The notes beneath the pieces were generated by a model that saw only the letters and a program-made list of their open reading frames with translations, was not told where the DNA came from and did no database searches. Of a stretch of 64,000 bases of DNA, positions 1-64,000 are shown piece by piece. Source of the DNA: Erythrobacter sp. SDW2 (GTDB lineage Bacteria > Pseudomonadota > Alphaproteobacteria > Sphingomonadales > Sphingomonadaceae); contig NZ_CP090370.1 in the NCBI RefSeq assembly GCF_021431965.1, forward strand, positions 1,302,001 to 1,366,000, read 5' to 3'. Both the position numbers and the translations under genes were made by a program. Position 1 is the stretch's first letter. Every line of letters starts with the position of its first letter.

Positions 1-1812
1 TTTGCACCGCTCAGCGAGGACTGGCAGACCGCGCTGGCCGATGTGCGCGGCGTGATTGCCGATGCGCTGGCCAATCCGCCGACGCAGGAAGAACTCGACC
101 GCGAAATCGCCGAATTCGAAGTCGCGTTCGTCGCCAGTGTCGAGGAAGCTCCCGTCGCTCCGGGCGCCAAGCTGGCTGACAATATCGTCAACGCGGTCGA
201 CATCCGCGAGACCACCGCGTCGCCGCAGACCGTGCTCGACATATTCCGTGGCATGGCCGAACGGGCGACCCCCGAGGCGCTGCTGGCGCGCACGCAGATG
301 CTGTTCAAGGGCGATGTGGTCCGCTCGGTCTACCTGACCCCTGCGACAGGTGAGGCCGATGCCGCGACCATCGCCGCAGCGCTGCGCGCCAAGGTCGAGC
401 CCGATGCCAGCGCCCGTTTGGCAGCCAAGACGATTTCCTTCGAAGACCAGCCGGCGATCGGTACCCCGGGCACGGTGGCGGCCAGCGGTGGCCTGGGCAT
501 CCTCGGGATCGAGGCGCTCGCGCTCGACAATGGCGTACGGGTCCAGCTGTGGCCCAACGATGCCGAGCCGGGCCGGGTCGCGGTCAAGGTCCGCTTCGGG
601 ACCGGCTATCGCGGCTTCACCGCCGAGACCGCGCCCTATGCCTCGCTGGGATCCATGGCGCTGATCGGTTCCGGCCTCGCCGACCTTGACCAGGAAGACC
701 TCGACCGCATTTCGACCGGGCGCAAGCTGGGGTTCGATTTCACCATTGGCGACGCAAGCTTTACCTTCGATGCGCAGACCCGCAACGAAGACCTGGCCGA
801 CCAGCTTTACCTGTTCGCGGCCAAGCTCGGCATGCCGAAGTGGGATCCCAACCCGGTGATCCGTGCGCAGGCAGCCGCGCGCCTGGCCTATGAATCCTAT
901 GCCGCCAGCCCGGCCGGGGTCATGACCCGCGACCTCGATTACCTGCTGACCGCGAAGGACCCGCGCTTTGCTACGCCTGACCCGGCCACCATTGCCGGGA
1001 CCACGCCGGAAGGTTTCCGCGAGGTGTGGGAGCCGCTGTTGAAGCAGGGGCCGGTAGAAGTCATGATATATGGCGAATTCGACCGCGATGCGGCGATCGA
1101 AGCGCTCAAGAAAACCTTCGGCGCGCTACCGCCGCGCGATCCGATTCCGGAGACTGCAGCCGGGGCGGTCAAGGCCTTCCCGGCGCCCGGGGAGACGACG
1201 GTCCTGACCCATCGCGGCGATGCCAACCAGGCGGCAGCGGTGGTGGCCTGGCCGACAGGTGGCGGGATCGAGGACGTCCGCACCTCGCGCCAGCTCGAAG
1301 TGCTCTCGCGCCTGTTCAGCAACCGCCTGTTCGACTCGATACGCGAAAAGTCCGGCGCAAGCTATGCGCCCTTCGTCACCACCGACTGGCCGATCGACAT
1401 GCCGCAGGGAGGGACCATCACCGCGATGGCGCAGGTCAGCCCGGACATCGTTCCGACCTTCTTTGCCGAAGCCGACGCGATCGCCGCCGACCTTGCTGCC
1501 AACCCGCCGAGCCAGGACGAGCTCGACCGTACCATCGAGCCGCTGCGCCAGCTGCTCAACCGGGCTTCGACCGGCAATGGTTTCTGGATGTGGCAACTCG
1601 AAGGCGCGACCTATGACGAGCGGCGGGTGAAGGTGGTCCGCAGCCTGCTCGATGACTATACCGTCATCACGCCCGCAGAGGTGCAGGCGCTGGCCCAGCG
1701 CTTCCTTGCCGCGCGGCCGGGATACCGCCTGGCGATCATTCCCGAAGGCCAGGAACTGGCCGAGGGCGGCGTGCCGGCATCGCAAGGAATGGAAGCCAAC
1801 GCGGGCCGCTAG
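1..1812 (+). CDS. M16 family metallopeptidase, C-terminal part (5' end outside window)
   Basis: The frame is open from base 1, so the gene starts upstream; 603 codons are visible. The protein has the look of the C-terminal half of a two-module M16 (insulinase/pitrilysin-like) peptidase of roughly 900-1000 residues. A second M16 repeat carries the family's NRLFDSIREKSGASYAP signature near base 1320, the region corresponding to the R/Y substrate-anchoring pair. The HxxEH zinc motif, which belongs to the first module, is not in the visible part. Family members are usually periplasmic and degrade peptides. The stop at 1810-1812 is followed by about 105 bases before the DAHP synthase gene, so it is probably the last gene of its unit. 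The family call is confident; the substrate is unknown. Confidence 0.85.
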   Translation, partial: FAPLSEDWQTALADVRGVIADALANPPTQEELDREIAEFEVAFVASVEEAPVAPGAKLADNIVNAVDIRETTASPQTVLDIFRGMAERATPEALLARTQMLFKGDVVRSVYLTPATGEADAATIAAALRAKVEPDASARLAAKTISFEDQPAIGTPGTVAASGGLGILGIEALALDNGVRVQLWPNDAEPGRVAVKVRFGTGYRGFTAETAPYASLGSMALIGSGLADLDQEDLDRISTGRKLGFDFTIGDASFTFDAQTRNEDLADQLYLFAAKLGMPKWDPNPVIRAQAAARLAYESYAASPAGVMTRDLDYLLTAKDPRFATPDPATIAGTTPEGFREVWEPLLKQGPVEVMIYGEFDRDAAIEALKKTFGALPPRDPIPETAAGAVKAFPAPGETTVLTHRGDANQAAAVVAWPTGGGIEDVRTSRQLEVLSRLFSNRLFDSIREKSGASYAPFVTTDWPIDMPQGGTITAMAQVSPDIVPTFFAEADAIAADLAANPPSQDELDRTIEPLRQLLNRASTGNGFWMWQLEGATYDERRVKVVRSLLDDYTVITPAEVQALAQRFLAARPGYRLAIIPEGQELAEGGVPASQGMEANAGR

Positions 1813-1918
1813 GTCGCTTCACTGAAGCGTTCTTGGGGGCGGCCAAGCTTTAATGTGCTTGGCACGCGGGCGCTCGACACCGTATCGAGGCCAGCCTGCA
1901 TTGGGAAAGACTGGAAGT

Positions 1919-3292
1919 ATGGCCCGTAACTGGACACCGGACAGCTGGAAGAGCTTCGAGGCACGGCACCTGCCGGCCTATGAGGACACCGCTGCGCTCG
2001 CGGCGGCAGAGAAGACGCTGGCCAACTATCCGCCGCTGGTGTTTGCCGGTGAGGCCCGCGCGCTGAAGCGCGACTTGGCCGAAGTGGCCGAGGGCCGAGC
2101 GTTCCTGCTCCAGGGCGGCGATTGCGCGGAAAGCTTCGCCGAGTTCCACCCCAACAACATCCGCGACACCTTCCGCGTCATCCTGCAGATGGCGGTGGTG
2201 CTGACCTTTGCCGGCAAGCTGCCGGTGGTGAAAGTCGGCCGCATGGCCGGCCAGTTCGCCAAGCCGCGCAGTTCGGACACCGAGACGCAGGACGGCGTGA
2301 CCCTGCCGAGCTATTTCGGCGACAATGTCAACGGGATCGAGTTCGACCCGGCCATCCGCCGCAACGATCCCGAACGGATGGTGAAGGCCTATTCGCAAGC
2401 CGCCGCGACGCTCAACCTGCTGCGGGCCTTTGCCGGCGGTGGCTACGCCAATCTGCGGCAGGTGCACCAGTGGACGCTCGACTTCATGGGCCGCAGCCCG
2501 TGGGCCGACAAGTTCGCCGCGCTGTCCGACCGGATCAGCGAAGCGCTCGACTTCATGGAGGCCTGCGGGGTCGATCCGGCCACCGTGCCGCAGCTGCAGG
2601 GCACCAGCTTCTACACCAGCCATGAGGGACTCCTGCTCCCCTACGAGCAGGCGCTGACGCGGGAGGATTCGCTCACCGGCGACTGGGTCGACACCAGCGG
2701 CCACATGATCTGGATCGGCGACCGCACCCGCTTCGAAGGCAGCGCGCATGTCGAATTCGCGCGCGGTATCATCAACCCGCTGGGCGTGAAATGCGGGCCG
2801 AGCCTGGAGCCGGACGTGCTGCTGAAGCTGCTCGATGATCTGAACCCCGCGCGCGAGGCGGGGCGGATCACGCTGATCGCCCGGTTCGGGCATGACAAGG
2901 TCGAGGCCGGCCTGCCGCGCCTGCTGCGCGCCGTGACCCGCGAAGGGCATCCGGTGGTGTGGAGCTGCGACCCGATGCACGGCAACGTCATCAAGGCCGA
3001 AAGCGGCTACAAGACCCGCCCCTATGACCGGATCAAGGCCGAAGTGCGCGCGTTCTTCGATGTCCACCGCGCCGAAGGCACCCACCCGGGCGGCATCCAC
3101 CTGGAGATGACCGGGCAGGATGTGACCGAGTGCGTCGGCGGTGCGGTGGCGATTGCCGACGAGGATCTGGGCGACCGGTACCACACCCATTGCGACCCGC
3201 GCCTCAATGCTGCGCAATCGATCGAGCTGGCGTTTGCGATTGCCGAAATGCTGCAGCTGGCGGCGAAGGGGCAGCACGCCGACGCGGCCTGA
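1919..3292 (+). CDS. Class II 3-deoxy-7-phosphoheptulonate synthase
   Basis: Catalyses condensation of phosphoenolpyruvate with erythrose 4-phosphate to DAHP, the entry step of the shikimate/aromatic amino acid pathway, in the cytoplasm. The 457 residues match the plant-type (class II) enzyme, with the [28 protein letters not shown] and [18 protein letters not shown] blocks and the C-terminal [17 protein letters not shown] block. The frame is open further upstream, but the ATG at 1919 gives the expected [10 protein letters not shown] start and is preceded by GGAAAG at about the right distance. It stands alone between the peptidase gene and egtB. Class II enzymes are often called aroG or aroF; I leave the symbol blank because paralogue naming cannot be settled here. 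Confidence 0.93.
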
Positions 3293-3400
3293 TTTCAGCC
3301 CAAGTCGTCCTCACCACGGAACCGATCGGGGCCGAAACCTTTCATTTGTAACCGATACCCGTCATCATGCGGAACATCGGTCAGCAACTGGAGGCACATC

Positions 3401-4633
3401 TTGGCCCATGCCAAGCCGCACGAACCGGCCTTGTCCCACGGCGATCTCGCCGGGCGTTTTCGCGCGGCCCGCGCGCTGACCGAAGCGCTGGCTGCTCCGC
3501 TGTCCGAAGCCGATGCAACAATCCAGTCGATGGACGATGCTTCGCCGACGAAATGGCACCTGGCGCATGTGACCTGGTTCTGGGAGACCTTCCTGCTGCG
3601 CGACCATGTGGCGGGCTATCGGCTGTTCGACCAGCAATGGCCGTTCCTGTTCAACAGCTATTACGAGGCCGAGGGCAAACGCCATGCCCGCGCGCGGCGG
3701 GGAATGATCACCCGCCCGTCGCTGGCCGAGGTGCTGGCCTATCGGGCGCATGTGACCGAAGCGATGGAGCCAATGCTCGGGCGCGAGGAGCTGCGCTGCC
3801 TGATCGAACTCGGCATCGCGCATGAGCAGCAGCACCAGGAATTGCTGCTGACCGATATCAAGCATGCGCTTGTCCAGAACCCGTTGGGACCGGCGATGTG
3901 GGATGGCACATCGAACTCTTCGCAAGCGCGTGAGCGACATTGGCACGCCCACCCCGGCGGCATCGCTTTGGTCGGGCATGAGGGAGAGAGCTTTGCCTTC
4001 GACAACGAGGGCCCGCGCCACCGCGTGCTGCTCGAACCCTTCGCGCTGGCCGGCACGCTTGTGACCAATGCCGAGTGGCAGGCCTTCATCGACGATGGCG
4101 GCTACCGCACCGCATCGCTGTGGCTCTCTGACGGCTGGGCGTGGGTACAGGCGAACGGTATCGCTGCCCCCGATTATTGGGATGAGGACAAGCATTTCAC
4201 ACTGAAGGGCTGGCAACCGCGCGAACCCGATGCGCCCGTGACGCATATCTCGTTCTACGAGGCCGATGCCTTCGCCACATGGGCGGGCGCGCGGCTGCCG
4301 ACCGAGTTCGAATGGGAAGCCATTGCGCAGTCCCATGACCCGGCTGGAGGCAACCAGCTCGATGCCGCCGGTCCAGTCGCGCCCTTGGGCTCCGACAGCC
4401 TGTTTGGCGATTGCTGGCAATTCACCCGCAGCGCCTATCTGCCCTATCCCCGCTACCAGCCCCCGGCGGGGGCGGTAGGCGAATACAACGGCAAGTTCAT
4501 GAGCGGGCAGGTGGTGCTGAAGGGCGCCAGCTGCGCCACGTCGCGCGGCCACTCGCGGGCGAGCTATCGCAATTTCTTCTACCCCCACCAGCGCTGGCAG
4601 TTCACCGGCCTGCGCCTCGCCAAGGACGCCTGA
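3401..4633 (+). CDS. egtB: Ergothioneine biosynthesis protein EgtB (sulfoxide synthase)
   Basis: Non-heme iron enzyme that joins a thiol donor (gamma-glutamylcysteine or cysteine) to trimethylated histidine (hercynine), forming the sulfoxide precursor of ergothioneine. Of 410 residues, the N-terminal DinB-like half shows WHLAHVTWFWETF and the iron-binding HX3HXE as HEQQHQE. The C-terminal half is a formylglycine-generating-enzyme-like domain, with RLPTEFEWEAIA and a closing TGLRLAKDA. The start is TTG at 3401, set by GGAGG seven bases upstream; the nearest ATG is out of frame. The stop overlaps the egtD start (TGATG), indicating translational coupling. No egtC or egtE is visible nearby, as is usual outside actinobacteria. 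Confidence 0.93.
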   Translation: MAHAKPHEPALSHGDLAGRFRAARALTEALAAPLSEADATIQSMDDASPTKWHLAHVTWFWETFLLRDHVAGYRLFDQQWPFLFNSYYEAEGKRHARARRGMITRPSLAEVLAYRAHVTEAMEPMLGREELRCLIELGIAHEQQHQELLLTDIKHALVQNPLGPAMWDGTSNSSQARERHWHAHPGGIALVGHEGESFAFDNEGPRHRVLLEPFALAGTLVTNAEWQAFIDDGGYRTASLWLSDGWAWVQANGIAAPDYWDEDKHFTLKGWQPREPDAPVTHISFYEADAFATWAGARLPTEFEWEAIAQSHDPAGGNQLDAAGPVAPLGSDSLFGDCWQFTRSAYLPYPRYQPPAGAVGEYNGKFMSGQVVLKGASCATSRGHSRASYRNFFYPHQRWQFTGLRLAKDA

Positions 4634-5622
4634 TGCCTGCTTCCAAGAACGACCTGCGTCTCGTCGATCTCGACGAGGAAGGCGTCGACAAGGCCTTTCG
4701 GGCCGATGTGCTTCAGGGCCTGTCGGAAGCCCAGAAGGCGATCCCCGCCCGCTGGCTCTACGACGATGCCGGATCGCAGCTGTTCGAGGACATTACGGGG
4801 CTCGGGGAATATTACCCGACCCGCGCCGAGACGGAGATACTGGCATCGCGCGGCGCGGAATTCGCGCAGGCGATCGGACCGGGCCGGGCGGTGGTCGAAT
4901 TCGGCAGCGGCTCCTCCGTCAAGACGCCCCTGTTGCTGAGCCAGATCGATCCCGCAGCCTATGTCCCGCTCGATATCGCGGGCGACTTCCTGCGTGCTTC
5001 CGCGGAGGAACTCGGGGCGAAGTTCCCAGGGCTGCCGGTCTATCCGGTCGAGGCCGACTTCATGCGCCGGGTCGAACTGCCCGAAGCGGTGGCTGACCTG
5101 CCCAAGCTCGGCTTCTTCCCGGGTTCGACCATCGGCAACATGGTCGCGCGCACTGCGGTCGATCTCCTTCGCACCATGCGCGAGACCCTGGGCGAGAGCG
5201 CCAAGCTGCTGATCGGCATGGACCTGGTGAAGGACCCGGCGGTGCTCGTTGCCGCCTATGACGACGCCTGCGGGGTGACGGCCGAATTCAACCGCAACCT
5301 CGCCCGCCGCATCAACCGCGAGCTGGCCGGGACCATTCCGGTGGACGATCTGCGTCACGAAGCCCGCTGGATCGATGATTTCGCCCGGATCGAGATGCAC
5401 CTGGTGGCGCAGCGCGATATCGCTTTCGAAGTGGCCGGTCGTCGTTTCACCATGGCCGCGGGCGAGAGCATCCATACCGAGAACAGCCACAAGTTCACTC
5501 GCCGCAGCGGCAATGCCATCCTGCTGGCGGGCGGCTGGACCCCGGTGCGCCGCTGGCTCGACGGCGAGCAAAGGTTCAGCCTGATCCTGGCAGAGGCTTC
5601 CATCCCGCGCAGCGCGCCCTAA
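4633..5622 (+). CDS. egtD: L-histidine N-alpha-methyltransferase EgtD
   Basis: SAM-dependent trimethylation of histidine to hercynine, the substrate of EgtB. The 329 residues match the family, with the opening WLYDDAGSQLFEDIT and EYYPTRAE segments, the SAM-binding VEFGSGSSVKT loop, the FFPGSTIGNM segment and the C-terminal ENSHKFT block that closes over histidine. The ATG at 4633 shares a base with the egtB stop, so this start is chosen over the longer open frame upstream, which lies inside egtB. Together egtB-egtD form the minimal ergothioneine pair. Nine bases separate its stop from the next gene, an FAD oxidoreductase probably in the same transcript. Confidence 0.94.
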   Translation: MPASKNDLRLVDLDEEGVDKAFRADVLQGLSEAQKAIPARWLYDDAGSQLFEDITGLGEYYPTRAETEILASRGAEFAQAIGPGRAVVEFGSGSSVKTPLLLSQIDPAAYVPLDIAGDFLRASAEELGAKFPGLPVYPVEADFMRRVELPEAVADLPKLGFFPGSTIGNMVARTAVDLLRTMRETLGESAKLLIGMDLVKDPAVLVAAYDDACGVTAEFNRNLARRINRELAGTIPVDDLRHEARWIDDFARIEMHLVAQRDIAFEVAGRRFTMAAGESIHTENSHKFTRRSGNAILLAGGWTPVRRWLDGEQRFSLILAEASIPRSAP

Positions 5623-5631
5623 TAGGGCTGC

Positions 5632-6570
5632 ATGAGCAAGAGCATCGCGATTATCGGCGCCGGCATGGCCGGCCTCGCCTGCGCCATGGAACTGGCGCGC
5701 CTCGGTCACCGGCCCATGCTGTTCGACAAGGGGCGCGGCCCCGGCGGTCGCATGGCGACCCGGCGGGTCGAGATCGACGGAGCAGAGACGCGCTTCGACC
5801 ATGGCGCGCAATATTTCACCGCCCGCGACCCGCGCTTCCTGCATGCGATCGAGGGCTGGCATAGCGCGGGCTATGTCGCCCCTTGGCCCGCGGCAGGCGA
5901 AGGCGCCTTTGTCGGCACGCCCGGCATGAACGCTCCGCTCAGGCAGATGGCGCAGTTCTTCAATGTCCAGTGGGGCATGGAAATCGATGCCGTTCTGCAC
6001 GACATCCATACCTGGCACCTGCGGACCGGGACCACCATCTTCCGTGCCCAGCAGCTTGTGTGCGCAATTCCGGCGGAGCAGGCGGCCAAGCTGCTGGCAA
6101 AGGAAGCGCCCGATTTCGCTGCCATCGCGGGCCAGGCGAAGTCGCAGCCGTGCTGGGCGCTGATGGTCCGCTTTGGCGCGAAGCTTGACCTTGCCGATTG
6201 CTTCCGGGGCGAGGACATCGCCTGGGCGGCGCGCAATTCGTCCAAACCGGGGCGGGGCGACGGCGAGGACTGGGTCCTCCACGCCTCGCCGGCGTGGTCG
6301 GCGCAGCATCTGGAACTGTCGCCGGAGGAGATCGTGCCGCTGCTGCTGGCGGCCTTCTTTGCCGAGACCGGCGCTGCGGCGGAGGAACCTGTCCATGCCG
6401 CTGCGCACCGCTGGCGCTACGCCATGGTCGAGCGTGCCGAGGGTTCGCCTGCCCTGTGGGACCCGGCGCTCGAGCTCGGCGTTTGCGGTGACTGGCTGGT
6501 GGGACCGCGGGTCGAGTCGGCCTTCCTCAGCGGTCTGGAACTGGCGCAATCGATGGTCGGGAACGCCTAG
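5632..6570 (+). CDS. FAD-dependent oxidoreductase (renalase/amine oxidase-like)
   Basis: 312 residues opening with a textbook Rossmann FAD-binding motif, IAIIGAGMAGLACAMEL, followed by the second glycine-rich motif GRGPGGRMATRR and the FDHGAQYFTARD segment typical of the renalase-like NAD(P)/FAD-dependent oxidoreductases. The C-terminus CGDWLVGPRVESAFLSG also fits the family, where it lines the flavin. The natural substrate is unknown for most bacterial members; reported renalases oxidise isomers of reduced nicotinamide cofactors. It begins nine bases after egtD, so it is likely co-transcribed with the ergothioneine genes, but a role in that pathway is not shown by the sequence. Confidence 0.85.
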   Translation: MSKSIAIIGAGMAGLACAMELARLGHRPMLFDKGRGPGGRMATRRVEIDGAETRFDHGAQYFTARDPRFLHAIEGWHSAGYVAPWPAAGEGAFVGTPGMNAPLRQMAQFFNVQWGMEIDAVLHDIHTWHLRTGTTIFRAQQLVCAIPAEQAAKLLAKEAPDFAAIAGQAKSQPCWALMVRFGAKLDLADCFRGEDIAWAARNSSKPGRGDGEDWVLHASPAWSAQHLELSPEEIVPLLLAAFFAETGAAAEEPVHAAAHRWRYAMVERAEGSPALWDPALELGVCGDWLVGPRVESAFLSGLELAQSMVGNA

Positions 6571-6582
6571 CCCAAGCCGTTC

Positions 6583-7293
6583 ATGGAATTGCCAAGCGCA
6601 AGCGCCTATATGGGCGCTGTGAACACCGATGCCCTGATCGACGCCTTCGCGCATTTCGTTGCCACCACGCCGCGCAGCACGCTGCTTATCGCGGCGCTGT
6701 TCGCGCTGGTGATCGGCTGGGTCGGCAGCCTGATGATCCGCAACAAGGTCCCGCTCGGCTGGCTGGTGCGCGGCTCCAGCACCATGGCGATGGTCGGTAT
6801 TTTGTCCATTGTAGTGTTGCAGTTTGCCCGCTTCGATCCGCGCTTCGACATCGCCATGGCCGATATGGGCCTGGCCGAGCAGGTTGTGGAGGGTCGCGAG
6901 ACCCGTGTGCCGCTGTCGGCCGACGGGCATTATTGGCTCCGCGCCAGTGTCAACGGCACCGAGGCGCGCTTCATGATCGACACCGGGGCGACGCTGACCA
7001 CGATTTCCGACAAGACCGCTGCACAGGCCGGGGTGACCCCGCGCGAAGGGCACCCGCCGATTACGCTGAGCACCGCCAACGGTACCATCCAGGCTCCCAT
7101 CGGAGTGATAGAGGAATTGCGTTTCGGCAATGTCGCCGCGCGTGGGCTCGATACGGTCATCGCGCCCAATATCGGAGACATGAACGTAATCGGGATGAAC
7201 CTCTTGAGCCGTCTTGCCGAATGGAAGGTGCAGAAAGGCGTGCTCGTTCTGGTGCCGAACAACCCGCAGCCTGAGGTGACTTTCGGGCAATAG
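6583..7293 (+). CDS. Membrane-anchored retropepsin-like aspartic protease (TIGR02281-type)
   Basis: 236 residues. Two hydrophobic segments lie near the N-terminus (about residues 33-51 and 68-81), then a soluble clan AA domain with the catalytic D-T-G at residues 133-135 in FMIDTGATLTTIS. The later NVIGMNLLSRL segment matches the conserved second-lobe turn of the family. Only one DTG is present, so an active enzyme would be a homodimer, as in retropepsins. The ATG at 6583 is used; an in-frame ATG at 6610 is an alternative, and neither has a clear ribosome site. Twelve bases separate it from the oxidoreductase gene upstream. Function and substrate are unknown; predicted periplasm-facing. Confidence 0.82.
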   Translation: MELPSASAYMGAVNTDALIDAFAHFVATTPRSTLLIAALFALVIGWVGSLMIRNKVPLGWLVRGSSTMAMVGILSIVVLQFARFDPRFDIAMADMGLAEQVVEGRETRVPLSADGHYWLRASVNGTEARFMIDTGATLTTISDKTAAQAGVTPREGHPPITLSTANGTIQAPIGVIEELRFGNVAARGLDTVIAPNIGDMNVIGMNLLSRLAEWKVQKGVLVLVPNNPQPEVTFGQ

Positions 7294-7478
7294 GCGGAAG
7301 GTGCCAACGCCGGGCACTTTTGACATTCGGATGATGGCGTGCCGGAAGCGAAGCTGGCCATCGGCCAATATGGTGGATTTTCGTGACCCGGAGCGCAGCG
7401 TGCATACGGCACGTGAGCACCGGAAGCGCGGAAAGACGCCATTTGCAGGCCGCCAGGGCCGGATGTCGGAAATGCCCG

Positions 7479-7553
7479 TGGCTGGGGTGGCAGGATTCGA
7501 ACCTGCGCATGGCGGTACCAAAAACCGCTGCCTTACCGCTTGGCTACACCCCA
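7479..7553 (-). tRNA. tRNA-Gln (anticodon TTG)
   Basis: Read on the minus strand, a 75-base cloverleaf with an encoded 3' CCA. The acceptor stem TGGGGTG pairs with CACCCCA, the discriminator is G, the TpsiC arm carries GGTTCGAATCC, and the anticodon arm GCGGT-loop-ACCGC presents TTG, which reads CAA. A TATAGA box lies about 40 bases upstream on the minus strand, near 7590. It sits between the stops of the + strand protease and the minus strand transporter. Confidence 0.95.
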
Positions 7554-7621
7554 ATGCCGGTGGCCTCGAACGGGCCGTGGGCGCGCTCTATAGCGGGGTT
7601 GGCGGGGATGTGAAGGGGGCT

Positions 7622-9007
7622 TTAGCCGGTAGGCGCGCGGCGCGCGGACAACTCTTCCTCGAGCTGGGCAATTGTCTTGCGGTCCAAGCGGTAGAACAGC
7701 ATCGCTATCGCCGCCGGGACCAGGGCCGCTGCCGGGATCAAGGCAAAGGCTGCCTCGACGCCCCACAGCGCCGCGGGTGACTGTCCGAGGCCATCTGTCA
7801 CGTCGAAGCCCGTCAGTCCCATGGCAAAGCCGGGCATGGCCGATCCCAGTCCGACCCCGACCTTGACAGCGAAGATCGAGGCCGAAACGACGAGACCCGT
7901 CATCTGCAGCCCGCTCTTCCAGTCGACATACTCGGCGATGTCGGTGAACATCGAGAAGGCGCATACCATCAGCACGCCGAACCCGATGCCGACGAAATAC
8001 TGCACCAGCGTCTGCGGCCAGACGGCATCGAGCGGCATCAGGTAGAACAGCATGATCGCGGTCAGCTTGAGCAGGCCTGCCGCGATGATCAGGTCCCGTT
8101 TCTCGAACCGCTTTTGCAGCTGGTTGCCCAGGATGACCCCGGTAATCTGGCCCAGCGCCAGCGTCGTCAGGAACAGGCCGAGCCGGTCGAGGAACAGGAA
8201 CACCGGCGTCCCGTCATCGCCCGCGACATATTTGAACCAGAACTTGGCGCTCGCCGCGCGACTGGCGATGGCGAGCACGGCCAGGATCGCCGCCGCGGCC
8301 ACCGCCAACCACGGTCCGGTTCGCACCAGCACCCGTACATCGCCCCAGACGGTGCCGTTGACCGGGGCAGGGGGGATGCGCTCTTTCGTGGTGGCAAAGC
8401 TGGCGTAGATGCAGAGGGCCCCGAGAACCGCGATACACACCATGGTCAGCAGGATGCCGCGGGCCTCGTCCCCGCCGCCCAGTTCGCGCACCAGCGTGGT
8501 GCCGAGGACACCGAGCATGATCCCGGCGAGCGAGGAAAAAACCATGCGGAAGGCGGTGACGCTGGCCCGCTCGCTGGCGCTGGGCGAGATGACGCCGAGA
8601 AGCCCCGAATATGGGACATTGACCGCGGTATAGGCCAGCATGGCAAGGCCGTAGGTGACATAGGCCCAGGCCAACGCCGGCCCCGGTGCAAGGTCGGGCA
8701 AGGCGAAGACCAGAACCCCGGTCGCGCCAAAGGGGATGGCGCCGAACAGCAGGTAGGGGCGATAGCGACCCCAGCGCGTCCGGGTGCGGTCTGCGATCGC
8801 GCCCATCATCGGGTCGGTCACCGCGTCGATCAGCTTGGAGATCAGCAGCATCAGCACGATCGCCGCCGGGGCCACTCCGCCCAGCTCGACGAAGTAATAG
8901 AACAGGAACACCCCGAAGAAATTGAGATAGAGGCCGGAGGCGAGATCGCCCACGCCGTATCCCAGCTTCTCGGCGAGGCCGATTTTCTCGTGCTGCTGCT
9001 TTGCCAA
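7622..9007 (-). CDS. GPH-family (MelB-like) MFS transporter
   Basis: 461 residues with about twelve hydrophobic segments. The N-terminal KLGYGVGDLASGLYLNFF and the DPMMGAIADRTRTRWGRYRPYLL loop are hallmarks of the glycoside-pentoside-hexuronide:cation symporters (MelB/XylP/LacS group). The substrate cannot be told from sequence; sugars or glycosides are the usual cargo, although many alphaproteobacterial members are uncharacterised. The ATG at 9007 follows a GGAGAGG ribosome site on the minus strand. It is 33 bases downstream of the yghU-like gene on the same strand, so the two may be co-transcribed. Confidence 0.87.
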   Translation of the reverse strand: MAKQQHEKIGLAEKLGYGVGDLASGLYLNFFGVFLFYYFVELGGVAPAAIVLMLLISKLIDAVTDPMMGAIADRTRTRWGRYRPYLLFGAIPFGATGVLVFALPDLAPGPALAWAYVTYGLAMLAYTAVNVPYSGLLGVISPSASERASVTAFRMVFSSLAGIMLGVLGTTLVRELGGGDEARGILLTMVCIAVLGALCIYASFATTKERIPPAPVNGTVWGDVRVLVRTGPWLAVAAAAILAVLAIASRAASAKFWFKYVAGDDGTPVFLFLDRLGLFLTTLALGQITGVILGNQLQKRFEKRDLIIAAGLLKLTAIMLFYLMPLDAVWPQTLVQYFVGIGFGVLMVCAFSMFTDIAEYVDWKSGLQMTGLVVSASIFAVKVGVGLGSAMPGFAMGLTGFDVTDGLGQSPAALWGVEAAFALIPAAALVPAAIAMLFYRLDRKTIAQLEEELSARRAPTG

Positions 9008-9040
9008 GCGGGCTCCTCTCCCTGTCGGCCCTGTCCCCGC

Positions 9041-9895
9041 TTAGTAATCCTTGCCTTCGAAATCCGCTGCCGAATGGCGTTCGAGCAGCTTCTTGCTGTC
9101 GTCGCCCATCGAACGGTTGACGATCTGGCCACGCCGCACAGCGGGCCGCTCGGCAATCTCGTTGACCCACCGGTTGACGTGCTCGTATTCGTGGACCGAG
9201 AGGAACTTGCCGCCGCCATCATAGGCGAGGTTCTTCACGAAGATCGCGAACCACGGATAGGTCGCGATGTCGGCGATGGTGTAATCGTCACCGCCAAGGA
9301 AGCGCGTTTCCGCCAGCCGCCGGTTGGCGACATCGAACAGCCGCTTGGTCTCCATCGAATAGCGATCGATGGCATATTCGATCTTGATCGGGGCGTAGGC
9401 GTAGAAATGGCCGAAGCCACCGCCGATGAAGGGCGCGCTGCCGACTTGCCAGAAGAGCCAGCTGAGCACTTCGGCGCGAGCGGCGGGTTCGGTCGGCAGG
9501 AAAGCGCCGAACTTTTCCGCCAGGTGGACCAGGATCGCGCCCGATTCGAAAATGCGGAACGGGGTCGGCCCGCTGCGGTCTTCCAGCGCGGGAATCTTGG
9601 AATTGGGATTGAGATCGACAAAGCCGCTGGTGAATTGCGTGCCTTCGCCGATATTGATGATCCAGGCGTCGTATTCCGCGCCGCTGTGGCCGAGCTCGAG
9701 CAGTTCCTCGAACATGATCGTGACCTTGACCCCGTTGGGGGTGCCCAGCGAATAGAGCTGGAACGGATGCTCGCCGACCGGCAGCGCCTTGTCCTCGATC
9801 GGCCCGGCGATCGGCCGGTTGATCGCGGCAAAGCGGCCGCCCGATTCCTTGTTCCAGGTCCAGACCTCGGGCGGGGTGTATTCGGCATCGGCCAT
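9041..9895 (-). CDS. yghU: Glutathione-dependent disulfide-bond oxidoreductase, YghU-like
   Basis: 284 residues of the Nu-class glutathione transferase family. The long N-terminal arm (PPEVWTWNKESGGRFAAINRP), the HPFQLYSLGTPNGVKVTIM start of the thioredoxin fold, and FTSGFVDLNPNSKIPAL with its glutathione-contacting residues match E. coli YghU, which binds two glutathiones and reduces disulfides. The C-terminal helical domain carries DYTIADIATYPW. Cytoplasmic. The ATG at 9895 has GAGGAGC on its 5' side. It is upstream of and probably co-transcribed with the transporter. Confidence 0.92.
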   Translation of the reverse strand: MADAEYTPPEVWTWNKESGGRFAAINRPIAGPIEDKALPVGEHPFQLYSLGTPNGVKVTIMFEELLELGHSGAEYDAWIINIGEGTQFTSGFVDLNPNSKIPALEDRSGPTPFRIFESGAILVHLAEKFGAFLPTEPAARAEVLSWLFWQVGSAPFIGGGFGHFYAYAPIKIEYAIDRYSMETKRLFDVANRRLAETRFLGGDDYTIADIATYPWFAIFVKNLAYDGGGKFLSVHEYEHVNRWVNEIAERPAVRRGQIVNRSMGDDSKKLLERHSAADFEGKDY

Positions 9896-10104
9896 AATGT
9901 GCGGCTCCTCTGTCAGTGTCGTTCCTAATGGGTTGCAATCCGCAATGCCTCAAGGGAAGGTGACAGCAGATTTTCTACTAGGTCTGGTAACGAAGGGGCG
10001 CAGGTGCTGGATCTCGCCCTGGCCGGCCTGCGGCAATCGCTCGTCGCACCGGACCACGAAGGAATAGCGCGGAACCACTTCGCTTCTCGCGCAGTTTCGC
10101 CTTC

Positions 10105-11118
10105 ATGGCCACTGCCCCCACCAAGCTCGTCTATGTCGATGACAGCCTGCCCGGCATTACCCGCAAACGAGCGGGCAAGGGGTGGGCCTATTACGATCCA
10201 CAGGGCGGGTTGATCACCGGGTCGGCGGAACGCGCCCGGTTGAACGCTATCGCCTTGCCTCCCGCCTATCGCGACGCCTGGTTCTGCCCGGCGGCCAACG
10301 GTCACATCCTCGCCACCGGCTATGATGACAAGGGCCGCAAGCAGTACCGCTACCACCCCGATTTCAGGACCATGAAGGAAAGCGAGAAGTTCGACGCCTG
10401 CCTCGCCTTCGGCAAGCTGCTGCCGCTGGTGCGCAAGCGGGTCGAGGAAGACCTGGCCGAGCGCAAGCTGACCCGCGAGCGCGCCATCGCCAGCGTGGTG
10501 CGCCTGCTCGATCTCGGCGCGGTGCGGGTCGGCAACGAAGGATACGCCAAGGCCAACGCCAGCTTCGGCGCGACAACCCTGCGCCAGCGCCATGCCGAAG
10601 TGACCGCAAAGACCTTGCGGCTGCGCTACAAGGGCAAGGGCGGCAAACTGCAGGACGTGACCGTCACCGACAGCAGCCTCGCCCGCGTGGTGCGGCGGAT
10701 GCAGGACCTGCCCGGCCAGCACGTGTTCCAGTATGTCGACGAGGACGGCGATCTCCAGCCGGTCGGCTCGGCGGACGTAAACGAATATCTGCGCGAGACC
10801 ATGGGCGAGGATTTCACCGCGAAGAATTTCCGCACCTGGCATGCCAGCGTTGTCGGCCTGACCTGCCTGTACGAAGCGGACGGGAAGGTGCCGTTGAAGC
10901 ACATGCTCGATTGCGTCGCCGGCAAGCTGGGCAATACCCCGGCGATCGCGCGCAAGAGCTACATCCATCCGGCCGTTATCGCTTTGGTCGAGAAGCAGGA
11001 CAGCTGGCGTGAAGATACCGGCCTGCCTCGCGCGACACGGTGGTTGACCCGCGAGGAGAGGGCCCTGCTGGATTTGCTGGAAGAGGCCCCGGCGGCGCAA
11101 GAACTGCTTGCAGCCTAG
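10105..11118 (+). CDS. DNA topoisomerase IB (poxvirus-type)
   Basis: 337 residues. Relaxes supercoils by a transient 3'-phosphotyrosine. The N-terminal domain shows RKRAGKGWAYYDPQG and the catalytic domain shows KQYRYHPDFR, VRVGNEGYAK, the FRTWHAS block and the nucleophile Tyr286 in KSYIHPAV. The length and motif order match the small bacterial type IB enzymes. The ATG at 10105 is preceded by a weak ribosome site and the gene has about 210 bases of upstream non-coding sequence. Its stop lies inside the left arm of a perfect palindrome that precedes nadE. Confidence 0.92.
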   Translation: MATAPTKLVYVDDSLPGITRKRAGKGWAYYDPQGGLITGSAERARLNAIALPPAYRDAWFCPAANGHILATGYDDKGRKQYRYHPDFRTMKESEKFDACLAFGKLLPLVRKRVEEDLAERKLTRERAIASVVRLLDLGAVRVGNEGYAKANASFGATTLRQRHAEVTAKTLRLRYKGKGGKLQDVTVTDSSLARVVRRMQDLPGQHVFQYVDEDGDLQPVGSADVNEYLRETMGEDFTAKNFRTWHASVVGLTCLYEADGKVPLKHMLDCVAGKLGNTPAIARKSYIHPAVIALVEKQDSWREDTGLPRATRWLTREERALLDLLEEAPAAQELLAA

Positions 11119-11135
11119 TATCCTTTAAGGATACT
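11117..11135. promoter_or_regulatory. Perfect 9+1+9 palindrome before nadE (operator candidate)
   Basis: AGTATCCTT-T-AAGGATACT, two perfect 9-base arms around one central base. It starts in the topoisomerase stop codon and ends eight bases before the nadE ATG, adjoining the GGAGG ribosome site. AT-rich arms and the lack of a T run argue against a terminator. A position over the start of a gene whose product begins with an HTH-like segment suggests an operator, possibly autoregulatory. That link is inference. Confidence 0.6.
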
Positions 11136-11142
11136 GGAGGTC

Positions 11143-13458
11143 ATGCACAAAGCCGGCCAGAAAATCCGCGCCTGGCGCGAAGCCCACAATCCGCCCCTTT
11201 CCGCCGAGGAATTCGGCGAACGCTACGGCGAACCCGAGCCTTGGGCCAGCCGCACGGTCTACGGATGGGAGGCGAAGGGCAAGATCGCCCGCCCGCTGGT
11301 GCAGAAGCGGCTCGCCGAGCTGGGCATTTGCGAACCGGCGGACTGGGTCGAATCTGTCGGGAATACCGGTGAGGCGCAGAAGGCGTCGAGCGCAGGCGGG
11401 GGCTATTACGACGGGGGCTTTTACGACATGCACCGCCATGGCTTCGTGCGGGTGGCGACGAGCACTCCGCAACTGCGCACGGCCGACGTCGCCTACAATC
11501 TCTCGGGAACGTTGGCCGAGGCGCGCAAGGCGCATGATAGCCATGTCGACCTGCTGCTCTATCCGGAACTGGGCCTCAGCGCATACGCCATCGACGACCT
11601 GCACCTGCAGCAGGCGCTGCTCGATGCGGTCGAGCGGGCGGTGGGCGAACTGGTCGAGGCCAGCCGCGACTTCACCCCGGTGCTGGTTGTCGGCGCGCCG
11701 CTGCGGCGGGGCGGCAAGCTCTACAATTGCGCGCTGGCGATTGCGGGCGGGCGGCTCTTGGGGGTGGTACCCAAGAGTTTCCTGCCGAACTACCGCGAAT
11801 ATTACGAGAAGCGCTGGTTCGCCCATGGGCGCGGCTGCACCGGGCTGGAGATCGAGGTAGCGGGGCATACGGTACCCTTCGGCACAGACGTCATCTTTGC
11901 GGCAGAGAACCTCAATGGCTTCACCTTCGGGATCGAGATTTGCGAGGACTATTGGTCGCCGCAACCGCCGGGCATCATGGCGGCGCTGGCCGGGGCGACG
12001 ATCGTGCTCAATCTGAGCGCATCCAACATCACCGTCGGCAAGTCGGACGAACGGCACCTGCTCGCTCGCGCCTCCTCGGCGCGGGGGCTATGCGCCTATG
12101 CCTATTCCGCCAGCGGGCACGGCGAAAGCACCACCGACCTCAGCTGGGACGGGCAGGGCATGATCTACGAACTGGGCGATTTGCTGGTCGAGTCGAGTCG
12201 CTTCGATCTCGAGCCCGAGCTGTGCGTAAGCGATGTAGACACCCAGCGCATCCTCTCCGAACGCATCCGCAACGGCACCTTCACCGATGCTGCCGAACAC
12301 GAAGGGCGGCCCGAGAACACCTATCGCACGATCCGCTTCACCCATGCGGCCAAGTCCGGCGATATCGGCCTCGTCCGTCCCGTCGCGCGCTTTCCCTTCG
12401 TTCCCGCGCGCCAGCACAGACTGGACGAGGATTGCTACGAAGCCTTCAACATCCAGGTCGACGCGCTGATGCGGCGGATCGAGGCGACCAAGCCGCAGAG
12501 CCTGGTGATCGGCATTTCTGGCGGGCTCGACAGCACCCATGCGCTGATTGTGGCCGCCAAGGCCTGCGACCGGCTCGGCCTGCCGCGTACCGCCATTCGC
12601 GGCTATACCATGCCCGGCTTCGCTACTTCGGAAGGCACCAAATCCAACGCCTGGAAACTGATGCGGGCGATGGAGATCACCGCCGACGAGATCGACATCA
12701 AGCCGACCGCGCTGACCATGTTGGAGAACATCGGCCACGCCTTTGCGGATGGCGAACCTGTGTACGACACAACCTTCGAGAATGTGCAAGCGGGGCTGCG
12801 GACCGATTACCTGTTCCGCCTCGCGGGCCAGCACAAGGGCTGGGTCGTCGGCACCGGCGATCTGAGCGAACTGGCGCTCGGCTGGTGCACCTATGGCGTG
12901 GGCGACCATATGAGCCATTACGGCGTCAACAGCGGCGTGCCCAAGACGCTGATCCAGTACCTCATCCGCTGGACCGTGCAGACCGGTCAGTTCTCCGATG
13001 AAGCGAGCGCGGTGCTGAGCGCGATCCTCGATCAGGAAATCTCGCCCGAACTGGTCCCCGCCGGGGCCGACGGCGCGATCCAGAGCACCGAAAGCATCAT
13101 CGGGCCTTACGAGCTCAACGACTTCTTCCTCCACCACATCATCCGCTATGGCCAGAGCCCCAGCAAGGTGGCGTTTCTGGCGTGGCACGCGTGGAAGGAT
13201 GCCGAGGCCGGGCTGTGGCCTGCCGGCTTCCCGGAGGAAGCCAAGGGGCAATACACGCTCGCCACCATCCGCCACTGGCTGGAGAAATTCCTGTGGCGGT
13301 TCTTCCAGTTCAGCCAGTTCAAGCGCAGCGCGCTGCCCAATGGGCCGAAGGTCAGCGCCGGCGGCGCGCTCAGCCCCCGCGGCGATTGGCGTGCGCCGAG
13401 CGATGCAGTGGCCGAGCTGTGGCTGGCCGAGCTGCGCGACAATGTGCCGGAGGGGTGA
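11143..13458 (+). CDS. nadE: Glutamine-dependent NAD+ synthetase with an N-terminal HTH-like extension
   Basis: 771 residues. Makes NAD+ from deamido-NAD+ using ammonia from glutamine. Residues 96-771 (from MHRHGFVRVAT) equal a full-length bacterial glutamine-dependent NadE. The nitrilase-type glutaminase domain has the Glu142, Lys211 and Cys267 triad (PELGLSAY, VPKSFLPNY, IEICEDYW). The synthetase domain has the pyrophosphate loop SGGLDST at 459-465. Residues 1-95 are extra: IRAWREAHNPPLSAEEFGERYG and SRTVYGWEAKGKI resemble a Cro/XRE-type helix-turn-helix. The frame is open throughout and the first ATG (11143) has the good GGAGG site; the ATG at 11428 has only a weak one. The stop overlaps the next start (TGATG). 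Confidence 0.92.
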   Translation: MHKAGQKIRAWREAHNPPLSAEEFGERYGEPEPWASRTVYGWEAKGKIARPLVQKRLAELGICEPADWVESVGNTGEAQKASSAGGGYYDGGFYDMHRHGFVRVATSTPQLRTADVAYNLSGTLAEARKAHDSHVDLLLYPELGLSAYAIDDLHLQQALLDAVERAVGELVEASRDFTPVLVVGAPLRRGGKLYNCALAIAGGRLLGVVPKSFLPNYREYYEKRWFAHGRGCTGLEIEVAGHTVPFGTDVIFAAENLNGFTFGIEICEDYWSPQPPGIMAALAGATIVLNLSASNITVGKSDERHLLARASSARGLCAYAYSASGHGESTTDLSWDGQGMIYELGDLLVESSRFDLEPELCVSDVDTQRILSERIRNGTFTDAAEHEGRPENTYRTIRFTHAAKSGDIGLVRPVARFPFVPARQHRLDEDCYEAFNIQVDALMRRIEATKPQSLVIGISGGLDSTHALIVAAKACDRLGLPRTAIRGYTMPGFATSEGTKSNAWKLMRAMEITADEIDIKPTALTMLENIGHAFADGEPVYDTTFENVQAGLRTDYLFRLAGQHKGWVVGTGDLSELALGWCTYGVGDHMSHYGVNSGVPKTLIQYLIRWTVQTGQFSDEASAVLSAILDQEISPELVPAGADGAIQSTESIIGPYELNDFFLHHIIRYGQSPSKVAFLAWHAWKDAEAGLWPAGFPEEAKGQYTLATIRHWLEKFLWRFFQFSQFKRSALPNGPKVSAGGALSPRGDWRAPSDAVAELWLAELRDNVPEG

Positions 13459-14162
13459 TGATCACTCCGCGCGACCCCGAATATGCCGAAGCCAAGCTCT
13501 ACAAGCTGGGCAAGCGGCGAATGGTCCCGCCCTTCTCCTCGCTCGCGGAGTGGATAGAACAGCAATATGGTGTCCTGCCGCTGCAGGTGAGGCTCGATCC
13601 GCCCGGTGATCGGCCCATGACGCGATACCGACTCGATGTGGTGCTCGATACGGAGGACGACCGGGCTCTGTTTCGCTCAGGCCTCAATTACGACCCGGCC
13701 AAGCAGGCGGCCATCGGCGAACAATTCCTCGCCCTGGTGCGAGAGGTTGAGGATTCTCGAGGCGCCCTGAGCAGGCTCATTCTTTTCGGCAGAACCCGAA
13801 TCTCCATGCCGAGTGGGATGGAAGAGCTGTTCGTGGCCTTCAGCGCGTTCGAGGCTGTCGCGCGGATCGAAGCCAATTACGCTGTCACGGGCCTGGAGCG
13901 TGAGCAGTTGGCGCAGGAGCTCGGGCTCTGGAAAATCCATGCGCAGTTCGAAGGCGTAACCTTCATGTTCGAAACCGACCGCGAGGCGGAGCAGGCTCAA
14001 ACCAACGGGCTCGCGGACGAATGCCGCAGTCGCTATGCCGAACTGCTGAAGCCGCACGATGCCTTCGGCTATTTCGCGCGCAAGCCGATCTGGTCAAAGT
14101 GCGACAGCCGCGAAACCTTCGAGCGCGACTACAAGGGCAACTGGTTCTTCTACACCCGCTGA
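13458..14162 (+). CDS. Uncharacterised protein coupled to nadE
   Basis: 234 residues, family not recognised. It starts at the ATG overlapping the nadE stop (TGATG), giving MITPRDPEYAEAKLYKLGKR; the open frame continues upstream but only inside nadE. The sequence is soluble and mixed alpha/beta in character, with several aromatic and charged segments (RDYKGNWFFYTR at the end) and no signal peptide or membrane segment. Overlap with nadE implies coupled translation, though coupling alone does not show a shared pathway. The codon use looks like that of the neighbours. Confidence 0.75.
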   Translation: MITPRDPEYAEAKLYKLGKRRMVPPFSSLAEWIEQQYGVLPLQVRLDPPGDRPMTRYRLDVVLDTEDDRALFRSGLNYDPAKQAAIGEQFLALVREVEDSRGALSRLILFGRTRISMPSGMEELFVAFSAFEAVARIEANYAVTGLEREQLAQELGLWKIHAQFEGVTFMFETDREAEQAQTNGLADECRSRYAELLKPHDAFGYFARKPIWSKCDSRETFERDYKGNWFFYTR

Positions 14163-14181
14163 CAGCTAAATCGTCGGTTTC

Positions 14182-14220
14182 CTGAACGGCGGCTGCTAAC
14201 ACTTCTAACAGACCGTTCAG
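14182..14220. promoter_or_regulatory. Inverted repeat upstream of the small lipoprotein gene
   Basis: CTGAACGG at 14182-14189 and its exact reverse complement CCGTTCAG at 14213-14220, spaced 23 bases, in the 110-base gap before the lipoprotein gene. No T run follows, so a terminator is less likely than a protein-binding site or a hairpin in the leader. Weak evidence: the arms are only eight bases. Confidence 0.35.
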
Positions 14221-14272
14221 TCGCACAGTGCTGAAACCGTCCCCGGGTCGCGCGGATCAGGGGAACGCGTTT

Positions 14273-14539
14273 ATGCACATCAGAGGGAAAGTCCTGGCGG
14301 TTTCGGGTGCAGCACTGCTGCTGTCGGGCTGCACCGCGGCGGAATGGGAAGCGCTGGCGGTGGGGTTGTCGGTAGCGGCGATTGCGGCGAGCGAGGTGGC
14401 TGCGCAAAGCGCCAACCAGTCGATCTCCTGCCCTTACGGCCAGCACATCGAATACGGCTATGACAGCTACGGCAACGAGGTGGCCTTCTGCATCGACGAC
14501 CAACCTTGGTCGCAGGAGCAGTCGCAGCAGCAGAATTAG
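14273..14539 (+). CDS. Small predicted lipoprotein
   Basis: 88 residues. The N-terminus is a lipoprotein signal: basic residues, a hydrophobic stretch and the lipobox LSGC with the modified cysteine at residue 20. The mature part has an alanine-rich hydrophobic helix (about residues 25-42) and then a polar tail with two cysteines (SCPYGQ and AFCIDD) that could form a disulfide. The ATG at 14273 is used because it gives a proper signal peptide and follows GGGGAA; the open frame reaches back to 14228 without a better site. Function unknown; predicted envelope location. Confidence 0.7.
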   Translation: MHIRGKVLAVSGAALLLSGCTAAEWEALAVGLSVAAIAASEVAAQSANQSISCPYGQHIEYGYDSYGNEVAFCIDDQPWSQEQSQQQN

Positions 14540-14641
14540 CGGGGGGCGCTCCCAACAGTTTTTCCGCCCGCTGCTGTTGGCGGCGGGCTACAGGCGCGAT
14601 ACCCCGGCTGGCAGACCGTAACGCGAGCGCCAGCCGATCCC

Positions 14642-15529
14642 ATGAACCCCTCCAGCTTTGCCATCATCATGGCCTGCAATGTGGTGTGGGCGCTCAACGT
14701 CATTGTCAGCAAATGGGCGGTGGACGATTACGCCGTGCCGCCGCTGTTCTACGCCGCGCTGCGTTCGCTGGTGGTGGTGGCGGCGCTGGTGCCGTTCCTG
14801 CGGAAAATGCCGGCGGACCCGGTGCGGGTCATGCTGATCGGCCTTGCCATCAGCGGCGGTTCGTTCGGCCTGCTGTTCATCGGCCTTCAGACCGCCAGTC
14901 CGTCTGCCGCCGGGATCGTCAACCTCACCGGCGCGCCGCTGACGGTATTGTTCGCGATTGTCATCCTCAAGGAAGAAGTCCGCTGGCGGCGCATGCTGGG
15001 CATGGCGCTGGCCTTCGGCGGTGTCGCGCTGGCAGTCGCATCACCTGCGGGCATGGAGAGCGGAGTAGGGTTGCTCTATGTCTTTGCCGGGGTGGTGGTC
15101 GGTGCGCTGGGGGCGGTGTTCTTCAAGCGGATCACCATCGGCGCGGTCGAGATGCAGGCTTGGGCGGGGCTGGCCTCGGTTGCCTTCCTGTTCCCGATCT
15201 CGTTCGGGTTGGAGAGCGGGCAGTTTGCCGCCGTGACTGCCGCGCCATGGGAGGTACTGGGCTGCGTCGCCTTTGCCGGGCTGGTGGTCTCGGTCGGGGC
15301 GCACTCGGCCTACTACCACCTGCTCCAGCGCCATGACGCCAACCTGCTGGTACCGCTGACGCTGATGACGCCGCTGCTGACCATCGGCTTCGGCGCGTGG
15401 CTGACGGGTGATCCGATCGGGCCGCGTCTGTTGATCGGGGCGGGGCTGGCGATTGCCGGGGTGGCGATTATCGTGATCCGGCCGAGCCGGGCGATCTTCA
15501 AGCCGCTGCTGGTGCGGGTGCGGTTCTAG
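14642..15529 (+). CDS. DMT superfamily transporter (EamA domains)
   Basis: 295 residues with about ten hydrophobic segments arranged as two EamA repeats. The start MNPSSFAIIMACNVVWALNV and the repeat-end patterns (FIGLQTASPSAAGIVN; YYHLLQRHDANLLVPLTLM) are typical of drug/metabolite exporters in the inner membrane. The cargo is unknown. It stands 102 bases after the lipoprotein gene and converges with azoR. A GC-rich inverted repeat near 14567-14590 lies in the gap upstream. Confidence 0.85.
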   Translation: MNPSSFAIIMACNVVWALNVIVSKWAVDDYAVPPLFYAALRSLVVVAALVPFLRKMPADPVRVMLIGLAISGGSFGLLFIGLQTASPSAAGIVNLTGAPLTVLFAIVILKEEVRWRRMLGMALAFGGVALAVASPAGMESGVGLLYVFAGVVVGALGAVFFKRITIGAVEMQAWAGLASVAFLFPISFGLESGQFAAVTAAPWEVLGCVAFAGLVVSVGAHSAYYHLLQRHDANLLVPLTLMTPLLTIGFGAWLTGDPIGPRLLIGAGLAIAGVAIIVIRPSRAIFKPLLVRVRF

Positions 15530-15550
15530 GGGCCGCACCCGCTCCGGGAG

Positions 15551-16144
15551 CTAGGCGACCAGCTGCTCGACCGCTTCATGCGCGGCGGCGATCTTCTCCT
15601 CGCCGCCTTCGCCCATGATGCCGTCGGCAGCGACGATTTCGACGTCCTCGATACCAAGGAAGCCGAGGAAGAACGTCAGCCAGGGGCTGAGGAAATCGAT
15701 CTCGCTGCCCACGGTGGTCCCGCCGCTGGCGATGGCGATATAGGCCTTCTTGCCGGTCAGCAGGCCTTCGGGGCCGGTTGCGGTGTAGCGGAAAGTGGTG
15801 CCGGCGCGGGCGACGAGGTCGGCCCAGGCCTTGAGCGTCGAGGGCGCGCCGAAGTTGTAGATCGGCACGCCGAACACGATGGTATCGGCGGCCTGGAGTT
15901 CGTCGATCAGCGTGTCGGCGATCTTGGCGAGGTCGTGCTGCGCTTCGGTCCGATCGGCATGAGGCGCGAGGTTGGCAGCAAAGCGGTCGGCGTCGATGAA
16001 GGGCAAGTCGTTTTGGGCGAGATCGCGCGTGGTGACTGTCGCGCCATCGTCGGCGAGCCGCTCGACGAGCTTGCCCGAAAGGCTGCGGCTGACCGACTGG
16101 TCGCTGCCGCGAATGCTGGCGGTGATGTGGAGGATGTTGGTCAT
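15551..16144 (-). CDS. azoR: FMN-dependent NADH-azoreductase
   Basis: 197 residues, the usual length for AzoR. This flavodoxin-fold enzyme reduces azo bonds and quinones with NADH in the cytoplasm. Motifs: the N-terminal ILHITASIRGSDQSVSR phosphate loop for FMN, VFGVPIYNFGAPSTLKAW, and the later ASGGTTVGS block. The ATG at 16144 follows a clear GGACC-type purine stretch. It is convergent with the DMT transporter and lies downstream, on the same strand, of the repeat at 16185-16264 and the pirin gene. Confidence 0.92.
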   Translation of the reverse strand: MTNILHITASIRGSDQSVSRSLSGKLVERLADDGATVTTRDLAQNDLPFIDADRFAANLAPHADRTEAQHDLAKIADTLIDELQAADTIVFGVPIYNFGAPSTLKAWADLVARAGTTFRYTATGPEGLLTGKKAYIAIASGGTTVGSEIDFLSPWLTFFLGFLGIEDVEIVAADGIMGEGGEEKIAAAHEAVEQLVA

Positions 16145-16184
16145 GGGGGAGGTCCTTTGTTTGAAAGATCGCTCAACCCTTCCA

Positions 16185-16264
16185 CGTCATCCCGGCGAAG
16201 CCCGGGATCCAGATGACGGTGCAAATCCGTGAGATCATCTGGGCCCCGGCCTTCGCCGGGGCGA
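16185..16264. repeat. Short structured intergenic repeat (family B, copy 1)
   Basis: An 80-base element that begins CGTCATCCCGGCG and ends GGCCCCGGCCTTCGCCGGGG. It holds two hairpins: CCCGG..CCGGG at the left and CCCCGGC-CTTC-GCCGGGG at the right. A second near-identical copy is at 40423-40504, and shorter relatives occur at 44604-44629, 44707-44732 and 45274-45383. It sits between azoR and the pirin gene. Confidence 0.8.
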
Positions 16265-16284
16265 GGGGAAGTGGTGGACTGATT

Positions 16285-16986
16285 TTAAGCCGCGTCGACG
16301 AGGACGAGTTCGCTGTCTTCGAGCGCGGTGATGGTGACGCTGGCCTGCCGGGTGATGGCGACACCGTCGCGGGCTTTTGCCTCGACGTCCTCGACCGTCA
16401 CGCGGCCGGTGGCCGGGACAAGGTAGAGGTGCCGCGAAGGATCGGCGGGGGTGTAGGTCACGCTTTCGCCGGCCTTGACCGTCGCGCCGAGCACGCGGGC
16501 ATCGGTGCGGATTGGCAGGGCGTCATCGTCATTGGCAAAGCCGCTGGCGAGGGCCACGAACTGCCCGCTGCGCTCGTCCTTGGGGAACTTGCGCGCGCCC
16601 CAGCTCGGTGCGCCGCCGCGTTCGGAGGGGATGATCCACAGCTGGAATAGCGTGGTATCCTCGTCCTCTGCGTTCCATTCGGAGTGGCGCACGCCATTGC
16701 CCGCGCTCATCACCTGCACGTCGCCCGCTTCGGTGCGGCCTTCGTTGCCCATGCTGTCGCGGTGGGTGATGGCCCCGCTGCGGACATAGGTGATGATCTC
16801 CATGTCGTTGTGCGGGTGCGGCGGAAAGCCCGTGTTCGGCGCGATGGTATCGTCGTTCCAGATGCGCAGCGCGCCCCAGTTGACCCGCGCCGGATCGTGG
16901 TAGTTTGCGAAAGAAAAGTGGTGGTGAGCGTCGAGCCAGCCGTGGTTGGCTGCGCCGAGTGTTTCGAAGGGTCTCAGTTCGATCAT
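16285..16986 (-). CDS. Pirin family protein
   Basis: 233 residues of the bicupin pirin family. The N-terminal cupin shows the metal ligands in PPHPHNDMEIITYV and the MSAGNGVRHSEWN block; the C-terminal cupin is the more variable half. Bacterial pirins are cytoplasmic metal-binding proteins, and some have quercetinase activity. The ATG at 16986 follows GAGGAGA; the frame stays open far upstream only because it runs antisense to the LysR gene. It is divergent from that LysR gene, the usual arrangement for a regulator and its target. Confidence 0.9.
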   Translation of the reverse strand: MIELRPFETLGAANHGWLDAHHHFSFANYHDPARVNWGALRIWNDDTIAPNTGFPPHPHNDMEIITYVRSGAITHRDSMGNEGRTEAGDVQVMSAGNGVRHSEWNAEDEDTTLFQLWIIPSERGGAPSWGARKFPKDERSGQFVALASGFANDDDALPIRTDARVLGATVKAGESVTYTPADPSRHLYLVPATGRVTVEDVEAKARDGVAITRQASVTITALEDSELVLVDAA

Positions 16987-17034
16987 TTTGTCTCTCCTCG
17001 TTCGAGGGTTCATCTCAATGACGCGGAGATAGGC

Positions 17035-17092
17035 CTTGGCGTTCCGCCGGATAAGTGCGATAAAACACGCCAAGATGTTCAGAAAATCCGAA
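17035..17092. promoter_or_regulatory. Candidate LysR-regulator sites in the pirin/lysR divergent region
   Basis: Two nested symmetric elements. CTTGGCGT at 17035-17042 and its exact complement ACGCCAAG at 17067-17074, with centres 32 bases apart. Then an imperfect palindrome TTCAGA-AAA-TCCGAA at 17078-17092, ending two bases before the GTG start. Such layouts are common for LysR proteins that repress themselves and control a divergent gene. Binding is inferred, not shown. Confidence 0.45.
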
Positions 17093-17094
17093 CA

Positions 17095-17997
17095 GTGATT
17101 ATCGCCGAACCCACGCTCGACCAGCTCCGTATCTTCCTGGCGGTGGCCGAGGAGGGCAGCTTTGGCGGGGCCGCGCGGCGGATGGGGCGGGCGGTTTCCG
17201 CGATCAGCTATGGCGTGGCGCAGATGGAGGCGCAGCTTGGCGTGACGCTGTTCGCCCGCGAAGGCTCGCGCAAGCCCGAGCTGACCGAGGCGGGACGCGG
17301 ACTGCTGCCCGAAGCGCGGGCCATCGCCGATCGCAGCGACGCCCTGCTGGCCAAGACCCGCAGTCTGCACGCCGGGCTGGAAAGCGATGTTTCGCTGGTG
17401 GTCGACGTCATGCTGCCGGGCCAGGCAACCGCGCTGGTGCTGCGTGATTTCCGGGCGATGTTCCCCACGGTGGCGCTTGAATTGCAGGCCGAGGGGCTGG
17501 GCGCGGTGGCCGCCTGCCTGCTGGAGAACGAGGCGGAGCTGGCCATCGGCGGCCCGGTGATCGGCGAGCATCCGCTGATCGAGCGGCAGGCCATCGGCGA
17601 GGTCGAACTGGTCCCGGTCGCCGCGCCGGACCATCCGCTGGCGCGATCGGGCGTGAAGCCGGGCGAAAGCCGCGAACACCTGCAACTGATCCTGACCGAC
17701 CGCTCCTCGCTGACCGAGGGTCGCGATTTCTCGGTCCTCAGTCCGCTGCGCTGGAAGACCGGCGATATCGGGGCCAAGCACGCGCTGCTGCGCGAAGGGA
17801 TCGGCTGGGGCAACATGCCGCGCCACATGGTCCGCGATGACCTGGCGAGCGGGGCGCTCGTGGAACTCGACCTGCCGGAAAAGCCCGGCGCGCAATACAC
17901 GCTCAGCGCAATGTGGCGGCGCGATGCCCGCCCCGGCCCCGCGACCAGCTGGCTGATCGATGCCTTCCGGGACCGGCTGGCGACCTGTCCGGCCTAA
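17095..17997 (+). CDS. LysR family transcriptional regulator
   Basis: 300 residues with the N-terminal winged HTH (TLDQLRIFLAVAEEGSFGGAA, then SAISYGVAQMEAQLGVTLFARE) and a periplasmic-binding-like effector domain. A GTG at 17095 is chosen as the start because it gives the standard LysR N-terminus (VIIAEPTLDQL). The open frame extends to 16684, but only antisense to the pirin gene. Divergent from pirin, with paired inverted repeats between them, so pirin is the likeliest target. The effector is unknown. Its end converges with the GST gene, with a four-base overlap. Confidence 0.88.
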   Translation: MIIAEPTLDQLRIFLAVAEEGSFGGAARRMGRAVSAISYGVAQMEAQLGVTLFAREGSRKPELTEAGRGLLPEARAIADRSDALLAKTRSLHAGLESDVSLVVDVMLPGQATALVLRDFRAMFPTVALELQAEGLGAVAACLLENEAELAIGGPVIGEHPLIERQAIGEVELVPVAAPDHPLARSGVKPGESREHLQLILTDRSSLTEGRDFSVLSPLRWKTGDIGAKHALLREGIGWGNMPRHMVRDDLASGALVELDLPEKPGAQYTLSAMWRRDARPGPATSWLIDAFRDRLATCPA

Positions 17998-18635
17998 CCC
18001 GGCCAGATAACCGGAGCATCCCCCGGCTTCCATGGCGCGACCTTGTCCATCACGCCGAGGAACAGGTCCGAGGCGAGGTGGCCGTCGAGCCAGCGTTGCA
18101 GGTCGGGGATGGGCTGCGCATCGAACCAGTCGCGGTCGGTATTGGCGAACTGGCGGACGAAGGGGAACAGCGCGATATCGGCAAGGGTGCGCCTCTCACC
18201 CATCAGCTGGTGGCGGCCCGCGAGGCGAAAGCTCAGGTCGCTCAGGATGGCCAGGCCTTCGCCGCGATGATCGGTGCGGGCATGGCCCGCTTCGCCGGCA
18301 TAGCGATCCGGGTATTTGTAGCGGTCGAGATGGTATTTGAAGGGTCCGTCGCACAGGTCGATCAGGCCGGAATCGTCGCCCGCGAGCCAGCCTTCCGGAT
18401 CGTCTCGGCCGAGCGCCCAGCGCATGATGGCGAGGCTCTCGTCGATTACGTCTCCGCCGGGGAGGACCAGTACCGGCACGGTCCCTTTGGGCGAGGCGGC
18501 GAGCATCGCCTCCGGCTTGTCGGCCAGCTTGACTTCGCGAAGTTCGCATTCGGTGCCGCTGATCCGCAGCGCCATCCGCGCGCGCATGGCATAGGGGCAG
18601 CGGCGGAAGCTGTAGAGAACCGGCAGGCCGGTCAC
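17994..18635 (-). CDS. Glutathione S-transferase
   Basis: 213 residues: a thioredoxin-fold N-terminus ([19 protein letters not shown], with a CPYA motif where Grx2/omega-type GSTs keep a catalytic cysteine), the GSH-contacting KGTVPVL and DESLAIM segments, and a helical C-terminal domain ([15 protein letters not shown]). The start is GTG at 18635, which overlaps the trhO stop as GTGA; no ATG is suitably placed. This four-base overlap suggests coupled translation with TrhO. The cysteine motif suggests thiol transfer or deglutathionylation rather than classical conjugation; substrate unknown. Confidence 0.86.
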
Positions 18636-19576
18636 GCGTCCCGGTCCGCTGCGGGAAACTCCGCCCCCACATGCGCCGCGCCGCGCTGACGGGCCAGTTC
18701 CTCTTGCCGCTGGCGTTCGGCGTAGCGCGCGCGCTGGGCCTCGTCGCGTTCGTCGATGCAGGCGGGGCAGCTGACACCTTCCACATAGTCGGGCGATTGC
18801 TGGGCCTCGGGGCTGACCGGGCGGCGGCAGGCGCGGCACATCGCGTGGGTGCCGATCTCCAGCCCGTGCTTCACCGTCACCCGCTCGTCGAAGACGAAGC
18901 ATTCGCCGTCCCACAGCGTCTGCTCCTCGGGCACCTCCTCGAGATATTTCAGGATGCCGCCCTTGAGGTGATAGACCTCCTCGATGCCTTCGGAGCGCAG
19001 GAAGCTGGTCGATTTCTCGCAGCGGATCCCGCCGGTGCAGAGCATGGCGATTTTCTTGCCCTCCAGCTCCTCGCGGTGGGCGCGGAACCATTGGGGAAAT
19101 TCGCGGAAGCTCTTCGTCTTCGGATCGAGCGCGCCGCGGAAGGTTCCGGCGGCGACTTCGTAATCGTTGCGGGTGTCGATCACCACGGTGTCGGGGTCGC
19201 TGATCAGGGCGTTCCAGTCATGCGGATCGACATAGTGGCCGACGCTCAGCGTGGGGTCGATATCGGGCTCGCCCATGGTCACGATCTCGGCCTTGAGCCG
19301 CACCTTCATCCGGTGGAAGGGCGGAGCCTCGGCATGGCTGAACTTGACCTCCAGCCCGGCGCATCCCGGCAGCTTGCGGATATGGCCCAGCACCGCGCCG
19401 ATGCCGTTGTGGCTCCCCGCGATGGTCCCGTTGATCCCCTCGCGCGCGAGTAACAGCGTGCCCTTGATCCCGGCTTCCTCGCACGCGGCGAGCAGTGGCA
19501 CGCGCAGAGCCTCCGGGTGATCGAACCGCGTGAAATGGTAGAGCGCGGCGACGGTGATGGGGCTCCCGCCCGCCAT
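18632..19576 (-). CDS. trhO: Oxygen-dependent tRNA uridine(34) hydroxylase TrhO
   Basis: 314 residues. TrhO (YceA) hydroxylates U34 of certain tRNAs, the first step towards 5-oxyacetyl/methoxy-uridine. An N-terminal ferredoxin-like domain ([16 protein letters not shown]) is followed by a rhodanese domain whose catalytic Cys180 lies in [12 protein letters not shown]. The C-terminal region has CRACRRP and CPACID cysteine pairs, a likely metal site. ATG at 19576. It overlaps the downstream GST start by four bases and is five bases from the stop-side neighbour ilvE upstream, so ilvE-trhO-gst may be one operon. Confidence 0.92.
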
Positions 19577-19581
19577 GGCGG

Positions 19582-20658
19582 TCAGACCTTCATCACCCAG
19601 CCGTGACTATCCGCCACGGTGCCGGTCTGGATGCCGACCAGCTTCTCGCGCAGCTTGGCGGTGGTCTGGCCGATGCCGCCGGCGCCGATGGTGAACTCGC
19701 CATCCGGCCCGGCGACCTTGCCTACGGCCGTCACAACCGCAGCGGTGCCGCAGGCCATGACTTCGACCAGCCTGCCGCTCTCCGCATCGGCGCGCCACTG
19801 GTCGATCGAGTACATTTCCTCGGCCACATCCAGCCCTTCCTCGCGCAGCAGGGTGATCAGGCTGTTGCGGGTGATGCCGGGCAGGATCGTGCCGGTCAGC
19901 GGCGGGGTGATGACCCGCCCGTCTTCGAACACGAAGAACAGGTTCATGCCCCCCAGTTCCTCGATCCACTTGCGCTCGACCGCATCGAGAAACAGCACCT
20001 GGTCATGCCCCTTGGCAAAGGCCTGGCCGGTAGGGACGAGGCTGGCGGCATAATTGCCCCCGCACTTGGCCGCGCCGGTGCCGCCGGGCGCGGCGCGGGT
20101 GTAGTCGGAAATCCAGATGCTGACCGCCTTGGCGCCCGACTTGAAGTAATTGCCCGCCGGGCTGGCGATGACCATGAACTTGTACTTCCTGGCCGGGCGC
20201 ACGCCCAGGAAGGCCTCGGTCGCGATCATGAAGGGGCGCAGATAAAGCGAGCCTCCTTCGACGGTCGGGAACCAGTGCTTGTCTGCCGCCAGCAATTGCC
20301 GGATCGCTTCGATGAACAGTTCTTCCGGCAGGTGCGGCATCGCCAGCCGGTCGGCGCTGGCGTTGAAGCGCGCCGCATTGGCCTCGGGCCGGAACAGCGC
20401 AACGCCGCCGTCAGGTTGCTTGTAGGCTTTCAGCCCCTCGAAGATTTCCTGCGCATAGTGCAGCACCGCCGCAGCCGGATCGAGCGCAATCGGACCGCGC
20501 GGGCCGACCACGCCATCCTGCCATCCGCCTGCTGCTTCGTCATAGTCGATAGTGACCATGTGATCGGAGAACAGTGTGCCGAAACCGGGATCGGCCAGCC
20601 GGGCATCGCGCTCGTCGGCGGGCATGGGGGCGGGGTGGGGAAGTGTCGTGAAGTGCAT
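19582..20658 (-). CDS. ilvE: Branched-chain amino acid aminotransferase
   Basis: 358 residues of the PLP fold-IV (class IV) aminotransferases, last step of Leu/Ile/Val synthesis and first step of their breakdown. Motifs: [37 protein letters not shown], the PLP lysine region [12 protein letters not shown] and the C-terminal [10 protein letters not shown] and [11 protein letters not shown]. The start is the ATG at 20658 (MHFTTLPHP); an ATG at 20694 adds twelve unlikely residues. It is the first gene of a probable ilvE-trhO-gst run and lies 220 bases downstream of the terminator of the small unit at 20.88-21.05 kb. Confidence 0.93.
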
Positions 20659-20708
20659 CTGCGGGCGGATAGTATCCGGCAAGGTGCAGGGCAAGGTATG
20701 AAAGCTTT

Positions 20709-20879
20709 CCTTCCCGGAACGGGGAGGGGGACCATCCGCAGGATGGTGGAGGGGCAGGTTCGCTTGCTCCGGCCCTCAAGCAATCGGACCGGCGGCCTGT
20801 GCCCCTCCACCCCGCCGATTTGCGTCGCGGTCCCGCTGACGCTTCGCGTCACCTACGGTTCCCCCGTTTCGGGGAGGAT
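20709..20879. repeat. Imperfect inverted-repeat intergenic element
   Basis: About 170 bases between ilvE and the small ORF unit. The outer arms (CCCGGAACGGGGAGG near 20714; CCCCCGTTTCGGGGAGG near 20861) and inner arms (GGTGGAGGGGCAGG; CCTGTGCCCCTCCACC) are imperfect inverse copies, and each half has a small hairpin (ACCATCC-GCA-GGATGGT; TGACGC-TTC-GCGTCA). It has no coding frame and looks like a non-autonomous repeat of the type scattered through alphaproteobacterial genomes. Confidence 0.6.
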
Positions 20880-20923
20880 AAAAATGAGAAGGGCAGCGCC
20901 ACCCTGGAGGTGTGCTGCCCTTC
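20877..20923 (-). terminator. Rho-independent terminator of the small minus-strand unit
   Basis: Read on the minus strand: GAAGGGCAGC, an inner loop with its own CACC/GGTG pairing, GCTGCCCTTC, then TCATTTTTAT. A perfect 10-base stem plus a T run that exists only in the minus direction, so it ends transcripts coming from the tiny ORF at 20978-21034. Confidence 0.85.
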
Positions 20924-20977
20924 GCATGGTCAGCGGCGGGAAGTGCCGCTCACGAAGCCTCTAAAGGTAGTCTGTGA

Positions 20978-21034
20978 TTACCTATAGTGCTCCGCGCGGA
21001 AACTTGCCGACCTCTCTGCTGAACCATGAGACAT
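20978..21034 (-). CDS. Tiny ORF (18 aa) with a maximal Shine-Dalgarno sequence
   Basis: An 18-codon frame (MSHGSAERSASFRAEHYR, then TAA) on the minus strand. Its ATG is preceded, seven bases from GGAGG, by AAAGGAGGTGATCC (minus strand of 21036-21049), a 14-base full complement of the 16S rRNA 3' tail. About 55 bases after the stop comes a strong terminator, giving a compact transcript of 150-300 bases. The frame is open upstream to an ATG at 21130, which would make a 50-residue, arginine-rich protein with no ribosome site I can see. The peptide has no Leu, Ile or Val, so it is not an attenuator leader for ilvE. Function unknown; it may be a small protein or a dual-function RNA. Confidence 0.55.
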   Translation of the reverse strand: MSHGSAERSASFRAEHYR

Positions 21035-21221
21035 CGGATCACCTCCTTTCGCGCTTGTGAGCCAAGACCGCCGTTTCACCGGGGCCGAGAACCGCGTGTG
21101 CCGCTGGCCTCGATTGGCAATGTGAGTCATCCGACTCGCGAAAACAAGCCTTGAAAAAAAGTTTTCCAACGTCAGAATAGCGCGCCTTGGCCCGCGAGAT
21201 TTCGGCGGGTTTTTCTGTGCC

Positions 21222-21773
21222 TCAGCGGCAATCCTCGACCACCCGCGTGACCTCGGCCCAGGCGGGGACGTAGAGCGTCTCCAGCCCGGCCGTTTCCACC
21301 GCAAAGCGTCCGCGACTGAGCGCCATGGCATCGAGCAGCGGATCGCTTGAGCGCAGCGAGGCGATCAGCCACTGGCTGCCGTCCTCGGCCGGATAGGCGG
21401 TGAGCAGGCGTTCCGCCGTTTCGGTGCGGATGCGGACCGGGATGCCCTGGCTGGCAACGCCGGGCCGGGCCACCTGCACTTCGCGCTGCGCCACATTGCA
21501 GGCCAGCGCCAGCATCGGCTGGTTGGCCTGGCGGTAGAACTGGGCGACACTGCCTGTCGAAGTCTGCTGGTAGCTCCAGTCCCCCGGGGTCTGCGGCGCA
21601 TCGAGCCAGTTGTCGTACACCGGCTCCTGCACCACCGGCTGCGGGGCAGGGGTCGGCGTCGGGCTCGGCTGCACCACCGGCGGCGGCAGGGGCTGCGGCG
21701 GCGGCGGCGTACAGCAGGCAAGCGCCAGCACGCTGGTGAGGGCAAGAGAACGGGGGAGCGAAAAGCTTGGCAT
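21222..21773 (-). CDS. Proline-rich exported protein of unknown function
   Basis: 183 residues. A signal sequence (SLPRSLALTSVLALACC) ends in a double cysteine that may be a lipobox, although neither cysteine fits the consensus perfectly. A proline-rich linker of about 30 residues (PPPPQPLPPPVVQPSPTP) follows, then a folded domain of some 120 residues with two cysteines (ALACNVAQ and VVEDCR). The ATG at 21773 is chosen for the signal peptide. The open frame continues upstream only because it is antisense to tlyA. Divergent from tlyA, with 34 bases between starts. No family recognised. Confidence 0.72.
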   Translation of the reverse strand: MPSFSLPRSLALTSVLALACCTPPPPQPLPPPVVQPSPTPTPAPQPVVQEPVYDNWLDAPQTPGDWSYQQTSTGSVAQFYRQANQPMLALACNVAQREVQVARPGVASQGIPVRIRTETAERLLTAYPAEDGSQWLIASLRSSDPLLDAMALSRGRFAVETAGLETLYVPAWAEVTRVVEDCR

Positions 21774-21807
21774 CACAGCTTCATGGCGGCTAACCGCTGA
21801 ACAGTCC

Positions 21808-22548
21808 ATGGCCAGGAAAACTCGTATCGACCAATTGCTTGTCGCCCGCGGCCTGGCGGAGAGCCGCACCCGTGCCCAGGCGCTGGTGATGGCGGGGATC
21901 GTGTTTTCGGGCGAGAGCAAGATCGCCAAGCCCGGCCAGCAGGTGGCGGAGGATGCCCCGCTCGAAGTGCGCGGGCGCGACCATCCCTGGGTCAGCCGTG
22001 GCGGGCTCAAGCTGGCCCATGCGATCGGGCATTTCGGACTCGACCCAAGTGGCGTCACCGCAATGGACGTCGGCAGCTCGACCGGCGGCTTCACCGACGT
22101 GCTGCTGACCAGGGGCGCGAGCCATGTCATTGCGGTGGACAGCGGCACCAACCAGCTGGCGTGGAAGTTGCGGCAGGATCCGCGCGTCACCGTGCTCGAA
22201 CAGACCAGCGCGCGGGTGCTGACGCCGGAAATGATTCCTCAAGGCTATAGCTGGGTGGTATGCGACGCTTCGTTCATCTCACTCGCCAAGGTGCTGGAGG
22301 TGCCGCTGCGCCTCGCCCGGCCGCGCTGTCGCCTCGTCGCGCTGATCAAGCCGCAGTTCGAAGTCGGGCGCGAGGAAGTGGGCAAGGGCGGGGTGGTGCG
22401 CGATCCTGTGCTGCATGCCCGGGTTTGCGAGGAAGTGCGCGGCTGGCTGGAAGGGGGTGGTTGGGACGTGCAGGGGATTGTCGAGAGCCCGATCACCGGG
22501 CCGGAAGGCAATGTCGAGTTTCTCATTTCGGCACAGCGCGGCGCGTAA
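21808..22548 (+). CDS. tlyA: TlyA family RNA 2'-O-methyltransferase
   Basis: 246 residues: an N-terminal S4 RNA-binding domain (RIDQLLVARGLAESRTRAQALVMAG written across residues 5-30) and an FtsJ-like methyltransferase domain with the SAM loop AMDVGSSTGGFTDVLL and the PQFEVGREEVGKGGVV segment. TlyA 2'-O-methylates cytidines in 16S and/or 23S rRNA; older annotations call it hemolysin. The ATG at 21808 gives the standard MARKTRIDQLL start. It is divergent from the proline-rich protein gene. Confidence 0.92.
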   Translation: MARKTRIDQLLVARGLAESRTRAQALVMAGIVFSGESKIAKPGQQVAEDAPLEVRGRDHPWVSRGGLKLAHAIGHFGLDPSGVTAMDVGSSTGGFTDVLLTRGASHVIAVDSGTNQLAWKLRQDPRVTVLEQTSARVLTPEMIPQGYSWVVCDASFISLAKVLEVPLRLARPRCRLVALIKPQFEVGREEVGKGGVVRDPVLHARVCEEVRGWLEGGGWDVQGIVESPITGPEGNVEFLISAQRGA

Positions 22549-22647
22549 CGTCGTGCTGGTGGCCGCCCCTCGCTTGCTAACGCGGGCAACCCTCGGCAAA
22601 CACCCTCGGATAGGCCCCCGCGAGGATTCGCGCAGACGAGAGGACGG

Positions 22648-23205
22648 ATGAGCACACTCGCTTCCAAGGCGCAGTTGCGCGCAAGTTTCCTGCGCTGGGC
22701 ATTGTTCGCAGTGCCTGCGGTGCTGCTCGCCTCGTTCCTCGTCCAGACCTTCACGCCCGGCGGCCCCGGCAATTACTGGTATGACGCGCTGGAAAAGCCG
22801 GCCATCAACCCGCCGAGCTATCTGTTCGGGATCGTCTGGCCGATCCTTTATTTATTGATGGGACTGGCGCTGGCGCTGGTGCTGTCGGCCTGGGGCGCGA
22901 AGGGGCGGACGATCGCGATCGTGGCATTCGTGGTGCAGTTCATCGTCAACCTGGCATGGAGCCCGGTGTTCTTCACCCTGCAGCAGATCGACTGGGCGCT
23001 CTACGTGATCATCGCGCTCGACGTGCTGGTGGTAGGGACCATCGTCCTGTTCTGGCGGGTCCGGGCGCTGGCCGGGGTGCTGCTCCTGCCCTATCTGGCG
23101 TGGATCCTGTTTGCGACCATGCTCAACTTCCAGTTCCTCCAACTCAATCCCGACGCCAGCGGCGGGGCGGAGAGCGAGGGCGCGGTGCAAACGATCGAGT
23201 TCTAG
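22648..23205 (+). CDS. tspO: TspO/MBR family tryptophan-rich sensory protein
   Basis: 185 residues with five membrane segments. The conserved WYDALEKPAINPPSYLFGIVWPILYLLMG block after the first segment and NLAWSPVFF identify the TspO/MBR family, which binds porphyrins and in alphaproteobacteria (Rhodobacter) tunes pigment gene expression. The N-terminus is about 20 residues longer than usual, and the C-terminus ends in an acidic tail. The ATG at 22648 follows GAGAGGACGG. Upstream is about 100 bases of non-coding sequence after tlyA. Confidence 0.92.
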   Translation: MSTLASKAQLRASFLRWALFAVPAVLLASFLVQTFTPGGPGNYWYDALEKPAINPPSYLFGIVWPILYLLMGLALALVLSAWGAKGRTIAIVAFVVQFIVNLAWSPVFFTLQQIDWALYVIIALDVLVVGTIVLFWRVRALAGVLLLPYLAWILFATMLNFQFLQLNPDASGGAESEGAVQTIEF

Positions 23206-23245
23206 AAGGCTTGCGTTCCGCCGCGCGTGGGACCAAATAGCCGCC

Positions 23246-23491
23246 ATGCAGAGCCAGAACCCGCTGATCGCCGATTTCGTCAAGCTCGTGAACGGAGCCG
23301 CCGGCACTTTCGCCGGCATGGGCCGCGAAGCGCGCGAGAGCGCCCGCGAACGCGTCCGCGAGGCGATGGGCGGGATCGACTTCGTGAGCCGCGAGGAATT
23401 CGACACCGTCAAGGCCATGGCCGCCAAGGCCCGCGACGAGAACGAAGCGCTCAAGAAGCGGATCGAAGCGCTGGAAGCGAAGCTCAAGTAA
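23246..23491 (+). CDS. ubiK: Ubiquinone biosynthesis accessory factor UbiK (BMFP family)
   Basis: 81 residues. An amphipathic N-terminal region (PLIADFVKLVNGAAGTFAGM) is followed by the conserved REEFDTVKAMAAKARDENEAL segment and a C-terminal coiled coil (RIEALEAKLK), the pattern of the UbiK/YqiC (BMFP) family. UbiK helps the soluble ubiquinone-synthesis complex with UbiJ in aerobic cells and is membrane-fusogenic in vitro. The ATG at 23246 lies 40 bases after tspO. Confidence 0.88.
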   Translation: MQSQNPLIADFVKLVNGAAGTFAGMGREARESARERVREAMGGIDFVSREEFDTVKAMAAKARDENEALKKRIEALEAKLK

Positions 23492-23521
23492 CCGGCGCTG
23501 CCTTCCCGCCCGTGAAACCAT

Positions 23522-23555
23522 CTCCCTTCTCGTGGATTTCCTACGGGAAGGAGAG
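23522..23555 (+). promoter_or_regulatory. Hairpin that hides a ribosome binding site
   Basis: CTCCCTTCTCGT at 23522-23533 pairs with ACGGGAAGGAGAG at 23543-23555 (one bulge, one G-U), with loop GGATTTCCT. The AAGGAG ribosome site for the 78-residue ORF lies wholly in the right arm, five bases before its ATG at 23561. As RNA this would block translation initiation unless opened. The stem is seen directly; the regulatory role is inferred. Confidence 0.55.
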
Positions 23556-23560
23556 TTTCC

Positions 23561-23797
23561 ATGTTTTCGCAGCTCAACCCGCCCATTCCGCTGCATGTGC
23601 TGGGCAAGGGCGACGGTCAGGCCATCGGCATGATCGACTACGGGCCGGAACACAATCTGCTCTGGATAACCGCGATCGACGCCACCGGCGAGATCTGGTG
23701 CGCGCCCAATCCCGATGTTCGCATGCTCCGCAACTGGAGCATGGGCCGACCCGAAAGCATGGCTGTCCGCGCATCGAAGGAAGCGCTGCGCAGCTGA
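23561..23797 (+). CDS. Small conserved-looking protein of unknown function
   Basis: 78 residues, soluble, with an even mix of residues, two WITAID/EIWCAPNP-like strands and an NWSMGRPESM segment. The ATG at 23561 has a strong AAGGAG site which is, however, buried in a hairpin. It sits between ubiK and recO with the same codon style as both. I do not recognise the family. The good ribosome site and normal composition support a real gene. Confidence 0.7.
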   Translation: MFSQLNPPIPLHVLGKGDGQAIGMIDYGPEHNLLWITAIDATGEIWCAPNPDVRMLRNWSMGRPESMAVRASKEALRS

Positions 23798-23819
23798 TCA
23801 CTGCAATGCCGAGCGCCTT

Positions 23820-24416
23820 ATGAACCTGCGCGCGCCTGCCATCCTTGTCGCGGCGCGTCCGCATGGCGAAACGGCGGTCATTGCCCGTCTTCTGACCGAG
23901 GAATTCGGGCTGGTTGCCGGCTATGTCGCCGGCGGGCGGGGGCGTGTGCTGCGGCCTGTCGTGATCCCCGGCAACCTCGTCGAGCTGGAATTGCGCGCCA
24001 AGTCCGACAGCCAGTTGCCATTCGCCAGGCTGGAACTGGTCGAGAGCCGCGGGCCGTGGCTGGGCGAGCCGCTGCCCGCCGCGGCGATCCAGTGGGCCAC
24101 CGCGCTGACCGCCAGCGCGTTGCCCGAACGCAATCCCTATCCCAGTCTTTTCAGCGCTCTGGAAGCGCTTCTTCGCGCGGTGTGCCAGGCCCCCTCGGCG
24201 CGCGGCTGGGCCCCGGCGATGCTGGCTTACGAGGCGCTGCTGCTGCGCGAACTGGGCTATGGCGGGGCCAAGCCCGAGGCAGGCGAGTTACCCGAGGTTT
24301 TGTCGGCCATGGAAAAACTGGCTGACCCGCTGCAGCGCTATTTGCTAGCCGACCGGCGCGGCGACACGCTCGCGGCGCGGACGCTGCTGCTCGAGCGCTT
24401 GCGCAAGATGGTCTGA
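23820..24416 (+). CDS. recO: DNA repair protein RecO
   Basis: 198 residues. RecO loads RecA on SSB-coated DNA with RecR in the RecFOR pathway. The N-terminal OB-fold is visible (APAILVAARPHGETAVIARLLTEEFGLVAGYVAGGRG) and the C-terminal helical part (ALEALLRAVC, AYEALLLRELGYG) is shortened compared with the 240-residue E. coli protein. The zinc cysteines seen in some RecO proteins are absent. The ATG at 23820 gives MNLRAPAILVAARPHGE; the frame is open upstream only inside the preceding gene. leuB follows after 18 bases. Confidence 0.88.
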   Translation: MNLRAPAILVAARPHGETAVIARLLTEEFGLVAGYVAGGRGRVLRPVVIPGNLVELELRAKSDSQLPFARLELVESRGPWLGEPLPAAAIQWATALTASALPERNPYPSLFSALEALLRAVCQAPSARGWAPAMLAYEALLLRELGYGGAKPEAGELPEVLSAMEKLADPLQRYLLADRRGDTLAARTLLLERLRKMV

Positions 24417-24434
24417 AGGAACGGCATTACCCCC

Positions 24435-25493
24435 ATGAAAATAGCGGTTTTTCCCGGCGACGGCATCGGCCCCGAAGTGACCGCACAAGCGGTCCGCGTG
24501 CTCGAGGGGCTGGGCCTGCCGGGGCTGGTGCTGTTCGAAGGCGATGTCGGGGCGGGCGCGTATCGCCGCCACGGCCACCCGTTGCCGCAGGAAACCCTGA
24601 CCATCGCGCGCGAGGCGGATGCGATCCTGTTCGGCGCGGTCGGCGATCCCGCATGCGACCATCTCGAACGCGCGCTGCGTCCCGAGCAGGCGGTGCTGGG
24701 CCTGCGGGCCGAGCTCGGGCTGTTCGCCAATCTGCGGCCCGCAACGCTGTTTCCCGGTCTGGAGGAACATTCCGCGCTCCGCCCCGAAGTCGCTCGCCAG
24801 ATCGACCTCTTGATCGTGCGCGAGCTCAACGGCGATGTCTATTTCGGCGACAAGGGCCAGCGCACCACCGCCAGCGGGGAGCGCGAGGGGTGGGACATGA
24901 TGTCCTATACCGAGTCCGAAGTGCGCCGCATCGCCCACACCGCTTTCCGCGCGGCGCAGGGCCGCAAGGGCAAGCTGACCAGCGTCGACAAGGCCAATGT
25001 GCTGGAAACCAGCCAGCTGTGGCGCGACGTGGTGATCGAGGTCGCGGCGGACTATCCCGACGTCGCGCTCGACCATCTCTATGTCGACAATGCCGCGATG
25101 CAGCTGGTGCGCGCGCCGGGGCAGTTCGACGTCATCGTCACTGGCAATTTGTTCGGTGATATCCTGTCCGACCAGGCCAGCATGTGCGTCGGCTCGATCG
25201 GTTTGCTGCCGAGTGCTTCGCTGGGCGAGCGGCAGACCGCATACGGCACTTTCGGCCTCTACGAGCCGATCCACGGCAGCGCGCCGGATATCGCCGGGCA
25301 GGGCAAGGCCAACCCGCTGGCGGCGATCCTCTCTGCCGCCATGATGCTGCGCCACAGCTTTGCGCTGGAAGCGGCGGCGGCGCGCATCGAGACGGCTGTC
25401 GGCGCAACCGTGCGCGACGCGATATTTGGCGCTGATCTCGGCGGGACCGCGACGACGCAGGAAGTGGGTGACGCGGTGCTTGCCCGCCTCTAA
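24435..25493 (+). CDS. leuB: 3-isopropylmalate dehydrogenase
   Basis: 352 residues, the standard length. Oxidises and decarboxylates 3-isopropylmalate with NAD+ in leucine synthesis. Motifs: [17 protein letters not shown], the substrate-contacting arginines in [46 protein letters not shown] and the closing [12 protein letters not shown] and [16 protein letters not shown] at 24435. No other leu genes lie in this window, so the pathway is dispersed. Confidence 0.95.
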
Positions 25494-25505
25494 AGGCGCG
25501 GGCGC

Positions 25506-26594
25506 ATGCTCGATCTTGCCATCATCCTGCCGACCCTCGACGAGCGTGACAATATCGCGCCGCTGGTGGCCCGTCTCGACGCTGCGCTGGCCGGCCTCGC
25601 CTGGGAAGCGATCTTCGTCGACGACAACAGCGCCGACGGCACCGCCGATGTCGCGCGCGAGCTGGCACGCACCGACCCGCGTATCCGCGTGATCCAGCGG
25701 ATCGGGCGGCGCGGTCTCGCCAGCGCCGTGATCGAGGGGGCCTGCGCGACCGCTGCGCCCGTGGTCGCAGTGATGGATGCCGACCACCAGCATGATCCGG
25801 CGCTGCTGCCGCACATGCTTGGCAAGCTGCGCGATGGGGAGGCCGAGCTGGTCATCGCCAGCCGCTTTGCCGAAGGGGGCAGCGCGGCCGGGCTCGCCGA
25901 TGCCAGGCGCGAGCAGGGCTCGCAGCTCGCCAACCGGCTGGCCCGCAAGCTGACCGGGGTCGAGCTGAGCGACCCGATGAGCGGCTATTTCATGCTCGAA
26001 GCGGCTCGGGTCCGTGCGCTCGCGCCGCGCCTTGCCGGGATCGGCTTCAAGATCCTGCTCGATATCCTCGCCGCCTCGCCCGCACCGCTGAAGGTGGCCG
26101 AGGTGCCGCTGCAGTTCGCCGAGCGTCGCGCTGGCGAGAGCAAGCTCGACCGGGCCGTGGCGTTCGAATTCATGGTCGGGCTCTACGAGCGCTATCTCGG
26201 CCAGCTGGTCCCGACCCGGTTTGCCATGTTCGCCACTGTCGGCGGTCTGGGCGTGGGGGTGCATTTCGGTGTCTTGAGCGTTCTCTTCCTCGCATTCGGC
26301 AGCGGTTTTGCGCTGGCGCAGGCTGCGGCGACCTTTGCCGCCATGACGTTCAACTTCTGGCTCAACAACTGGCTGACCTATCGCGACCAGCGGCTGAAGG
26401 GCGCGGGGCAAGTCCTGGCGGGCTGGGCCGGCTTCTGCCTGACCTGTTCGATCGGCGCGATCGCCAATGTCGCGCTGGCGACCTGGCTCAAGAGTGCGGG
26501 CGTGTTCTGGGCGCTGGCAGCGCTGGCCGGGATCGTGATCGGTGCGGTGTGGAATTACGCGCTGTCGAGCAGGTTCGTCTGGGGGCGCTACTGA
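25506..26594 (+). CDS. GT2 glycosyltransferase fused to a GtrA-like membrane domain
   Basis: 362 residues. The N-terminal 230 residues are a family 2 glycosyltransferase of the dolichol/polyprenol-phosphate mannosyltransferase type, with AIILPTLDERDNI, VDDNSADGTADVA and the nucleotide-sugar DAD in VAVMDADHQHDP. The C-terminal 130 residues are a GtrA-like domain of four membrane segments (FAMFATVGGLGVGVHFG onward, with NFWLNNWLTYRDQ). It probably makes a polyprenyl-phosphate sugar at the inner membrane, which the PMT-type enzyme encoded at 26727-28001 could use; that link is inference from the convergent location. ATG at 25506, 12 bases after leuB. Confidence 0.88.
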   Translation: MLDLAIILPTLDERDNIAPLVARLDAALAGLAWEAIFVDDNSADGTADVARELARTDPRIRVIQRIGRRGLASAVIEGACATAAPVVAVMDADHQHDPALLPHMLGKLRDGEAELVIASRFAEGGSAAGLADARREQGSQLANRLARKLTGVELSDPMSGYFMLEAARVRALAPRLAGIGFKILLDILAASPAPLKVAEVPLQFAERRAGESKLDRAVAFEFMVGLYERYLGQLVPTRFAMFATVGGLGVGVHFGVLSVLFLAFGSGFALAQAAATFAAMTFNFWLNNWLTYRDQRLKGAGQVLAGWAGFCLTCSIGAIANVALATWLKSAGVFWALAALAGIVIGAVWNYALSSRFVWGRY

Positions 26595-26619
26595 CGATCG
26601 ACGATGTCGATCGTGATGG

Positions 26620-26706
26620 CGGCACCGGCCCACTCCCCCACCCGACCTCCCAAACAAGGTATCGGGTACGATTTGGGTGGTCGGGTGGGGGAGTGGGCCG
26701 GTGCCG
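26620..26706. repeat. Very long near-perfect inverted repeat (35-base arms)
   Basis: The left arm at 26620-26654 and right arm at 26672-26706 are reverse complements with a single mismatch, around a 17-base loop. The arms are GC-rich (CGGCACCGGCCCACTCCCCC at the outer end). It fills the 132-base gap between two convergent glycosyltransferase genes. There is no T run, so it is not a canonical terminator, though such a stem could stop transcripts from both sides. Confidence 0.9.
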
Positions 26707-26726
26707 AATGGCGTCAGCCAAGAACA

Positions 26727-28001
26727 CTAGAGCCAGCCGTCGATCCAGGTCCAGGTGATGAAACTGCCCGAGGCGGTCAACTTCATCGCGGTCAGCACCG
26801 GGAAGAAGAACACGAAGAAGCCGGCGCTTGCCGCCAGTGCGGCATAGCTGACCATGCCCCAGCCGCGCTGTCGCAGCGCGTCGAGTGCCAATGCCAGCGC
26901 CGCCAGCAGGAAGCAGCTCGGCAGGAAATAATGGTAATAGAACTGGATCGGCTTGGCCGCCACGATCCAGAAGCCGAAGCTCGCGGCGAACAGCAGCACC
27001 ACCGCCAGCGCGTCATGCCGCCGCTGCGTCGCCGCGACCCAGCCGCACCACAGCAGCGCCGGCAATCCCGCGAGCATGGTGAAGGGATTGCCGATCAGCA
27101 GTACGCCCCGGTAGGCACCGTCGACCTCCTCGTAGAGATACCAGATGCCGCGCAGGTTGAGGACCCACTGCCACCAGTTGCTCTGGTAATGATGCGGCTG
27201 CTTCACGCTTTCCTGCATCTCCAGCATCATCTGCTGGATGCCGACCAATCCGCGCTCGCCGAAGGGGGTCTTCTCAACCAGCAGCGAGGGCGCGAAGCTG
27301 AGCGCGTAAACCGCCAACGGCAATACGCCGAGCCAAAACGCCGCCTCAAGCAGTGAGACTCCCGGCACGGGTGCCCCACGGCGGCTCAGCAGCAAGCGGC
27401 GGCGACCGGCGCCGAGCCGGGCGGCGAGGAAGGCCAGACCCGGCAGCGGGGCGAGCGGGATCGCGTTCCACTTGGTCGCCAGCGCTGCGCCCAGCGCCAG
27501 CCCGGCGAGGAACAGCCGCAGGCGGCCTTCCTCCGGCGCGCGAACCGCGCGGGCACATTGCCACAGCGACAGCGCGACAAAGGCAACCATGAAGATATCG
27601 AGCATGGCGATGCGGCCATGGATGATGAGGAAGAAGCCCGTGCCCAGCAGCCAGCAATAGGCAAGCGTGGCAAAGCGGCTCCGGCTCGCCTCCCACAATG
27701 CCCGCGTAAAGGCATAGAGTGCGAGCGTGGCAAAGATCGCCGGGAAGATCCGCCAGCCGAACGGATTGTCGCCGAACAGCGCGATCCCGGCCGCAAGGAT
27801 GATCTTGCCAAGCGGCGGATGCTCGGCATTGAGCCACTCGCTGCCGTCGAGCAGTGCCCGCGCGGCGGGGAGGTAATGCACCTCGTCGAAGAAGGGCTTC
27901 GACGGGATCTGGATGTGGAAAAGGCACAGAGCCAGGAACAGCCAGCACAGCGCCAGCACCGCGAGCTTGGGATCGGCGGATCGGTCGGGCGGCGGCTGCA
28001 T
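26727..28001 (-). CDS. PMT-family phospholipid carrier-dependent glycosyltransferase
   Basis: 424 residues with about ten membrane segments. The first external loop holds FFDEVHYLPAARALL, the acidic motif of dolichyl-phosphate-mannose:protein mannosyltransferases, and EHPPLGK follows in the same loop. The LGTGFFLIIHGRIAMLDIFMV and C-terminal FYYHYFLPSCF segments fit the PMT/ArnT-like GT-C fold. It likely transfers a sugar from a polyprenyl phosphate to a protein or envelope acceptor on the periplasmic side. It is convergent with the GT2-GtrA gene, a plausible donor-making partner. ATG at 28001. Confidence 0.85.
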   Translation of the reverse strand: MQPPPDRSADPKLAVLALCWLFLALCLFHIQIPSKPFFDEVHYLPAARALLDGSEWLNAEHPPLGKIILAAGIALFGDNPFGWRIFPAIFATLALYAFTRALWEASRSRFATLAYCWLLGTGFFLIIHGRIAMLDIFMVAFVALSLWQCARAVRAPEEGRLRLFLAGLALGAALATKWNAIPLAPLPGLAFLAARLGAGRRRLLLSRRGAPVPGVSLLEAAFWLGVLPLAVYALSFAPSLLVEKTPFGERGLVGIQQMMLEMQESVKQPHHYQSNWWQWVLNLRGIWYLYEEVDGAYRGVLLIGNPFTMLAGLPALLWCGWVAATQRRHDALAVVLLFAASFGFWIVAAKPIQFYYHYFLPSCFLLAALALALDALRQRGWGMVSYAALAASAGFFVFFFPVLTAMKLTASGSFITWTWIDGWL

Positions 28002-28090
28002 CGCGGGGCGGAATACTTGGCTTGCCGAGCGACTTCAAGCGCTCGTGCCGCCGGATGGCACCGGCCCCGCCAGGGGCTCGCCTCGCCGCA

Positions 28091-28118
28091 ATTTGCCGCT
28101 GCAACCGGAACGGCAAAT
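28091..28118. promoter_or_regulatory. Inverted repeat between the PMT gene and a small ORF
   Basis: ATTTGCCG (28091-28098) and its exact complement CGGCAAAT (28111-28118), 12 bases apart, in the 174-base divergent gap between the PMT gene start (28001) and the 72-residue ORF at 28176. A dimeric regulator site or a leader hairpin are both possible. Confidence 0.35.
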
Positions 28119-28175
28119 CCGCCTCGGCCGTAGAATCAGAAGTTTGGACAAAAAAGCAGAACACGGAGCCAACCG

Positions 28176-28394
28176 ATGGAACTTCTGAAACGCATGACCA
28201 TGGCCGTCGCGGCCACCGGTATCGCCACCCTCCCGATTGCCGCCTACGCGGTCGAGCGCGACGCCGCGCCTGTGACCGAGGGCAATGAAATTGGCGGCGG
28301 TGCCAGCCCCGCCTTCGTCATCATTGCCCTCGCCGGCGCAGGGATGGCGGTGCTCTTGCTGACCGAGGACGACAACGAACCGGTCAGCGGCTGA
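28176..28394 (+). CDS. Small exported/membrane peptide, paralogue of the ORF at 29161
   Basis: 72 residues. A signal-like N-terminus (MELLKRMTMAVAATGIATLPIAAYA) is followed by a short polar region with EGNEIGGG, a hydrophobic segment (about residues 47-62) and an acidic tail TEDDNEPVSG. The 29161 ORF has exactly the same length and plan, with EGNSG and an acidic DDDDPTSP tail, although identity is low. The ATG at 28176 follows a GGAG site. The product is probably processed and inserted in the membrane. Family unknown. Confidence 0.68.
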   Translation: MELLKRMTMAVAATGIATLPIAAYAVERDAAPVTEGNEIGGGASPAFVIIALAGAGMAVLLLTEDDNEPVSG

Positions 28395-28461
28395 CCGATC
28401 GCAGCCGACTTCACGCTGCGGGCGGGGCTTGGCGACATGCTCCGCCCGTCTTTTGTGCCTG

Positions 28462-28878
28462 TCAGGAGAGGGGCTTGTCGCCCACGCCAGCGCGCTCAAG
28501 CCAGAACAGCCGGGCGGCCATCGCCAGCAGCCCGATCGAGGCGGTGAGCGCAACCAGCAGGATCCACGGCAGCACGTTCATCCCCACCGCCCGGGCGCGC
28601 GGCAGGATGAAGAACAGCGCAATGCTGACGGACAACAGCAGGTCATACCACACCTGGATGCCCCACAGGTTGAGCGTGTGGTTCTCGACCACCAGCCAAA
28701 CCCCTTCGCTCCAGACGGTGACCGCCGTCAGCGCGGCAAAGCCGGCCGCGAGCGAGGCGGCAATCGCGGCGCTGCCGATCTTGTCCTTCGCCAGCGCGAT
28801 GGTGACGATGGCGATGGTGACTGCCACCACGCCGGCGAGGAACAGGATCATGTGCGGGGTCAGGTCGGCGAGGGTCAC
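28462..28878 (-). CDS. Small inner-membrane protein of unknown function
   Basis: 138 residues with four or five hydrophobic segments (MILFLAGVVAVTIAIVTIAL; SAAIAASLAAGFAALTAVTV; a VWYDLLLSVSIALFFIL segment; LPWILLVALTASIGLLAMAARLF split over two). The start is taken at the GTG at 28878 (VTLADLTPHM), with AAGG upstream. An in-frame ATG ten codons on is a possible alternative. Upstream the frame runs into non-coding sequence. It converges with the small peptide gene at 28176. Nothing identifies a function. Confidence 0.65.
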   Translation of the reverse strand: MTLADLTPHMILFLAGVVAVTIAIVTIALAKDKIGSAAIAASLAAGFAALTAVTVWSEGVWLVVENHTLNLWGIQVWYDLLLSVSIALFFILPRARAVGMNVLPWILLVALTASIGLLAMAARLFWLERAGVGDKPLS

Positions 28879-29114
28879 GGCAGCAGCCTTTCGGAGAAAT
28901 CCAGATAGATGATTCGCACTTACAGCCTGGGGGCCGGTCTGCAAGCGGCGATGGCAAGGCAATATCCAGGTGTAATTAAAACGGCCTGTCCCATAACGGA
29001 CACGGCCTGCCCCCCAATGTCGTCGTTTCGTCGTTTTGATACAATTCGCGACACGCGACAGACAATAGACCGCTAAAAAGAGCGGGGGCCAGCTGCGCAC
29101 CTCGCCAAAACGCG

Positions 29115-29144
29115 GTCCGCAATCACCTCGGTTCAGTCCGCAAT
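29115..29144 (+). promoter_or_regulatory. Direct repeats upstream of the small peptide gene
   Basis: GTCCGCAATCAC begins at 29115 and GTCCGCAATAAC at 29136, a 21-base period (two helical turns), ending 13 bases before the ATG at 29161. The spacing suggests side-by-side binding by a regulator, or a repeated element in the leader. The rest of the 280-base gap (28879-29160) holds AT-richer sequence and the tandem GTCGTTT-like repeats at 29020-29036 but no gene. Confidence 0.35.
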
Positions 29145-29160
29145 AACTGGAGAATAGTGT

Positions 29161-29379
29161 ATGAAGTTGAAATCCCTTGCCCTTGGCCTCGCAGCTATGG
29201 CCGCAGCGATCGCACCTCTCGGGGCCTCGTCCCTGAGCGCACAGCGGGCTTCGGCCCCGGTCGAAAGTGCCAACCAGCTTGAAGGCAATAGCGGCATCCT
29301 GATCGGCGTGGTTGCCGCGGCAGCCATCATCGCCGGCATCATCATCATTGCCGACGACGACGATCCGACCAGCCCGTAA
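29161..29379 (+). CDS. Small exported/membrane peptide, paralogue of the ORF at 28176
   Basis: 72 residues: a signal peptide (MKLKSLALGLAAMAAAIAPL, cut probable near SLSAQRA), a polar stretch with QLEGNSG, one strong hydrophobic segment (ILIGVVAAAAIIAGIIIIA) and an acidic end DDDDPTSP. The ATG is preceded by CTGGAG. A hairpin with an eight-base stem follows the stop (29390-29408). It is a dedicated single-gene unit with its own upstream region, suggesting real expression. Function unknown. Confidence 0.72.
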   Translation: MKLKSLALGLAAMAAAIAPLGASSLSAQRASAPVESANQLEGNSGILIGVVAAAAIIAGIIIIADDDDPTSP

Positions 29380-29389
29380 GCGGGTGGAT

Positions 29390-29408
29390 CGCCCAACACG
29401 GTTGGGCG
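29390..29408 (+). terminator. Hairpin after the small peptide gene
   Basis: CGCCCAAC-ACG-GTTGGGCG, eight perfect base pairs with a three-base loop, starting ten bases after the stop of the 29161 ORF. The downstream run is only TCTGAACGAGTTTTC, so termination may be partial. Confidence 0.6.
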
Positions 29409-29479
29409 TCTGAACGAGTTTTCAGCATAGGGGGCGGTACCGGCGAGGTGCCGCCCCCGAAGCGTTGCCAGAATTCGCT

Positions 29480-30208
29480 CTACCTCGTGAAGGGCGCTGT
29501 GCAGATCCCGCGCGGCCGCGAACCGAAGCTGGCGGTGCCCGCGACGAAGCTGTCACCTTCCAGCTCGATGGTTCCGCTCGCCGCATCGCCGGGGAGGGCG
29601 TTGCCGCCGGTAATGTCCAGCGTCAGCGTTCCGCTGTCCGGCTCGTAGCGGTAGGTCCCCCAATAGTCCTGGTAGGTTTCGAACGGGTACCAGGTCGCCG
29701 AGAAACTGCCGTCGGCGCGAAACTCCAGCTCGCGCAGCGGTTCGGCGCCGTCGCATTCCTCTGCCTTCTGGCTCCACCGCCCCACCAGCGGCTGCTCGTC
29801 GGGGCGGAAAGTGACAAAGCGGCTGCCGACTTTCCTGTCGCCATAGCTTGCCTCGACGACATATTCGGCCCCGTCGGCCACATCGTCAGGGATGGTCAGC
29901 CGCCAGACACCGTCCTTGCCTCGGGCGAGATCGGGTCCGGCGGGAACCACAGCCATGCCTTCGAGACAATCGGCATCGCCATTTTCGGCGGACGGCCCCC
30001 GCACGATCGTCAGCCGCAGTTCCACCACCTGCCCGGGCTTGAACGACGGCTTGTTCCACCAGAAGACCGGGAACCCCGCGACCGGCGCGGCGCAGTGTTC
30101 TGGGGTGGTCACGGCCACCTCCGGTGCCTCGTCACCATTGTGCTCGCAAGCGGTCGTGGCCGCCGCCAGGCCACATGCAACGATGCCCGCCCAGTATCTG
30201 GAATTCAT
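29480..30208 (-). CDS. Predicted lipoprotein of unknown function
   Basis: 242 residues. A signal with lipobox-like ATTAC (cysteine about residue 21) is followed by a cysteine-containing beta-rich body. The segment GRWSQKAEECDGAEPLRELEFRADGSFSATW across residues 145-175 resembles the lipocalin-like or META-type fold, where GxW opens the barrel. The ATG at 30208 gives a good signal peptide. It is divergent from metZ, with 88 bases between starts. A lipocalin fold is only a suggestion. Confidence 0.7.
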   Translation of the reverse strand: MNSRYWAGIVACGLAAATTACEHNGDEAPEVAVTTPEHCAAPVAGFPVFWWNKPSFKPGQVVELRLTIVRGPSAENGDADCLEGMAVVPAGPDLARGKDGVWRLTIPDDVADGAEYVVEASYGDRKVGSRFVTFRPDEQPLVGRWSQKAEECDGAEPLRELEFRADGSFSATWYPFETYQDYWGTYRYEPDSGTLTLDITGGNALPGDAASGTIELEGDSFVAGTASFGSRPRGICTAPFTR

Positions 30209-30296
30209 GCTTCGCCCTCCACTCGATTGAACCTAGCGCCTGGCCATGCGCTGTAAACCCTTGGCCCGTGGCCGCGCCTCGCCTAAGCGCTCTGCC

Positions 30297-31502
30297 ATGA
30301 AAAAGACCACCGGCATGGACCGTTCGATCACCCGCAGCTGGCGCCCGGCGACGCAGGCCGTGCGCGGCGGGACCTGGCGCAGCGAACACGGCGAGACGAG
30401 CGAGGCCTTGTTCCTCAGCTCGGGCTTCACCTACGACGATGCCCAGACGGTCGCCGACCGTTTCGCGGGCGAGGCTGTCGGGATGACCTACTCGCGCCTG
30501 CAGAACCCGACTGTCGCCATGCTGGAGGAACGCATCGCGCTGATGGAGGGGGCCGAGGCCTGCCGCGCCCAGGCGAGCGGCATGGCGGCAATGACCGCCG
30601 CCCTGCTGTGCCAGCTTTCGGCGGGCGACCATGTTGTGGGCGCGCGCGCGGCCTTCGGTTCGTGCCGCTGGCTGCTCGACCACCTGTGCCCCCGTTTCGG
30701 CATCGAAGTCAGCGTGATCGACGCCACCGACAACGCAGCGTGGGAAGCCGCAATCAGGCCCAACACCAGGGTGTTCTTCTTCGAAACGCCGGCCAACCCG
30801 ACGCTCGACGTGGTGGACCTCAAGTTCGTCTGCGATCTCGCCAGGGCGCATGGCATCACAACCGTGGTGGACAATGCCTTCGCCACCAGCGCGCTGCAGC
30901 GCCCGCTCAATTTCGGCGCGGATGTGGTCGCTTACAGCGCAACCAAGCTGATGGACGGCCAAGGCCGCGTGCTGGCCGGGGCGGTCTGCGGCAGCGAGCA
31001 ATGGATCAACGAAGTGCTGCTGCCGTTCCAGCGCAACACCGGGCCCAATATCTCGCCCTTCAACGCCTGGGTGGTGCTCAAGGGCCTCGAAACCCTTGAA
31101 CTGCGCGCCGTGCGCCAGAGCGAAAGTGCCGTCGCGCTGGGTGCCTTCATCGAGAGCCGCGTTCCGAAAATGCTCCACCCCGGCCTGCCCAGCCACCCGC
31201 GCCATGCCATGGCGCTGGCGCAGATGAAGGCCACCGGCCCGATCTTCGCCTTCGATGTCGGCGACCGGGCGACGGCCTTCGCCGTGCTCGATGCGCTGCA
31301 GCTGGTCGACATCTCCAACAATATCGGCGACTCGCGCAGCCTGATGTGTCACCCCGCCAGCACTACCCACGCGGGGATGACGCAGGAGGCGCGCGACGAA
31401 ATGGGCGTGACCGAAGGTTTGCTCAGGATCAATGTCGGGCTGGAGGATATCGAGGATCTGAAGGAAGACCTCGACCAGGCGCTGGCGGCGGCAGGGTTAT
31501 AG
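30297..31502 (+). CDS. metZ: O-succinylhomoserine sulfhydrylase
   Basis: 401 residues of the Cys/Met-metabolism PLP enzymes. Converts O-succinylhomoserine and sulfide to homocysteine. Motifs: FLSSGFTYDDAQTVADRFAG, YSRLQNPTVAMLEERIALMEG, the aspartate of VVDNAFATSALQRPL and the PLP lysine in VVAYSATKLMDGQGRVLAGAV; SLMCHPASTTHAGM closes the active site. The ATG at 30297 gives the typical N-terminus. The sequence agrees better with MetZ than with MetB or MetY, although these are close relatives. It converges with the mgtC-like gene by a six-base overlap. Confidence 0.9.
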   Translation: MKKTTGMDRSITRSWRPATQAVRGGTWRSEHGETSEALFLSSGFTYDDAQTVADRFAGEAVGMTYSRLQNPTVAMLEERIALMEGAEACRAQASGMAAMTAALLCQLSAGDHVVGARAAFGSCRWLLDHLCPRFGIEVSVIDATDNAAWEAAIRPNTRVFFFETPANPTLDVVDLKFVCDLARAHGITTVVDNAFATSALQRPLNFGADVVAYSATKLMDGQGRVLAGAVCGSEQWINEVLLPFQRNTGPNISPFNAWVVLKGLETLELRAVRQSESAVALGAFIESRVPKMLHPGLPSHPRHAMALAQMKATGPIFAFDVGDRATAFAVLDALQLVDISNNIGDSRSLMCHPASTTHAGMTQEARDEMGVTEGLLRINVGLEDIEDLKEDLDQALAAAGL

Positions 31503-31982
31503 CGCATCCTCGCTGTCGCGTTCGGACTGGACAGACGCCGGGTCCCAGTTTCCGGTGAATGGTCCGCTGATGAGCAGTAGCGCAAGAACGATGGCGGCAA
31601 CGATGCCGGCCAGCCACACCTCGCCCATGCCGCACAGCAGGCCTATCGCTCCGGCGCACCAGATCGAGGCGGCCGATCCCGCCCCCTGGACAAACTTGCC
31701 CTGGCGGAACATCGCCCCGGCGCCGATGAAGCCGATCCCTGTGATGACACCCTCCATCACCCGCGTCGGATCGACCGGGTCGCGTCCCTCTGACATCAGC
31801 TCGAATGCGCCGAGGATCAGTGCGCAGGCGGCCACGGAAATGATGACGAAAGGCCGGAAATCGATCGGCTTCTTGTGCACGAACCGCTCCAGCCCGATGG
31901 CAAGCGGCAGGAGCGTTGCCGCCCCGATCCGCATCATCGCATCGAGCCAGCCGAGCGTTCCGGGGAGGAAAAGTTCGGTCAT
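31497..31982 (-). CDS. MgtC/SapB family membrane protein
   Basis: 161 residues with about four or five membrane segments. The MRIGAATLLPLAIGLER block followed by the VITGIGFIGAGAMFRQG segment is the signature of MgtC/SapB proteins. Typical members are linked to Mg2+ limitation, acid tolerance or ATP synthase control. The length is short but normal for the minimal form lacking the C-terminal ACT-like domain. ATG at 31982, divergent from the gene at 32046. Confidence 0.87.
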   Translation of the reverse strand: MTELFLPGTLGWLDAMMRIGAATLLPLAIGLERFVHKKPIDFRPFVIISVAACALILGAFELMSEGRDPVDPTRVMEGVITGIGFIGAGAMFRQGKFVQGAGSAASIWCAGAIGLLCGMGEVWLAGIVAAIVLALLLISGPFTGNWDPASVQSERDSEDAL

Positions 31983-32045
31983 GCCAGCCGAAACGTTGCG
32001 CGGCAGGGAAGTTTCCAGCAAAACCCAGGGGCAGGGAGAGACGCC

Positions 32046-32642
32046 GTGACCAAGACCGTCGAATTCATCTTCGATATCGTCAGCCCCAATGGCTATCTCG
32101 CCTGGTATCCGCTGCGAGAAATCACCGCACGGCACGGGGCGGAACTGGCGGTGACGCCGGTGTTCCTCGGCGGGATGCACAAGCTTACCGGCAATGCCCC
32201 GCCGATGATCCGCGACGCCGATGTGAAGGGCAAGGTCGAATATTCGATGCTGGAGATGCGCCGCTTCATCGAGAAGCACGGCTTCGGCAAATACCGCCTC
32301 CACCCGCAGTTCCCGTTCAATTCGGTGACCTTCCAACGGATGCTGCTGGCGGTCGAGGGCGAGGACCGCATCCGCCTGGTCGAGACGCTGCTGCCGGCGA
32401 TCTGGGAAGAGGGGATGCCGGTCGACGATCCGGCCGCCATTGGCGCGATGCTGGCTGCCGCAGGGTTCGACCCGCAAACCCTGCTCGCCGCGACGCAGGA
32501 TCCGGCCATCAAGCAGCAGCTGATCGACAACACCGAAGCCGCCGTCGCGCGCGGGGCCTTCGGCATCCCGACCTTCTATGTCGGGGAGGAAATGTTCTTC
32601 GGCAAGGAACGGCTCGGCCAGGTCGAGGAACTGCTCGCCTAG
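32046..32642 (+). CDS. 2-hydroxychromene-2-carboxylate isomerase (DsbA-family, kappa-GST-like)
   Basis: 198 residues. The DsbA-like thioredoxin fold opens with EFIFDIVSPNGYLAWYPL, with Ser in place of the catalytic Cys as in kappa GSTs and the isomerase NahD. Then come FNSVTFQRMLLAVEGE and the closing GAFGIPTFYVGEEMFFGKERLGQVEELL. The family joins glutathione-dependent isomerisation in naphthalene breakdown, but many chromosomal copies have unknown substrates. The start is GTG at 32046, preceded by GGGAGAG. Its end overlaps the convergent TadE-like ORF by four bases. Confidence 0.87.
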   Translation: MTKTVEFIFDIVSPNGYLAWYPLREITARHGAELAVTPVFLGGMHKLTGNAPPMIRDADVKGKVEYSMLEMRRFIEKHGFGKYRLHPQFPFNSVTFQRMLLAVEGEDRIRLVETLLPAIWEEGMPVDDPAAIGAMLAAAGFDPQTLLAATQDPAIKQQLIDNTEAAVARGAFGIPTFYVGEEMFFGKERLGQVEELLA

Positions 32643-32911
32643 CTCGGCTGATACACCGTCTTGCTTTCGGTGATCGTGACCGGGAAGCTGATCAGCTCAA
32701 CACTGGCGCCCGCGACGGTCACCGCGCTGTCGAAGGCCTGGAAACCGAACAGGCTGGCGAGGCCCGACCAGTCGATCTTGGTCCCGATCAGCATCGAGGT
32801 ATCGGCCATGCCCAGGTTCAGCAGGAACAGGAAGGGCGTGGCAAGGGCAAGCTCCATCGCCCCGTAGCCGGAGCAATCGCGCCACAGGCGGGAGAAAAAG
32901 AAGCAGATCAT
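32639..32911 (-). CDS. Short TadE-like protein
   Basis: 90 residues. RLWRDCSGYGAMELALATPFLFLL is the TadE/TadG N-terminal pattern: a basic R-D-x-x-G motif, then a glutamate at the start of the membrane helix. Normal TadE proteins are 150-200 residues; this one ends soon after the helix, so it is a minimal or truncated relative. ATG at 32911, six bases after the stop of a 30-residue ORF. Expected to sit in the inner membrane as part of a Tad-type secretion or pilus system. Confidence 0.6.
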   Translation of the reverse strand: MICFFFSRLWRDCSGYGAMELALATPFLFLLNLGMADTSMLIGTKIDWSGLASLFGFQAFDSAVTVAGASVELISFPVTITESKTVYQPS

Positions 32912-32916
32912 CGGGT

Positions 32917-33009
32917 TTACTCCACCACCCGCACATTGCCGCGCGCGTCCTTGCGCAAGGCCGCCAGGCGGTTTTTGAGCTTGCCGAATTGTGCTGCGAT
33001 CTTGCCCAT
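32917..33009 (-). CDS. Tiny ORF (30 aa) before the short TadE-like gene
   Basis: 30 codons, starting MGKIAAQFGKLKNRLAALRK and ending DARGNVRVVE, on the minus strand. The basic LRKDARGNV part looks like the cytoplasmic head of a TadE/TadG protein whose membrane helix is missing: a stop comes where VEFAL would start. It may be a remnant, or a small protein in its own right. The ATG has no strong ribosome site. The 140 bases on to 33150 hold no gene that I see. Confidence 0.4.
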   Translation of the reverse strand: MGKIAAQFGKLKNRLAALRKDARGNVRVVE

Positions 33010-33150
33010 GACCGGCAGTACCCCGTTTGGTATATTTCGGCTGAATCCGCCGGAAAAACCTTAAGGGCGTTTGAGAATTCGCGGTTTACCGGAATGTAAC
33101 CATGCAACGCGCGGAAAACGCGCAGGGACGCCGGGGCTGAGAAGCGGGGC

Positions 33151-33573
33151 TTAGCGCAGGCGCGGGTCGAAATCGGTGCGCACTTCGCCCGGTTTCATGC
33201 CGCTGGTATCCTGCAGCGGCAGCCAGGCGACCTTGCTGAGCGGGCCGATGGCGCGATCGCTGCGGGCCAGCCGGGTCGCTTCAGAGACTTCGGCCTGTGC
33301 CAGCGAGAACTCGCCGATCTCGGGCTGTTCTTGCATTGCCGCGAGCCGCTCGGCCTGCTGCAGGCTCTCGTCCAGCTCGTCGGGATCGGCCAGCGGCCCG
33401 ACCTCGCTGTCATCGGCGAAGCCGTCAGGGTTGCCCGCCGCCTCCGCCAGTGCCTCTGGATCGACCTGTCCATTGGCCTTGGCGATGCGCGACACGTCGC
33501 CGTCCTTGCCGACCATGTTGCCGACGATCAGCAGCACGGCACAGACGAACAGGATGGCGATGCGGGGGCTCAT
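33151..33573 (-). CDS. Uncharacterised exported or anchored protein of the tad block
   Basis: 140 residues. One N-terminal hydrophobic segment (RIAILFVCAVLLIVGNMVG) acts as a signal or anchor, and the rest is acidic and polar with many Glu/Asp/Gln and no cysteine. The ATG at 33573 lies 12 bases after the TadE-like gene stop on the same strand, so co-transcription with the tad genes is probable. No family recognised; a role in the Tad machinery is suggested by position only. Confidence 0.68.
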   Translation of the reverse strand: MSPRIAILFVCAVLLIVGNMVGKDGDVSRIAKANGQVDPEALAEAAGNPDGFADDSEVGPLADPDELDESLQQAERLAAMQEQPEIGEFSLAQAEVSEATRLARSDRAIGPLSKVAWLPLQDTSGMKPGEVRTDFDPRLR

Positions 33574-33584
33574 GGCGCGATCCT

Positions 33585-34277
33585 TCAGATTTCCTCGTAC
33601 TCGTCGCAACTTGCGACTTCGGACGGGTTCGGGCGCTGGAAGATGCCGGTCAAATCGCGCGTGTTGCGCACATTGAAGGCGGCGGTCGAGCGGATCGGGC
33701 CACTCGGCAGGAAGGGCTGGGTAAAGCCGTTGTCCATCAGCGGCCGGTATTGGTAGATCAGCTCGACATAGATCACCGCCTGGCCGGCCTCGGCGGTCAC
33801 TTCCGCGCCGTCCTCCCCCATGCCGGCAAAGTCCGTCCCCGTCTCGCCGGTTCCTTCCGGCCCGTCGCTGGAGTCTACTTCCAGCTTGCCCATGCAGCGC
33901 TGCCAGTGGATCCACTGCCCGCCGTCGGCATTGCGCTCGAGACTGCTGACGATGACGCGACCGGTTTCATAAAGGTCGATCGACTCCCCCGCCTGCAACC
34001 GTACCCCGATAAACAGGTCGTTGATGTCGCTTTCATAGATGCGCTGGGCGCTCAGTGTGCCGCGCTCGCCGATGCGTGAGCCGTTGTCGGCGATATGCAT
34101 CGCAGCCTGGCTGATGCGCAGCGAGGTCACGGCGTAGTTGGCCATTTCGATGCCGACCACGCCCATGAACAGGATCAGAGGTGCGATGAAGGCAAACTCC
34201 ACCATCGCCACCCCGCGCGTGTCGCGCAGCGCGCGCAGCAGTCGGCGGCATTGAAGCAGGGCAGGGCGGATGGTCAT
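33585..34277 (-). CDS. TadE/TadG family pseudopilin-like protein
   Basis: 230 residues. The N-terminus RRLLRALRDTRGVAMVEFAF is the TadE motif with the conserved Glu at the head of the membrane helix (APLILFMGVVGIEMANYAV). The remainder is a periplasmic domain with two cysteines. TadE-like proteins are minor pseudopilins of type IV tight-adherence pili. ATG at 34277, overlapping the stop of the preceding tad gene by four bases (ATGA), so translation is coupled. Confidence 0.85.
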   Translation of the reverse strand: MTIRPALLQCRRLLRALRDTRGVAMVEFAFIAPLILFMGVVGIEMANYAVTSLRISQAAMHIADNGSRIGERGTLSAQRIYESDINDLFIGVRLQAGESIDLYETGRVIVSSLERNADGGQWIHWQRCMGKLEVDSSDGPEGTGETGTDFAGMGEDGAEVTAEAGQAVIYVELIYQYRPLMDNGFTQPFLPSGPIRSTAAFNVRNTRDLTGIFQRPNPSEVASCDEYEEI

Positions 34278-34876
34278 GTGCAGGCCCCCGTCACCGGCGT
34301 GCGGGTCGCCTGCTCGTCATAGGGCTGGTTGCGCAGCACGGTCGAGCCGTCGACCGAGACCTGCTCCGACAGGCCGACGAAATTGTGGAACGGGAACACC
34401 CGCGGATAGGTGGCGGTGACGCTGTACAGCACCGCATCGCGCGCACCGCCGACACCGTCGCTGCCACGGTCTTCGTCCCACACGCCATTGCCGTTGATGT
34501 CCTCGAAGGCTTCGCCATTGTTGCAGAAGGTGTCGCCGTTGGTGTCGTCGAAATCCTCCGGCAGGCCGACATCCTCGAAATTGCTGTAGTTCCGGCGGCT
34601 GAAAGCGACCTGCGCCGCCGGGATGACATCGCGGAAATTGCGGGTGACCGAGGCATCGAGTGTCGGACTGTTGATCCCCCCGCTCTCCAGCGTCGAGGCG
34701 CGCGCGGCCTGTTGCACCGCGCCTTGCAGGACCGACTGCGCGTAGACCTGGAACCCGAGATCGAACAGCGCCATCAGCATCAGCGCCATCACCGGCATGG
34801 CGAAGGCGAATTCGATCACCGTGACACCGCGGTTGTCACGCGCAATCGCGCGCAGGAAAGCGAGCCCGCTGCGCAT
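34274..34876 (-). CDS. TadE family pseudopilin-like protein
   Basis: 200 residues: LRAIARDNRGVTVIEFAFAM is the TadE head with the conserved Glu, and then the helix VMALMLMALFDLGFQVYAQS. The periplasmic part contains DTNGDTFCNNGEAFEDINGN and DEDRGSDGVGG, a repeated D-x-N/D-G-D pattern reminiscent of thrombospondin type 3/dockerin calcium loops. ATG at 34876, sharing one base with the TadG-like stop. Upstream and downstream overlaps make the three tad genes a single coupled unit. Confidence 0.85.
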   Translation of the reverse strand: MRSGLAFLRAIARDNRGVTVIEFAFAMPVMALMLMALFDLGFQVYAQSVLQGAVQQAARASTLESGGINSPTLDASVTRNFRDVIPAAQVAFSRRNYSNFEDVGLPEDFDDTNGDTFCNNGEAFEDINGNGVWDEDRGSDGVGGARDAVLYSVTATYPRVFPFHNFVGLSEQVSVDGSTVLRNQPYDEQATRTPVTGACT

Positions 34877-36681
34877 CAGTTGACCAGCCGCAGTTCGGCG
34901 ATCGACGCGGCGATCTGCTTGAAGGCGTTGTTGAGCTGCGCATTGTTGGCCGCCGTGAAGGCGCGGGTCGCCCCGCCGGTGGCGCAATTCTGGGTATAGG
35001 TCGTATGCGGCAGACCGAAGGCGACCGTCCAGATGGTGATATTCTTGTTCTTGATCGCCTCGCACAGCAGCGCCATGCGGCCGTTGTGGTGGACCGCGAT
35101 ATCGGTGGTCGCCCAGGTCCCGTCGGCAGCGAAACCGGCGAGGCGGCCTTCCATGTCATAGTCGCCATAAGCGTGGTAGGCGCTCGGCCCCGGCTCCATC
35201 AGGCCGTCGGTCATGAAGATCAGGTGGCGCGAGATGGTGTCGCCGTTGGGCGCGGTGGCATTGTCGCCGGCAAAGATGCCATCGGGCGAGAGCAGCCGCG
35301 CCCCCCAGATCAGGCCGATGTCGTGCATGGTGTAGCCGCTGGCGACCATGGCATCGACGGCATTCTCGAAGGCGGCGTTGCGGTCGGCCCCGTCCAGCGG
35401 CCATTCCTGCAACCTGTAGGACTGCGCCGGGCAGTCGTAGTGATAGTTGTTGGGATACTCGCTGGTCGTGGTGACATTGGCCGGCACCGCGCGGTCGAAG
35501 GTCACGTCCGGCCAGAACGGCGCCCATTGCGTGTCCGGATCGCTGCTGTCGGGCACCATGTCGATGTCGAGATCATAGGCCTCTGACGGGATGCTGGAAT
35601 AGTCGCTGATCTGGACCGTCTTGCGTTCTTCGATGCACCCGGCCCAGCTGCTGGAGACACTGGCTCCGCGCGTGCCGGTGGCGGTTGACACGGTGTTGCC
35701 GGCCTTGAAGTCGGACGTGTCGAACACGATCGGCTTGTAGACGTAGGTGAAGCTTTCTTTGTGGATGCTGGCGCTGCAGGCGGCTTTTTGATTGTTCGGC
35801 CAGTCGGCCCAATAGGCCGGCACCCAGGTCGCATTGGTGATGGTCCAAGTCTCGTTGCCGACCGTGTAGGTGCCGTTATAGGCCAGACAGTCGCGCCGGT
35901 GGACCGCTGCGTTGGCATTCCAGTGGTAATGCGAGCTGTTGGTCGAGCCGAGCTGGGTCGAGCTGCGCGGAAGCAATTCGGTGCTGTTGCCAAGATCGGT
36001 CGTCTGCGCCTCGCGCGACTGGTAGGTATGGCTGTCCTTGATGAAATCGGTGTCTGCGGCCATCAGCAGCGAGCCGACATTGACGGTGTTGGAATAGGGC
36101 ACCAGCGCTATGCGCACGCGGGCCCCGTCATCCTTGGCCGCCATCACCTCGTCATAGAACGATTCCACCGCGGTCTTGAGACCGGCAATGCGGCTGTTGC
36201 GCATCGAGCCCGAGTTATCGAGCACCAGCGCGACGTCGATGTTGGGCAGGTTGAGGTCGGCGCTGCAGGTTACCGCGATGTCGAGCGAACTGTAACCGAA
36301 CACCTTCATCAGCGTGGCCGGGACCTTGGCGGACGCGGCACCGTTCATCTGGGTTTCGCCGCCGGCGGTCAGCTCGTACTCCACATCGGTCGTGCCATAC
36401 TGGCCGGCGGGGAAGTTGGCGGCAAAGAAATTGTCGGCCTGGGTTTCGATAGCGGAAGGGATCACGCCATCGGTGATGACCCCGCCGGCGAGTTTCTTGC
36501 GCGCGGCCAGCGTGGCGGCGTCGCAGGACTGCTGCAGGCGCGACTGGACCAGGTACATGCGGCTCGCATCGACGCCGCCGCCGACCACCCCGATCAGGGG
36601 AATGATGGCCGCAGCACCGATCGCCATCATGTTGGCGGTTGCGTCTTTGCGAAGACGCCGAAGCATGCCGAAAAAGGCCAT
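34876..36681 (-). CDS. TadG-like protein with a von Willebrand A domain
   Basis: 601 residues. A basic head and an N-terminal membrane helix (NMMAIGAAAIIPLIGVVGGGVD) are followed by the conserved CDAATLAARK segment. A vWA domain begins at VALVLDNSGSMRN, which is the DxSxS metal-ion site, and the far C-terminal segments HLIFMTDGLMEPG and NKNITIWTVAFG complete the domain around a long insertion rich in Asn/Thr/Trp and cysteine. Two in-frame ATGs exist. The one at 36681 is preferred, because GGAGG lies six bases before it and directly abuts the other (36687). First gene of the minus-strand tad unit. Confidence 0.85.
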   Translation of the reverse strand: MAFFGMLRRLRKDATANMMAIGAAAIIPLIGVVGGGVDASRMYLVQSRLQQSCDAATLAARKKLAGGVITDGVIPSAIETQADNFFAANFPAGQYGTTDVEYELTAGGETQMNGAASAKVPATLMKVFGYSSLDIAVTCSADLNLPNIDVALVLDNSGSMRNSRIAGLKTAVESFYDEVMAAKDDGARVRIALVPYSNTVNVGSLLMAADTDFIKDSHTYQSREAQTTDLGNSTELLPRSSTQLGSTNSSHYHWNANAAVHRRDCLAYNGTYTVGNETWTITNATWVPAYWADWPNNQKAACSASIHKESFTYVYKPIVFDTSDFKAGNTVSTATGTRGASVSSSWAGCIEERKTVQISDYSSIPSEAYDLDIDMVPDSSDPDTQWAPFWPDVTFDRAVPANVTTTSEYPNNYHYDCPAQSYRLQEWPLDGADRNAAFENAVDAMVASGYTMHDIGLIWGARLLSPDGIFAGDNATAPNGDTISRHLIFMTDGLMEPGPSAYHAYGDYDMEGRLAGFAADGTWATTDIAVHHNGRMALLCEAIKNKNITIWTVAFGLPHTTYTQNCATGGATRAFTAANNAQLNNAFKQIAASIAELRLVN

Positions 36682-36866
36682 GCCCATCCTCCAGAATTGC
36701 CCGAATGTGGCGCCGTTTTACAATTTGGTGGTTAAGAAAACGGCAATCGGAATTTAAGAACCGATCAACCATAGTCGATGACAAGCTGTCATTTTCTTCA
36801 AATACCCACTTGAACGCCAGATGCGGGGCGTTAGCATGTCTGCCATTGCTTGGGTCGGGGGCTGTA

Positions 36867-38978
36867 ATGAATTCCGGATACGTCGATGCGGTAGCGCGCC
36901 AGGTGCTGCGCGTTTGCGGCAAAGTGTTGCCGGTCACACTGACAGGATTGGTCGCCACAATGCCTGTGGCCGCGCAGGATACGGTCGCTCCTGCGGGAGC
37001 TTCCGTTCCCGATGTCCAGGCCGCTCCGGATGTCGAGGTCGCTCCGGATGTCGAGGCCGATCCGCCGCCGCCTGATCCGCGGACCATCCCGCCCTCGGCC
37101 TTTGCGTCGCGCAGCAATCTGGGCGGGGCGAAACTGTCGCCCGACGGGTCGAAATTCGCCTTCCGCACGATCGTCGAGGACAAGCCGCTGCTCGCGATCA
37201 TCGACGCAGATACGCTCCGGCCGCTTCGCTCGATCAGCCTGGACAGCACCGATGATGTCAACTGGTACCGCTGGGCCGGGCCTGACCGGATCCTGATCTC
37301 TGTCGGTGGCTTCGCCATCACCAATCGCTGGTACGGCTATTACTCGCGGCTGATGCTCTACGACATCAACGACCGGGCGATGCGGTATATCGGTTTCGAG
37401 GACCAGGGCCCCGAAGGCGACGATGTGCTGCACACCGATAGCGCCGGCAACTTCGTCATCCTGTCGGCGAGCAAGGACATCTACAACGTCCCCGATGTCT
37501 GGCGCTTCCCGCTCGACGGATCGGGCGAGAAGGCTGCGGTCAAGGTGCAACCGCGCCAGAAGGGGATCGAGGAATGGTGGGCGGACGATGCCGGCGTGGT
37601 CCGCCTGGGGATGGACTTCACCAGCGGCGGGGCCACCATCATCCACTATCGGTCCGGCCCTGACGAGGCTTTCCGCCGCATCAGCAAGATCAAGAAGAAA
37701 GAAGCCGACAAGCTCGAAAACTGGGGGAACCTGGCGCTGACTGCCGGCAGCGATATCGGCTTCGCCATGATCGAAGGCGAGGATGGCCGCCAGGTGCTGC
37801 AGCAAGTCGATTACACCACCGGCGAGCTGGTCGATGTGATCTACGAGCATCCCGACTGGAGCCTCGATACGGTCATCTCCGCGTCCGGCCGTGGAGCGAT
37901 CGGGGTGGAATATACCGACGATACCCCGCGCACGCATTGGCTCGACCCCGAAATGGCGCGCCACCAGCGCAACCTCGAGCAAGTGCTGGGCGGCGGACAG
38001 GTCAAGATCTTCTCGGTGTCGGACGACCGGAGCCGGATGCTGGTGCAGCATGGCAGCGCGGCGGATCCGGGCGCGCTCTACGTCTATACGCCGGGGCAGA
38101 AGCGGCTCGACCTCTATGCCAATCTGCGTCCGGACATCGATTTCAGGGCCATGTCGGAGCCGCAGCCATTCAGCTTCGAAAGCCGCGACGGCCATGCCAT
38201 GCATGGCTACCTGACCCTCCCGCGCGACCGTGCGGCCAGGGGGCTGCCGCTGATCGTCTATCCGCACGGGGGACCCTACGGGGTTCGCGATGCCATGGTC
38301 TATGACGATTGGGTGCAGCTGTTCGCCAGCCGCGGCTATGCCGTGTTGCAGGTCAATTTCCGCGGCTCGGGCGGGTATGGCAGCGCCTTCGAGGAACTGG
38401 GCGACGGACAGATCGGTCGCCGGATGCAGGACGATCTCGACGATGCGCTCGATTGGGCGGTCGCCGCCGGCTATGCCGATCCGGCGCGGGTCTGCATCGT
38501 CGGGGCCAGCTATGGCGGATATGCCGCGCTGTGGGGTGCGCTGCGCAATCCCGAACGCTACCGCTGCGCCGCCAGCTTCGCCGGTGTGACCGACTGGCGG
38601 GACATGCTCCGCTACGATCGCAACTATCTCGGCCGCAGCTATTACCGGCGGGTGTGGAAAGCCAAGGTGACAGGTGAGAAGGGCACCGACCTGACCGAGC
38701 TTTCCCCGGTCGACCAGATCGCCAGGCTGGAGCGGCCGGTGCTGCTGGTCCACGGCACCGAGGATCGCCGGGTCCCGTTCGCGCAGTTCGAGAAGCTCGT
38801 TGCCGCCGCCGAGAAGGCCGGCAAGTCCATGGAAACGCTCAAGCTCGAGGACGGCCACAGCCTGGTCAAGGAAGAGAACGAGCTGAAGTTCTACGAAACC
38901 CTGCTGGCGTTCCTGCACAGGCACAACCCGGCCGATGCCCCGCCCGCAGAGGCTGACCTTTCGGCAACAGGTGGATAA
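36867..38978 (+). CDS. S9 family peptidase (prolyl oligopeptidase/acylaminoacyl type)
   Basis: 703 residues. A signal peptide (VLPVTLTGLVATMPVAAQ) is followed by a short acidic-proline linker with three PDV-type repeats, a beta-propeller domain starting near SRSNLGGAKLSPDGSKFAF and the alpha/beta-hydrolase domain. Catalytic triad: Ser548 in GASYGGYAA, Asp633 in HGTEDRRVP and His664 in DGHSLV. The YPHGGPYGVRD loop supplies the oxyanion hole. Predicted periplasmic or surface peptidase for oligopeptides. ATG at 36867; the longer frame upstream is antisense to the tad gene leader. Confidence 0.92.
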   Translation: MNSGYVDAVARQVLRVCGKVLPVTLTGLVATMPVAAQDTVAPAGASVPDVQAAPDVEVAPDVEADPPPPDPRTIPPSAFASRSNLGGAKLSPDGSKFAFRTIVEDKPLLAIIDADTLRPLRSISLDSTDDVNWYRWAGPDRILISVGGFAITNRWYGYYSRLMLYDINDRAMRYIGFEDQGPEGDDVLHTDSAGNFVILSASKDIYNVPDVWRFPLDGSGEKAAVKVQPRQKGIEEWWADDAGVVRLGMDFTSGGATIIHYRSGPDEAFRRISKIKKKEADKLENWGNLALTAGSDIGFAMIEGEDGRQVLQQVDYTTGELVDVIYEHPDWSLDTVISASGRGAIGVEYTDDTPRTHWLDPEMARHQRNLEQVLGGGQVKIFSVSDDRSRMLVQHGSAADPGALYVYTPGQKRLDLYANLRPDIDFRAMSEPQPFSFESRDGHAMHGYLTLPRDRAARGLPLIVYPHGGPYGVRDAMVYDDWVQLFASRGYAVLQVNFRGSGGYGSAFEELGDGQIGRRMQDDLDDALDWAVAAGYADPARVCIVGASYGGYAALWGALRNPERYRCAASFAGVTDWRDMLRYDRNYLGRSYYRRVWKAKVTGEKGTDLTELSPVDQIARLERPVLLVHGTEDRRVPFAQFEKLVAAAEKAGKSMETLKLEDGHSLVKEENELKFYETLLAFLHRHNPADAPPAEADLSATGG

Positions 38979-39032
38979 ATAGACCAAAGCCCACTTGCGG
39001 GCGGCGCTGGGTAGGTTAACCTTCGACTCGCC

Positions 39033-39434
39033 ATGAAAGAACTGTTCCAGCACGCCGCCACCACCGAAGGGATCACCGTCCGCGTCGCGGTCAACTTCCT
39101 GCCGGAACAGAGCCGGCCGGCGCAGGGCAAGTGGTTCTGGGTCTATCACATCCGGATCGAGAACCACTCGCACGAGCGGGTCCAGCTGATCAGCCGCCAC
39201 TGGCGCATCACCGACGGGCACGAGATGGTGAGCCACGTCGATGGCGAGGGCGTGGTGGGCGAACAGCCGGTGCTCGCCCCGGGCCGCAGCCACGATTACG
39301 TCAGCGGCTGCCCGCTGGCGACGCCGTTCGGCTCGATGGAGGGGTTCTACACCTTCCACCGCGAGGACGGCACCGCGCTGGAAGTGCGCATCCCGTTCTT
39401 CCCGCTCGCCGCGCCTGCCACTGCCGAGCGCTAA
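39033..39434 (+). CDS. apaG: ApaG-domain protein
   Basis: 133 residues, the usual size. The ApaG immunoglobulin-like fold is shown by FVYHIRIENHSHERVQLISRHW-type segments (here VYHIRIENHSHERVQLISRH over residues 38-57), VDGEGVVGEQPVLAPGR and YVSGCPLATPFGSMEGFY. The biochemical role is uncertain; E. coli ApaG is linked to Co2+/Mg2+ phenotypes and the fold recurs in F-box proteins. ATG at 39033, 54 bases after the S9 peptidase. Confidence 0.93.
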   Translation: MKELFQHAATTEGITVRVAVNFLPEQSRPAQGKWFWVYHIRIENHSHERVQLISRHWRITDGHEMVSHVDGEGVVGEQPVLAPGRSHDYVSGCPLATPFGSMEGFYTFHREDGTALEVRIPFFPLAAPATAER

Positions 39435-39493
39435 CTCGCGGGGATTCTTCGCAGTTGCGGTAACCCCGACTCGCCACTAAATCCCGCCGCACG

Positions 39494-40288
39494 ATGAAGC
39501 GGACCCACCTCCCCTTGAATGCCCTGCGCGTCTACGACGCGGCGGCGCGCCACCTCAGCTTTACCCGCGCGGCGGACGAGCTGGCGGTGACCCCGGCGGC
39601 CGTCGGCCAGCAGATCCGCGCGCTCGAGGATCACCTCGGCACCGTGCTGTTCCGCCGCACCTCCAAGGGGCTGGAACTGACCGAGGAAGGCGCGGCCGGG
39701 CTCGAGCCCTTGCGCGAAGGCTTCCTCAAATTCGAGGAATCGGTCCAGAACATGCAGGCCGGGCAGGCCAGCGACCGCTACACCATCGCCGCCCCGCGCG
39801 AATTCTACGCCCAGTGGCTCGCCCCGCGCCTCGCCGCCTATCGCGCGGCCAACCCCGGCATCCGCTACGCCCTGGTCGAGAACGAGCACGCCGACTTCAC
39901 CGAAGCCAATCTCGACGTCGCCATCCGCCTGGTCGACGGCCCGGGCGAGCTGGAGGGCGTCGAACTCGCCCCCGCGCGCCGCGTGGTTATCGCCGCGCCG
40001 CATTACGAGGGCGAGGAATGGATCGACTGGCCGGGCGCCCCGCTGCCCGAAGGGGCCGAGCCGACCGTCGCCGTCAGCAACGCCGGGCAAGCGCTGAGCA
40101 GCGCGGTCGCCGGGCTGGGCAAGGCGGTGCTGCCCTGGCTGCTGGTCGAGGATAGCGTCACCGCGGGCAAGGCCAGGGTGCTGGAAGGCCCCGACGAAGG
40201 CCGCCGCGCCTACTGGCTGGTCGCCCCGCTGCCGCAATGGCGCCAGAAGAAGGTGAAGAGTCTTGTCGCTTTCCTGACGGAAAGCTGA
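39494..40288 (+). CDS. LysR family transcriptional regulator (GcvA-like)
   Basis: 264 residues. The N-terminus LPLNALRVYDAAARHLSFTRAA, then ELAVTPAAVGQQIRALEDHLG and LFRRTSKGLELTEEG, is the GcvA/AmpR-like LysR helix-turn-helix. The effector domain is about 35 residues shorter than in typical GcvA (about 300), mainly in the middle. No divergent partner gene is present: apaG lies upstream on the same strand 59 bases away. Its target is unknown. A structured repeat follows the stop within three bases. Confidence 0.86.
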   Translation: MKRTHLPLNALRVYDAAARHLSFTRAADELAVTPAAVGQQIRALEDHLGTVLFRRTSKGLELTEEGAAGLEPLREGFLKFEESVQNMQAGQASDRYTIAAPREFYAQWLAPRLAAYRAANPGIRYALVENEHADFTEANLDVAIRLVDGPGELEGVELAPARRVVIAAPHYEGEEWIDWPGAPLPEGAEPTVAVSNAGQALSSAVAGLGKAVLPWLLVEDSVTAGKARVLEGPDEGRRAYWLVAPLPQWRQKKVKSLVAFLTES

Positions 40289-40291
40289 TTT

Positions 40292-40392
40292 TCGCACGGC
40301 CTCCGCCGTGCGATATCCTCGCTCACACGACCTGAAGGTCGCGTCGCTGCGGGCGCCCGGTCGGGCTTGCGGCTTGCTGGTCGCACGCCGAT
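40292..40392. repeat. Structured repeat with covarying hairpins (family A, copy 1)
   Basis: Begins with CGCACGGC-CTCC-GCCGTGCG (8-base-pair stem), then ATATCCTCGCTCA, then CGACC-TGAA-GGTCG, then the conserved CTGCGGGCGCCCGGTCGGGC. The second copy is at 44290-44395 in the same orientation. Between the copies the hairpin stems differ in sequence on both sides in a way that keeps pairing, while single-stranded parts are conserved. Confidence 0.8.
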
Positions 40393-40422
40393 CGTTACGA
40401 AAACCCTGGCTATTTCCTTATT

Positions 40423-40504
40423 CGTCATCCCGGCGCAGGCCGGGATCCAGATACGGCATCGAGCATTCGCAGCGTCAGCTGGGCCCCGGCCTTTGCCGGG
40501 GCGA
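40423..40504. repeat. Short structured intergenic repeat (family B, copy 2)
   Basis: CGTCATCCCGGCGCAGGCCG to GGCCCCGGCCTTTGCCGGGG, an 82-base near-copy of 16185-16264 in the same orientation, with the same left and right hairpins and a diverged middle. Together with family A copy 1 it fills most of the 283-base gap 40289-40571. Confidence 0.8.
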
Positions 40505-40571
40505 CGCAAGATTGAGGGCAGGCACACCTTCTCCCCGTCTCCCTTTCCTCTGCGCCCTCTGCGAGAAACCC

Positions 40572-41234
40572 CTAACCTCCAGCCCCGTAGTCATCGCTCA
40601 CCGCCTCGCCCGCTTGCGCCAGCCGGTCGGCGAAGTGGCGGGAGAGGGTGCATTCGCGGGTGTCGGCCCCCTCCTCCACCGCGCCGCCGCGGACCGGGCG
40701 GACCGAGGCGAGCACCTCGGCGCGGATGCGTTCGTAGACCGGGTGGCCGGGGCGAATATGCTCGGAATAGCGTTCGGGCCGGCGGTTGCGCAGGAAGAAC
40801 ATCACCAGCGCCTCGTTGTGCTTCATGCCATAGGTGACGATGCCGCCGTCGCGGTCGGTCTTCCATACGGGCACGCCCTCGATCGCGCGGGCGAGCGCAC
40901 CGTCCTCCAGCCGCTGCACCCCGCGCTCGAGCGCGGCATCCCACGCGGCGCAGAACCCCTCGGCCCCGGGCCGCTGGCGCAGCTTGTAGAGCGCCTCCAT
41001 CGACTTGCCGATATGCCGCGCGGCCTGGGTGACGATGCCGGTGGCGGCGAGATGCGCGATAAAGGCGCGCTGCCTCGCCGCCGTGATCGAGTTGCGCCGC
41101 GCCTGCTTGTGCGGGACGGGGGTAAAGGCGAGCAGCGGATCGGAGTCGTCCGGCGGCGGCGCGACATGGGCGACGGCGGAGGTGGCCTGGCGGGGGGTCT
41201 GGCGGAGGCAGAGGGGTTTGGTGTCGTCGGGCAT
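40572..41234 (-). CDS. Uncharacterised protein with a resolvase/terminase-like HTH segment
   Basis: 220 residues. ITAARQRAFIAHLAATGIVT followed by QAARHIGKSMEALYKLRQR looks like a helix-turn-helix in which an inserted-sequence or terminase-small-subunit fold recognises DNA. The rest (AEGFCAAWDAALERGVQRLE; FFLRNRRPERYSEH) is charged and helical. Similar stand-alone proteins are common in this order and are not obviously phage genes. The ATG at 41234 is used; the frame is open to 41339. It is 40 bases downstream of the RES toxin gene on the same strand, so read-through from that operon is possible. Codon use is that of the host, not of the island. Confidence 0.65.
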   Translation of the reverse strand: MPDDTKPLCLRQTPRQATSAVAHVAPPPDDSDPLLAFTPVPHKQARRNSITAARQRAFIAHLAATGIVTQAARHIGKSMEALYKLRQRPGAEGFCAAWDAALERGVQRLEDGALARAIEGVPVWKTDRDGGIVTYGMKHNEALVMFFLRNRRPERYSEHIRPGHPVYERIRAEVLASVRPVRGGAVEEGADTRECTLSRHFADRLAQAGEAVSDDYGAGG

Positions 41235-41274
41235 GGCCCGCGGGGAGATTGCAGATTTTTGGGGTGTAGGAAAA

Positions 41275-41847
41275 CTATTTTCCAGTCTGTCTGACAGATT
41301 GCTTCCAATCGACGAGGTTGATTGTGTCGGTACGAACAACCTCTATTTGGCCAGGTCTGATGTTCTCAGTTAATATGACCGTATTGGTGGCGGGCCAACG
41401 TGCGTTTGGTACGATAATTGCCTCAAACCCAAAGAAAAAAGCAGCTTCCCCAATAATTTGCGTAGTCGGATACTCTGCATTCTTTCGCACATACGAAAGC
41501 CTCCCATAGACCTCGCGATCGATACCCGCCCTTTCGAGATCGTCCAAACTGAGGCTCAACACGTTTGTGAGGCTCGCGTCAATTTCGTGGAGTTCCCTCG
41601 ACAAGCCCTTCGTTGGGGGAATTGGCTGTCCGGCCGTGCTATGAAACCAAGACTCTGCTAGAGCTCCATCTTTCGAGTTAGAGGTGTATAGTACGTCGAA
41701 AGAGCCGTCATCCCAGCGTCCGCCGGACCTGCTTGGGCGAAGTGGGTCATACTGTGAGCGCACCACGCGCCAAAGTCTCCCTCGAAACTTTGTCGGTTCG
41801 AAACTTTCGATGAAGTCAAGAACGTCTTTATCTCTAGGACTTCTCAA
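41275..41847 (-). CDS. RES-domain toxin (predicted NAD+-degrading)
   Basis: 190 residues, almost all RES domain. Conserved marks: GRLWRVVRSQYDPL (Arg27), SGGRWDDGSFDVLYTS (Arg44, Tyr54), ALAE (Glu65) and the closing IIVPNARWPATNTVIL, where family members usually have PSA followed by an Asn. Studied RES toxins (MbcT, ParT, the Pseudomonas Res) cleave or phosphorolyse NAD+, or modify proteins with it. Its start overlaps the antitoxin stop by four bases (ATGA). The Ser of the usual PSA motif is replaced by Asn. The sequence is AT-richer than flanking genes. Last gene of a three-gene operon. Confidence 0.88.
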   Translation of the reverse strand: MRSPRDKDVLDFIESFEPTKFRGRLWRVVRSQYDPLRPSRSGGRWDDGSFDVLYTSNSKDGALAESWFHSTAGQPIPPTKGLSRELHEIDASLTNVLSLSLDDLERAGIDREVYGRLSYVRKNAEYPTTQIIGEAAFFFGFEAIIVPNARWPATNTVILTENIRPGQIEVVRTDTINLVDWKQSVRQTGK

Positions 41848-42188
41848 AGATACGCCTCAGAATCCATTCGATCAATAATCGCAATTACCTCTTTTGGATC
41901 ACCATGAACAATGACGTCAATAGCACGCCGATCTTCGAGTTGTGGATGAGGCTGATAAAGCCAGATACGAACTTCCGAGGGGTTGTAATACTGATCCAAA
42001 CGACCGACGATATAATGAAGAGTCGCCAAGAGAAGTTGAGTTTTAGGCTGAGGAGAATAATCTCCTGATTTCCAGCGATGGACAGTTGCAGAAGATACAT
42101 CAGTAAAATTTGCAATATCAACGCCTTTTAGCCCCCCATGTTCTTGGAGGTTATCTATAAAGTTCGCGAAAGTTGATGCCATTTTCAT
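41844..42188 (-). CDS. Xre/MbcA/ParS-type antitoxin partner of the RES toxin
   Basis: 114 residues. An HTH (LKGVDIANFTDVSSATVHRW, then KSGDYSPQPKTQLLL) is followed by the toxin-binding tail of the DUF2384 type (YYNPSEVRIWLYQPHPQLED, RAIDVIVHGDPKEVIAIIDRM). In known RES-Xre pairs the tail blocks the NAD+ site and the HTH represses the operon. Start ATG at 42188, overlapping the stop of the 447-residue gene by four bases; its own stop overlaps the toxin start by four. Order antitoxin then toxin is canonical; a third upstream gene is not. Confidence 0.87.
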   Translation of the reverse strand: MKMASTFANFIDNLQEHGGLKGVDIANFTDVSSATVHRWKSGDYSPQPKTQLLLATLHYIVGRLDQYYNPSEVRIWLYQPHPQLEDRRAIDVIVHGDPKEVIAIIDRMDSEAYL

Positions 42189-43528
42189 CGCCCCCCGCGG
42201 CTGATTCTCTTGGTAAATGCCGCCTCTGGGGCACGGGCAACCACAAGTCCACGGACCTTGTTTAGATTTTCTAATGTAGAGCGCATCTTTTCCAATTTCT
42301 CTGAGTGCTTTTCTAGACGTGCCACGAGTGACTCGTGTGCTTGCTCAAGAGTTTGATCCTTCCTCGGCTTTAGGTGGTCGACCACGGGGTTTAGGCCTTT
42401 TACCTGACGGGCATGTCGATCCAAGTCAGCAAGCTCACCTTCAATAAAAGCTTGAGGGCGCATCAGATCTGGAATTGAATTAATTGCGTCTAACTTCTTC
42501 AGTTCCTGTCTAATTGAATGCCTCCGAGAATTTGCAATCATAGCATTGAGATCACGACAGCAGTTCGGGTCTCGGCATACGATCAAACTTCTTCCACCCT
42601 TTGCTTTCGCCAATGCTGTGAGTTCTGGTACTGTGAACGATCGGTCTAGATCAGAAATGTAGACCCGCTTTGTGTTTCCGCCGCGTTTCTCTCCATCGTC
42701 GTCACTTTTTGCGCGGAGCCATGCACCTCCATCGAAACGCGAGTGCTCATCAACTCCATGTGCGATTCCGCTGACCGAGCCGAAGGCGAGGAGCGCCCTG
42801 CTAACCATGCCACCAACATGATCGAGTATGACCGGATGTCCAAAGTTATGGAAACGATCTAGGACCCCAATCAAAGCTCGAACAGCAGTTGGTGTTGCGT
42901 CGGTTCCGAATCCGGATAAGCGAATGTGAATGTTATCAAAGGGAAGCTCTGCGATGTGAGAAATGAGAGCCTCGCGAACGGCTTCATCCCGCAACTTCGT
43001 TTGGTCGATGATCAAAAGATAGTCGATCGCTACGTGTTGTCCTCCAGCAATATCAAGCTCTTGGCGCAACATCGAGCAAAGCATTACATCGGTCTGAAGC
43101 CAGGGATCGAGAACCCCAGCTTTAAGATAGTGAGAAGGCGAGAGAACCCTATCGAAGCCATTCTCTATAGCTTCCTCAGCTATTTGACGCACGAATTGCC
43201 TCGAGAAATCAGATGTGAAATCAGAGGGTTTCATCAAATGACCCTTCGCCCAAGGCGTCCTAGATGCCCAGCCTTCAAATTTGCCTACTGCGCCCAATTC
43301 TCCAGTTTTCGTATCAAGTGTAAGCTCTACGTTATCGTCGCGTAGTGTTTTCGCAAATTCAACTTGGTGACGCAGCCTAGAAGCATCAAACACAGCTCTA
43401 GCTATTGGGAGCGCACCTTCAGCATACAGCTGCGCTACCTGCGCGTGGTTTGCTTCTCCTACCCTCAAAAATAGGTCTGCAGGAGTTTTTCGTCCGGTGG
43501 AGCCGGGCATCGGTATGACATTGCTCAT
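42185..43528 (-). CDS. Unassigned 447-residue protein heading the RES/Xre operon
   Basis: First gene of the operon, with four-base overlap to the antitoxin. Residues 1-95 are a charged head. Residues 100-320 alternate helices and strands in a TIM-barrel-like manner: VAIDYLLIIDQTKL, NIHIRLSGFG, GHPVILDHVGGMVSRALLAF, then GIAHGVDEHSRFDGGAW. A cysteine cluster CRDPNCC (318-324) with His337 could bind zinc, recalling but not matching the metal site of tRNA-guanine transglycosylases. The last 55 residues contain a coiled coil (EKHSEKLEKMRSTLENLNKV). No family assigned. Low GC (26 of 60 bases at 42001-42060) and codon use unlike the host point to acquisition. It may be a third toxin-antitoxin component or a separate effector. 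Confidence 0.8.
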   Translation of the reverse strand: MSNVIPMPGSTGRKTPADLFLRVGEANHAQVAQLYAEGALPIARAVFDASRLRHQVEFAKTLRDDNVELTLDTKTGELGAVGKFEGWASRTPWAKGHLMKPSDFTSDFSRQFVRQIAEEAIENGFDRVLSPSHYLKAGVLDPWLQTDVMLCSMLRQELDIAGGQHVAIDYLLIIDQTKLRDEAVREALISHIAELPFDNIHIRLSGFGTDATPTAVRALIGVLDRFHNFGHPVILDHVGGMVSRALLAFGSVSGIAHGVDEHSRFDGGAWLRAKSDDDGEKRGGNTKRVYISDLDRSFTVPELTALAKAKGGRSLIVCRDPNCCRDLNAMIANSRRHSIRQELKKLDAINSIPDLMRPQAFIEGELADLDRHARQVKGLNPVVDHLKPRKDQTLEQAHESLVARLEKHSEKLEKMRSTLENLNKVRGLVVARAPEAAFTKRISRGGR

Positions 43529-43536
43529 GGCCCCTT

Positions 43537-43563
43537 ATTGCATAAACTTTCCACAAATGCAAT
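43537..43563 (-). promoter_or_regulatory. Inverted repeat in front of the RES operon
   Basis: ATTGCAT (43537-43543) and its exact complement ATGCAAT (43557-43563), centres 20 bases apart, starting nine bases upstream of the operon ATG at 43528. The AT-rich setting contains promoter-like hexamers. Two helical turns between half-sites suits a dimeric or paired HTH protein, so the antitoxin is the natural candidate. Inference. Confidence 0.5.
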
Positions 43564-43603
43564 CTATGAAAATGTAATGCGAAAATGTTGGGTTGTCCGA
43601 CCC

Positions 43604-44221
43604 TCACCCCCCAAACACATCCCGCAACCCCTCCGGGTCGCACTCCTCCCGCAGCCGCCGCAGGGCTTCCTCCACCTCCAGCGTGAAGCTCCGCGTCAGG
43701 CCGTCGCCGCCGGTCGGGCGGGCGCCCAGGCCTTGCGCGAAGGCGATGGCGGTGCGGTTTTCGCTCAGCGTGTCGACGTGGAATTCGGCGATGCCCTCGG
43801 CCTGCGCCTCCAGCAGCAGGGTGGCGGTGAGCAGGCGACCCACGCCCTTGTGGTGCCAGGCGTCGAGCACGGCGACGCTGAACTCGGCGCATTCCGGGTC
43901 GTCCTCGGTGCGGAAGGCGTGGACCGCGCCGATCGCCTGGCCCTGGCAGCGGGGCCGCTCCCCCGCCGCGTGGTCGCTGGCGATGGCCCCCCAGGCGAGG
44001 TGCGTGTCGCCGTCGACGTCGAGCAGCCGCTCGATCACCCAGTCGGGCGGGGTCTTCATGCCGCTGAAGAACCGCAGATAGCGCGACTGGGGCGACATCT
44101 GCGCAATCCCCTCGCGCATCAGCGCCCCGTCCTCCGGCGTGATCCGGCGCAGGCACACCGGCTGCCCGTCCGCCAGCGCGGTGTGGATGACCGGGGGGAG
44201 GGGCGGGGTGCTCGCGATCAT
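43604..44221 (-). CDS. GNAT family N-acetyltransferase
   Basis: 205 residues. The N-terminal RRITPEDGALMREGIAQMSPQSRYLRFF segment (two-part motif seen at residues 25-52) and the acetyl-CoA loop AVLDAWHHKGVGRLLTATLL with its R/Q-x-x-G-x-G/A-like pattern identify a GNAT domain; ENRTAIAFAQGLG completes it. The opening is typical of the GNAT domains associated with Pat-like protein acetyltransferases, but here it stands alone. ATG at 44221. GC-rich host-like codon use, so it lies outside the acquired segment, 75 bases from it. Confidence 0.87.
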   Translation of the reverse strand: MIASTPPLPPVIHTALADGQPVCLRRITPEDGALMREGIAQMSPQSRYLRFFSGMKTPPDWVIERLLDVDGDTHLAWGAIASDHAAGERPRCQGQAIGAVHAFRTEDDPECAEFSVAVLDAWHHKGVGRLLTATLLLEAQAEGIAEFHVDTLSENRTAIAFAQGLGARPTGGDGLTRSFTLEVEEALRRLREECDPEGLRDVFGG

Positions 44222-44289
44222 ACTGTGGGGTGGGGTATAGCATGGAGTTTGCCAGAAGGCGTTGCGCTTTTGGCTTGAGTTTTTGTGTT

Positions 44290-44395
44290 CCGCACGCCCT
44301 CCGGCGTGCGATTTCCTCGCTCAAGGGGCCTGCGGCCCAATCGCTGCGGGCGCCCGGTCGGGCTTGCGGTCGGCTGGTCGCCGACCGTGCTCCGC
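44290..44395. repeat. Structured repeat with covarying hairpins (family A, copy 2)
   Basis: CGCACGCC-CTCC-GGCGTGCG, then ATTTCCTCGCTCA, then GGGCC-TGC-GGCCC and the conserved CTGCGGGCGCCCGGTCGGGC, followed by a further GGTCGGC-TGGTC-GCCGACC hairpin. Direct copy of 40292-40392, about 4 kb away. Confidence 0.8.
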
Positions 44396-44603
44396 CACCC
44401 GGCCAAGTGTGTCGTTCGTGGCGGGCCTTGAGGTCTGTTGGAATGCTTGACCGCGCGCCGATTCTCCACTAAGGGCGCCGCCAACCGGGGCAGGCCTTGT
44501 GTCTTCGTCGGTCAATAGAGCTGAACATTGCCGGTCAGTCCCGGGGGCCAGTCGCTGTTGCGGCGTGGCTCTTTTCTATTGGGGTTCGACCTGGTCCGTG
44601 AGC

Positions 44604-44732
44604 GATCCCAGCTTTCGCTGGGATGACGGATTGGGGTGAAACTTTGGGGCAGCCGTCAAAGTAACCCGGTGGCCGTGTGGCGGTTGGGTGGAGTGATTCA
44701 GTTTGGCGTCATCCCGGCGAAAGCCGGGATCT
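44604..44732. repeat. Inverted pair of family B half-elements before rpsL
   Basis: GATCCCAGCTTTCGCTGGGA at 44604-44623, continuing TGACGG, and the opposite-facing CGTCATCCCGGCGAAAGCCG at 44707 onward, each with its own hairpin. They sit in the 650-base gap between the GNAT gene and rpsL (44222-44873), which otherwise holds family A copy 2 and, near its end, the rpsL leader. No gene is seen in the gap. Confidence 0.7.
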
Positions 44733-44873
44733 CGTGCCGCAAGCACCGCGCTTGCGGAGAGCGGTCCCAGCTTTTCCCTGCCTTCGCAGGGACAGGCGCT
44801 GGGCCGACGGCGAACTTCTTCTCTCCTCCCTTCTGCCGCTAGTCGCCGCCACAACACGGTGAAGAGAGAACTC

Positions 44874-45245
44874 ATGCCGACGATCAACCAGCTGGTCCGC
44901 AAGGGCCGCGTTCCGCAGAAGGCCAAGTCCAAGGTCCCTGCGATGGAGCAGAACCCGCAGAAGCGCGGCGTCTGCACCCGCGTCTACACCACGACGCCGA
45001 AGAAGCCGAACTCCGCTCTGCGCAAGGTCGCCAAGGTGCGCCTGACCAACCAGCGCGAAGTCATCTCCTACATCCCGGGCGAAGGCCACAACCTGCAGGA
45101 ACACAGCGTCGTGCTGATCCGCGGCGGCCGTGTGCGCGACTTGCCGGGCGTGCGTTACCACGTCCTGCGCGGCGTGCTCGACACCCAGGGCGTCAAGGAC
45201 CGCAAGCAGAGCCGCTCGAAGTACGGCGCCAAGCGTCCGAAGTGA
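44874..45245 (+). CDS. rpsL: 30S ribosomal protein S12
   Basis: 123 residues, full length. Decoding-centre protein; mutations in it give streptomycin resistance. Opens [12 protein letters not shown] and carries the conserved [19 protein letters not shown] and [17 protein letters not shown] loops. Both streptomycin-related lysines (KPNSA and near PGVRYH) look wild type as far as the aligned motifs show. The ATG at 44874 follows GAAGAGAG. First gene of the str cluster. The 179-base gap to rpsG is unusually long and contains a repeat element. Confidence 0.97.
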
Positions 45246-45273
45246 TTTCGCGCCGGCCTCGCCTTGCAGCACC

Positions 45274-45383
45274 CGTCATCCCAGCGAAAGCTGGGACCGC
45301 GTGCCCCCAGGTCGAACGCCGGATGGGAAGTTTTTGAGACCGAGCGCCAGTGGCCAACGATCCCAGCTTTTGCGGGGATGACG
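45274..45383. repeat. MITE-like element inside the str operon
   Basis: About 110 bases between rpsL and rpsG. The left end CGTCATCCCAGCGAAAGCTG and the right end, read backward, CGTCATCCCCGCAAAAGCTG form imperfect terminal inverted repeats of about 24 bases; each end also folds on itself. It belongs to the family B sequences. Both flanking genes are intact. Confidence 0.75.
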
Positions 45384-45424
45384 TTTCAAGAGGTCGCTAC
45401 GCTCCCGAGTCTGGAGTTTTAAGA

Positions 45425-45895
45425 ATGTCACGTCGTCGTCGTCCCGAGAAGCGGGAAATCCTGCCTGATCCCAAGTTCGGTGATCAGGTCCTGTCGAAGT
45501 TCATGAACAACCTGATGCTCGACGGCAAGAAAGCCGTCGCCGAAGGGATCGTCTACACCGCGCTCGACACGGTCGAAGCCAAGGCCAAGGCGAACCCGAT
45601 CGAGCTGTTCCACACCGCGCTCGACAACATCAAGCCGCAGGTCGAGGTGCGCAGCCGCCGCGTCGGCGGTGCGACCTACCAGGTACCGGTCGAGGTCCGT
45701 CCCGAGCGTGCCCAGGCGCTGGCCATCCGCTGGATGATCACCGCCGCCCGTGCGCGCTCGGAAACCACCATGGCGGCCCGCCTCTCGGGCGAGCTCATGG
45801 ATGCGGCCAACAACCGCGGCAACGCGGTCAAGAAGCGCGAAGACACGCACCGGATGGCCGAAGCCAACCGCGCCTTCTCGCATTATCGCTGGTAA
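45425..45895 (+). CDS. rpsG: 30S ribosomal protein S7
   Basis: 156 residues, full length. Primary 16S rRNA binder that nucleates head assembly and lines the E site. [36 protein letters not shown] and the [20 protein letters not shown] segment are conserved. The ATG at 45425 is preceded by GGAGTTTTAAG. Second gene of the str cluster; 128 bases to fusA include a CCCCGTTC/GAACGGGG repeat. Confidence 0.97.
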
Positions 45896-45907
45896 GGGTG
45901 TGCAACT

Positions 45908-45944
45908 CCCCGTTCGTGCTGAGCTTGTCGAAGTATGAACGGGG
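45908..45944. repeat. Inverted repeat with the CTGAGCTTGTCGAAG core, rpsG-fusA gap
   Basis: CCCCGTTC at 45908-45915 and GAACGGGG at 45937-45944 enclose GTGCTGAGCTTGTCGAAGTA. A related fragment, CTTCGACGGGCTCAGGACAA, occurs at 56032-56051 after rpsQ in the opposite sense. The core is a widespread short interspersed sequence in this bacterial group (established from general familiarity, not searched). Confidence 0.65.
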
Positions 45945-46023
45945 CTGGGGCAGACTTTAAGTAGTCACACTCGTCACTATATGGGGCGCAACCCAGTCCG
46001 CCCCCACATTCGAGGAATTCCAC

Positions 46024-48156
46024 ATGGCCCGCGAGTATCCGCTGGAGCGTTACCGCAATATCGGCATCATGGCCCACATCGATGCCGGCAAGACCACCAC
46101 CACCGAACGCATCCTCTACTACACCGGCAAGTCCTACAAGATCGGCGAAGTCCATGACGGCGCCGCCACCATGGACTGGATGGAGCAGGAGCAGGAGCGA
46201 GGGATTACAATCACTTCCGCCGCGACCACGACCTTCTGGACCGCCGAGGATCCGACCATGGATCCCCGCTCGAACCCGGAAGACCTGCGTGCGAACCAGC
46301 CCAAGCACCGCATCAACATCATCGACACCCCCGGCCACGTCGACTTCACCATCGAAGTCGAACGCTCGCTGCGCGTGCTCGACGGTGCCGTCGCCGTGTT
46401 TGACGGCGTCGCCGGCGTCGAACCGCAGTCCGAAACCGTGTGGCGCCAGGCCGACAAGTACGGCGTTCCGCGGATGTGCTTCATTAATAAACTGGATCGC
46501 ACCGGAGCCGACTTCTACTACTGCGTCCAGTCGATCATCGACCGCCTCGGCGCGGTGCCGCTGGTGCTCTATCTCCCGATCGGCGCTGAAAGCGACCTCA
46601 AGGGCGTGGTCGACCTCGTCAACATGCGCGGCATCGTGTGGCAGGCCGAAGACCTGGGCGCGAAGTACGAGTTCATCGACATTCCCGCCGACCTCGCCGA
46701 GAAGGCTGCCGAATATCGCGAAAAGCTGGTCGAAACTGCCGTCGAGCAGGACGACGACGTGATGGAACAGTACCTCGAAGGCAACGAGCCTGACGCGGCG
46801 ACGCTCAAGAAGCTGATCCGCAAGGGCACCATGGCGCGCGACTTCGTGCCCGTGGTGTGCGGTTCGGCGTTCAAGAACAAGGGTGTCCAGCCGCTGCTCG
46901 ACGCCGTTGTCGACTACATGCCGAGCCCGCTCGACGTGCCGGCGATCAAGGGCGTTCTGCCCGACAGCGACGAGGAAGCCGAGCGCCCCTCGAGCGACGA
47001 TGCCCCGTTCTCGGCGCTGGCGTTCAAGATCATGAACGATCCCTTCGTCGGCTCGCTGACCTTCACCCGCATCTATTCGGGCAAGCTCACCAAGGGCCAG
47101 GTCCTGAACTCGGTGAAGGACAAGAAGGAAAAGATCGGCCGCATGCTGCTGATGCACTCGAACAACCGCGAGGACATCGAAGAGGCATTCGCCGGCGACA
47201 TCGTCGCGCTGGCAGGCATGAAGGACACCACCACCGGTGACACCCTGTGCGATCCGGCCAAGCCGATCATTCTCGAGCGGATGGAATTCCCCGAGCCGGT
47301 GATCGAACTGTCGGTGGAACCGAAGACCAAGGCCGACCAGGAAAAGATGGGCGTTGCGCTCAACCGCTTGGCTGCCGAGGATCCCTCGTTCCGCGTTTCG
47401 ACCGACCACGAATCGGGCCAGACGATCATCAAGGGCATGGGCGAACTGCACCTCGACATCCTCGTCGATCGCATGAAGCGCGAGTTCAAGGTCGAAGCCA
47501 ACGTCGGTGCGCCGCAGGTGGCCTACCGCGAGTATCTCGCGCGTCCGGTCGAAGTCGATTACACCCACAAGAAGCAGTCGGGCGGCTCGGGCCAGTTCGG
47601 CCGCGTCAAGGTCAAGGTCGCCCCGGGCGAGCGTGGCCAGGGCTTCGTCTTCGAAGACAACATCAAGGGCGGCAACATCCCCAAGGAGTACATCCCGGCG
47701 ATCGAAAAGGGTTTCCGCGAGCAGGCCGAAAGCGGCTATCTCGTCGGCTTCCCGATCATCGACTTCACCGTGGAACTATATGACGGTGCCTACCATGACG
47801 TCGACTCGAGCGCGATTGCGTTCGAAATCGCCGGTCGCGGAGCGATGCGCGAAGTGGCCGAGAAATCAGGCATCAAGCTGCTTGAGCCGATCATGAAGGT
47901 CGAAGTGGTGACCCCCGAGGATTATCTCGGCGACGTCATCGGCGACATCAACAGCCGTCGCGGCCAGATCCAGGGCACCGACACGCGCGGTAACGCCCAG
48001 GCCGTCGAGGCCATGGTGCCGCTCGCCAACATGTTCGGCTACGTCAACGAACTGCGCTCGTTCACCCAGGGCCGCGCCCAGTACACGATGCAGTTCAGCC
48101 ATTACGACGAAGTCCCGGCAAACGTCGCGGCCGAAGTCAAGGAGAAGCTTGCCTAA
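46024..48156 (+). CDS. fusA: Translation elongation factor G
   Basis: 710 residues. Ribosomal translocase GTPase. The G1 loop [16 protein letters not shown]3 [17 protein letters not shown] and G4 region [13 protein letters not shown] are clear; domains III-V continue with [19 protein letters not shown] and [20 protein letters not shown]-like ending (here [20 protein letters not shown]). Slightly longer than the E. coli protein because of an insert after G2 ([20 protein letters not shown]). ATG at 46024 in the frame with GAGGAATTCC upstream. Confidence 0.97.
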
Positions 48157-48248
48157 GGCGAGCGATACGTCTAGGGGCGGCGCCTGTTTCGGCGGGTGCC
48201 GCACCTCTCCCGCACAGATTCAATTTTCAAGCAGAGGTTATTTGAAAA

Positions 48249-49439
48249 ATGGCTAAGGAAAAATTCGAGCGGAACAAGCCGCACTGCAACGTCGGCACCA
48301 TCGGTCACGTTGACCACGGCAAGACCACGCTGACCGCGGCGATCACCAAGGTGATGGCTGAAACCTACGGCGGTTCGGCCGTTGATTTCGCCAACATCGA
48401 CAAGGCTCCGGAAGAGCGCGAGCGCGGCATCACCATCTCGACCGCACACGTCGAGTACGAAACCGAAGCGCGCCACTACGCCCACGTCGACTGCCCGGGT
48501 CACGCTGACTACGTCAAGAACATGATCACCGGTGCCGCCCAGATGGACGGCGCGATCCTGGTCGTGAACGCTGCCGACGGCCCGATGCCGCAGACCCGCG
48601 AGCACATCCTGCTGTCGCGTCAGGTCGGCGTGCCGGCGCTGGTCGTGTACCTGAACAAGGTCGACCAGGTCGACGACGAAGAGCTGATCGAGCTCGTCGA
48701 AATGGAAATCCGCGAACTGCTCAGCGACTACGACTTCGATGGCGACAACATTCCGATCGTCAAGGGTTCGGCTCTGGCCGCTCTTGAAGGTCGCGACGAC
48801 AACATCGGCAAGGACTCGATCATCGAGCTGATGAAGGCCGTTGACGCCCACATCCCGCAGCCGGAACGTCCGGTCGACAAGCCGTTCCTGATGCCGATCG
48901 AAGACGTGTTCTCGATCTCGGGTCGTGGCACCGTGGTCACCGGTCGCGTCGAATCGGGTATCGTGAACGTTGGCGACGAAGTCGAAATCGTCGGCATCAA
49001 GGACACCCAGAAGACCGTCGTCACCGGCGTCGAGATGTTCCGCAAGCTGCTTGATCGCGGCGAAGCTGGCGACAACATCGGTGCCCTGATCCGCGGCGTC
49101 GCCCGTGAAGCGGTCGAGCGTGGCCAGGTCCTCTGCAAGCCCGGTTCGGTCAAGCCGCACACCGAGTTCAGCGCCGAAGTCTACGTGCTGTCGAAGGACG
49201 AAGGCGGCCGTCACACGCCGTTCTTCGCCAACTACCGCCCGCAGTTCTACTTCCGCACCACCGACGTGACCGGCGAAGTGATCCTTCCCGAAGGCACCGA
49301 AATGGTGATGCCGGGCGATAACGTGTCGATCGGCGTCAAGCTGATCGCCCCGATCGCCATGGACGAAGGCCTTCGCTTCGCTATTCGCGAAGGCGGCCGC
49401 ACCGTCGGCTCGGGCGTCGTTGCCAAGATCACCGTGTGA
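48249..49439 (+). CDS. tuf: Translation elongation factor Tu
   Basis: 396 residues. Delivers aminoacyl-tRNA to the ribosome. G1 [16 protein letters not shown]3 [13 protein letters not shown]4 [20 protein letters not shown] (positions 135-154) and GSALAALEG are all present. Domain II/III segments [18 protein letters not shown] and [10 protein letters not shown] are normal. ATG at 48249, 92 bases after fusA. A strong terminator follows at 49467-49504, so the str operon ends here. Confidence 0.98.
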
Positions 49440-49466
49440 TCTGACAACACACGCGCAAGCGATAGA

Positions 49467-49504
49467 AGCACCCTCTCCCGGCAAAGGGAGGGGGTGTTTT
49501 CTTA
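49467..49504 (+). terminator. Rho-independent terminator after tuf
   Basis: CACCCTCTCCC pairs with GGGAGGGGGTG across a short GGCAAA-type loop, followed by TTTTCTT. A clear intrinsic terminator about 28 bases after the tuf stop, separating the str operon from the next gene. Confidence 0.9.
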
Positions 49505-49529
49505 TGGACGCGGGTGGTAGCTGGCAGCC

Positions 49530-50261
49530 ATGAACCTGCTCACCCGCATTTCCGGTCGTCTACAGACCCGTGCCAGCCAGCTTCTGGTCGGGGCAGGGCA
49601 GGCGATTTCGGGCAAGCATCACGGCGATGGCTGGTGCGGCATGACCGCGCTGGGAGCCCGAACCGTGCTCGACATCGGTGCCTGTGGCGGGGAACTGGCA
49701 GAACGCGAATTGCTCGCGGCGTTTCCGCAGGCGCGGATCCATTGTTTCGAACCTCACCCGGTCAGCTTCGCCCGGCTAGAGAAGGTCGCCGCCCGCAACC
49801 TTCGCATCCATGCTCACCATATTGCGCTGGGGGATAGCGAAGGGATGGTGGACATGCAGTTCAACCCGAACTCGCCTTCCTCATCCTCATTGCTGACGCA
49901 AACCGAAGAGAGCGTTGCCCTGTTCCCGGCGCTGGCAGAAACCGTCACGACCCCGGTCCGTCAGCGCAGGCTGGATGAATGGGCGGCAGAGCAGGGTGTG
50001 CCACTACCGGGTCCTTTGGTGATCAAGATGGATGTCCAGGGGTTCGAGGCGCATTTGATCACCGGTGGCCGGGAGACGCTCAGCCAGTCTGCGGGGATCG
50101 TTCTCGAAGTCTGTGTGAGCCCGCTTTACCAGGGGCAGGCCAGTTTCGCAGAGCTTCACGGGCTCCTGACGGACCTCGGTTTTCGCTTTGCCGGGACTCG
50201 CGACCAGTTCTTCGGGCAGCAAGGCGAAGTGATCTATCTGGATGCCTGTTTTCTGCGCTGA
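49530..50261 (+). CDS. FkbM family methyltransferase
   Basis: 243 residues. SAM-dependent methyltransferase fold: TVLDIGACGGELAERELLAA for the SAM loop, FEPHPVSFARLEKVA for the acidic-strand motif, and the FkbM-defining VIKMDVQGFEAHLITGG. FkbM enzymes O-methylate sugars or polyketides; the substrate here is unknown. ATG at 49530. It lies alone between tuf and rpsJ, breaking an arrangement that is normally continuous in bacteria. GC content and codon use look like the host. A hairpin with a T run follows at 50332-50356. Confidence 0.85.
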   Translation: MNLLTRISGRLQTRASQLLVGAGQAISGKHHGDGWCGMTALGARTVLDIGACGGELAERELLAAFPQARIHCFEPHPVSFARLEKVAARNLRIHAHHIALGDSEGMVDMQFNPNSPSSSSLLTQTEESVALFPALAETVTTPVRQRRLDEWAAEQGVPLPGPLVIKMDVQGFEAHLITGGRETLSQSAGIVLEVCVSPLYQGQASFAELHGLLTDLGFRFAGTRDQFFGQQGEVIYLDACFLR

Positions 50262-50331
50262 TCGCGCTGACGCAAAAATGTAGGAATAGGGGCTTGCCCA
50301 GAATCGGTGTTGCCCGTATAGGCGCGCCCAA

Positions 50332-50356
50332 GCCCGCTCCCGAGCGGGCAAAATTT
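50332..50356 (+). terminator. Hairpin with T run between fkbM-like gene and rpsJ
   Basis: GCCCGCTC-CC-GAGCGGGC followed by AAAATTTTTT, an eight-base stem plus T run, 70 bases after the FkbM gene stop. It most simply ends that transcript. A TTGCCC-N17-TATAGG promoter-like pair at 50294-50322 lies just upstream, so an attenuator of an rpsJ leader is an alternative. The remaining gap to rpsJ (50357-50503) holds no gene. Confidence 0.7.
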
Positions 50357-50503
50357 TTTCCAATCCGTCGGTTCGGTTTGGCCCCTCGACAAGAGATCAG
50401 GTCAGGCGGAAGCTATGGATTGGGTGAGATAATTGAAACCGCCGGAACGGCAGGGTGACCTGACGTGCCGGTGATTTTTGGCTCTTTCGCATCGGTGCAG
50501 GTT

Positions 50504-50815
50504 ATGGAAGCTCAGAATATCCGCATTCGCCTCAAGGCGTTCGACCACCGCGTTCTCGACCAGGCCACTGGTGAGATCGCCGACACGGCCCGCCGGACCG
50601 GCGCGCTTATTCGCGGCCCCATTCCCATGCCGACGCGCATCGAGAAGTTCACCGTGAACCGCGGCCCGCACATCGACAAGAAGTCGCGCGAGCAGTTCGA
50701 GGTGCGTACGTACAAGCGGTTGCTCGACATCGTGCAGCCCAACGCCCAGACGGTCGATGCTCTGATGAAGCTCGATCTGGCCGCTGGCGTGAACGTCGAA
50801 ATCAAATTGGCCTGA
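50504..50815 (+). CDS. rpsJ: 30S ribosomal protein S10
   Basis: 103 residues, full length. Small-subunit head protein and, as NusE, an antitermination partner of Nus[20 protein letters not shown], the [20 protein letters not shown] loop and the closing VNVEIKLA match. The ATG at 50504 gives the standard start; the frame is open to 50465. First gene of the S10 operon; the gap of 305 bases to rplC is far longer than usual. Confidence 0.97.
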
Positions 50816-50831
50816 GCCAATTTGCCGAAGC

Positions 50832-50847
50832 CCCCGCGAAAGCGGGG
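50832..50847 (+). other. GNRA-loop hairpin in the 305-base rpsJ-rplC gap
   Basis: CCCCGC-GAAA-GCGGGG, six G-C pairs capped by a GAAA tetraloop, 17 bases after the rpsJ stop. No T run follows. The rest of the gap (50848-51120) is non-coding with several short C- and G-rich inverted runs. It might be a repeat remnant, an intra-operon processing site, or a leader for rplC. Confidence 0.5.
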
Positions 50848-51120
50848 TCTCTGTCCTCCTGGTGGGACGCTAAATATGACCAGAGACTTTCAGGGGCTCC
50901 AACGGCCCCGCTGATCCAGCAGGATCGGCAAGACATTGGGATACCGCCGGACTTGTCCGGGTCTGCGTCCCCCGTCTCGCTCAACCGGCCCGGTGGCCGT
51001 GCGAGCACTCAGCCCGGACGGGGCGATGCATCAAATTCGGGTTGAATGGATCTGTCCACCTTGGGCGGGTCCGCAAGCACCAGGGGATGGGCCTCTGGTG
51101 CCTCTGTTAGGAGTTTGACG

Positions 51121-51927
51121 ATGCGCACTGGCGTGATCGCAAAGAAAGTCGGGATGACCCGCCTGTTCCAGGAGGATGGACGTCACGTTCCCGTGACCGT
51201 TCTGGCCCTGGAAGATTGCCAGGTCGTGTCCCACCGCACCGCAGACCGTGACGGCTACGTCGCGCTGCAGGTCGGTTCGGGTGTGGCCAAGCAGAAGAAT
51301 GTCAACAAGCCGCAGCGCGAGCATTTTGCCAAGGCCGAAGTCGGCCTGAAGCAGAAGGTTGCCGAGTTCCGGCTCGAGAGCGAAGACGCGCTGCTGCCGG
51401 TCGGTTCGACCATCAGCGCAGAGCACTTCGTTGCCGGCCAGATGGTCGACGTCACCGGCCACACGCAGGGCAAGGGTTTTGCCGGTGCGATGAAGCGCTG
51501 GGGCTTCGGCGGTATGCGCGCGACGCACGGCGTCTCGATCAGTCACCGTGCTCACGGTTCGACCGGTAACCGCCAGGATCCGGGCCGCGTGTTCAAGGGC
51601 AAGAAGATGGCCGGCCACATGGGCGACCGTCAGCGCACCCAGCAGAACCTCGAAATCGTTCGTACCGATGCCGAGCGTGGCCTTCTGTTCGTCAAGGGTT
51701 CGGTTCCGGGTGCCAAGAACAGCTGGATGCTGGTTCGTGACGCCGTGAAGCTGCCGCTTCCCGCCGACGTGCCGTTCCCCGGTGTCGTCCTCGACAAGAA
51801 CGCGCCGAAACCGGAAGCCGACGAGCCCAAGCTCGCCGACCAGGTCGAAGCAGCGGACACCGTCGCTGAAGAAACCGCTGCTGCCGAGGCCGAAGCGCCC
51901 GCCAGCGATGAAAACAAGGAGGGCTGA
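51121..51927 (+). CDS. rplC: 50S ribosomal protein L3
   Basis: 268 residues. Early-assembly 23S rRNA binder near the peptidyl transferase centre. [20 protein letters not shown], the [15 protein letters not shown] loop and [20 protein letters not shown] are conserved. The core ends near residue 215; about 50 more residues ([20 protein letters not shown] and an Ala/Glu-rich end) form an acidic tail not found in E. coli L3. The ATG at 51121 follows AGGAGTTTG. Confidence 0.96.
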
Positions 51928-51930
51928 TCC

Positions 51931-52554
51931 GTGAAGGTGAAGGTCCAGAAAATCGACGGCAAGGCTGCCGGTGATGTCGAGCTCAACGATGCCGTGTTCG
52001 GTGTCGAGCCGCGCGCCGACATCCTCCACCGCGTCGTGACGTGGCAGCTCGAAAGCCGCCGCGCCACTGCCCGCCCGACCCGTGAGCGTGCAGACGTTGC
52101 CCGCACCGGCAAGAAGTTCGGTCGCCAGAAGGGCGGCGGTACGGCTCGTCACGGTGACCGTGCAGCTCCGATCTTCATCGGCGGCGGCAAGGCCCACGGT
52201 GCGCGCAAGCGCGACTTCAACCCGTCGCTGAACAAGAAGATCCGCGCTCTTGGCCTCAAGATGGCACTCAGCACCAGGGCGAAAGCCGGTCTGGTCGTCG
52301 TCGACAGCCTCGAGCTCAAGGACGCCAAGACCAAGGCGCTTGTCGAAACCTTCGGCAAGAACGGCTGGAACGGCAAGGTCCTGGTGATCGACGGTGAAAC
52401 CGTGAACGAAGGCTTCCGCATGGCAGCCGGCAACATCCCGGGCGTGAATGTGCTGCCGGCGATGGGTGCCAATGTTTACGACATCCTGAAGCACGACACG
52501 CTGGTCCTGACCAAGGACGCTGTCGCCAAGCTGGAGGCGCGTTTCAATGGCTAA
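51931..52554 (+). CDS. rplD: 50S ribosomal protein L4
   Basis: 207 residues. 23S rRNA binder whose loop lines the exit tunnel; in E. coli also the regulator of the S10 operon. [20 protein letters not shown] and [13 protein letters not shown] mark the tunnel loop. The start is GTG at 51931, three bases after rplC, with AAGGAGG in front. Its end overlaps rplW by eight bases. Confidence 0.96.
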
Positions 52555-52858
52555 GTCGAAGCAGATCGATGCCCGTCATTATGACGTGATCGTTGCCCCG
52601 CACATCACCGAGAAGTCGACGCTGCTGTCCGAGCACAACGCGACGGTCTTCAAGGTGGCAGGCGACGCGACCAAGTCGCAGATCAAGGAGGCCATCGAGG
52701 CCATCTACGATCGCAAGGTCGCTGGCGTGAACACGATTGTCGTCAAGGGCAAGACCAAGCGCTGGAAGGGCAAGCCCTACAAGCGCACCGACATGAAGAA
52801 GGCGATCGTGACGCTGGCCGACGGCCAGGATCCGATCGACTTCACCAGCGCGATCTGA
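52547..52858 (+). CDS. rplW: 50S ribosomal protein L23
   Basis: 103 residues. Sits at the exit of the peptide tunnel, docking site for trigger factor and [23 protein letters not shown] and the C-terminal [19 protein letters not shown] segment are normal. Start ATG at 52547, within the last eight bases of rplD; rplB begins 11 bases after its stop. Confidence 0.96.
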
Positions 52859-52869
52859 GGGCAGGAACC

Positions 52870-53706
52870 ATGGCACTCAAGAACTACAACCCGACCAGCC
52901 CCGCACGCCGCGGCCTGATCCTCGTCGACAAGTCGGCGCTCTACAAGGGCAAGCCGGTCAAGGCGCTGACCGAAGGCAAGCGCAAAACGGGTGGCCGCAA
53001 CAACAAGGGCCACGTGACCTCGCGCGGCATCGCCGGCGGTCACAAGCAGAAGTACCGTTTCATCGACTTCAAGCGTCGCAAGTGGGACGTCGAAGGCACT
53101 GTCGAGCGGATCGAATACGATCCCAATCGCACCGCCTTCATCGCGCTCATCAAGTACGCCGACGATGAGCTGGCCTACATCATCGCTCCGCAGCGCCTCG
53201 CTGTCGGTGACAAGGTGATCGCGGGCGAGAAGACCGACACCAAGCCGGGCAACGCCATGTTGCTGGGCCAGATGCCGGTCGGCACGATCTGCCACAATGT
53301 CGAGATGAAGCCGGGCAAGGGCGGCCAGATCGCCCGTTCGGCCGGCGCCTATGTCCAGCTCGTCGGTCGTGACCGCGGGATGGTCATCGTTCGCCTCAAC
53401 TCGGGCGAGCAGCGTTACCTGCGCGCCGATTGCATGGGTACGGTTGGCGCGGTGTCGAACCCCGACAACCAGAACCAGAATTTCGGCAAGGCCGGCCGCA
53501 CCCGCTGGAAGGGCCGTCGTCCGCTGACCCGCGGTGTCGCCAAGAACCCGGTCGATCACCCGCACGGTGGTGGCGAAGGCCGCACCTCGGGTGGCCGTCA
53601 TCCGGTTACTCCGTGGGGCAAGCCGACCAAGGGCGCCCGGACCCGCAACAACAAGGCGACGGACAAGATGATCATCCGCTCGCGCCACGCGAAGAAGAAG
53701 AGGTAA
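52870..53706 (+). CDS. rplB: 50S ribosomal protein L2
   Basis: 278 residues, full length. Needed for subunit joining and peptidyl transfer. [20 protein letters not shown], the catalytic-histidine region [20 protein letters not shown] and [10 protein letters not shown] are conserved. ATG at 52870 after GGGCAGGAA. rpsS follows six bases after its stop. Confidence 0.97.
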
Positions 53707-53712
53707 TCCGAC

Positions 53713-53988
53713 ATGGCTCGTTCCGTCTGGAAAGGTCCCTTCGTCGAACTCAGCCTTCTCAAGAAGGCCGAGACGGCACAGGAAAGCGGTGGCCGTGCGC
53801 CGATCAAGACCTGGTCGCGTCGCAGCACGATCCTGCCGCAGTTCGTTGGCCTGACGTTCAACGTCTACAACGGCCACAAGTTCATCCCCGTCTCCGTTTC
53901 GGAAGAAATGGTCGGTCACAAGCTCGGCGAGTTCGCACCCACGCGCACTTTCCCGGGTCACGCTGCCGACAAGAAGGGCAAGCGCTAA
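53713..53988 (+). CDS. rpsS: 30S ribosomal protein S19
   Basis: 91 residues. Head protein contacting S13 and the A-site t[43 protein letters not shown] and the [20 protein letters not shown] ending match the family. ATG at 53713; its stop shares one base with the rplV start (TAATG). Confidence 0.97.
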
Positions 53989-54365
53989 TGGGCAAGGCAA
54001 AAGCACCCCGCCGCGTCGGCGATAACGAGGCTCTGGCCGTCGGCACCACGATCCGTGGTTCGGCACAGAAGCTGAACCTCGTTGCCGCGCTGATCCGTGG
54101 CAAGAAGGCCGAAGAAGCGATGAACATCCTCGCTTTCTCGAAGCGGGCGATGGCACGCGATGCGAGCAAGGTGCTCGCTTCGGCAATCGCCAATGCCGAA
54201 AACAACCACGACCTTGACGTCGACGCTCTCGTCGTCGCCGAGGCTTCGGTCGGCAAGTCGATCACCATGAAGCGGTTCCACACCCGTGGCCGCGGCAAGA
54301 GCACCCGCATCCTCAAGCCGTTCAGTCGGCTGCGGATCGTCGTGCGCGAAGTGGAAGAGGCGTAA
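53988..54365 (+). CDS. rplV: 50S ribosomal protein L22
   Basis: 125 residues. Its extended loop lines the exit tunnel with L4. [36 protein letters not shown] and the tunnel loop [19 protein letters not shown] are present. ATG at 53988, sharing a base with the rpsS stop; rpsC starts one base after its stop. Confidence 0.96.
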
Positions 54366-54366
54366 G

Positions 54367-55062
54367 ATGGGCCAGAAGAGCAATCCGATCGGTCTGCGCC
54401 TGCAGATCAACCGCACCTGGGACAGCCGCTGGTACGCCGAAGGGCGTGACTATGCGCAGCTGCTCAAGGAAGACATCGAGATCCGCAACTACATCATGGA
54501 AAGCCTGCCCCAGGCAGCTATCTCCAAGGTTGTGATCGAGCGTCCGGCCAAGCTGTGCCGCGTTTCCATCTATGCCGCACGCCCTGGCGTGATCATCGGC
54601 AAGAAGGGCGCCGACATCGAGAAGCTGCGTTCGAAGCTCGCCACGATGACCGCCAGCGAAGTGAAGCTGAACATCGTCGAAATCCGCAAGCCGGAAATCG
54701 ATGCCAAGCTCGTCGCCCAGGGCATCGCCGACCAGCTGATCCGCCGCGTCGCCTTCCGTCGCGCCATGAAGCGCGCCGTGCAGTCGGCTCTCCGCCTTGG
54801 CGCGGAAGGCATCAAGATCGTCTGTGGCGGCCGTCTCGGCGGTGCTGAAATCGCCCGCGTCGAGTGGTACCGTGAAGGCCGCGTGCCGCTGCACACGCTG
54901 CGCGCCAACGTCGATTACGCAGAAGCTGAAGCTCTGACCGCTTATGGCATCATCGGCATCAAGTGCTGGATCTTCAAGGGCGAGATCCTCGCTCACGATC
55001 CGACCGCACAGGACCGTCTGATGATGGAAGCGCAGACTTCCGGCGTGCGTCCGGCTCGCTGA
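54367..55062 (+). CDS. rpsC: 30S ribosomal protein S3
   Basis: 231 residues. Forms the mRNA entry with S4 and S5; carries a KH domain ([17 protein letters not shown] with the GxxG loop). [40 protein letters not shown] and [18 protein letters not shown] are conserved. ATG at 54367, one base after rplV. It lacks any long C-terminal tail. Confidence 0.97.
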
Positions 55063-55083
55063 TTGCAGGATTAGGAAAGAACC

Positions 55084-55518
55084 ATGCTGCAACCGAAGAA
55101 AACCAAGTTCCGCAAGGCGTTCAAGGGCAAGATCCATGGCAACGCCAAGGGCGGCACCACGCTCAACTTCGGGTCCTATGGCCTGAAGGCGATGGAACCG
55201 GAGCGTCTGACCGCGCGTCAGATCGAAGCCGCCCGTCGTGCCATCACCCGCGCCATCAAGCGTCAGGGCCGTCTCTGGATCCGCGTCTTCCCGGACGTGC
55301 CGGTCTCGAAGAAGCCGGCCGAAGTGCGTCAGGGTAAGGGCAAGGGCTCGATCGAATACTGGGCTGCCCGCGTCAAGCCGGGTCGTATCCTGTTCGAACT
55401 CGACGGTGTTCCCGGCCCGATCGCCGCGACCGCGTTCGAACGCGCCGCGATGAAGCTGCCGATCAAGACCAAGGTCGTTGCCCGTCTCGGCGACACCTCG
55501 CACCTGGGAGGCGAATAA
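55084..55518 (+). CDS. rplP: 50S ribosomal protein L16
   Basis: 144 residues. Helps shape the A-site and peptidyl transferase centre. [20 protein letters not shown] and [20 protein letters not shown] are conserved; [20 protein letters not shown] lies between. ATG at 55084 with AGGAAAG in front. Stop overlaps the rpmC start by one base. Confidence 0.97.
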
Positions 55519-55721
55519 TGGCTAAAGTCGAAGACCTGCGCCAGAAGAGCGACGACCAGCTCGCCGAAGAGCTCGTCGAGCTGAAGCGCGAGCAGTTCAA
55601 CCTGCGCTTCCAGGCGGCAACCAACCAGCTGGAGAAGCCGGCCCGCATCCGCGAAGTCCGCCGCTCCATCGCCACCATCAAGACGCTGCAGGGCGAACGC
55701 GCCCGCGCCGCGAAGGCTTGA
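55518..55721 (+). CDS. rpmC: 50S ribosomal protein L29
   Basis: 67 residues, a two-helix protein near the tunnel exit that helps bind trigger factor. [40 protein letters not shown] and [11 protein letters not shown] match. ATG at 55518 shares its first base with the rplP stop. Confidence 0.95.
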
Positions 55722-55732
55722 GGAGTTAGACA

Positions 55733-56029
55733 ATGCCGAAGCGTATCCTGATCGGGACTGTCACCTCCGACAAGACCGACAAGACCGTGACCGTGCTGGT
55801 CGAACGCAAGGTGAAGCACCCGCTCTACGGGAAGATCATCCGCCGTTCGAAGAAGTACCACGCGCACGACGAGAACAACGAATACACCCTGGGCGATGTC
55901 GTCCGCATCGAAGAGACCAAGCCGATCTCGAAGACCAAGACCTGGCTCGTCAAGGACCGCGTGACCGCGGGCGGCGTGCAGGCGGTCGAGGCCGATCTCG
56001 ATGTGGCCGAAGCCACCCCGGGCAACTGA
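55733..56029 (+). CDS. rpsQ: 30S ribosomal protein S17
   Basis: 98 residues. OB-fold 16S rRNA binder. [40 protein letters not shown] and [14 protein letters not shown] are conserved. About 15 residues longer at the C-terminus than E. coli S17, acidic. ATG at 55733. The 96-base gap to rplN contains the CTTCGACGGGCTCAGG repeat fragment at 56032-56051. Confidence 0.95.
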
Positions 56030-56031
56030 CC

Positions 56032-56051
56032 CTTCGACGGGCTCAGGACAA
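56032..56051. repeat. CTTCGACGGGCTCAGG repeat fragment, rpsQ-rplN gap
   Basis: CTTCGACGGGCTCAGGACAA, three bases after the rpsQ stop. It is related, on the opposite strand, to the CTGAGCTTGTCGAAG core at 45919-45933. It widens an otherwise tight gene junction. Short, and listed because the same core recurs. Confidence 0.5.
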
Positions 56052-56125
56052 GTTTAGACGGTAGGAACTGCCGGGCCCCAGTCGGTTTGGGTGTCTCGGC
56101 AAGCCAGTGAGAAGGAACCGGATCG

Positions 56126-56494
56126 ATGATCCAGATGCAATCCAATCTCGACGTCGCGGATAACAGCGGCGCCAAGCGCGTCCAGTGCATCAAAGTACTG
56201 GGTGGCTCGAAGCGTCGCACCGCGAGCGTCGGTGACGTGATCGTGGTTTCCGTCAAGGAAGCCCAGCCGCGCACCAAGGTGAAGAAGGGCGATGTCCATC
56301 GCGCTGTCATCGTGCGCACGAAGAAGGACGTCCGCCGCCCCGATGGCAGCGTGATCCGCTTCGACAGCAATGCCGCCGTGCTCGTCAACAAGAACGAAGA
56401 GCCGATCGGTACCCGTATCTTCGGCCCGGTGGTGCGCGAACTGCGCGGCCGCGGGTTCATGAAGATCATCTCGCTCGCACCGGAGGTGCTGTAA
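56126..56494 (+). CDS. rplN: 50S ribosomal protein L14
   Basis: 122 residues. Interface protein forming bridges with 16S rRNA and binding site of the silencing factor Rsf[41 protein letters not shown] and [20 protein letters not shown] match. ATG at 56126 after GAAGGAACC. Overlaps rplX by one base. Confidence 0.97.
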
Positions 56495-56814
56495 TGGCTT
56501 CCGCCAAGATCAAGAAGGGTGACAGCGTCGTCGTCCTGTCCGGCAAGGACAAGGGCAAGACCGGCACCGTCGCGAAGGTCATGCCGAAAGACGGCAAGGT
56601 CGTCGTCGAAGGCGTCAATGTGATCGCCCGTCACCGCAAGCCGAGCCAGGCCAACCCGCAGGGTGGCATCGACCGCTTCGAGGCGCCGATGCACATCGCC
56701 AAGGTTGCCGTGGCTGACCCGAAGACCGGCAAGCCGACCCGCGTCCGTATCGAAGAGAAGGACGGGAAGAAGGTTCGCGTCGCCGTGAAGAGTGGGGAGA
56801 CCATCGATGGCTGA
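56494..56814 (+). CDS. rplX: 50S ribosomal protein L24
   Basis: 106 residues. Assembly initiator of the large subunit with a KOW motif ([20 protein letters not shown]). [20 protein letters not shown] and [16 protein letters not shown] are conserved. ATG at 56494. Its end overlaps rplE by eight bases. Confidence 0.96.
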
Positions 56815-57397
56815 TAAGTCGAACGCCCCGGCCCCGCGCATGCGTGCCAAGTATGACGACCAGATCGTCAAGGCGATGACCGAGAAGTTCGGTTACAAGA
56901 ACCGCATGGAAGTGCCGAAGCTGGAAAAGATCACGCTCAACATGGGTGTGGGCGAAGCCAGCCAGGACAAGAAGAAGGTCCAGACGGCTGCCGAGGAAAT
57001 GGCGCTGATTGCCGGCCAGAAGCCGGTCATCACCAAGGCCAAGAAGTCGATCGCGCAGTTCAAGCTGCGTGAAGGCATGCCGATCGGTTGCAAGGTCACC
57101 CTGCGCCGCGAACGCATGTACGAATTCCTCGATCGCCTGGTGACCATCGCGATGCCGCGTATCCGCGACTTCCGTGGTCTCAACCCCAAGTCGTTCGATG
57201 GCCGTGGCAATTATGCCATGGGCCTGAAGGAACAGATCATCTTCCCGGAAATCTCGTACGACCAGATCGAGAAGGTTCGGGGCATGGATATCATCGTGAC
57301 CACCACCGCCAAGACGGACGAAGAAGCGCGCGAACTGCTGCGCCTGTTCGGTTTCCCGTTCCCGGCGGAAGCGTCTGAAGAGAAGGAAGCGGCGTGA
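56807..57397 (+). CDS. rplE: 50S ribosomal protein L5
   Basis: 196 residues. Binds 5S rRNA and contacts P-site t[43 protein letters not shown] and [20 protein letters not shown] are conserved. The ATG at 56807 gives [18 protein letters not shown]; the frame is open to 56792. A Glu/Ala-rich tail of about eight residues extends the core. Confidence 0.97.
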
Positions 57398-57423
57398 GCC
57401 GCTAACAGAGGAACTTAAGTCCA

Positions 57424-57729
57424 ATGGCGAAACTGAGTTCGATCAATAAGAACGAAAAGCGCAAGAAGCTCGTCGCGCAGTACGCTGCCAAGTACGAGAA
57501 GCTGAAGGCAATTGCGGATGACAAGTCGCTCGACGAAACCGAGCGTCTGATTGCGCGCCTGAAGATGGCGGAACTGCCGCGGAACGCTAACCCGACCCGC
57601 GTGCGCAACCGCTGCGCCACCACCGGCCGCCCGCGCGGCTATTATCGCAAGTTCGGCATCAACCGTATCGAGCTGCGTAATCTCGGCAACAAGGGCCTGA
57701 TTCCGGGCCTGACCAAGTCGAGCTGGTGA
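57424..57729 (+). CDS. rpsN: 30S ribosomal protein S14 (zinc-free form)
   Basis: 101 residues, the long zinc-independent type: [20 protein letters not shown] has one of the four zinc cysteines of the short form. [20 protein letters not shown] opens it. Binds 16S rRNA in the head. ATG at 57424 after GAGGAACTTAAGTCC; rpsH follows 11 bases on. Confidence 0.96.
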
Positions 57730-57740
57730 GGAATCGATAG

Positions 57741-58136
57741 ATGGCTATGACCGATCCCCTGGGTGATATGCTCACCCGCATCCGCAACGGCCAGCGTGCG
57801 AAGAAGGACAGCGTCCTGTCGCCCGCGTCGAAGCTGCGTGCAAATGTCCTCGAAGTGCTCCAGCGCGAAGGCTACATCCGTGGCTACAGCGACGACGCTT
57901 CGGGCAAGCACCCGCAGCTGCGCATCGAGCTGAAGTATTTCGAAGGCGAGCCGGCGATCAAGCACGTCGCTCGCGTCTCCAAGCCTGGCCGCCGGGTCTA
58001 CTCGGGTTCGAAGGAACTCCCGGTGATCCGCAACGGCCTCGGCATCACCATCGTCTCGACGCCCAAGGGCGTGCTTTCCGACGCGGAAGCCCGTTCGCAG
58101 AACGTCGGCGGCGAAGTGCTGGCGGAGGTGTTCTGA
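57741..58136 (+). CDS. rpsH: 30S ribosomal protein S8
   Basis: 131 residues. Central-domain 16S rRNA binder and, in E. coli, translational repressor of the spc operon. [40 protein letters not shown] and [20 protein letters not shown] match. ATG at 57741. One-base overlap with rplF (TGATG). Confidence 0.97.
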
Positions 58137-58669
58137 TGAGCCGCATCGGCAAGAAGCCGGTCGCGATCCCGAGCGGGGTCGAGGCCAAGATCGAAGGCGA
58201 TACGCTGACGGTCAAGGGTCCCAAGGGCACCCTGTCCATGGGCCTGACCGACCTGATCGAGTACAAGCTCGAAGACGGTGAAATCAGCGTCAAGCCGGCG
58301 AACGACACGCGCGCTGCGCGCAATCACTGGGGCATGCAGCGCACCCTGGTGTCGAACCTGGTCGAAGGCGTCACCGACGGCTTCACCAAGATCCTCGACA
58401 TCAAGGGCGTCGGCTACCGCGCCAATGCGCAGGGCAAGAACCTCAAGCTGCAGCTCGGCTACAGCCACGACGTCGATCTGGCCGTTCCGGAAGGTCTCGA
58501 AGTGAAGACCCCGGACCAGACCACGATCGAGATTTCGGGGATCGACAAGCAGGCCGTCGGCCAGTTTGCCGCCGAAGTCCGTCGCTGGCGCAAGCCGGAG
58601 CCGTACAAGGGCAAGGGTATCGCCTATCGCGGCGAATACATCTTCCGCAAGGAAGGGAAGAAGAAGTAA
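58136..58669 (+). CDS. rplF: 50S ribosomal protein L6
   Basis: 177 residues, two related domains near the sarcin-ricin loop. [31 protein letters not shown] and [20 protein letters not shown] with [14 protein letters not shown] are conserved. ATG at 58136. rplR starts one base after its stop. Confidence 0.97.
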
Positions 58670-58670
58670 G

Positions 58671-59015
58671 ATGGCAAAGCTTTCTCTCTTTGAACGCCGC
58701 CGTCGCCGGGTCCGTACCGCGCTGCGCAAGCGTGCGGGCGGCAAGCTGCGGCTGTCGGTCCACCGCACCGGCAAGCACATCTATGCCCAGGTCATCGACG
58801 ATGCCGACGGCAAGACCGTTGCTGCCGCTTCGACCCTTGGCTCGAAGGCCTCGGGTGCGAACGTCACTGCCGCTGCGCAGGTTGGCAAGGACATCGCCGC
58901 CGCCGCCAAGAAGGCGGGTGTGACCACTGTCGTGTTCGATCGCGGCGGGTTCCTGTTCCATGGCCGCGTCAAGGCGCTGGCCGACGCCGCCCGCGAAGGC
59001 GGGCTGGAGTTCTGA
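58671..59015 (+). CDS. rplR: 50S ribosomal protein L18
   Basis: 114 residues. Binds 5S rRNA with L5 and L25. [40 protein letters not shown] and [20 protein letters not shown] are normal. ATG at 58671. Its stop overlaps the rpsE start by one base. Confidence 0.96.
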
Positions 59016-59797
59016 TGATGCCTGAGAACGAAAACACCGAAAACAACAACACCGAAGCGCAGGTCGAAGCGACCGCCGCTGTCGAAACCCCGGCCGTTGC
59101 CGAGACCCCGTCGGAAGCTGCGGATACGCAGTCGGCCGACTCGGGCGATCCGGGCGAGCCGCGCCGCGGGCGCGGTGGTCGTGGCGGCGAACGTGGCGAA
59201 GGCGGCCGTGGCCGTGGCCGCGGTGGCCGTGACGATCGTCGCGGCAAGCGTGAGGAAGAAGACGACGGCATCATCGAGAAGCTCGTCCACATCAACCGCG
59301 TCTCGAAGACGGTGAAGGGCGGCAAGCGCTTCGGCTTCGCGGCGCTGGTCGTCGTGGGTGACGGTTCGGGCCGCGTCGGTTTCGGTCATGGCAAGGCACG
59401 CGAAGTGCCGGAAGCCATCACCAAGGCAACCGCCGCTGCGCGCAAGAAGATGATCCGCGTTCCGCTCAAGGAAGGCCGCACGCTGCACCATGACGGCAAT
59501 GGCCGTTTCGGCGCCGGCAAGGTAACCGTCCGCACGGCTCCTCCGGGCACCGGTATCATCGCCGGCGGTCCGATGCGCGCCGTCTTCGAAAGCCTGGGCG
59601 TCGCCGACGTGGTGACCAAGTCGGTCGGCACTTCGAACCCCTACAACATGATCCGCGCCACCTTCGACGCGCTGACCAACCAGACTTCGCCGAAGTCGGT
59701 GGCCCAGCGTCGCGGCAAGAAGGTCGCAGACCTGCTCGGTCGCGGTGGCGCGAGCGCAGCCGAGGCGGAAGCCGACGCCGCTGCGATGGCGGAGTAA
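59015..59797 (+). CDS. rpsE: 30S ribosomal protein S5 with a long RG-rich N-terminal extension
   Basis: 260 residues against 167 in E. coli. The conserved S5 core begins near residue 86 ([20 protein letters not shown]) and holds [17 protein letters not shown] and the mRNA-helicase region normally. Ahead of it are an acidic, alanine/glutamate stretch (residues 1-48) and an RG/GG-rich segment (about 50-78, with [19 protein letters not shown]), like eukaryotic RGG boxes. The TGATGATG at 59014 allows starts at 59015 or 59018; the first is given. Confidence 0.95.
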
Positions 59798-59802
59798 CTT
59801 AG

Positions 59803-59979
59803 ATGGCTACCATCAAGATCAAGCAGATCGGTTCGCCGATCCGTCGCCCCGAAAGCCAGCGCCAGATCCTCATCGGTCTCGGGCTGAACAAGATGCACAA
59901 GGTCGTCGAGCGCCAGGACACCCCCGAGGTGCGCGGCGCGATCGCCAAGATCCCGCATCTGGTGACGATCGTCGACTAA
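59803..59979 (+). CDS. rpmD: 50S ribosomal protein L30
   Basis: 58 residues, full length for the bacterial protein. [20 protein letters not shown], the [20 protein letters not shown] motif and HLVTIVD are all present. ATG at 59803, five bases after the rpsE stop; the stop is TAA at 59977-59979. A GCGGGG hairpin at 59990-60005 lies in the 70-base gap to rplO. Confidence 0.96.
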
Positions 59980-59989
59980 CAATCATGGG

Positions 59990-60005
59990 CCCCGCTGCGG
60001 CGGGG
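59990..60005 (+). other. Hairpin in the rpmD-rplO gap
   Basis: CCCCGC-TGCG-GCGGGG, six G-C pairs, followed by TTCATCATTT. It resembles a weak terminator or an RNA processing site inside the spc operon; rplO translation starts 45 bases later. Confidence 0.45.
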
Positions 60006-60049
60006 TTCATCATTTCCAGCGCGAACAAAGCGAAAGCGAGTGCAAGACT

Positions 60050-60574
60050 ATGAAACTCAACGACATCCGTGACAACGACGGTGCCCGGAAGGGCCGTATG
60101 CGTGTCGGCCGGGGCATCGGCTCGGGCAAGGGCAAGACCGCGGCGCGCGGCCAGAAGGGCCAGAAGAGCCGTTCGGGCGTGGCCATCAAGGGCTTCGAAG
60201 GTGGCCAGATGCCGCTGCACATGCGCCTGCCGAAGCGCGGGTTCAACAACCCGTTCGGCAAGGACTACGCCGAAGTGAACATCGGTATGGTGCAGAAGTT
60301 CATCGACGCCAAGAAGCTCGACGCCAAGGCTGACGTGACCGAAGACGCGCTGCGTGCGGCCGGTCTCGCTCGCGGCGGCAAGGACGGCATCCGCCTGCTC
60401 GGCAAGGGCGAAATCACCGCCAAGGTGAAGTTCGTCGTCACCGGCGCGACCAAGGGCGCGATTGCAGCGGTCGAAAAGGCCGGCGGCAGCGTCGAAGTGG
60501 CCGCTCCGGCCCAGCCCGAGCACGAAAAGAAGGCGGCCCGCGCCGCTGCGAACAAGGCCGCCAAGGTCAAGTAG
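60050..60574 (+). CDS. rplO: 50S ribosomal protein L15
   Basis: 174 residues. Late-assembly 23S rRNA binder. [40 protein letters not shown] and [18 protein letters not shown] are conserved; the C-terminal 30 residues are a lysine/alanine-rich tail ([18 protein letters not shown]). ATG at 60050. secY follows after 104 bases that include a nine-base-pair hairpin (60587-60621). Confidence 0.96.
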
Positions 60575-60586
60575 TAGAGAAAATCG

Positions 60587-60621
60587 GGGAGCGGGGGTTC
60601 GACATCGGGCCACCCGCTCCC
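60587..60621 (+). other. Hairpin in the rplO-secY gap
   Basis: GGGAGCGGG (60587-60595) and CCCGCTCCC (60613-60621), a perfect nine-base stem over a 17-base loop. The following TATCTATCC is not a real T run. Possibly a partial attenuator that lowers secY expression relative to the ribosomal genes. Confidence 0.45.
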
Positions 60622-60678
60622 TATCTATCCGGTCTGAGCCGGGACGGGCTGGCTCCAACCCAGGATTGACAGCGTATC

Positions 60679-62025
60679 ATGGCTTCACGCGCCGACAATA
60701 TTGCGAGCAACCTTAGCCTCGCGAACTTCTCCAAGGCCACCGAGCTGCAGAACCGTATCTGGTTCACAATCGGTGCCTTGATCGTGTTCCGCTTCCTCAG
60801 CTTCGTGCCGCTCGCCGGGATCAACCCCAAGGCGCTGGCGGCGTTCAACGAGCGGACTTCGGGCACGCTGATCGACATCTTCAACACCTTCACCGGTGGC
60901 GCGCTGGCCAACATGAGCCTGATCGCGCTGGGCGTGATGCCCTATATCACGGCCTCGATCGTGGTGCAGATGGCCGCCTCGCTCCATCCGGCACTGATGG
61001 CGTTGAAGAAGGAGGGTGCCAGCGGGCGCCAGAAGCTGAACCAGTACACCCGCTACGGCACGGTGTTCCTGTGCGCGCTGCAGGGCTACTTTATCGCGCA
61101 AAACGGGATTGCGCAGAACCTGATCGTGATCCCGGAAAACCTGTTCATGGTCAGCGCCATCATCAGCCTGATCGGCGGGACGATGTTCCTGCTGTGGCTG
61201 GGCGAGCAGATCACCAGCCGCGGTATCGGCAATGGCGTGTCGCTGATCATCATGGCGGGCATCGTGGCCCAGTTCCCCGGGTTTGCCGTCAACATGTTCG
61301 AAGGCGGTCGGACCGGCTCGATCAGCGCATTCCTGATCATCGCCTTCTTGCTGATGATCGTCGGCCTGATCCTGTTCATCTGCTTCGTCGAGCGGGCCCA
61401 GCGCCGCCTGCTGATCCAGTATCCCAAGCGCGCGACCCAGCGCGGTATGATGCAGGCTGACCGTTCGCATTTGCCGCTCAAGCTCAACACGGCGGGCGTC
61501 ATTCCCCCGATCTTCGCCAGCTCGCTGCTGCTGTTGCCGCTGACGATCACCCAGTTTGCCGGCAACAGTGTCGATACCACGACCCAGTCAGGTCAGATCC
61601 TCCAGTCTGTGCTGCAATATCTGCAGCACGGTCAGCCGATCTACATGACGCTCTATGCCATCGGCATCATCTTCTTCTGCTTCTTCTACACTGCGGTTGT
61701 GTTCAACCCCGAGGAGACGTCGGAGAACCTGAAGCGCAATGGCGGCTTCATTCCCGGCATCCGCCCGGGCAAGCGGACCGCCGACTATCTCGATTACGTC
61801 CTGACCCGCATTACGGTGGTTGGCGCGATCTATCTGACGATTGTCTGCGTGCTTCCGGAGTATGCCATCGCCCAGACCGGCATCCCGCTGTTCCTTGGCG
61901 GCACCAGCCTGCTGATCGTGGTCAACGTCACTGTGGATACCATCAGCCAGATCCAGTCGCACCTGCTGGCGCACCAGTACGGTGACCTTATCAAGAAGGC
62001 CAAGCTCAAGGGCCGCATGCGCTAG
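60679..62025 (+). CDS. secY: Protein translocase subunit SecY
   Basis: 448 residues with ten membrane segments; the channel of the Sec translocon in the inner membrane. RFLSFVPLAGINPKAL, the plug/early loop MSLIALGVMPYITASIVVQM, GEQITSRGIGNGVSLIIMAG and the ribosome-binding loop FNPEETSENLKRNGGFIPGI with RPGKRTADYLDYVLTR match. ATG at 60679. adk starts 30 bases after its stop. Confidence 0.97.
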   Translation: MASRADNIASNLSLANFSKATELQNRIWFTIGALIVFRFLSFVPLAGINPKALAAFNERTSGTLIDIFNTFTGGALANMSLIALGVMPYITASIVVQMAASLHPALMALKKEGASGRQKLNQYTRYGTVFLCALQGYFIAQNGIAQNLIVIPENLFMVSAIISLIGGTMFLLWLGEQITSRGIGNGVSLIIMAGIVAQFPGFAVNMFEGGRTGSISAFLIIAFLLMIVGLILFICFVERAQRRLLIQYPKRATQRGMMQADRSHLPLKLNTAGVIPPIFASSLLLLPLTITQFAGNSVDTTTQSGQILQSVLQYLQHGQPIYMTLYAIGIIFFCFFYTAVVFNPEETSENLKRNGGFIPGIRPGKRTADYLDYVLTRITVVGAIYLTIVCVLPEYAIAQTGIPLFLGGTSLLIVVNVTVDTISQIQSHLLAHQYGDLIKKAKLKGRMR

Positions 62026-62055
62026 GCGCGCGTGCAATCTGGGGGTATTGCGCAA

Positions 62056-62700
62056 GTGAACATCATCCTTCTGGGGCCTCCGGGCGCGGGCAAGGGCACG
62101 CAGGCCCAGCGTCTGGTCGACAACCATGGCATGAAGCAGTTGTCGACCGGCGACATGTTGCGCGCCGCGGTCAAGAACGAGACGCCGACCGGGCTCAAGG
62201 TCAAGGCGATCATGGAAGCGGGCGAACTCGTCAGCGACGAGATCGTCTCGGCACTGATCTCCGACGAGCTGGCGTCGATGGGTCCGGAAACCGGCGCTAT
62301 TTTCGACGGCTATCCGCGCACTGCGGCTCAGGCACATGCGCTGGACCAGATCCTCGAGGCGCACGGACGTACGCTCGACAAGGTGATCGAGCTCGAAGTC
62401 GATGAAGACGCGCTGGTCGACCGTATCACCGGTCGTTTCACCTGCGCCAGCTGCGGCACCGGCTACCACGACCGGCACAAGCTGCCGAAGGTCGAGGGCG
62501 TGTGCGATGTTTGCGGCGGGACCGAGTTCAAGCGCCGCCCCGACGACAATGAGGAAACCGTCCGCACGCGGATGCAGGAATATCGGTCCAAGACCGCACC
62601 GATCCTGCCGATCTACGAAGAGCGCGGCATCGTCTCGCGGGTGGACGGCATGGCGTCGATGGACGAAGTGACCTCTTCGATCGAGGCATTGCTGGCCTAG
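62056..62700 (+). CDS. adk: Adenylate kinase with a four-cysteine LID
   Basis: 214 residues. Interconverts ATP+AMP and 2 ADP. P-loop GPPGAGKGT at 7-15, FDGYPRTAAQAHAL for AMP binding, and a LID with Cys130, Cys133, Cys150 and Cys153 (CASC...CDVC), a zinc-type lid well known in Gram-positive enzymes. The start is GTG at 62056, giving the standard NIILLGPPG opening; a GTG at 62032 would add eight unlikely residues. It sits after secY as in many bacteria. Confidence 0.94.
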   Translation: MNIILLGPPGAGKGTQAQRLVDNHGMKQLSTGDMLRAAVKNETPTGLKVKAIMEAGELVSDEIVSALISDELASMGPETGAIFDGYPRTAAQAHALDQILEAHGRTLDKVIELEVDEDALVDRITGRFTCASCGTGYHDRHKLPKVEGVCDVCGGTEFKRRPDDNEETVRTRMQEYRSKTAPILPIYEERGIVSRVDGMASMDEVTSSIEALLA

Positions 62701-62756
62701 GCTCTTTCCCTCCGCGCCTGTCCGTGGAATACGGCAGGGAGTATGGAGGGACACCC

Positions 62757-63509
62757 ATGAACCGATTGACCGCCGCCGCATTTGCGGCCGCCTGCCTGCT
62801 TGCCACCCCCGCGCAGGCCGAGATTGTCGAGCTCGCCGACGGCGGCTTTGTCACCCGCGATGCCGCCGCCGTCGGCGCTGACCCGCAAGCGGTGTGGCTG
62901 GCGCTCATTTCGCCAGGCGACTGGTGGAGCGACAACCACACCTGGTCCGGTGATTCCGCCAATATGATGATTACGCCGCAAGGCGGCGGGTGTTTCTGCG
63001 AGCGGATCCCCGCGCAGGAGAAGGACGGTGCCATCGGCCTCGATGGCAGTGTCCAGCACATGATCGTGCTCCAGGCCAACCCGCGCAAAGTGCTGCGGAT
63101 GCGCGGCGCGCTGGGGCCTTTGCAGAGCGAGCCGGTCACCGGCGTCCTCACCATCACGCTCAAGCCGATCGAGAAGGGCACCCGCATCGTCTGGGAATAT
63201 GTCGTAGGTGGTTTCATGCGGTACGAACCCGAGGTGATTGCCAAGGCTGTCGATGGCGTGATGTCGCAACAGCTCGCCGGCCTAGCGGGCAAGCTTGGCC
63301 GTATTCCCGATCCGGAAGCGAAGCCGGCACCCGAGCCGGCTGAAGCAGCGCCAAAGGAGGGGGCAGCTCCAGACAAGGAACCTGCGGAGAAGCCAGCGCG
63401 CGCCATCGGCGAGGATTTCCTCGATGACGGGGCCGCCGGGGAGGATGCCGAAGCCAAGGTGAGCCCGCCCAAGCCGGCGCCGAAGCCCGGCGATGGGGAT
63501 GCGGGGTGA
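62757..63509 (+). CDS. Exported SRPBCC (START-like) domain protein
   Basis: 250 residues. Signal peptide (RLTAAAFAAACLLATPAQA), then a Bet v1/SRPBCC-type fold: PQAVWLALISPGDWWSDNHT, GGCFCERIPAQ, and a long helix from YEPEVIAKAVDGVMSQQL. The final 60 residues are a Pro/Ala/Glu-rich low-complexity tail (KPAPEPAEAAPKEGAAPDKE). Such domains bind lipids or hydrophobic ligands; none is indicated. ATG at 62757 after GGAGGGACA. The next gene begins at a GTGA overlap with its stop. Confidence 0.78.
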   Translation: MNRLTAAAFAAACLLATPAQAEIVELADGGFVTRDAAAVGADPQAVWLALISPGDWWSDNHTWSGDSANMMITPQGGGCFCERIPAQEKDGAIGLDGSVQHMIVLQANPRKVLRMRGALGPLQSEPVTGVLTITLKPIEKGTRIVWEYVVGGFMRYEPEVIAKAVDGVMSQQLAGLAGKLGRIPDPEAKPAPEPAEAAPKEGAAPDKEPAEKPARAIGEDFLDDGAAGEDAEAKVSPPKPAPKPGDGDAG

Positions 63510-64000
63510 TCCGGTTCATCCGCGCTGGCGTGCTTTCAACGGCATTGGCTACCGTTGCGATGGGGTTGGCATGTTTTCCCGTCGCGGCCGCCGGCACCCC
63601 GCTTTGCCGTCTGGCAACCAGCGAGGTCGATGGATATCGCGGCCAGATCGAGCTGCGCAAGGGGTCGGACGGGCTGCTGCTCGGAGGGTATCTGTCCTAC
63701 CGGGTCCCCGAGACCGACGTTACCCTGCGAGAGATGGCCTTCGCCCCCAAGGTGCCGATGAAGCTCGGGGTCCTGCTCGATTTCGCGATTGACGCCGACC
63801 AGAGCGACAAGGCGCTCGATGCGCTGGGGCAGGGTGGGGTGACCGACCTGCGGATATTCGTCGGCAGGCTGACGGGAACGTCCGAGGAGGTCTCCAACAA
63901 GGGTGCCGATATCCTCGAAAGCTACAAGCTCGACTTCAGCGTTACCGGGCAGGGCAGCGCAAGCGATCGTTATGTCCCGGTGCCGCAATCACGTATCGGG
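63506..64000 (+). CDS. Exported protein of unknown function (3' end outside window)
   Basis: 165 codons are open to the window end. The start is GTG at 63506, overlapping the preceding stop as GTGA, so translation is coupled. A signal peptide (IRFIRAGVLSTALATVAMGL, then ACFPVAAAGTP) precedes a soluble beta-rich region with YRGQIELRKGSDGLLLGGYL and VTDLRIFVGRLTG. No family recognised. Its neighbour is also exported, so the two may act together in the periplasm. Confidence 0.7.
   Translation, partial: MIRFIRAGVLSTALATVAMGLACFPVAAAGTPLCRLATSEVDGYRGQIELRKGSDGLLLGGYLSYRVPETDVTLREMAFAPKVPMKLGVLLDFAIDADQSDKALDALGQGGVTDLRIFVGRLTGTSEEVSNKGADILESYKLDFSVTGQGSASDRYVPVPQSRIG

Follow-up and report, generated by a model that had tools for sequence, protein, structure and literature searches.

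On the minus strand of the window (the whole 64,000-nucleotide stretch of Erythrobacter sp. SDW2 DNA analysed here), a tiny open reading frame (ORF) lies between an unusually long Shine–Dalgarno (SD) sequence and a terminator, with ilvE downstream on the same strand. Does such a locus make a peptide, control its neighbour, or act as an RNA in its own right? A sequence-only reading had noted a 14-base perfect SD match and had proposed a highly made micropeptide, a ribosome-trapping RNA or a dual-function transcript. Among these options, the analysis described below favours the ribosome-trapping or dual-function ones. The reading at which we arrive, and which we would put at roughly even, is that of a ribosome-docking RNA whose function would lie in the loading of 30S subunits and a brief translation, rather than in the peptide produced.

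Architecture of the element

The SD match is real and stronger than had been described, as the 14-mer is part of a 15-base complement to the 3′ tail of 16S rRNA. The other parts were also correctly recognized at first reading, namely a tiny ORF of 18 codons on a small RNA that ends in a terminator of its own (Table 1). Taken as a whole, the element has the appearance of a self-standing small RNA of roughly 170–230 nt, which is probably transcribed in Erythrobacter sp. SDW2.

Table 1. Parts of the element and their positions in the window
Feature	Position	Strand	Remarks
Candidate promoter: TTGTTT (21147–21142), 17-nt spacer, CACATT (21124–21119)	21119–21147	minus	Motif recurrence upstream of sphingomonad copies
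GANTC sites in candidate promoter	21137–21133, 21128–21124	minus	
Extended SD sequence, GAAAGGAGGTGATCC	21050–21036	minus	Complementary to 16S tail GGATCACCTCCTTTC; in relatives invariant or with mainly G-U-compatible changes
One-base spacer, SD to start codon	21035	minus	
ORF, 18 codons, MSHGSAERSASFRAEHYR, TAA stop	21034–20978 (ATG 21034–21032, TAA 20980–20978)	minus	
Long-range helix, 5′ arm CATGGTTCAGC, codons 3–6	21018–21028	minus	Predicted in the consensus fold of 46 sphingomonad sequences
Long-range helix, 3′ arm GCTGACCATG, conserved segment	20925–20934	minus	Predicted partner of the 5′ arm in the same consensus fold
Intrinsic terminator: T run preceded by hairpin AAGGGCAGC...GCTGCCCTT	20880–20923	minus	Most stem pairs change two-sidedly in relatives

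A divergent branch of the CC2171 family

At gathering thresholds, Rfam gave no match for the window element. In E-value mode, the window copy aligned with the complete model of RF01867, CC2171 (positions 1–159 of 159, E ~1e-6), at 37.9 bits and hence short of the gathering score of 75. Other sphingomonad copies scored 35–62 bits against the same model (L029, for example, 61.7 bits with E 8e-11), and family members in Methylobacterium, Bosea and Brevundimonas 86–90 bits. Reciprocally, a covariance model built from 46 sphingomonad copies only (R1) recovered members in other orders with E-values of 2e-14 to 1e-3, and found CC2171-type members at E ~1e-13 to 5e-9. On the strength of the full-length sub-threshold match together with the reciprocal recovery by R1, we firmly assign the element to CC2171 as a divergent, sub-threshold homologue, forming the sphingomonad branch of this functionally orphan family. 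What the sequence-only reading had missed, while its interpretation stands in part, is precisely this membership of a known orphan sRNA family that is widespread in the class.

The two branches share the 5′ block GAAAGGAGGUGAUCC..UGUCUCAU of RF01867, which has the same letters in the window, and a long-range helix that would connect the start-codon region with the stretch just before the terminator. They differ in the letters of that helix (CAUGGUuCAGC:GCUGACCAUG in the window branch, CAUUGUC:GACAAUG in CC2171) as well as in the ORF, which has ATG and 18 codons in the window branch whereas CC2171 has mostly GTG and 22–26 codons. Moreover, Erythrobacter-like genomes carry ~50 nt extra before the SD sequence relative to CC2171.

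CC2171 was reportedly found as a Caulobacter sRNA by Landt et al. in 2008. Schrader et al. 2014 (PMC4117421) describe two of Landt's predicted Caulobacter ncRNAs as in fact translated. In the literature searched, mentions of CC2171 or RF01867 are confined to the Rfam 15 paper, where the structure-update table lists one extra covarying pair for the family, and to a Mesorhizobium sRNA prediction table; strings of the peptide and of the core sequence did not occur in it.

Although CC2171 is already known as a family, its breadth exceeds what the Rfam model shows at its cut-off. In the collection of species-representative genomes, at least 119 stretches contain the core pattern GAAAGGAGGTGATCCNRTGTC, and among the records listed, every one with a class or lower rank in its title is alphaproteobacterial. 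With one mismatch allowed, the pattern search returned 48 of 86 alphaproteobacterial and none of 213 other pseudomonadotal genomes, and the control pattern, read backwards, gave 0. Likewise, R1 matched 56 of the 289 genomes, spread over Alphaproteobacteria. Some alphaproteobacterial families were without a detectable copy in both the pattern and the model searches, and consequently the element is not essential everywhere. Usually there is one copy per genome. Two genomes of the window's own family (G070 and G804) have two copies each, of which one has the usual GATCCGATG block and the other is CC2171-like and has GATCGAATG.

Pairing with the 16S rRNA tail

The 16S 3′ end used for comparison (...GGCTGGATCACCTCCTTTCTAAGGAT) was read from a genome of the same genus. 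When at most one mismatch was allowed, AAAGGAGGTGATCC had a single site outside 16S in the 2.92-Mb genome, and this site is the element; exact 14-mers would be expected by chance ~0.014 times, i.e. once in ~70 genomes of such size. The sequence-only reading was right in regarding the match as extreme. In computed energy, the duplex between the element and the 16S tail reaches −29.9 kcal/mol, which is 8.4 standard deviations from the mean of the sites in the 64-kb window; no other site there goes beyond −21.9 kcal/mol.

The pattern of variation among relatives points to selection on 16S pairing beyond the SD core, along the whole tail. G-U pairing is kept in 26 of 36 one-mismatch variants of the 15 nt, and in 20 of 21 at positions 2–14, against an expected share of 16% without transition bias and 31% with a fourfold bias, the counts being phylogenetically non-independent. 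The edge positions of the match break at times (G1A, C15G). At position 12, left free in a search of Rhodobacterales, A occurred in 49 genomes, G in 25, and C and T in none; at a nearby third codon position, left free in the same search, all four letters occur. Copies found with the covariance model and inspected singly had only G-U-preserving changes in 7 of 10 cases. A one-base deletion (GTGACC) is present in four copies of one genus, as well as in L015 and L028. In the predicted RNA, only one unpaired segment is strongly conserved, and it perfectly matches the single-stranded 16S 3′ tail over its entire length.

Five Rhodobacterales copies (L061, L071, L080, L136 and L171) carry CACCTCC, CATCTCC or CGCCTCC before the terminator. 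As such a stretch is able to pair with the RNA's own SD sequence, the ribosome site may be self-masked in this order. A (T)CAACAA-type leader, resembling a translation-enhancing CAA stretch, recurs in all orders 5–12 nt upstream of the SD sequence.

A covarying fold with a long-range helix

The folding energy of the window RNA is −83.7, compared to −59.3 ± 4.6 for shuffled sequences (z = −5.3). The consensus fold of the 46 sphingomonad sequences contains 45 pairs, 20 of which change two-sidedly. These changes sit mainly in the inner hairpin and in the terminator, whose hairpin covaries strongly, and they argue for selection on the fold. The long-range helix is kept by all 46 sequences and is nearly invariant among sphingomonad copies. 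Between the sphingomonad and CC2171 branches, one of its pairs changes from U-A to G-C, and in the equivalent helix of CC2171-type copies one pair varies as UA, UG or CG. The helix thus has two-sided support that is modest, though consistent. Folded by itself, the window sequence has a minimum-energy structure with local hairpins in place of the long-range helix. This preference would fit a switch, and in the window copy the helix has the status of a prediction.

This anatomy also bears on an alternative that we regard as possible though rather doubtful, in which the element is a translation-gated, trans-acting sRNA: the ribosome site would set the stability or folding of the RNA, and the output would come from another segment pairing with target mRNAs. 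The strong long-range helix, tying the start-codon region to the 3′ domain, and the conserved, sRNA-like anatomy with its own terminator would both suit such a role. However, outside the 16S-pairing segment most conserved letters are internally paired, and the alignments are without a visible unpaired seed that spans the clades.

Start and stop codons are kept, the peptide is not

The ORF begins with ATG or GTG in 181 copies, apart from one TTG. A stop after 18 codons is found in 56 of 60 distinct sphingomonad copies, with TAA, TGA and TAG all in use, and the codons flanking it are highly variable. In two sets of Rhodobacterales copies the stop likewise follows 18 codons (17/17 and 27/30), and TGG was never found at the stop position although its letters are common. 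Among CC2171-type copies, an inner anchor lies 34, 37, 40, 43 or 64 nt from the start, and the frame is the same in 25 of 27. A frame broken in relatives, which the sequence-only reading had looked to as evidence against its proposal, did not turn up, as relatives retain the start, the stop and the length of the ORF. These regularities indicate that the start and stop codons are under selection, and the ORF itself is probably translated.

Is the product then what is selected? The view that the 18-residue peptide is the function, with the strong SD sequence serving high output, has in its favour the conserved start, frame, stop and length, along with peptides that are recognizable within clades, such as VSRVILERGVGT in Rhodobacterales. 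Nevertheless, purifying selection on the peptide was not clearly seen by dN/dS in either group examined (0.87 in Rhodobacterales, 1.44 in sphingomonads), and the values in frame were no lower than out of frame, which weakens a peptide function without excluding it because structural constraint on synonymous sites biases these ratios upward. Furthermore, the peptides are unrelated between orders, the longer ones matched no protein family in an NCBIfam search, and one copy from a Methylobacterium MAG (L105) changes frame in the middle of the ORF and still retains the stop. The earlier suggestion of a highly made micropeptide as the function does not hold up against these values, and we consider a micropeptide gene improbable.

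Start and stop codons also weigh on the view that the 16S match serves another partner or purpose, either as a chaperone or in maturation at the 16S 3′ end, or as a sponge for CCUCC-bearing sRNAs that imitate the anti-SD sequence. The match covers the whole tail up to helix 45, beyond the presumed need of initiation, and anti-SD-like sRNAs such as ar14, which is in the Rfam listing, are known to occur in Alphaproteobacteria. Yet an ideally spaced, conserved start codon and a conserved stop would be left unexplained, and there seems little prospect of this view being correct.

Genomic neighbours

Flanking ORFs cluster within orders only. Of more than 50 sphingomonad loci, ~30 share a cluster on their downstream side to which the ilvE region belongs; this cluster was found in no other order sampled. 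Elsewhere the neighbours are PhaR-like, Vut_1, cyclopropane synthase, RNase R-like, TMEM175-like, ExoD and crescentin-like genes, among others. As neighbours differ between orders, and downstream genes also between genera, the element is not tied to ilvE and is independent of its surroundings. A cis-acting leader or attenuator of ilvE, which the position of this gene downstream on the same strand might have suggested, was rejected on synteny and is very improbable; in addition, MSHGSAERSASFRAEHYR is without Ile, Leu and Val, and no competing antiterminator was seen. The first reading had already judged attenuation of ilvE unlikely from the composition of the peptide, and rightly so, ilvE following the element within a single order and not throughout it.

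An intergenic palindromic repeat lies between the terminator and ilvE (window positions 20715–20885), with 12 whole or partial matching places in the genome. For six plasmid or chromid records with a match, no gene was listed under the match in a gene table that is itself incomplete. A phage-borne element was rejected, a phage search being without match. Separately, six IMG/VR contigs (L180–L185) contain the core pattern.

Finally, a chance match or a remnant of a 16S gene, for which nothing but the 15 bases themselves would speak, is hardly credible given the chance expectation above, the want of any 16S similarity around these bases, and the class-wide conservation of the match together with ORF, structure and terminator.

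Upstream region

A scan for sigma-70 consensus promoters on the element's strand found none, and the only conserved feature upstream is a CTTG...GANTC arrangement, recurring before sphingomonad copies as CAAGnCTTG...GANTCAnAT. GANTC is the motif methylated by CcrM in Alphaproteobacteria. It is present within 100 nt upstream of 49 of 62 sphingomonad copies, as compared to 19.5 expected, and is not enriched upstream of the other copies (39 of 118, 36.5 expected). The enrichment suggests GcrA/CcrM-linked, cell-cycle-timed transcription in the window's family.

Discussion

How might a ribosome-docking RNA work? A 30S subunit would dock at the full match to the 16S tail, at ideal distance from the start codon, and initiate the 18-codon ORF. 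To initiate, the bound ribosome would have to open the helix enclosing the remainder of the RNA, since this helix begins at codon 3, six bases downstream from the A of the start codon. The RNA would switch between two forms, open with a ribosome bound and closed without one, and 30S loading with the short, obligatory translation would alter its form or lifetime. By this means it could titrate or buffer free 30S subunits, or report on them, with the peptide as a by-product. Pairing to the whole 16S tail combined with a seemingly unimportant product makes it probable that the RNA catches or senses ribosomes. Counting against the docking model, the RNA output of one locus may be too low to titrate ribosomes, and a peptide that varies between conserved start and stop codons would also be compatible with a role in RNA stability or a trans-acting function elsewhere in the RNA.

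Two known systems offer partial parallels. SgrS/SgrT represents the type of dual-function sRNA that carries a small ORF. The element resembles it as a small RNA with a conserved and, judging from the sequences, translated ORF, and differs in having the ribosome site itself as its conserved unpaired segment and a peptide without clear constraint. The extended SD–anti-SD pairing of Staphylococcus aureus (PMC13009471) is similar in that pairing is prolonged towards the start codon and guides initiation. There, however, many mRNAs pair over a few more bases, whereas here one small RNA per genome would pair with the whole tail and its product is apparently irrelevant.

What is new here is the breadth of the family, its sphingomonad branch, the apparent selection on pairing along the full 16S tail, and the conservation of a stop codon without clear constraint on the peptide. 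An orphan Rfam family, known so far from Caulobacter and a Mesorhizobium list, becomes a widespread and usually single-copy RNA. With selection on the full 16S match and on the stop, and not clearly on the peptide, the range of its possible functions narrows to activities involving ribosomes, which can be tested in tractable hosts such as Caulobacter, Bradyrhizobium, Methylobacterium and Rhodobacterales. Tentatively, and at somewhat less than even likelihood, the family may represent a widespread alphaproteobacterial RNA whose conserved "seed" corresponds to the 16S 3′ tail in full and which senses or buffers free 30S subunits through an obligatory, informationless mini-ORF; this would be riboregulation that targets the ribosome itself.
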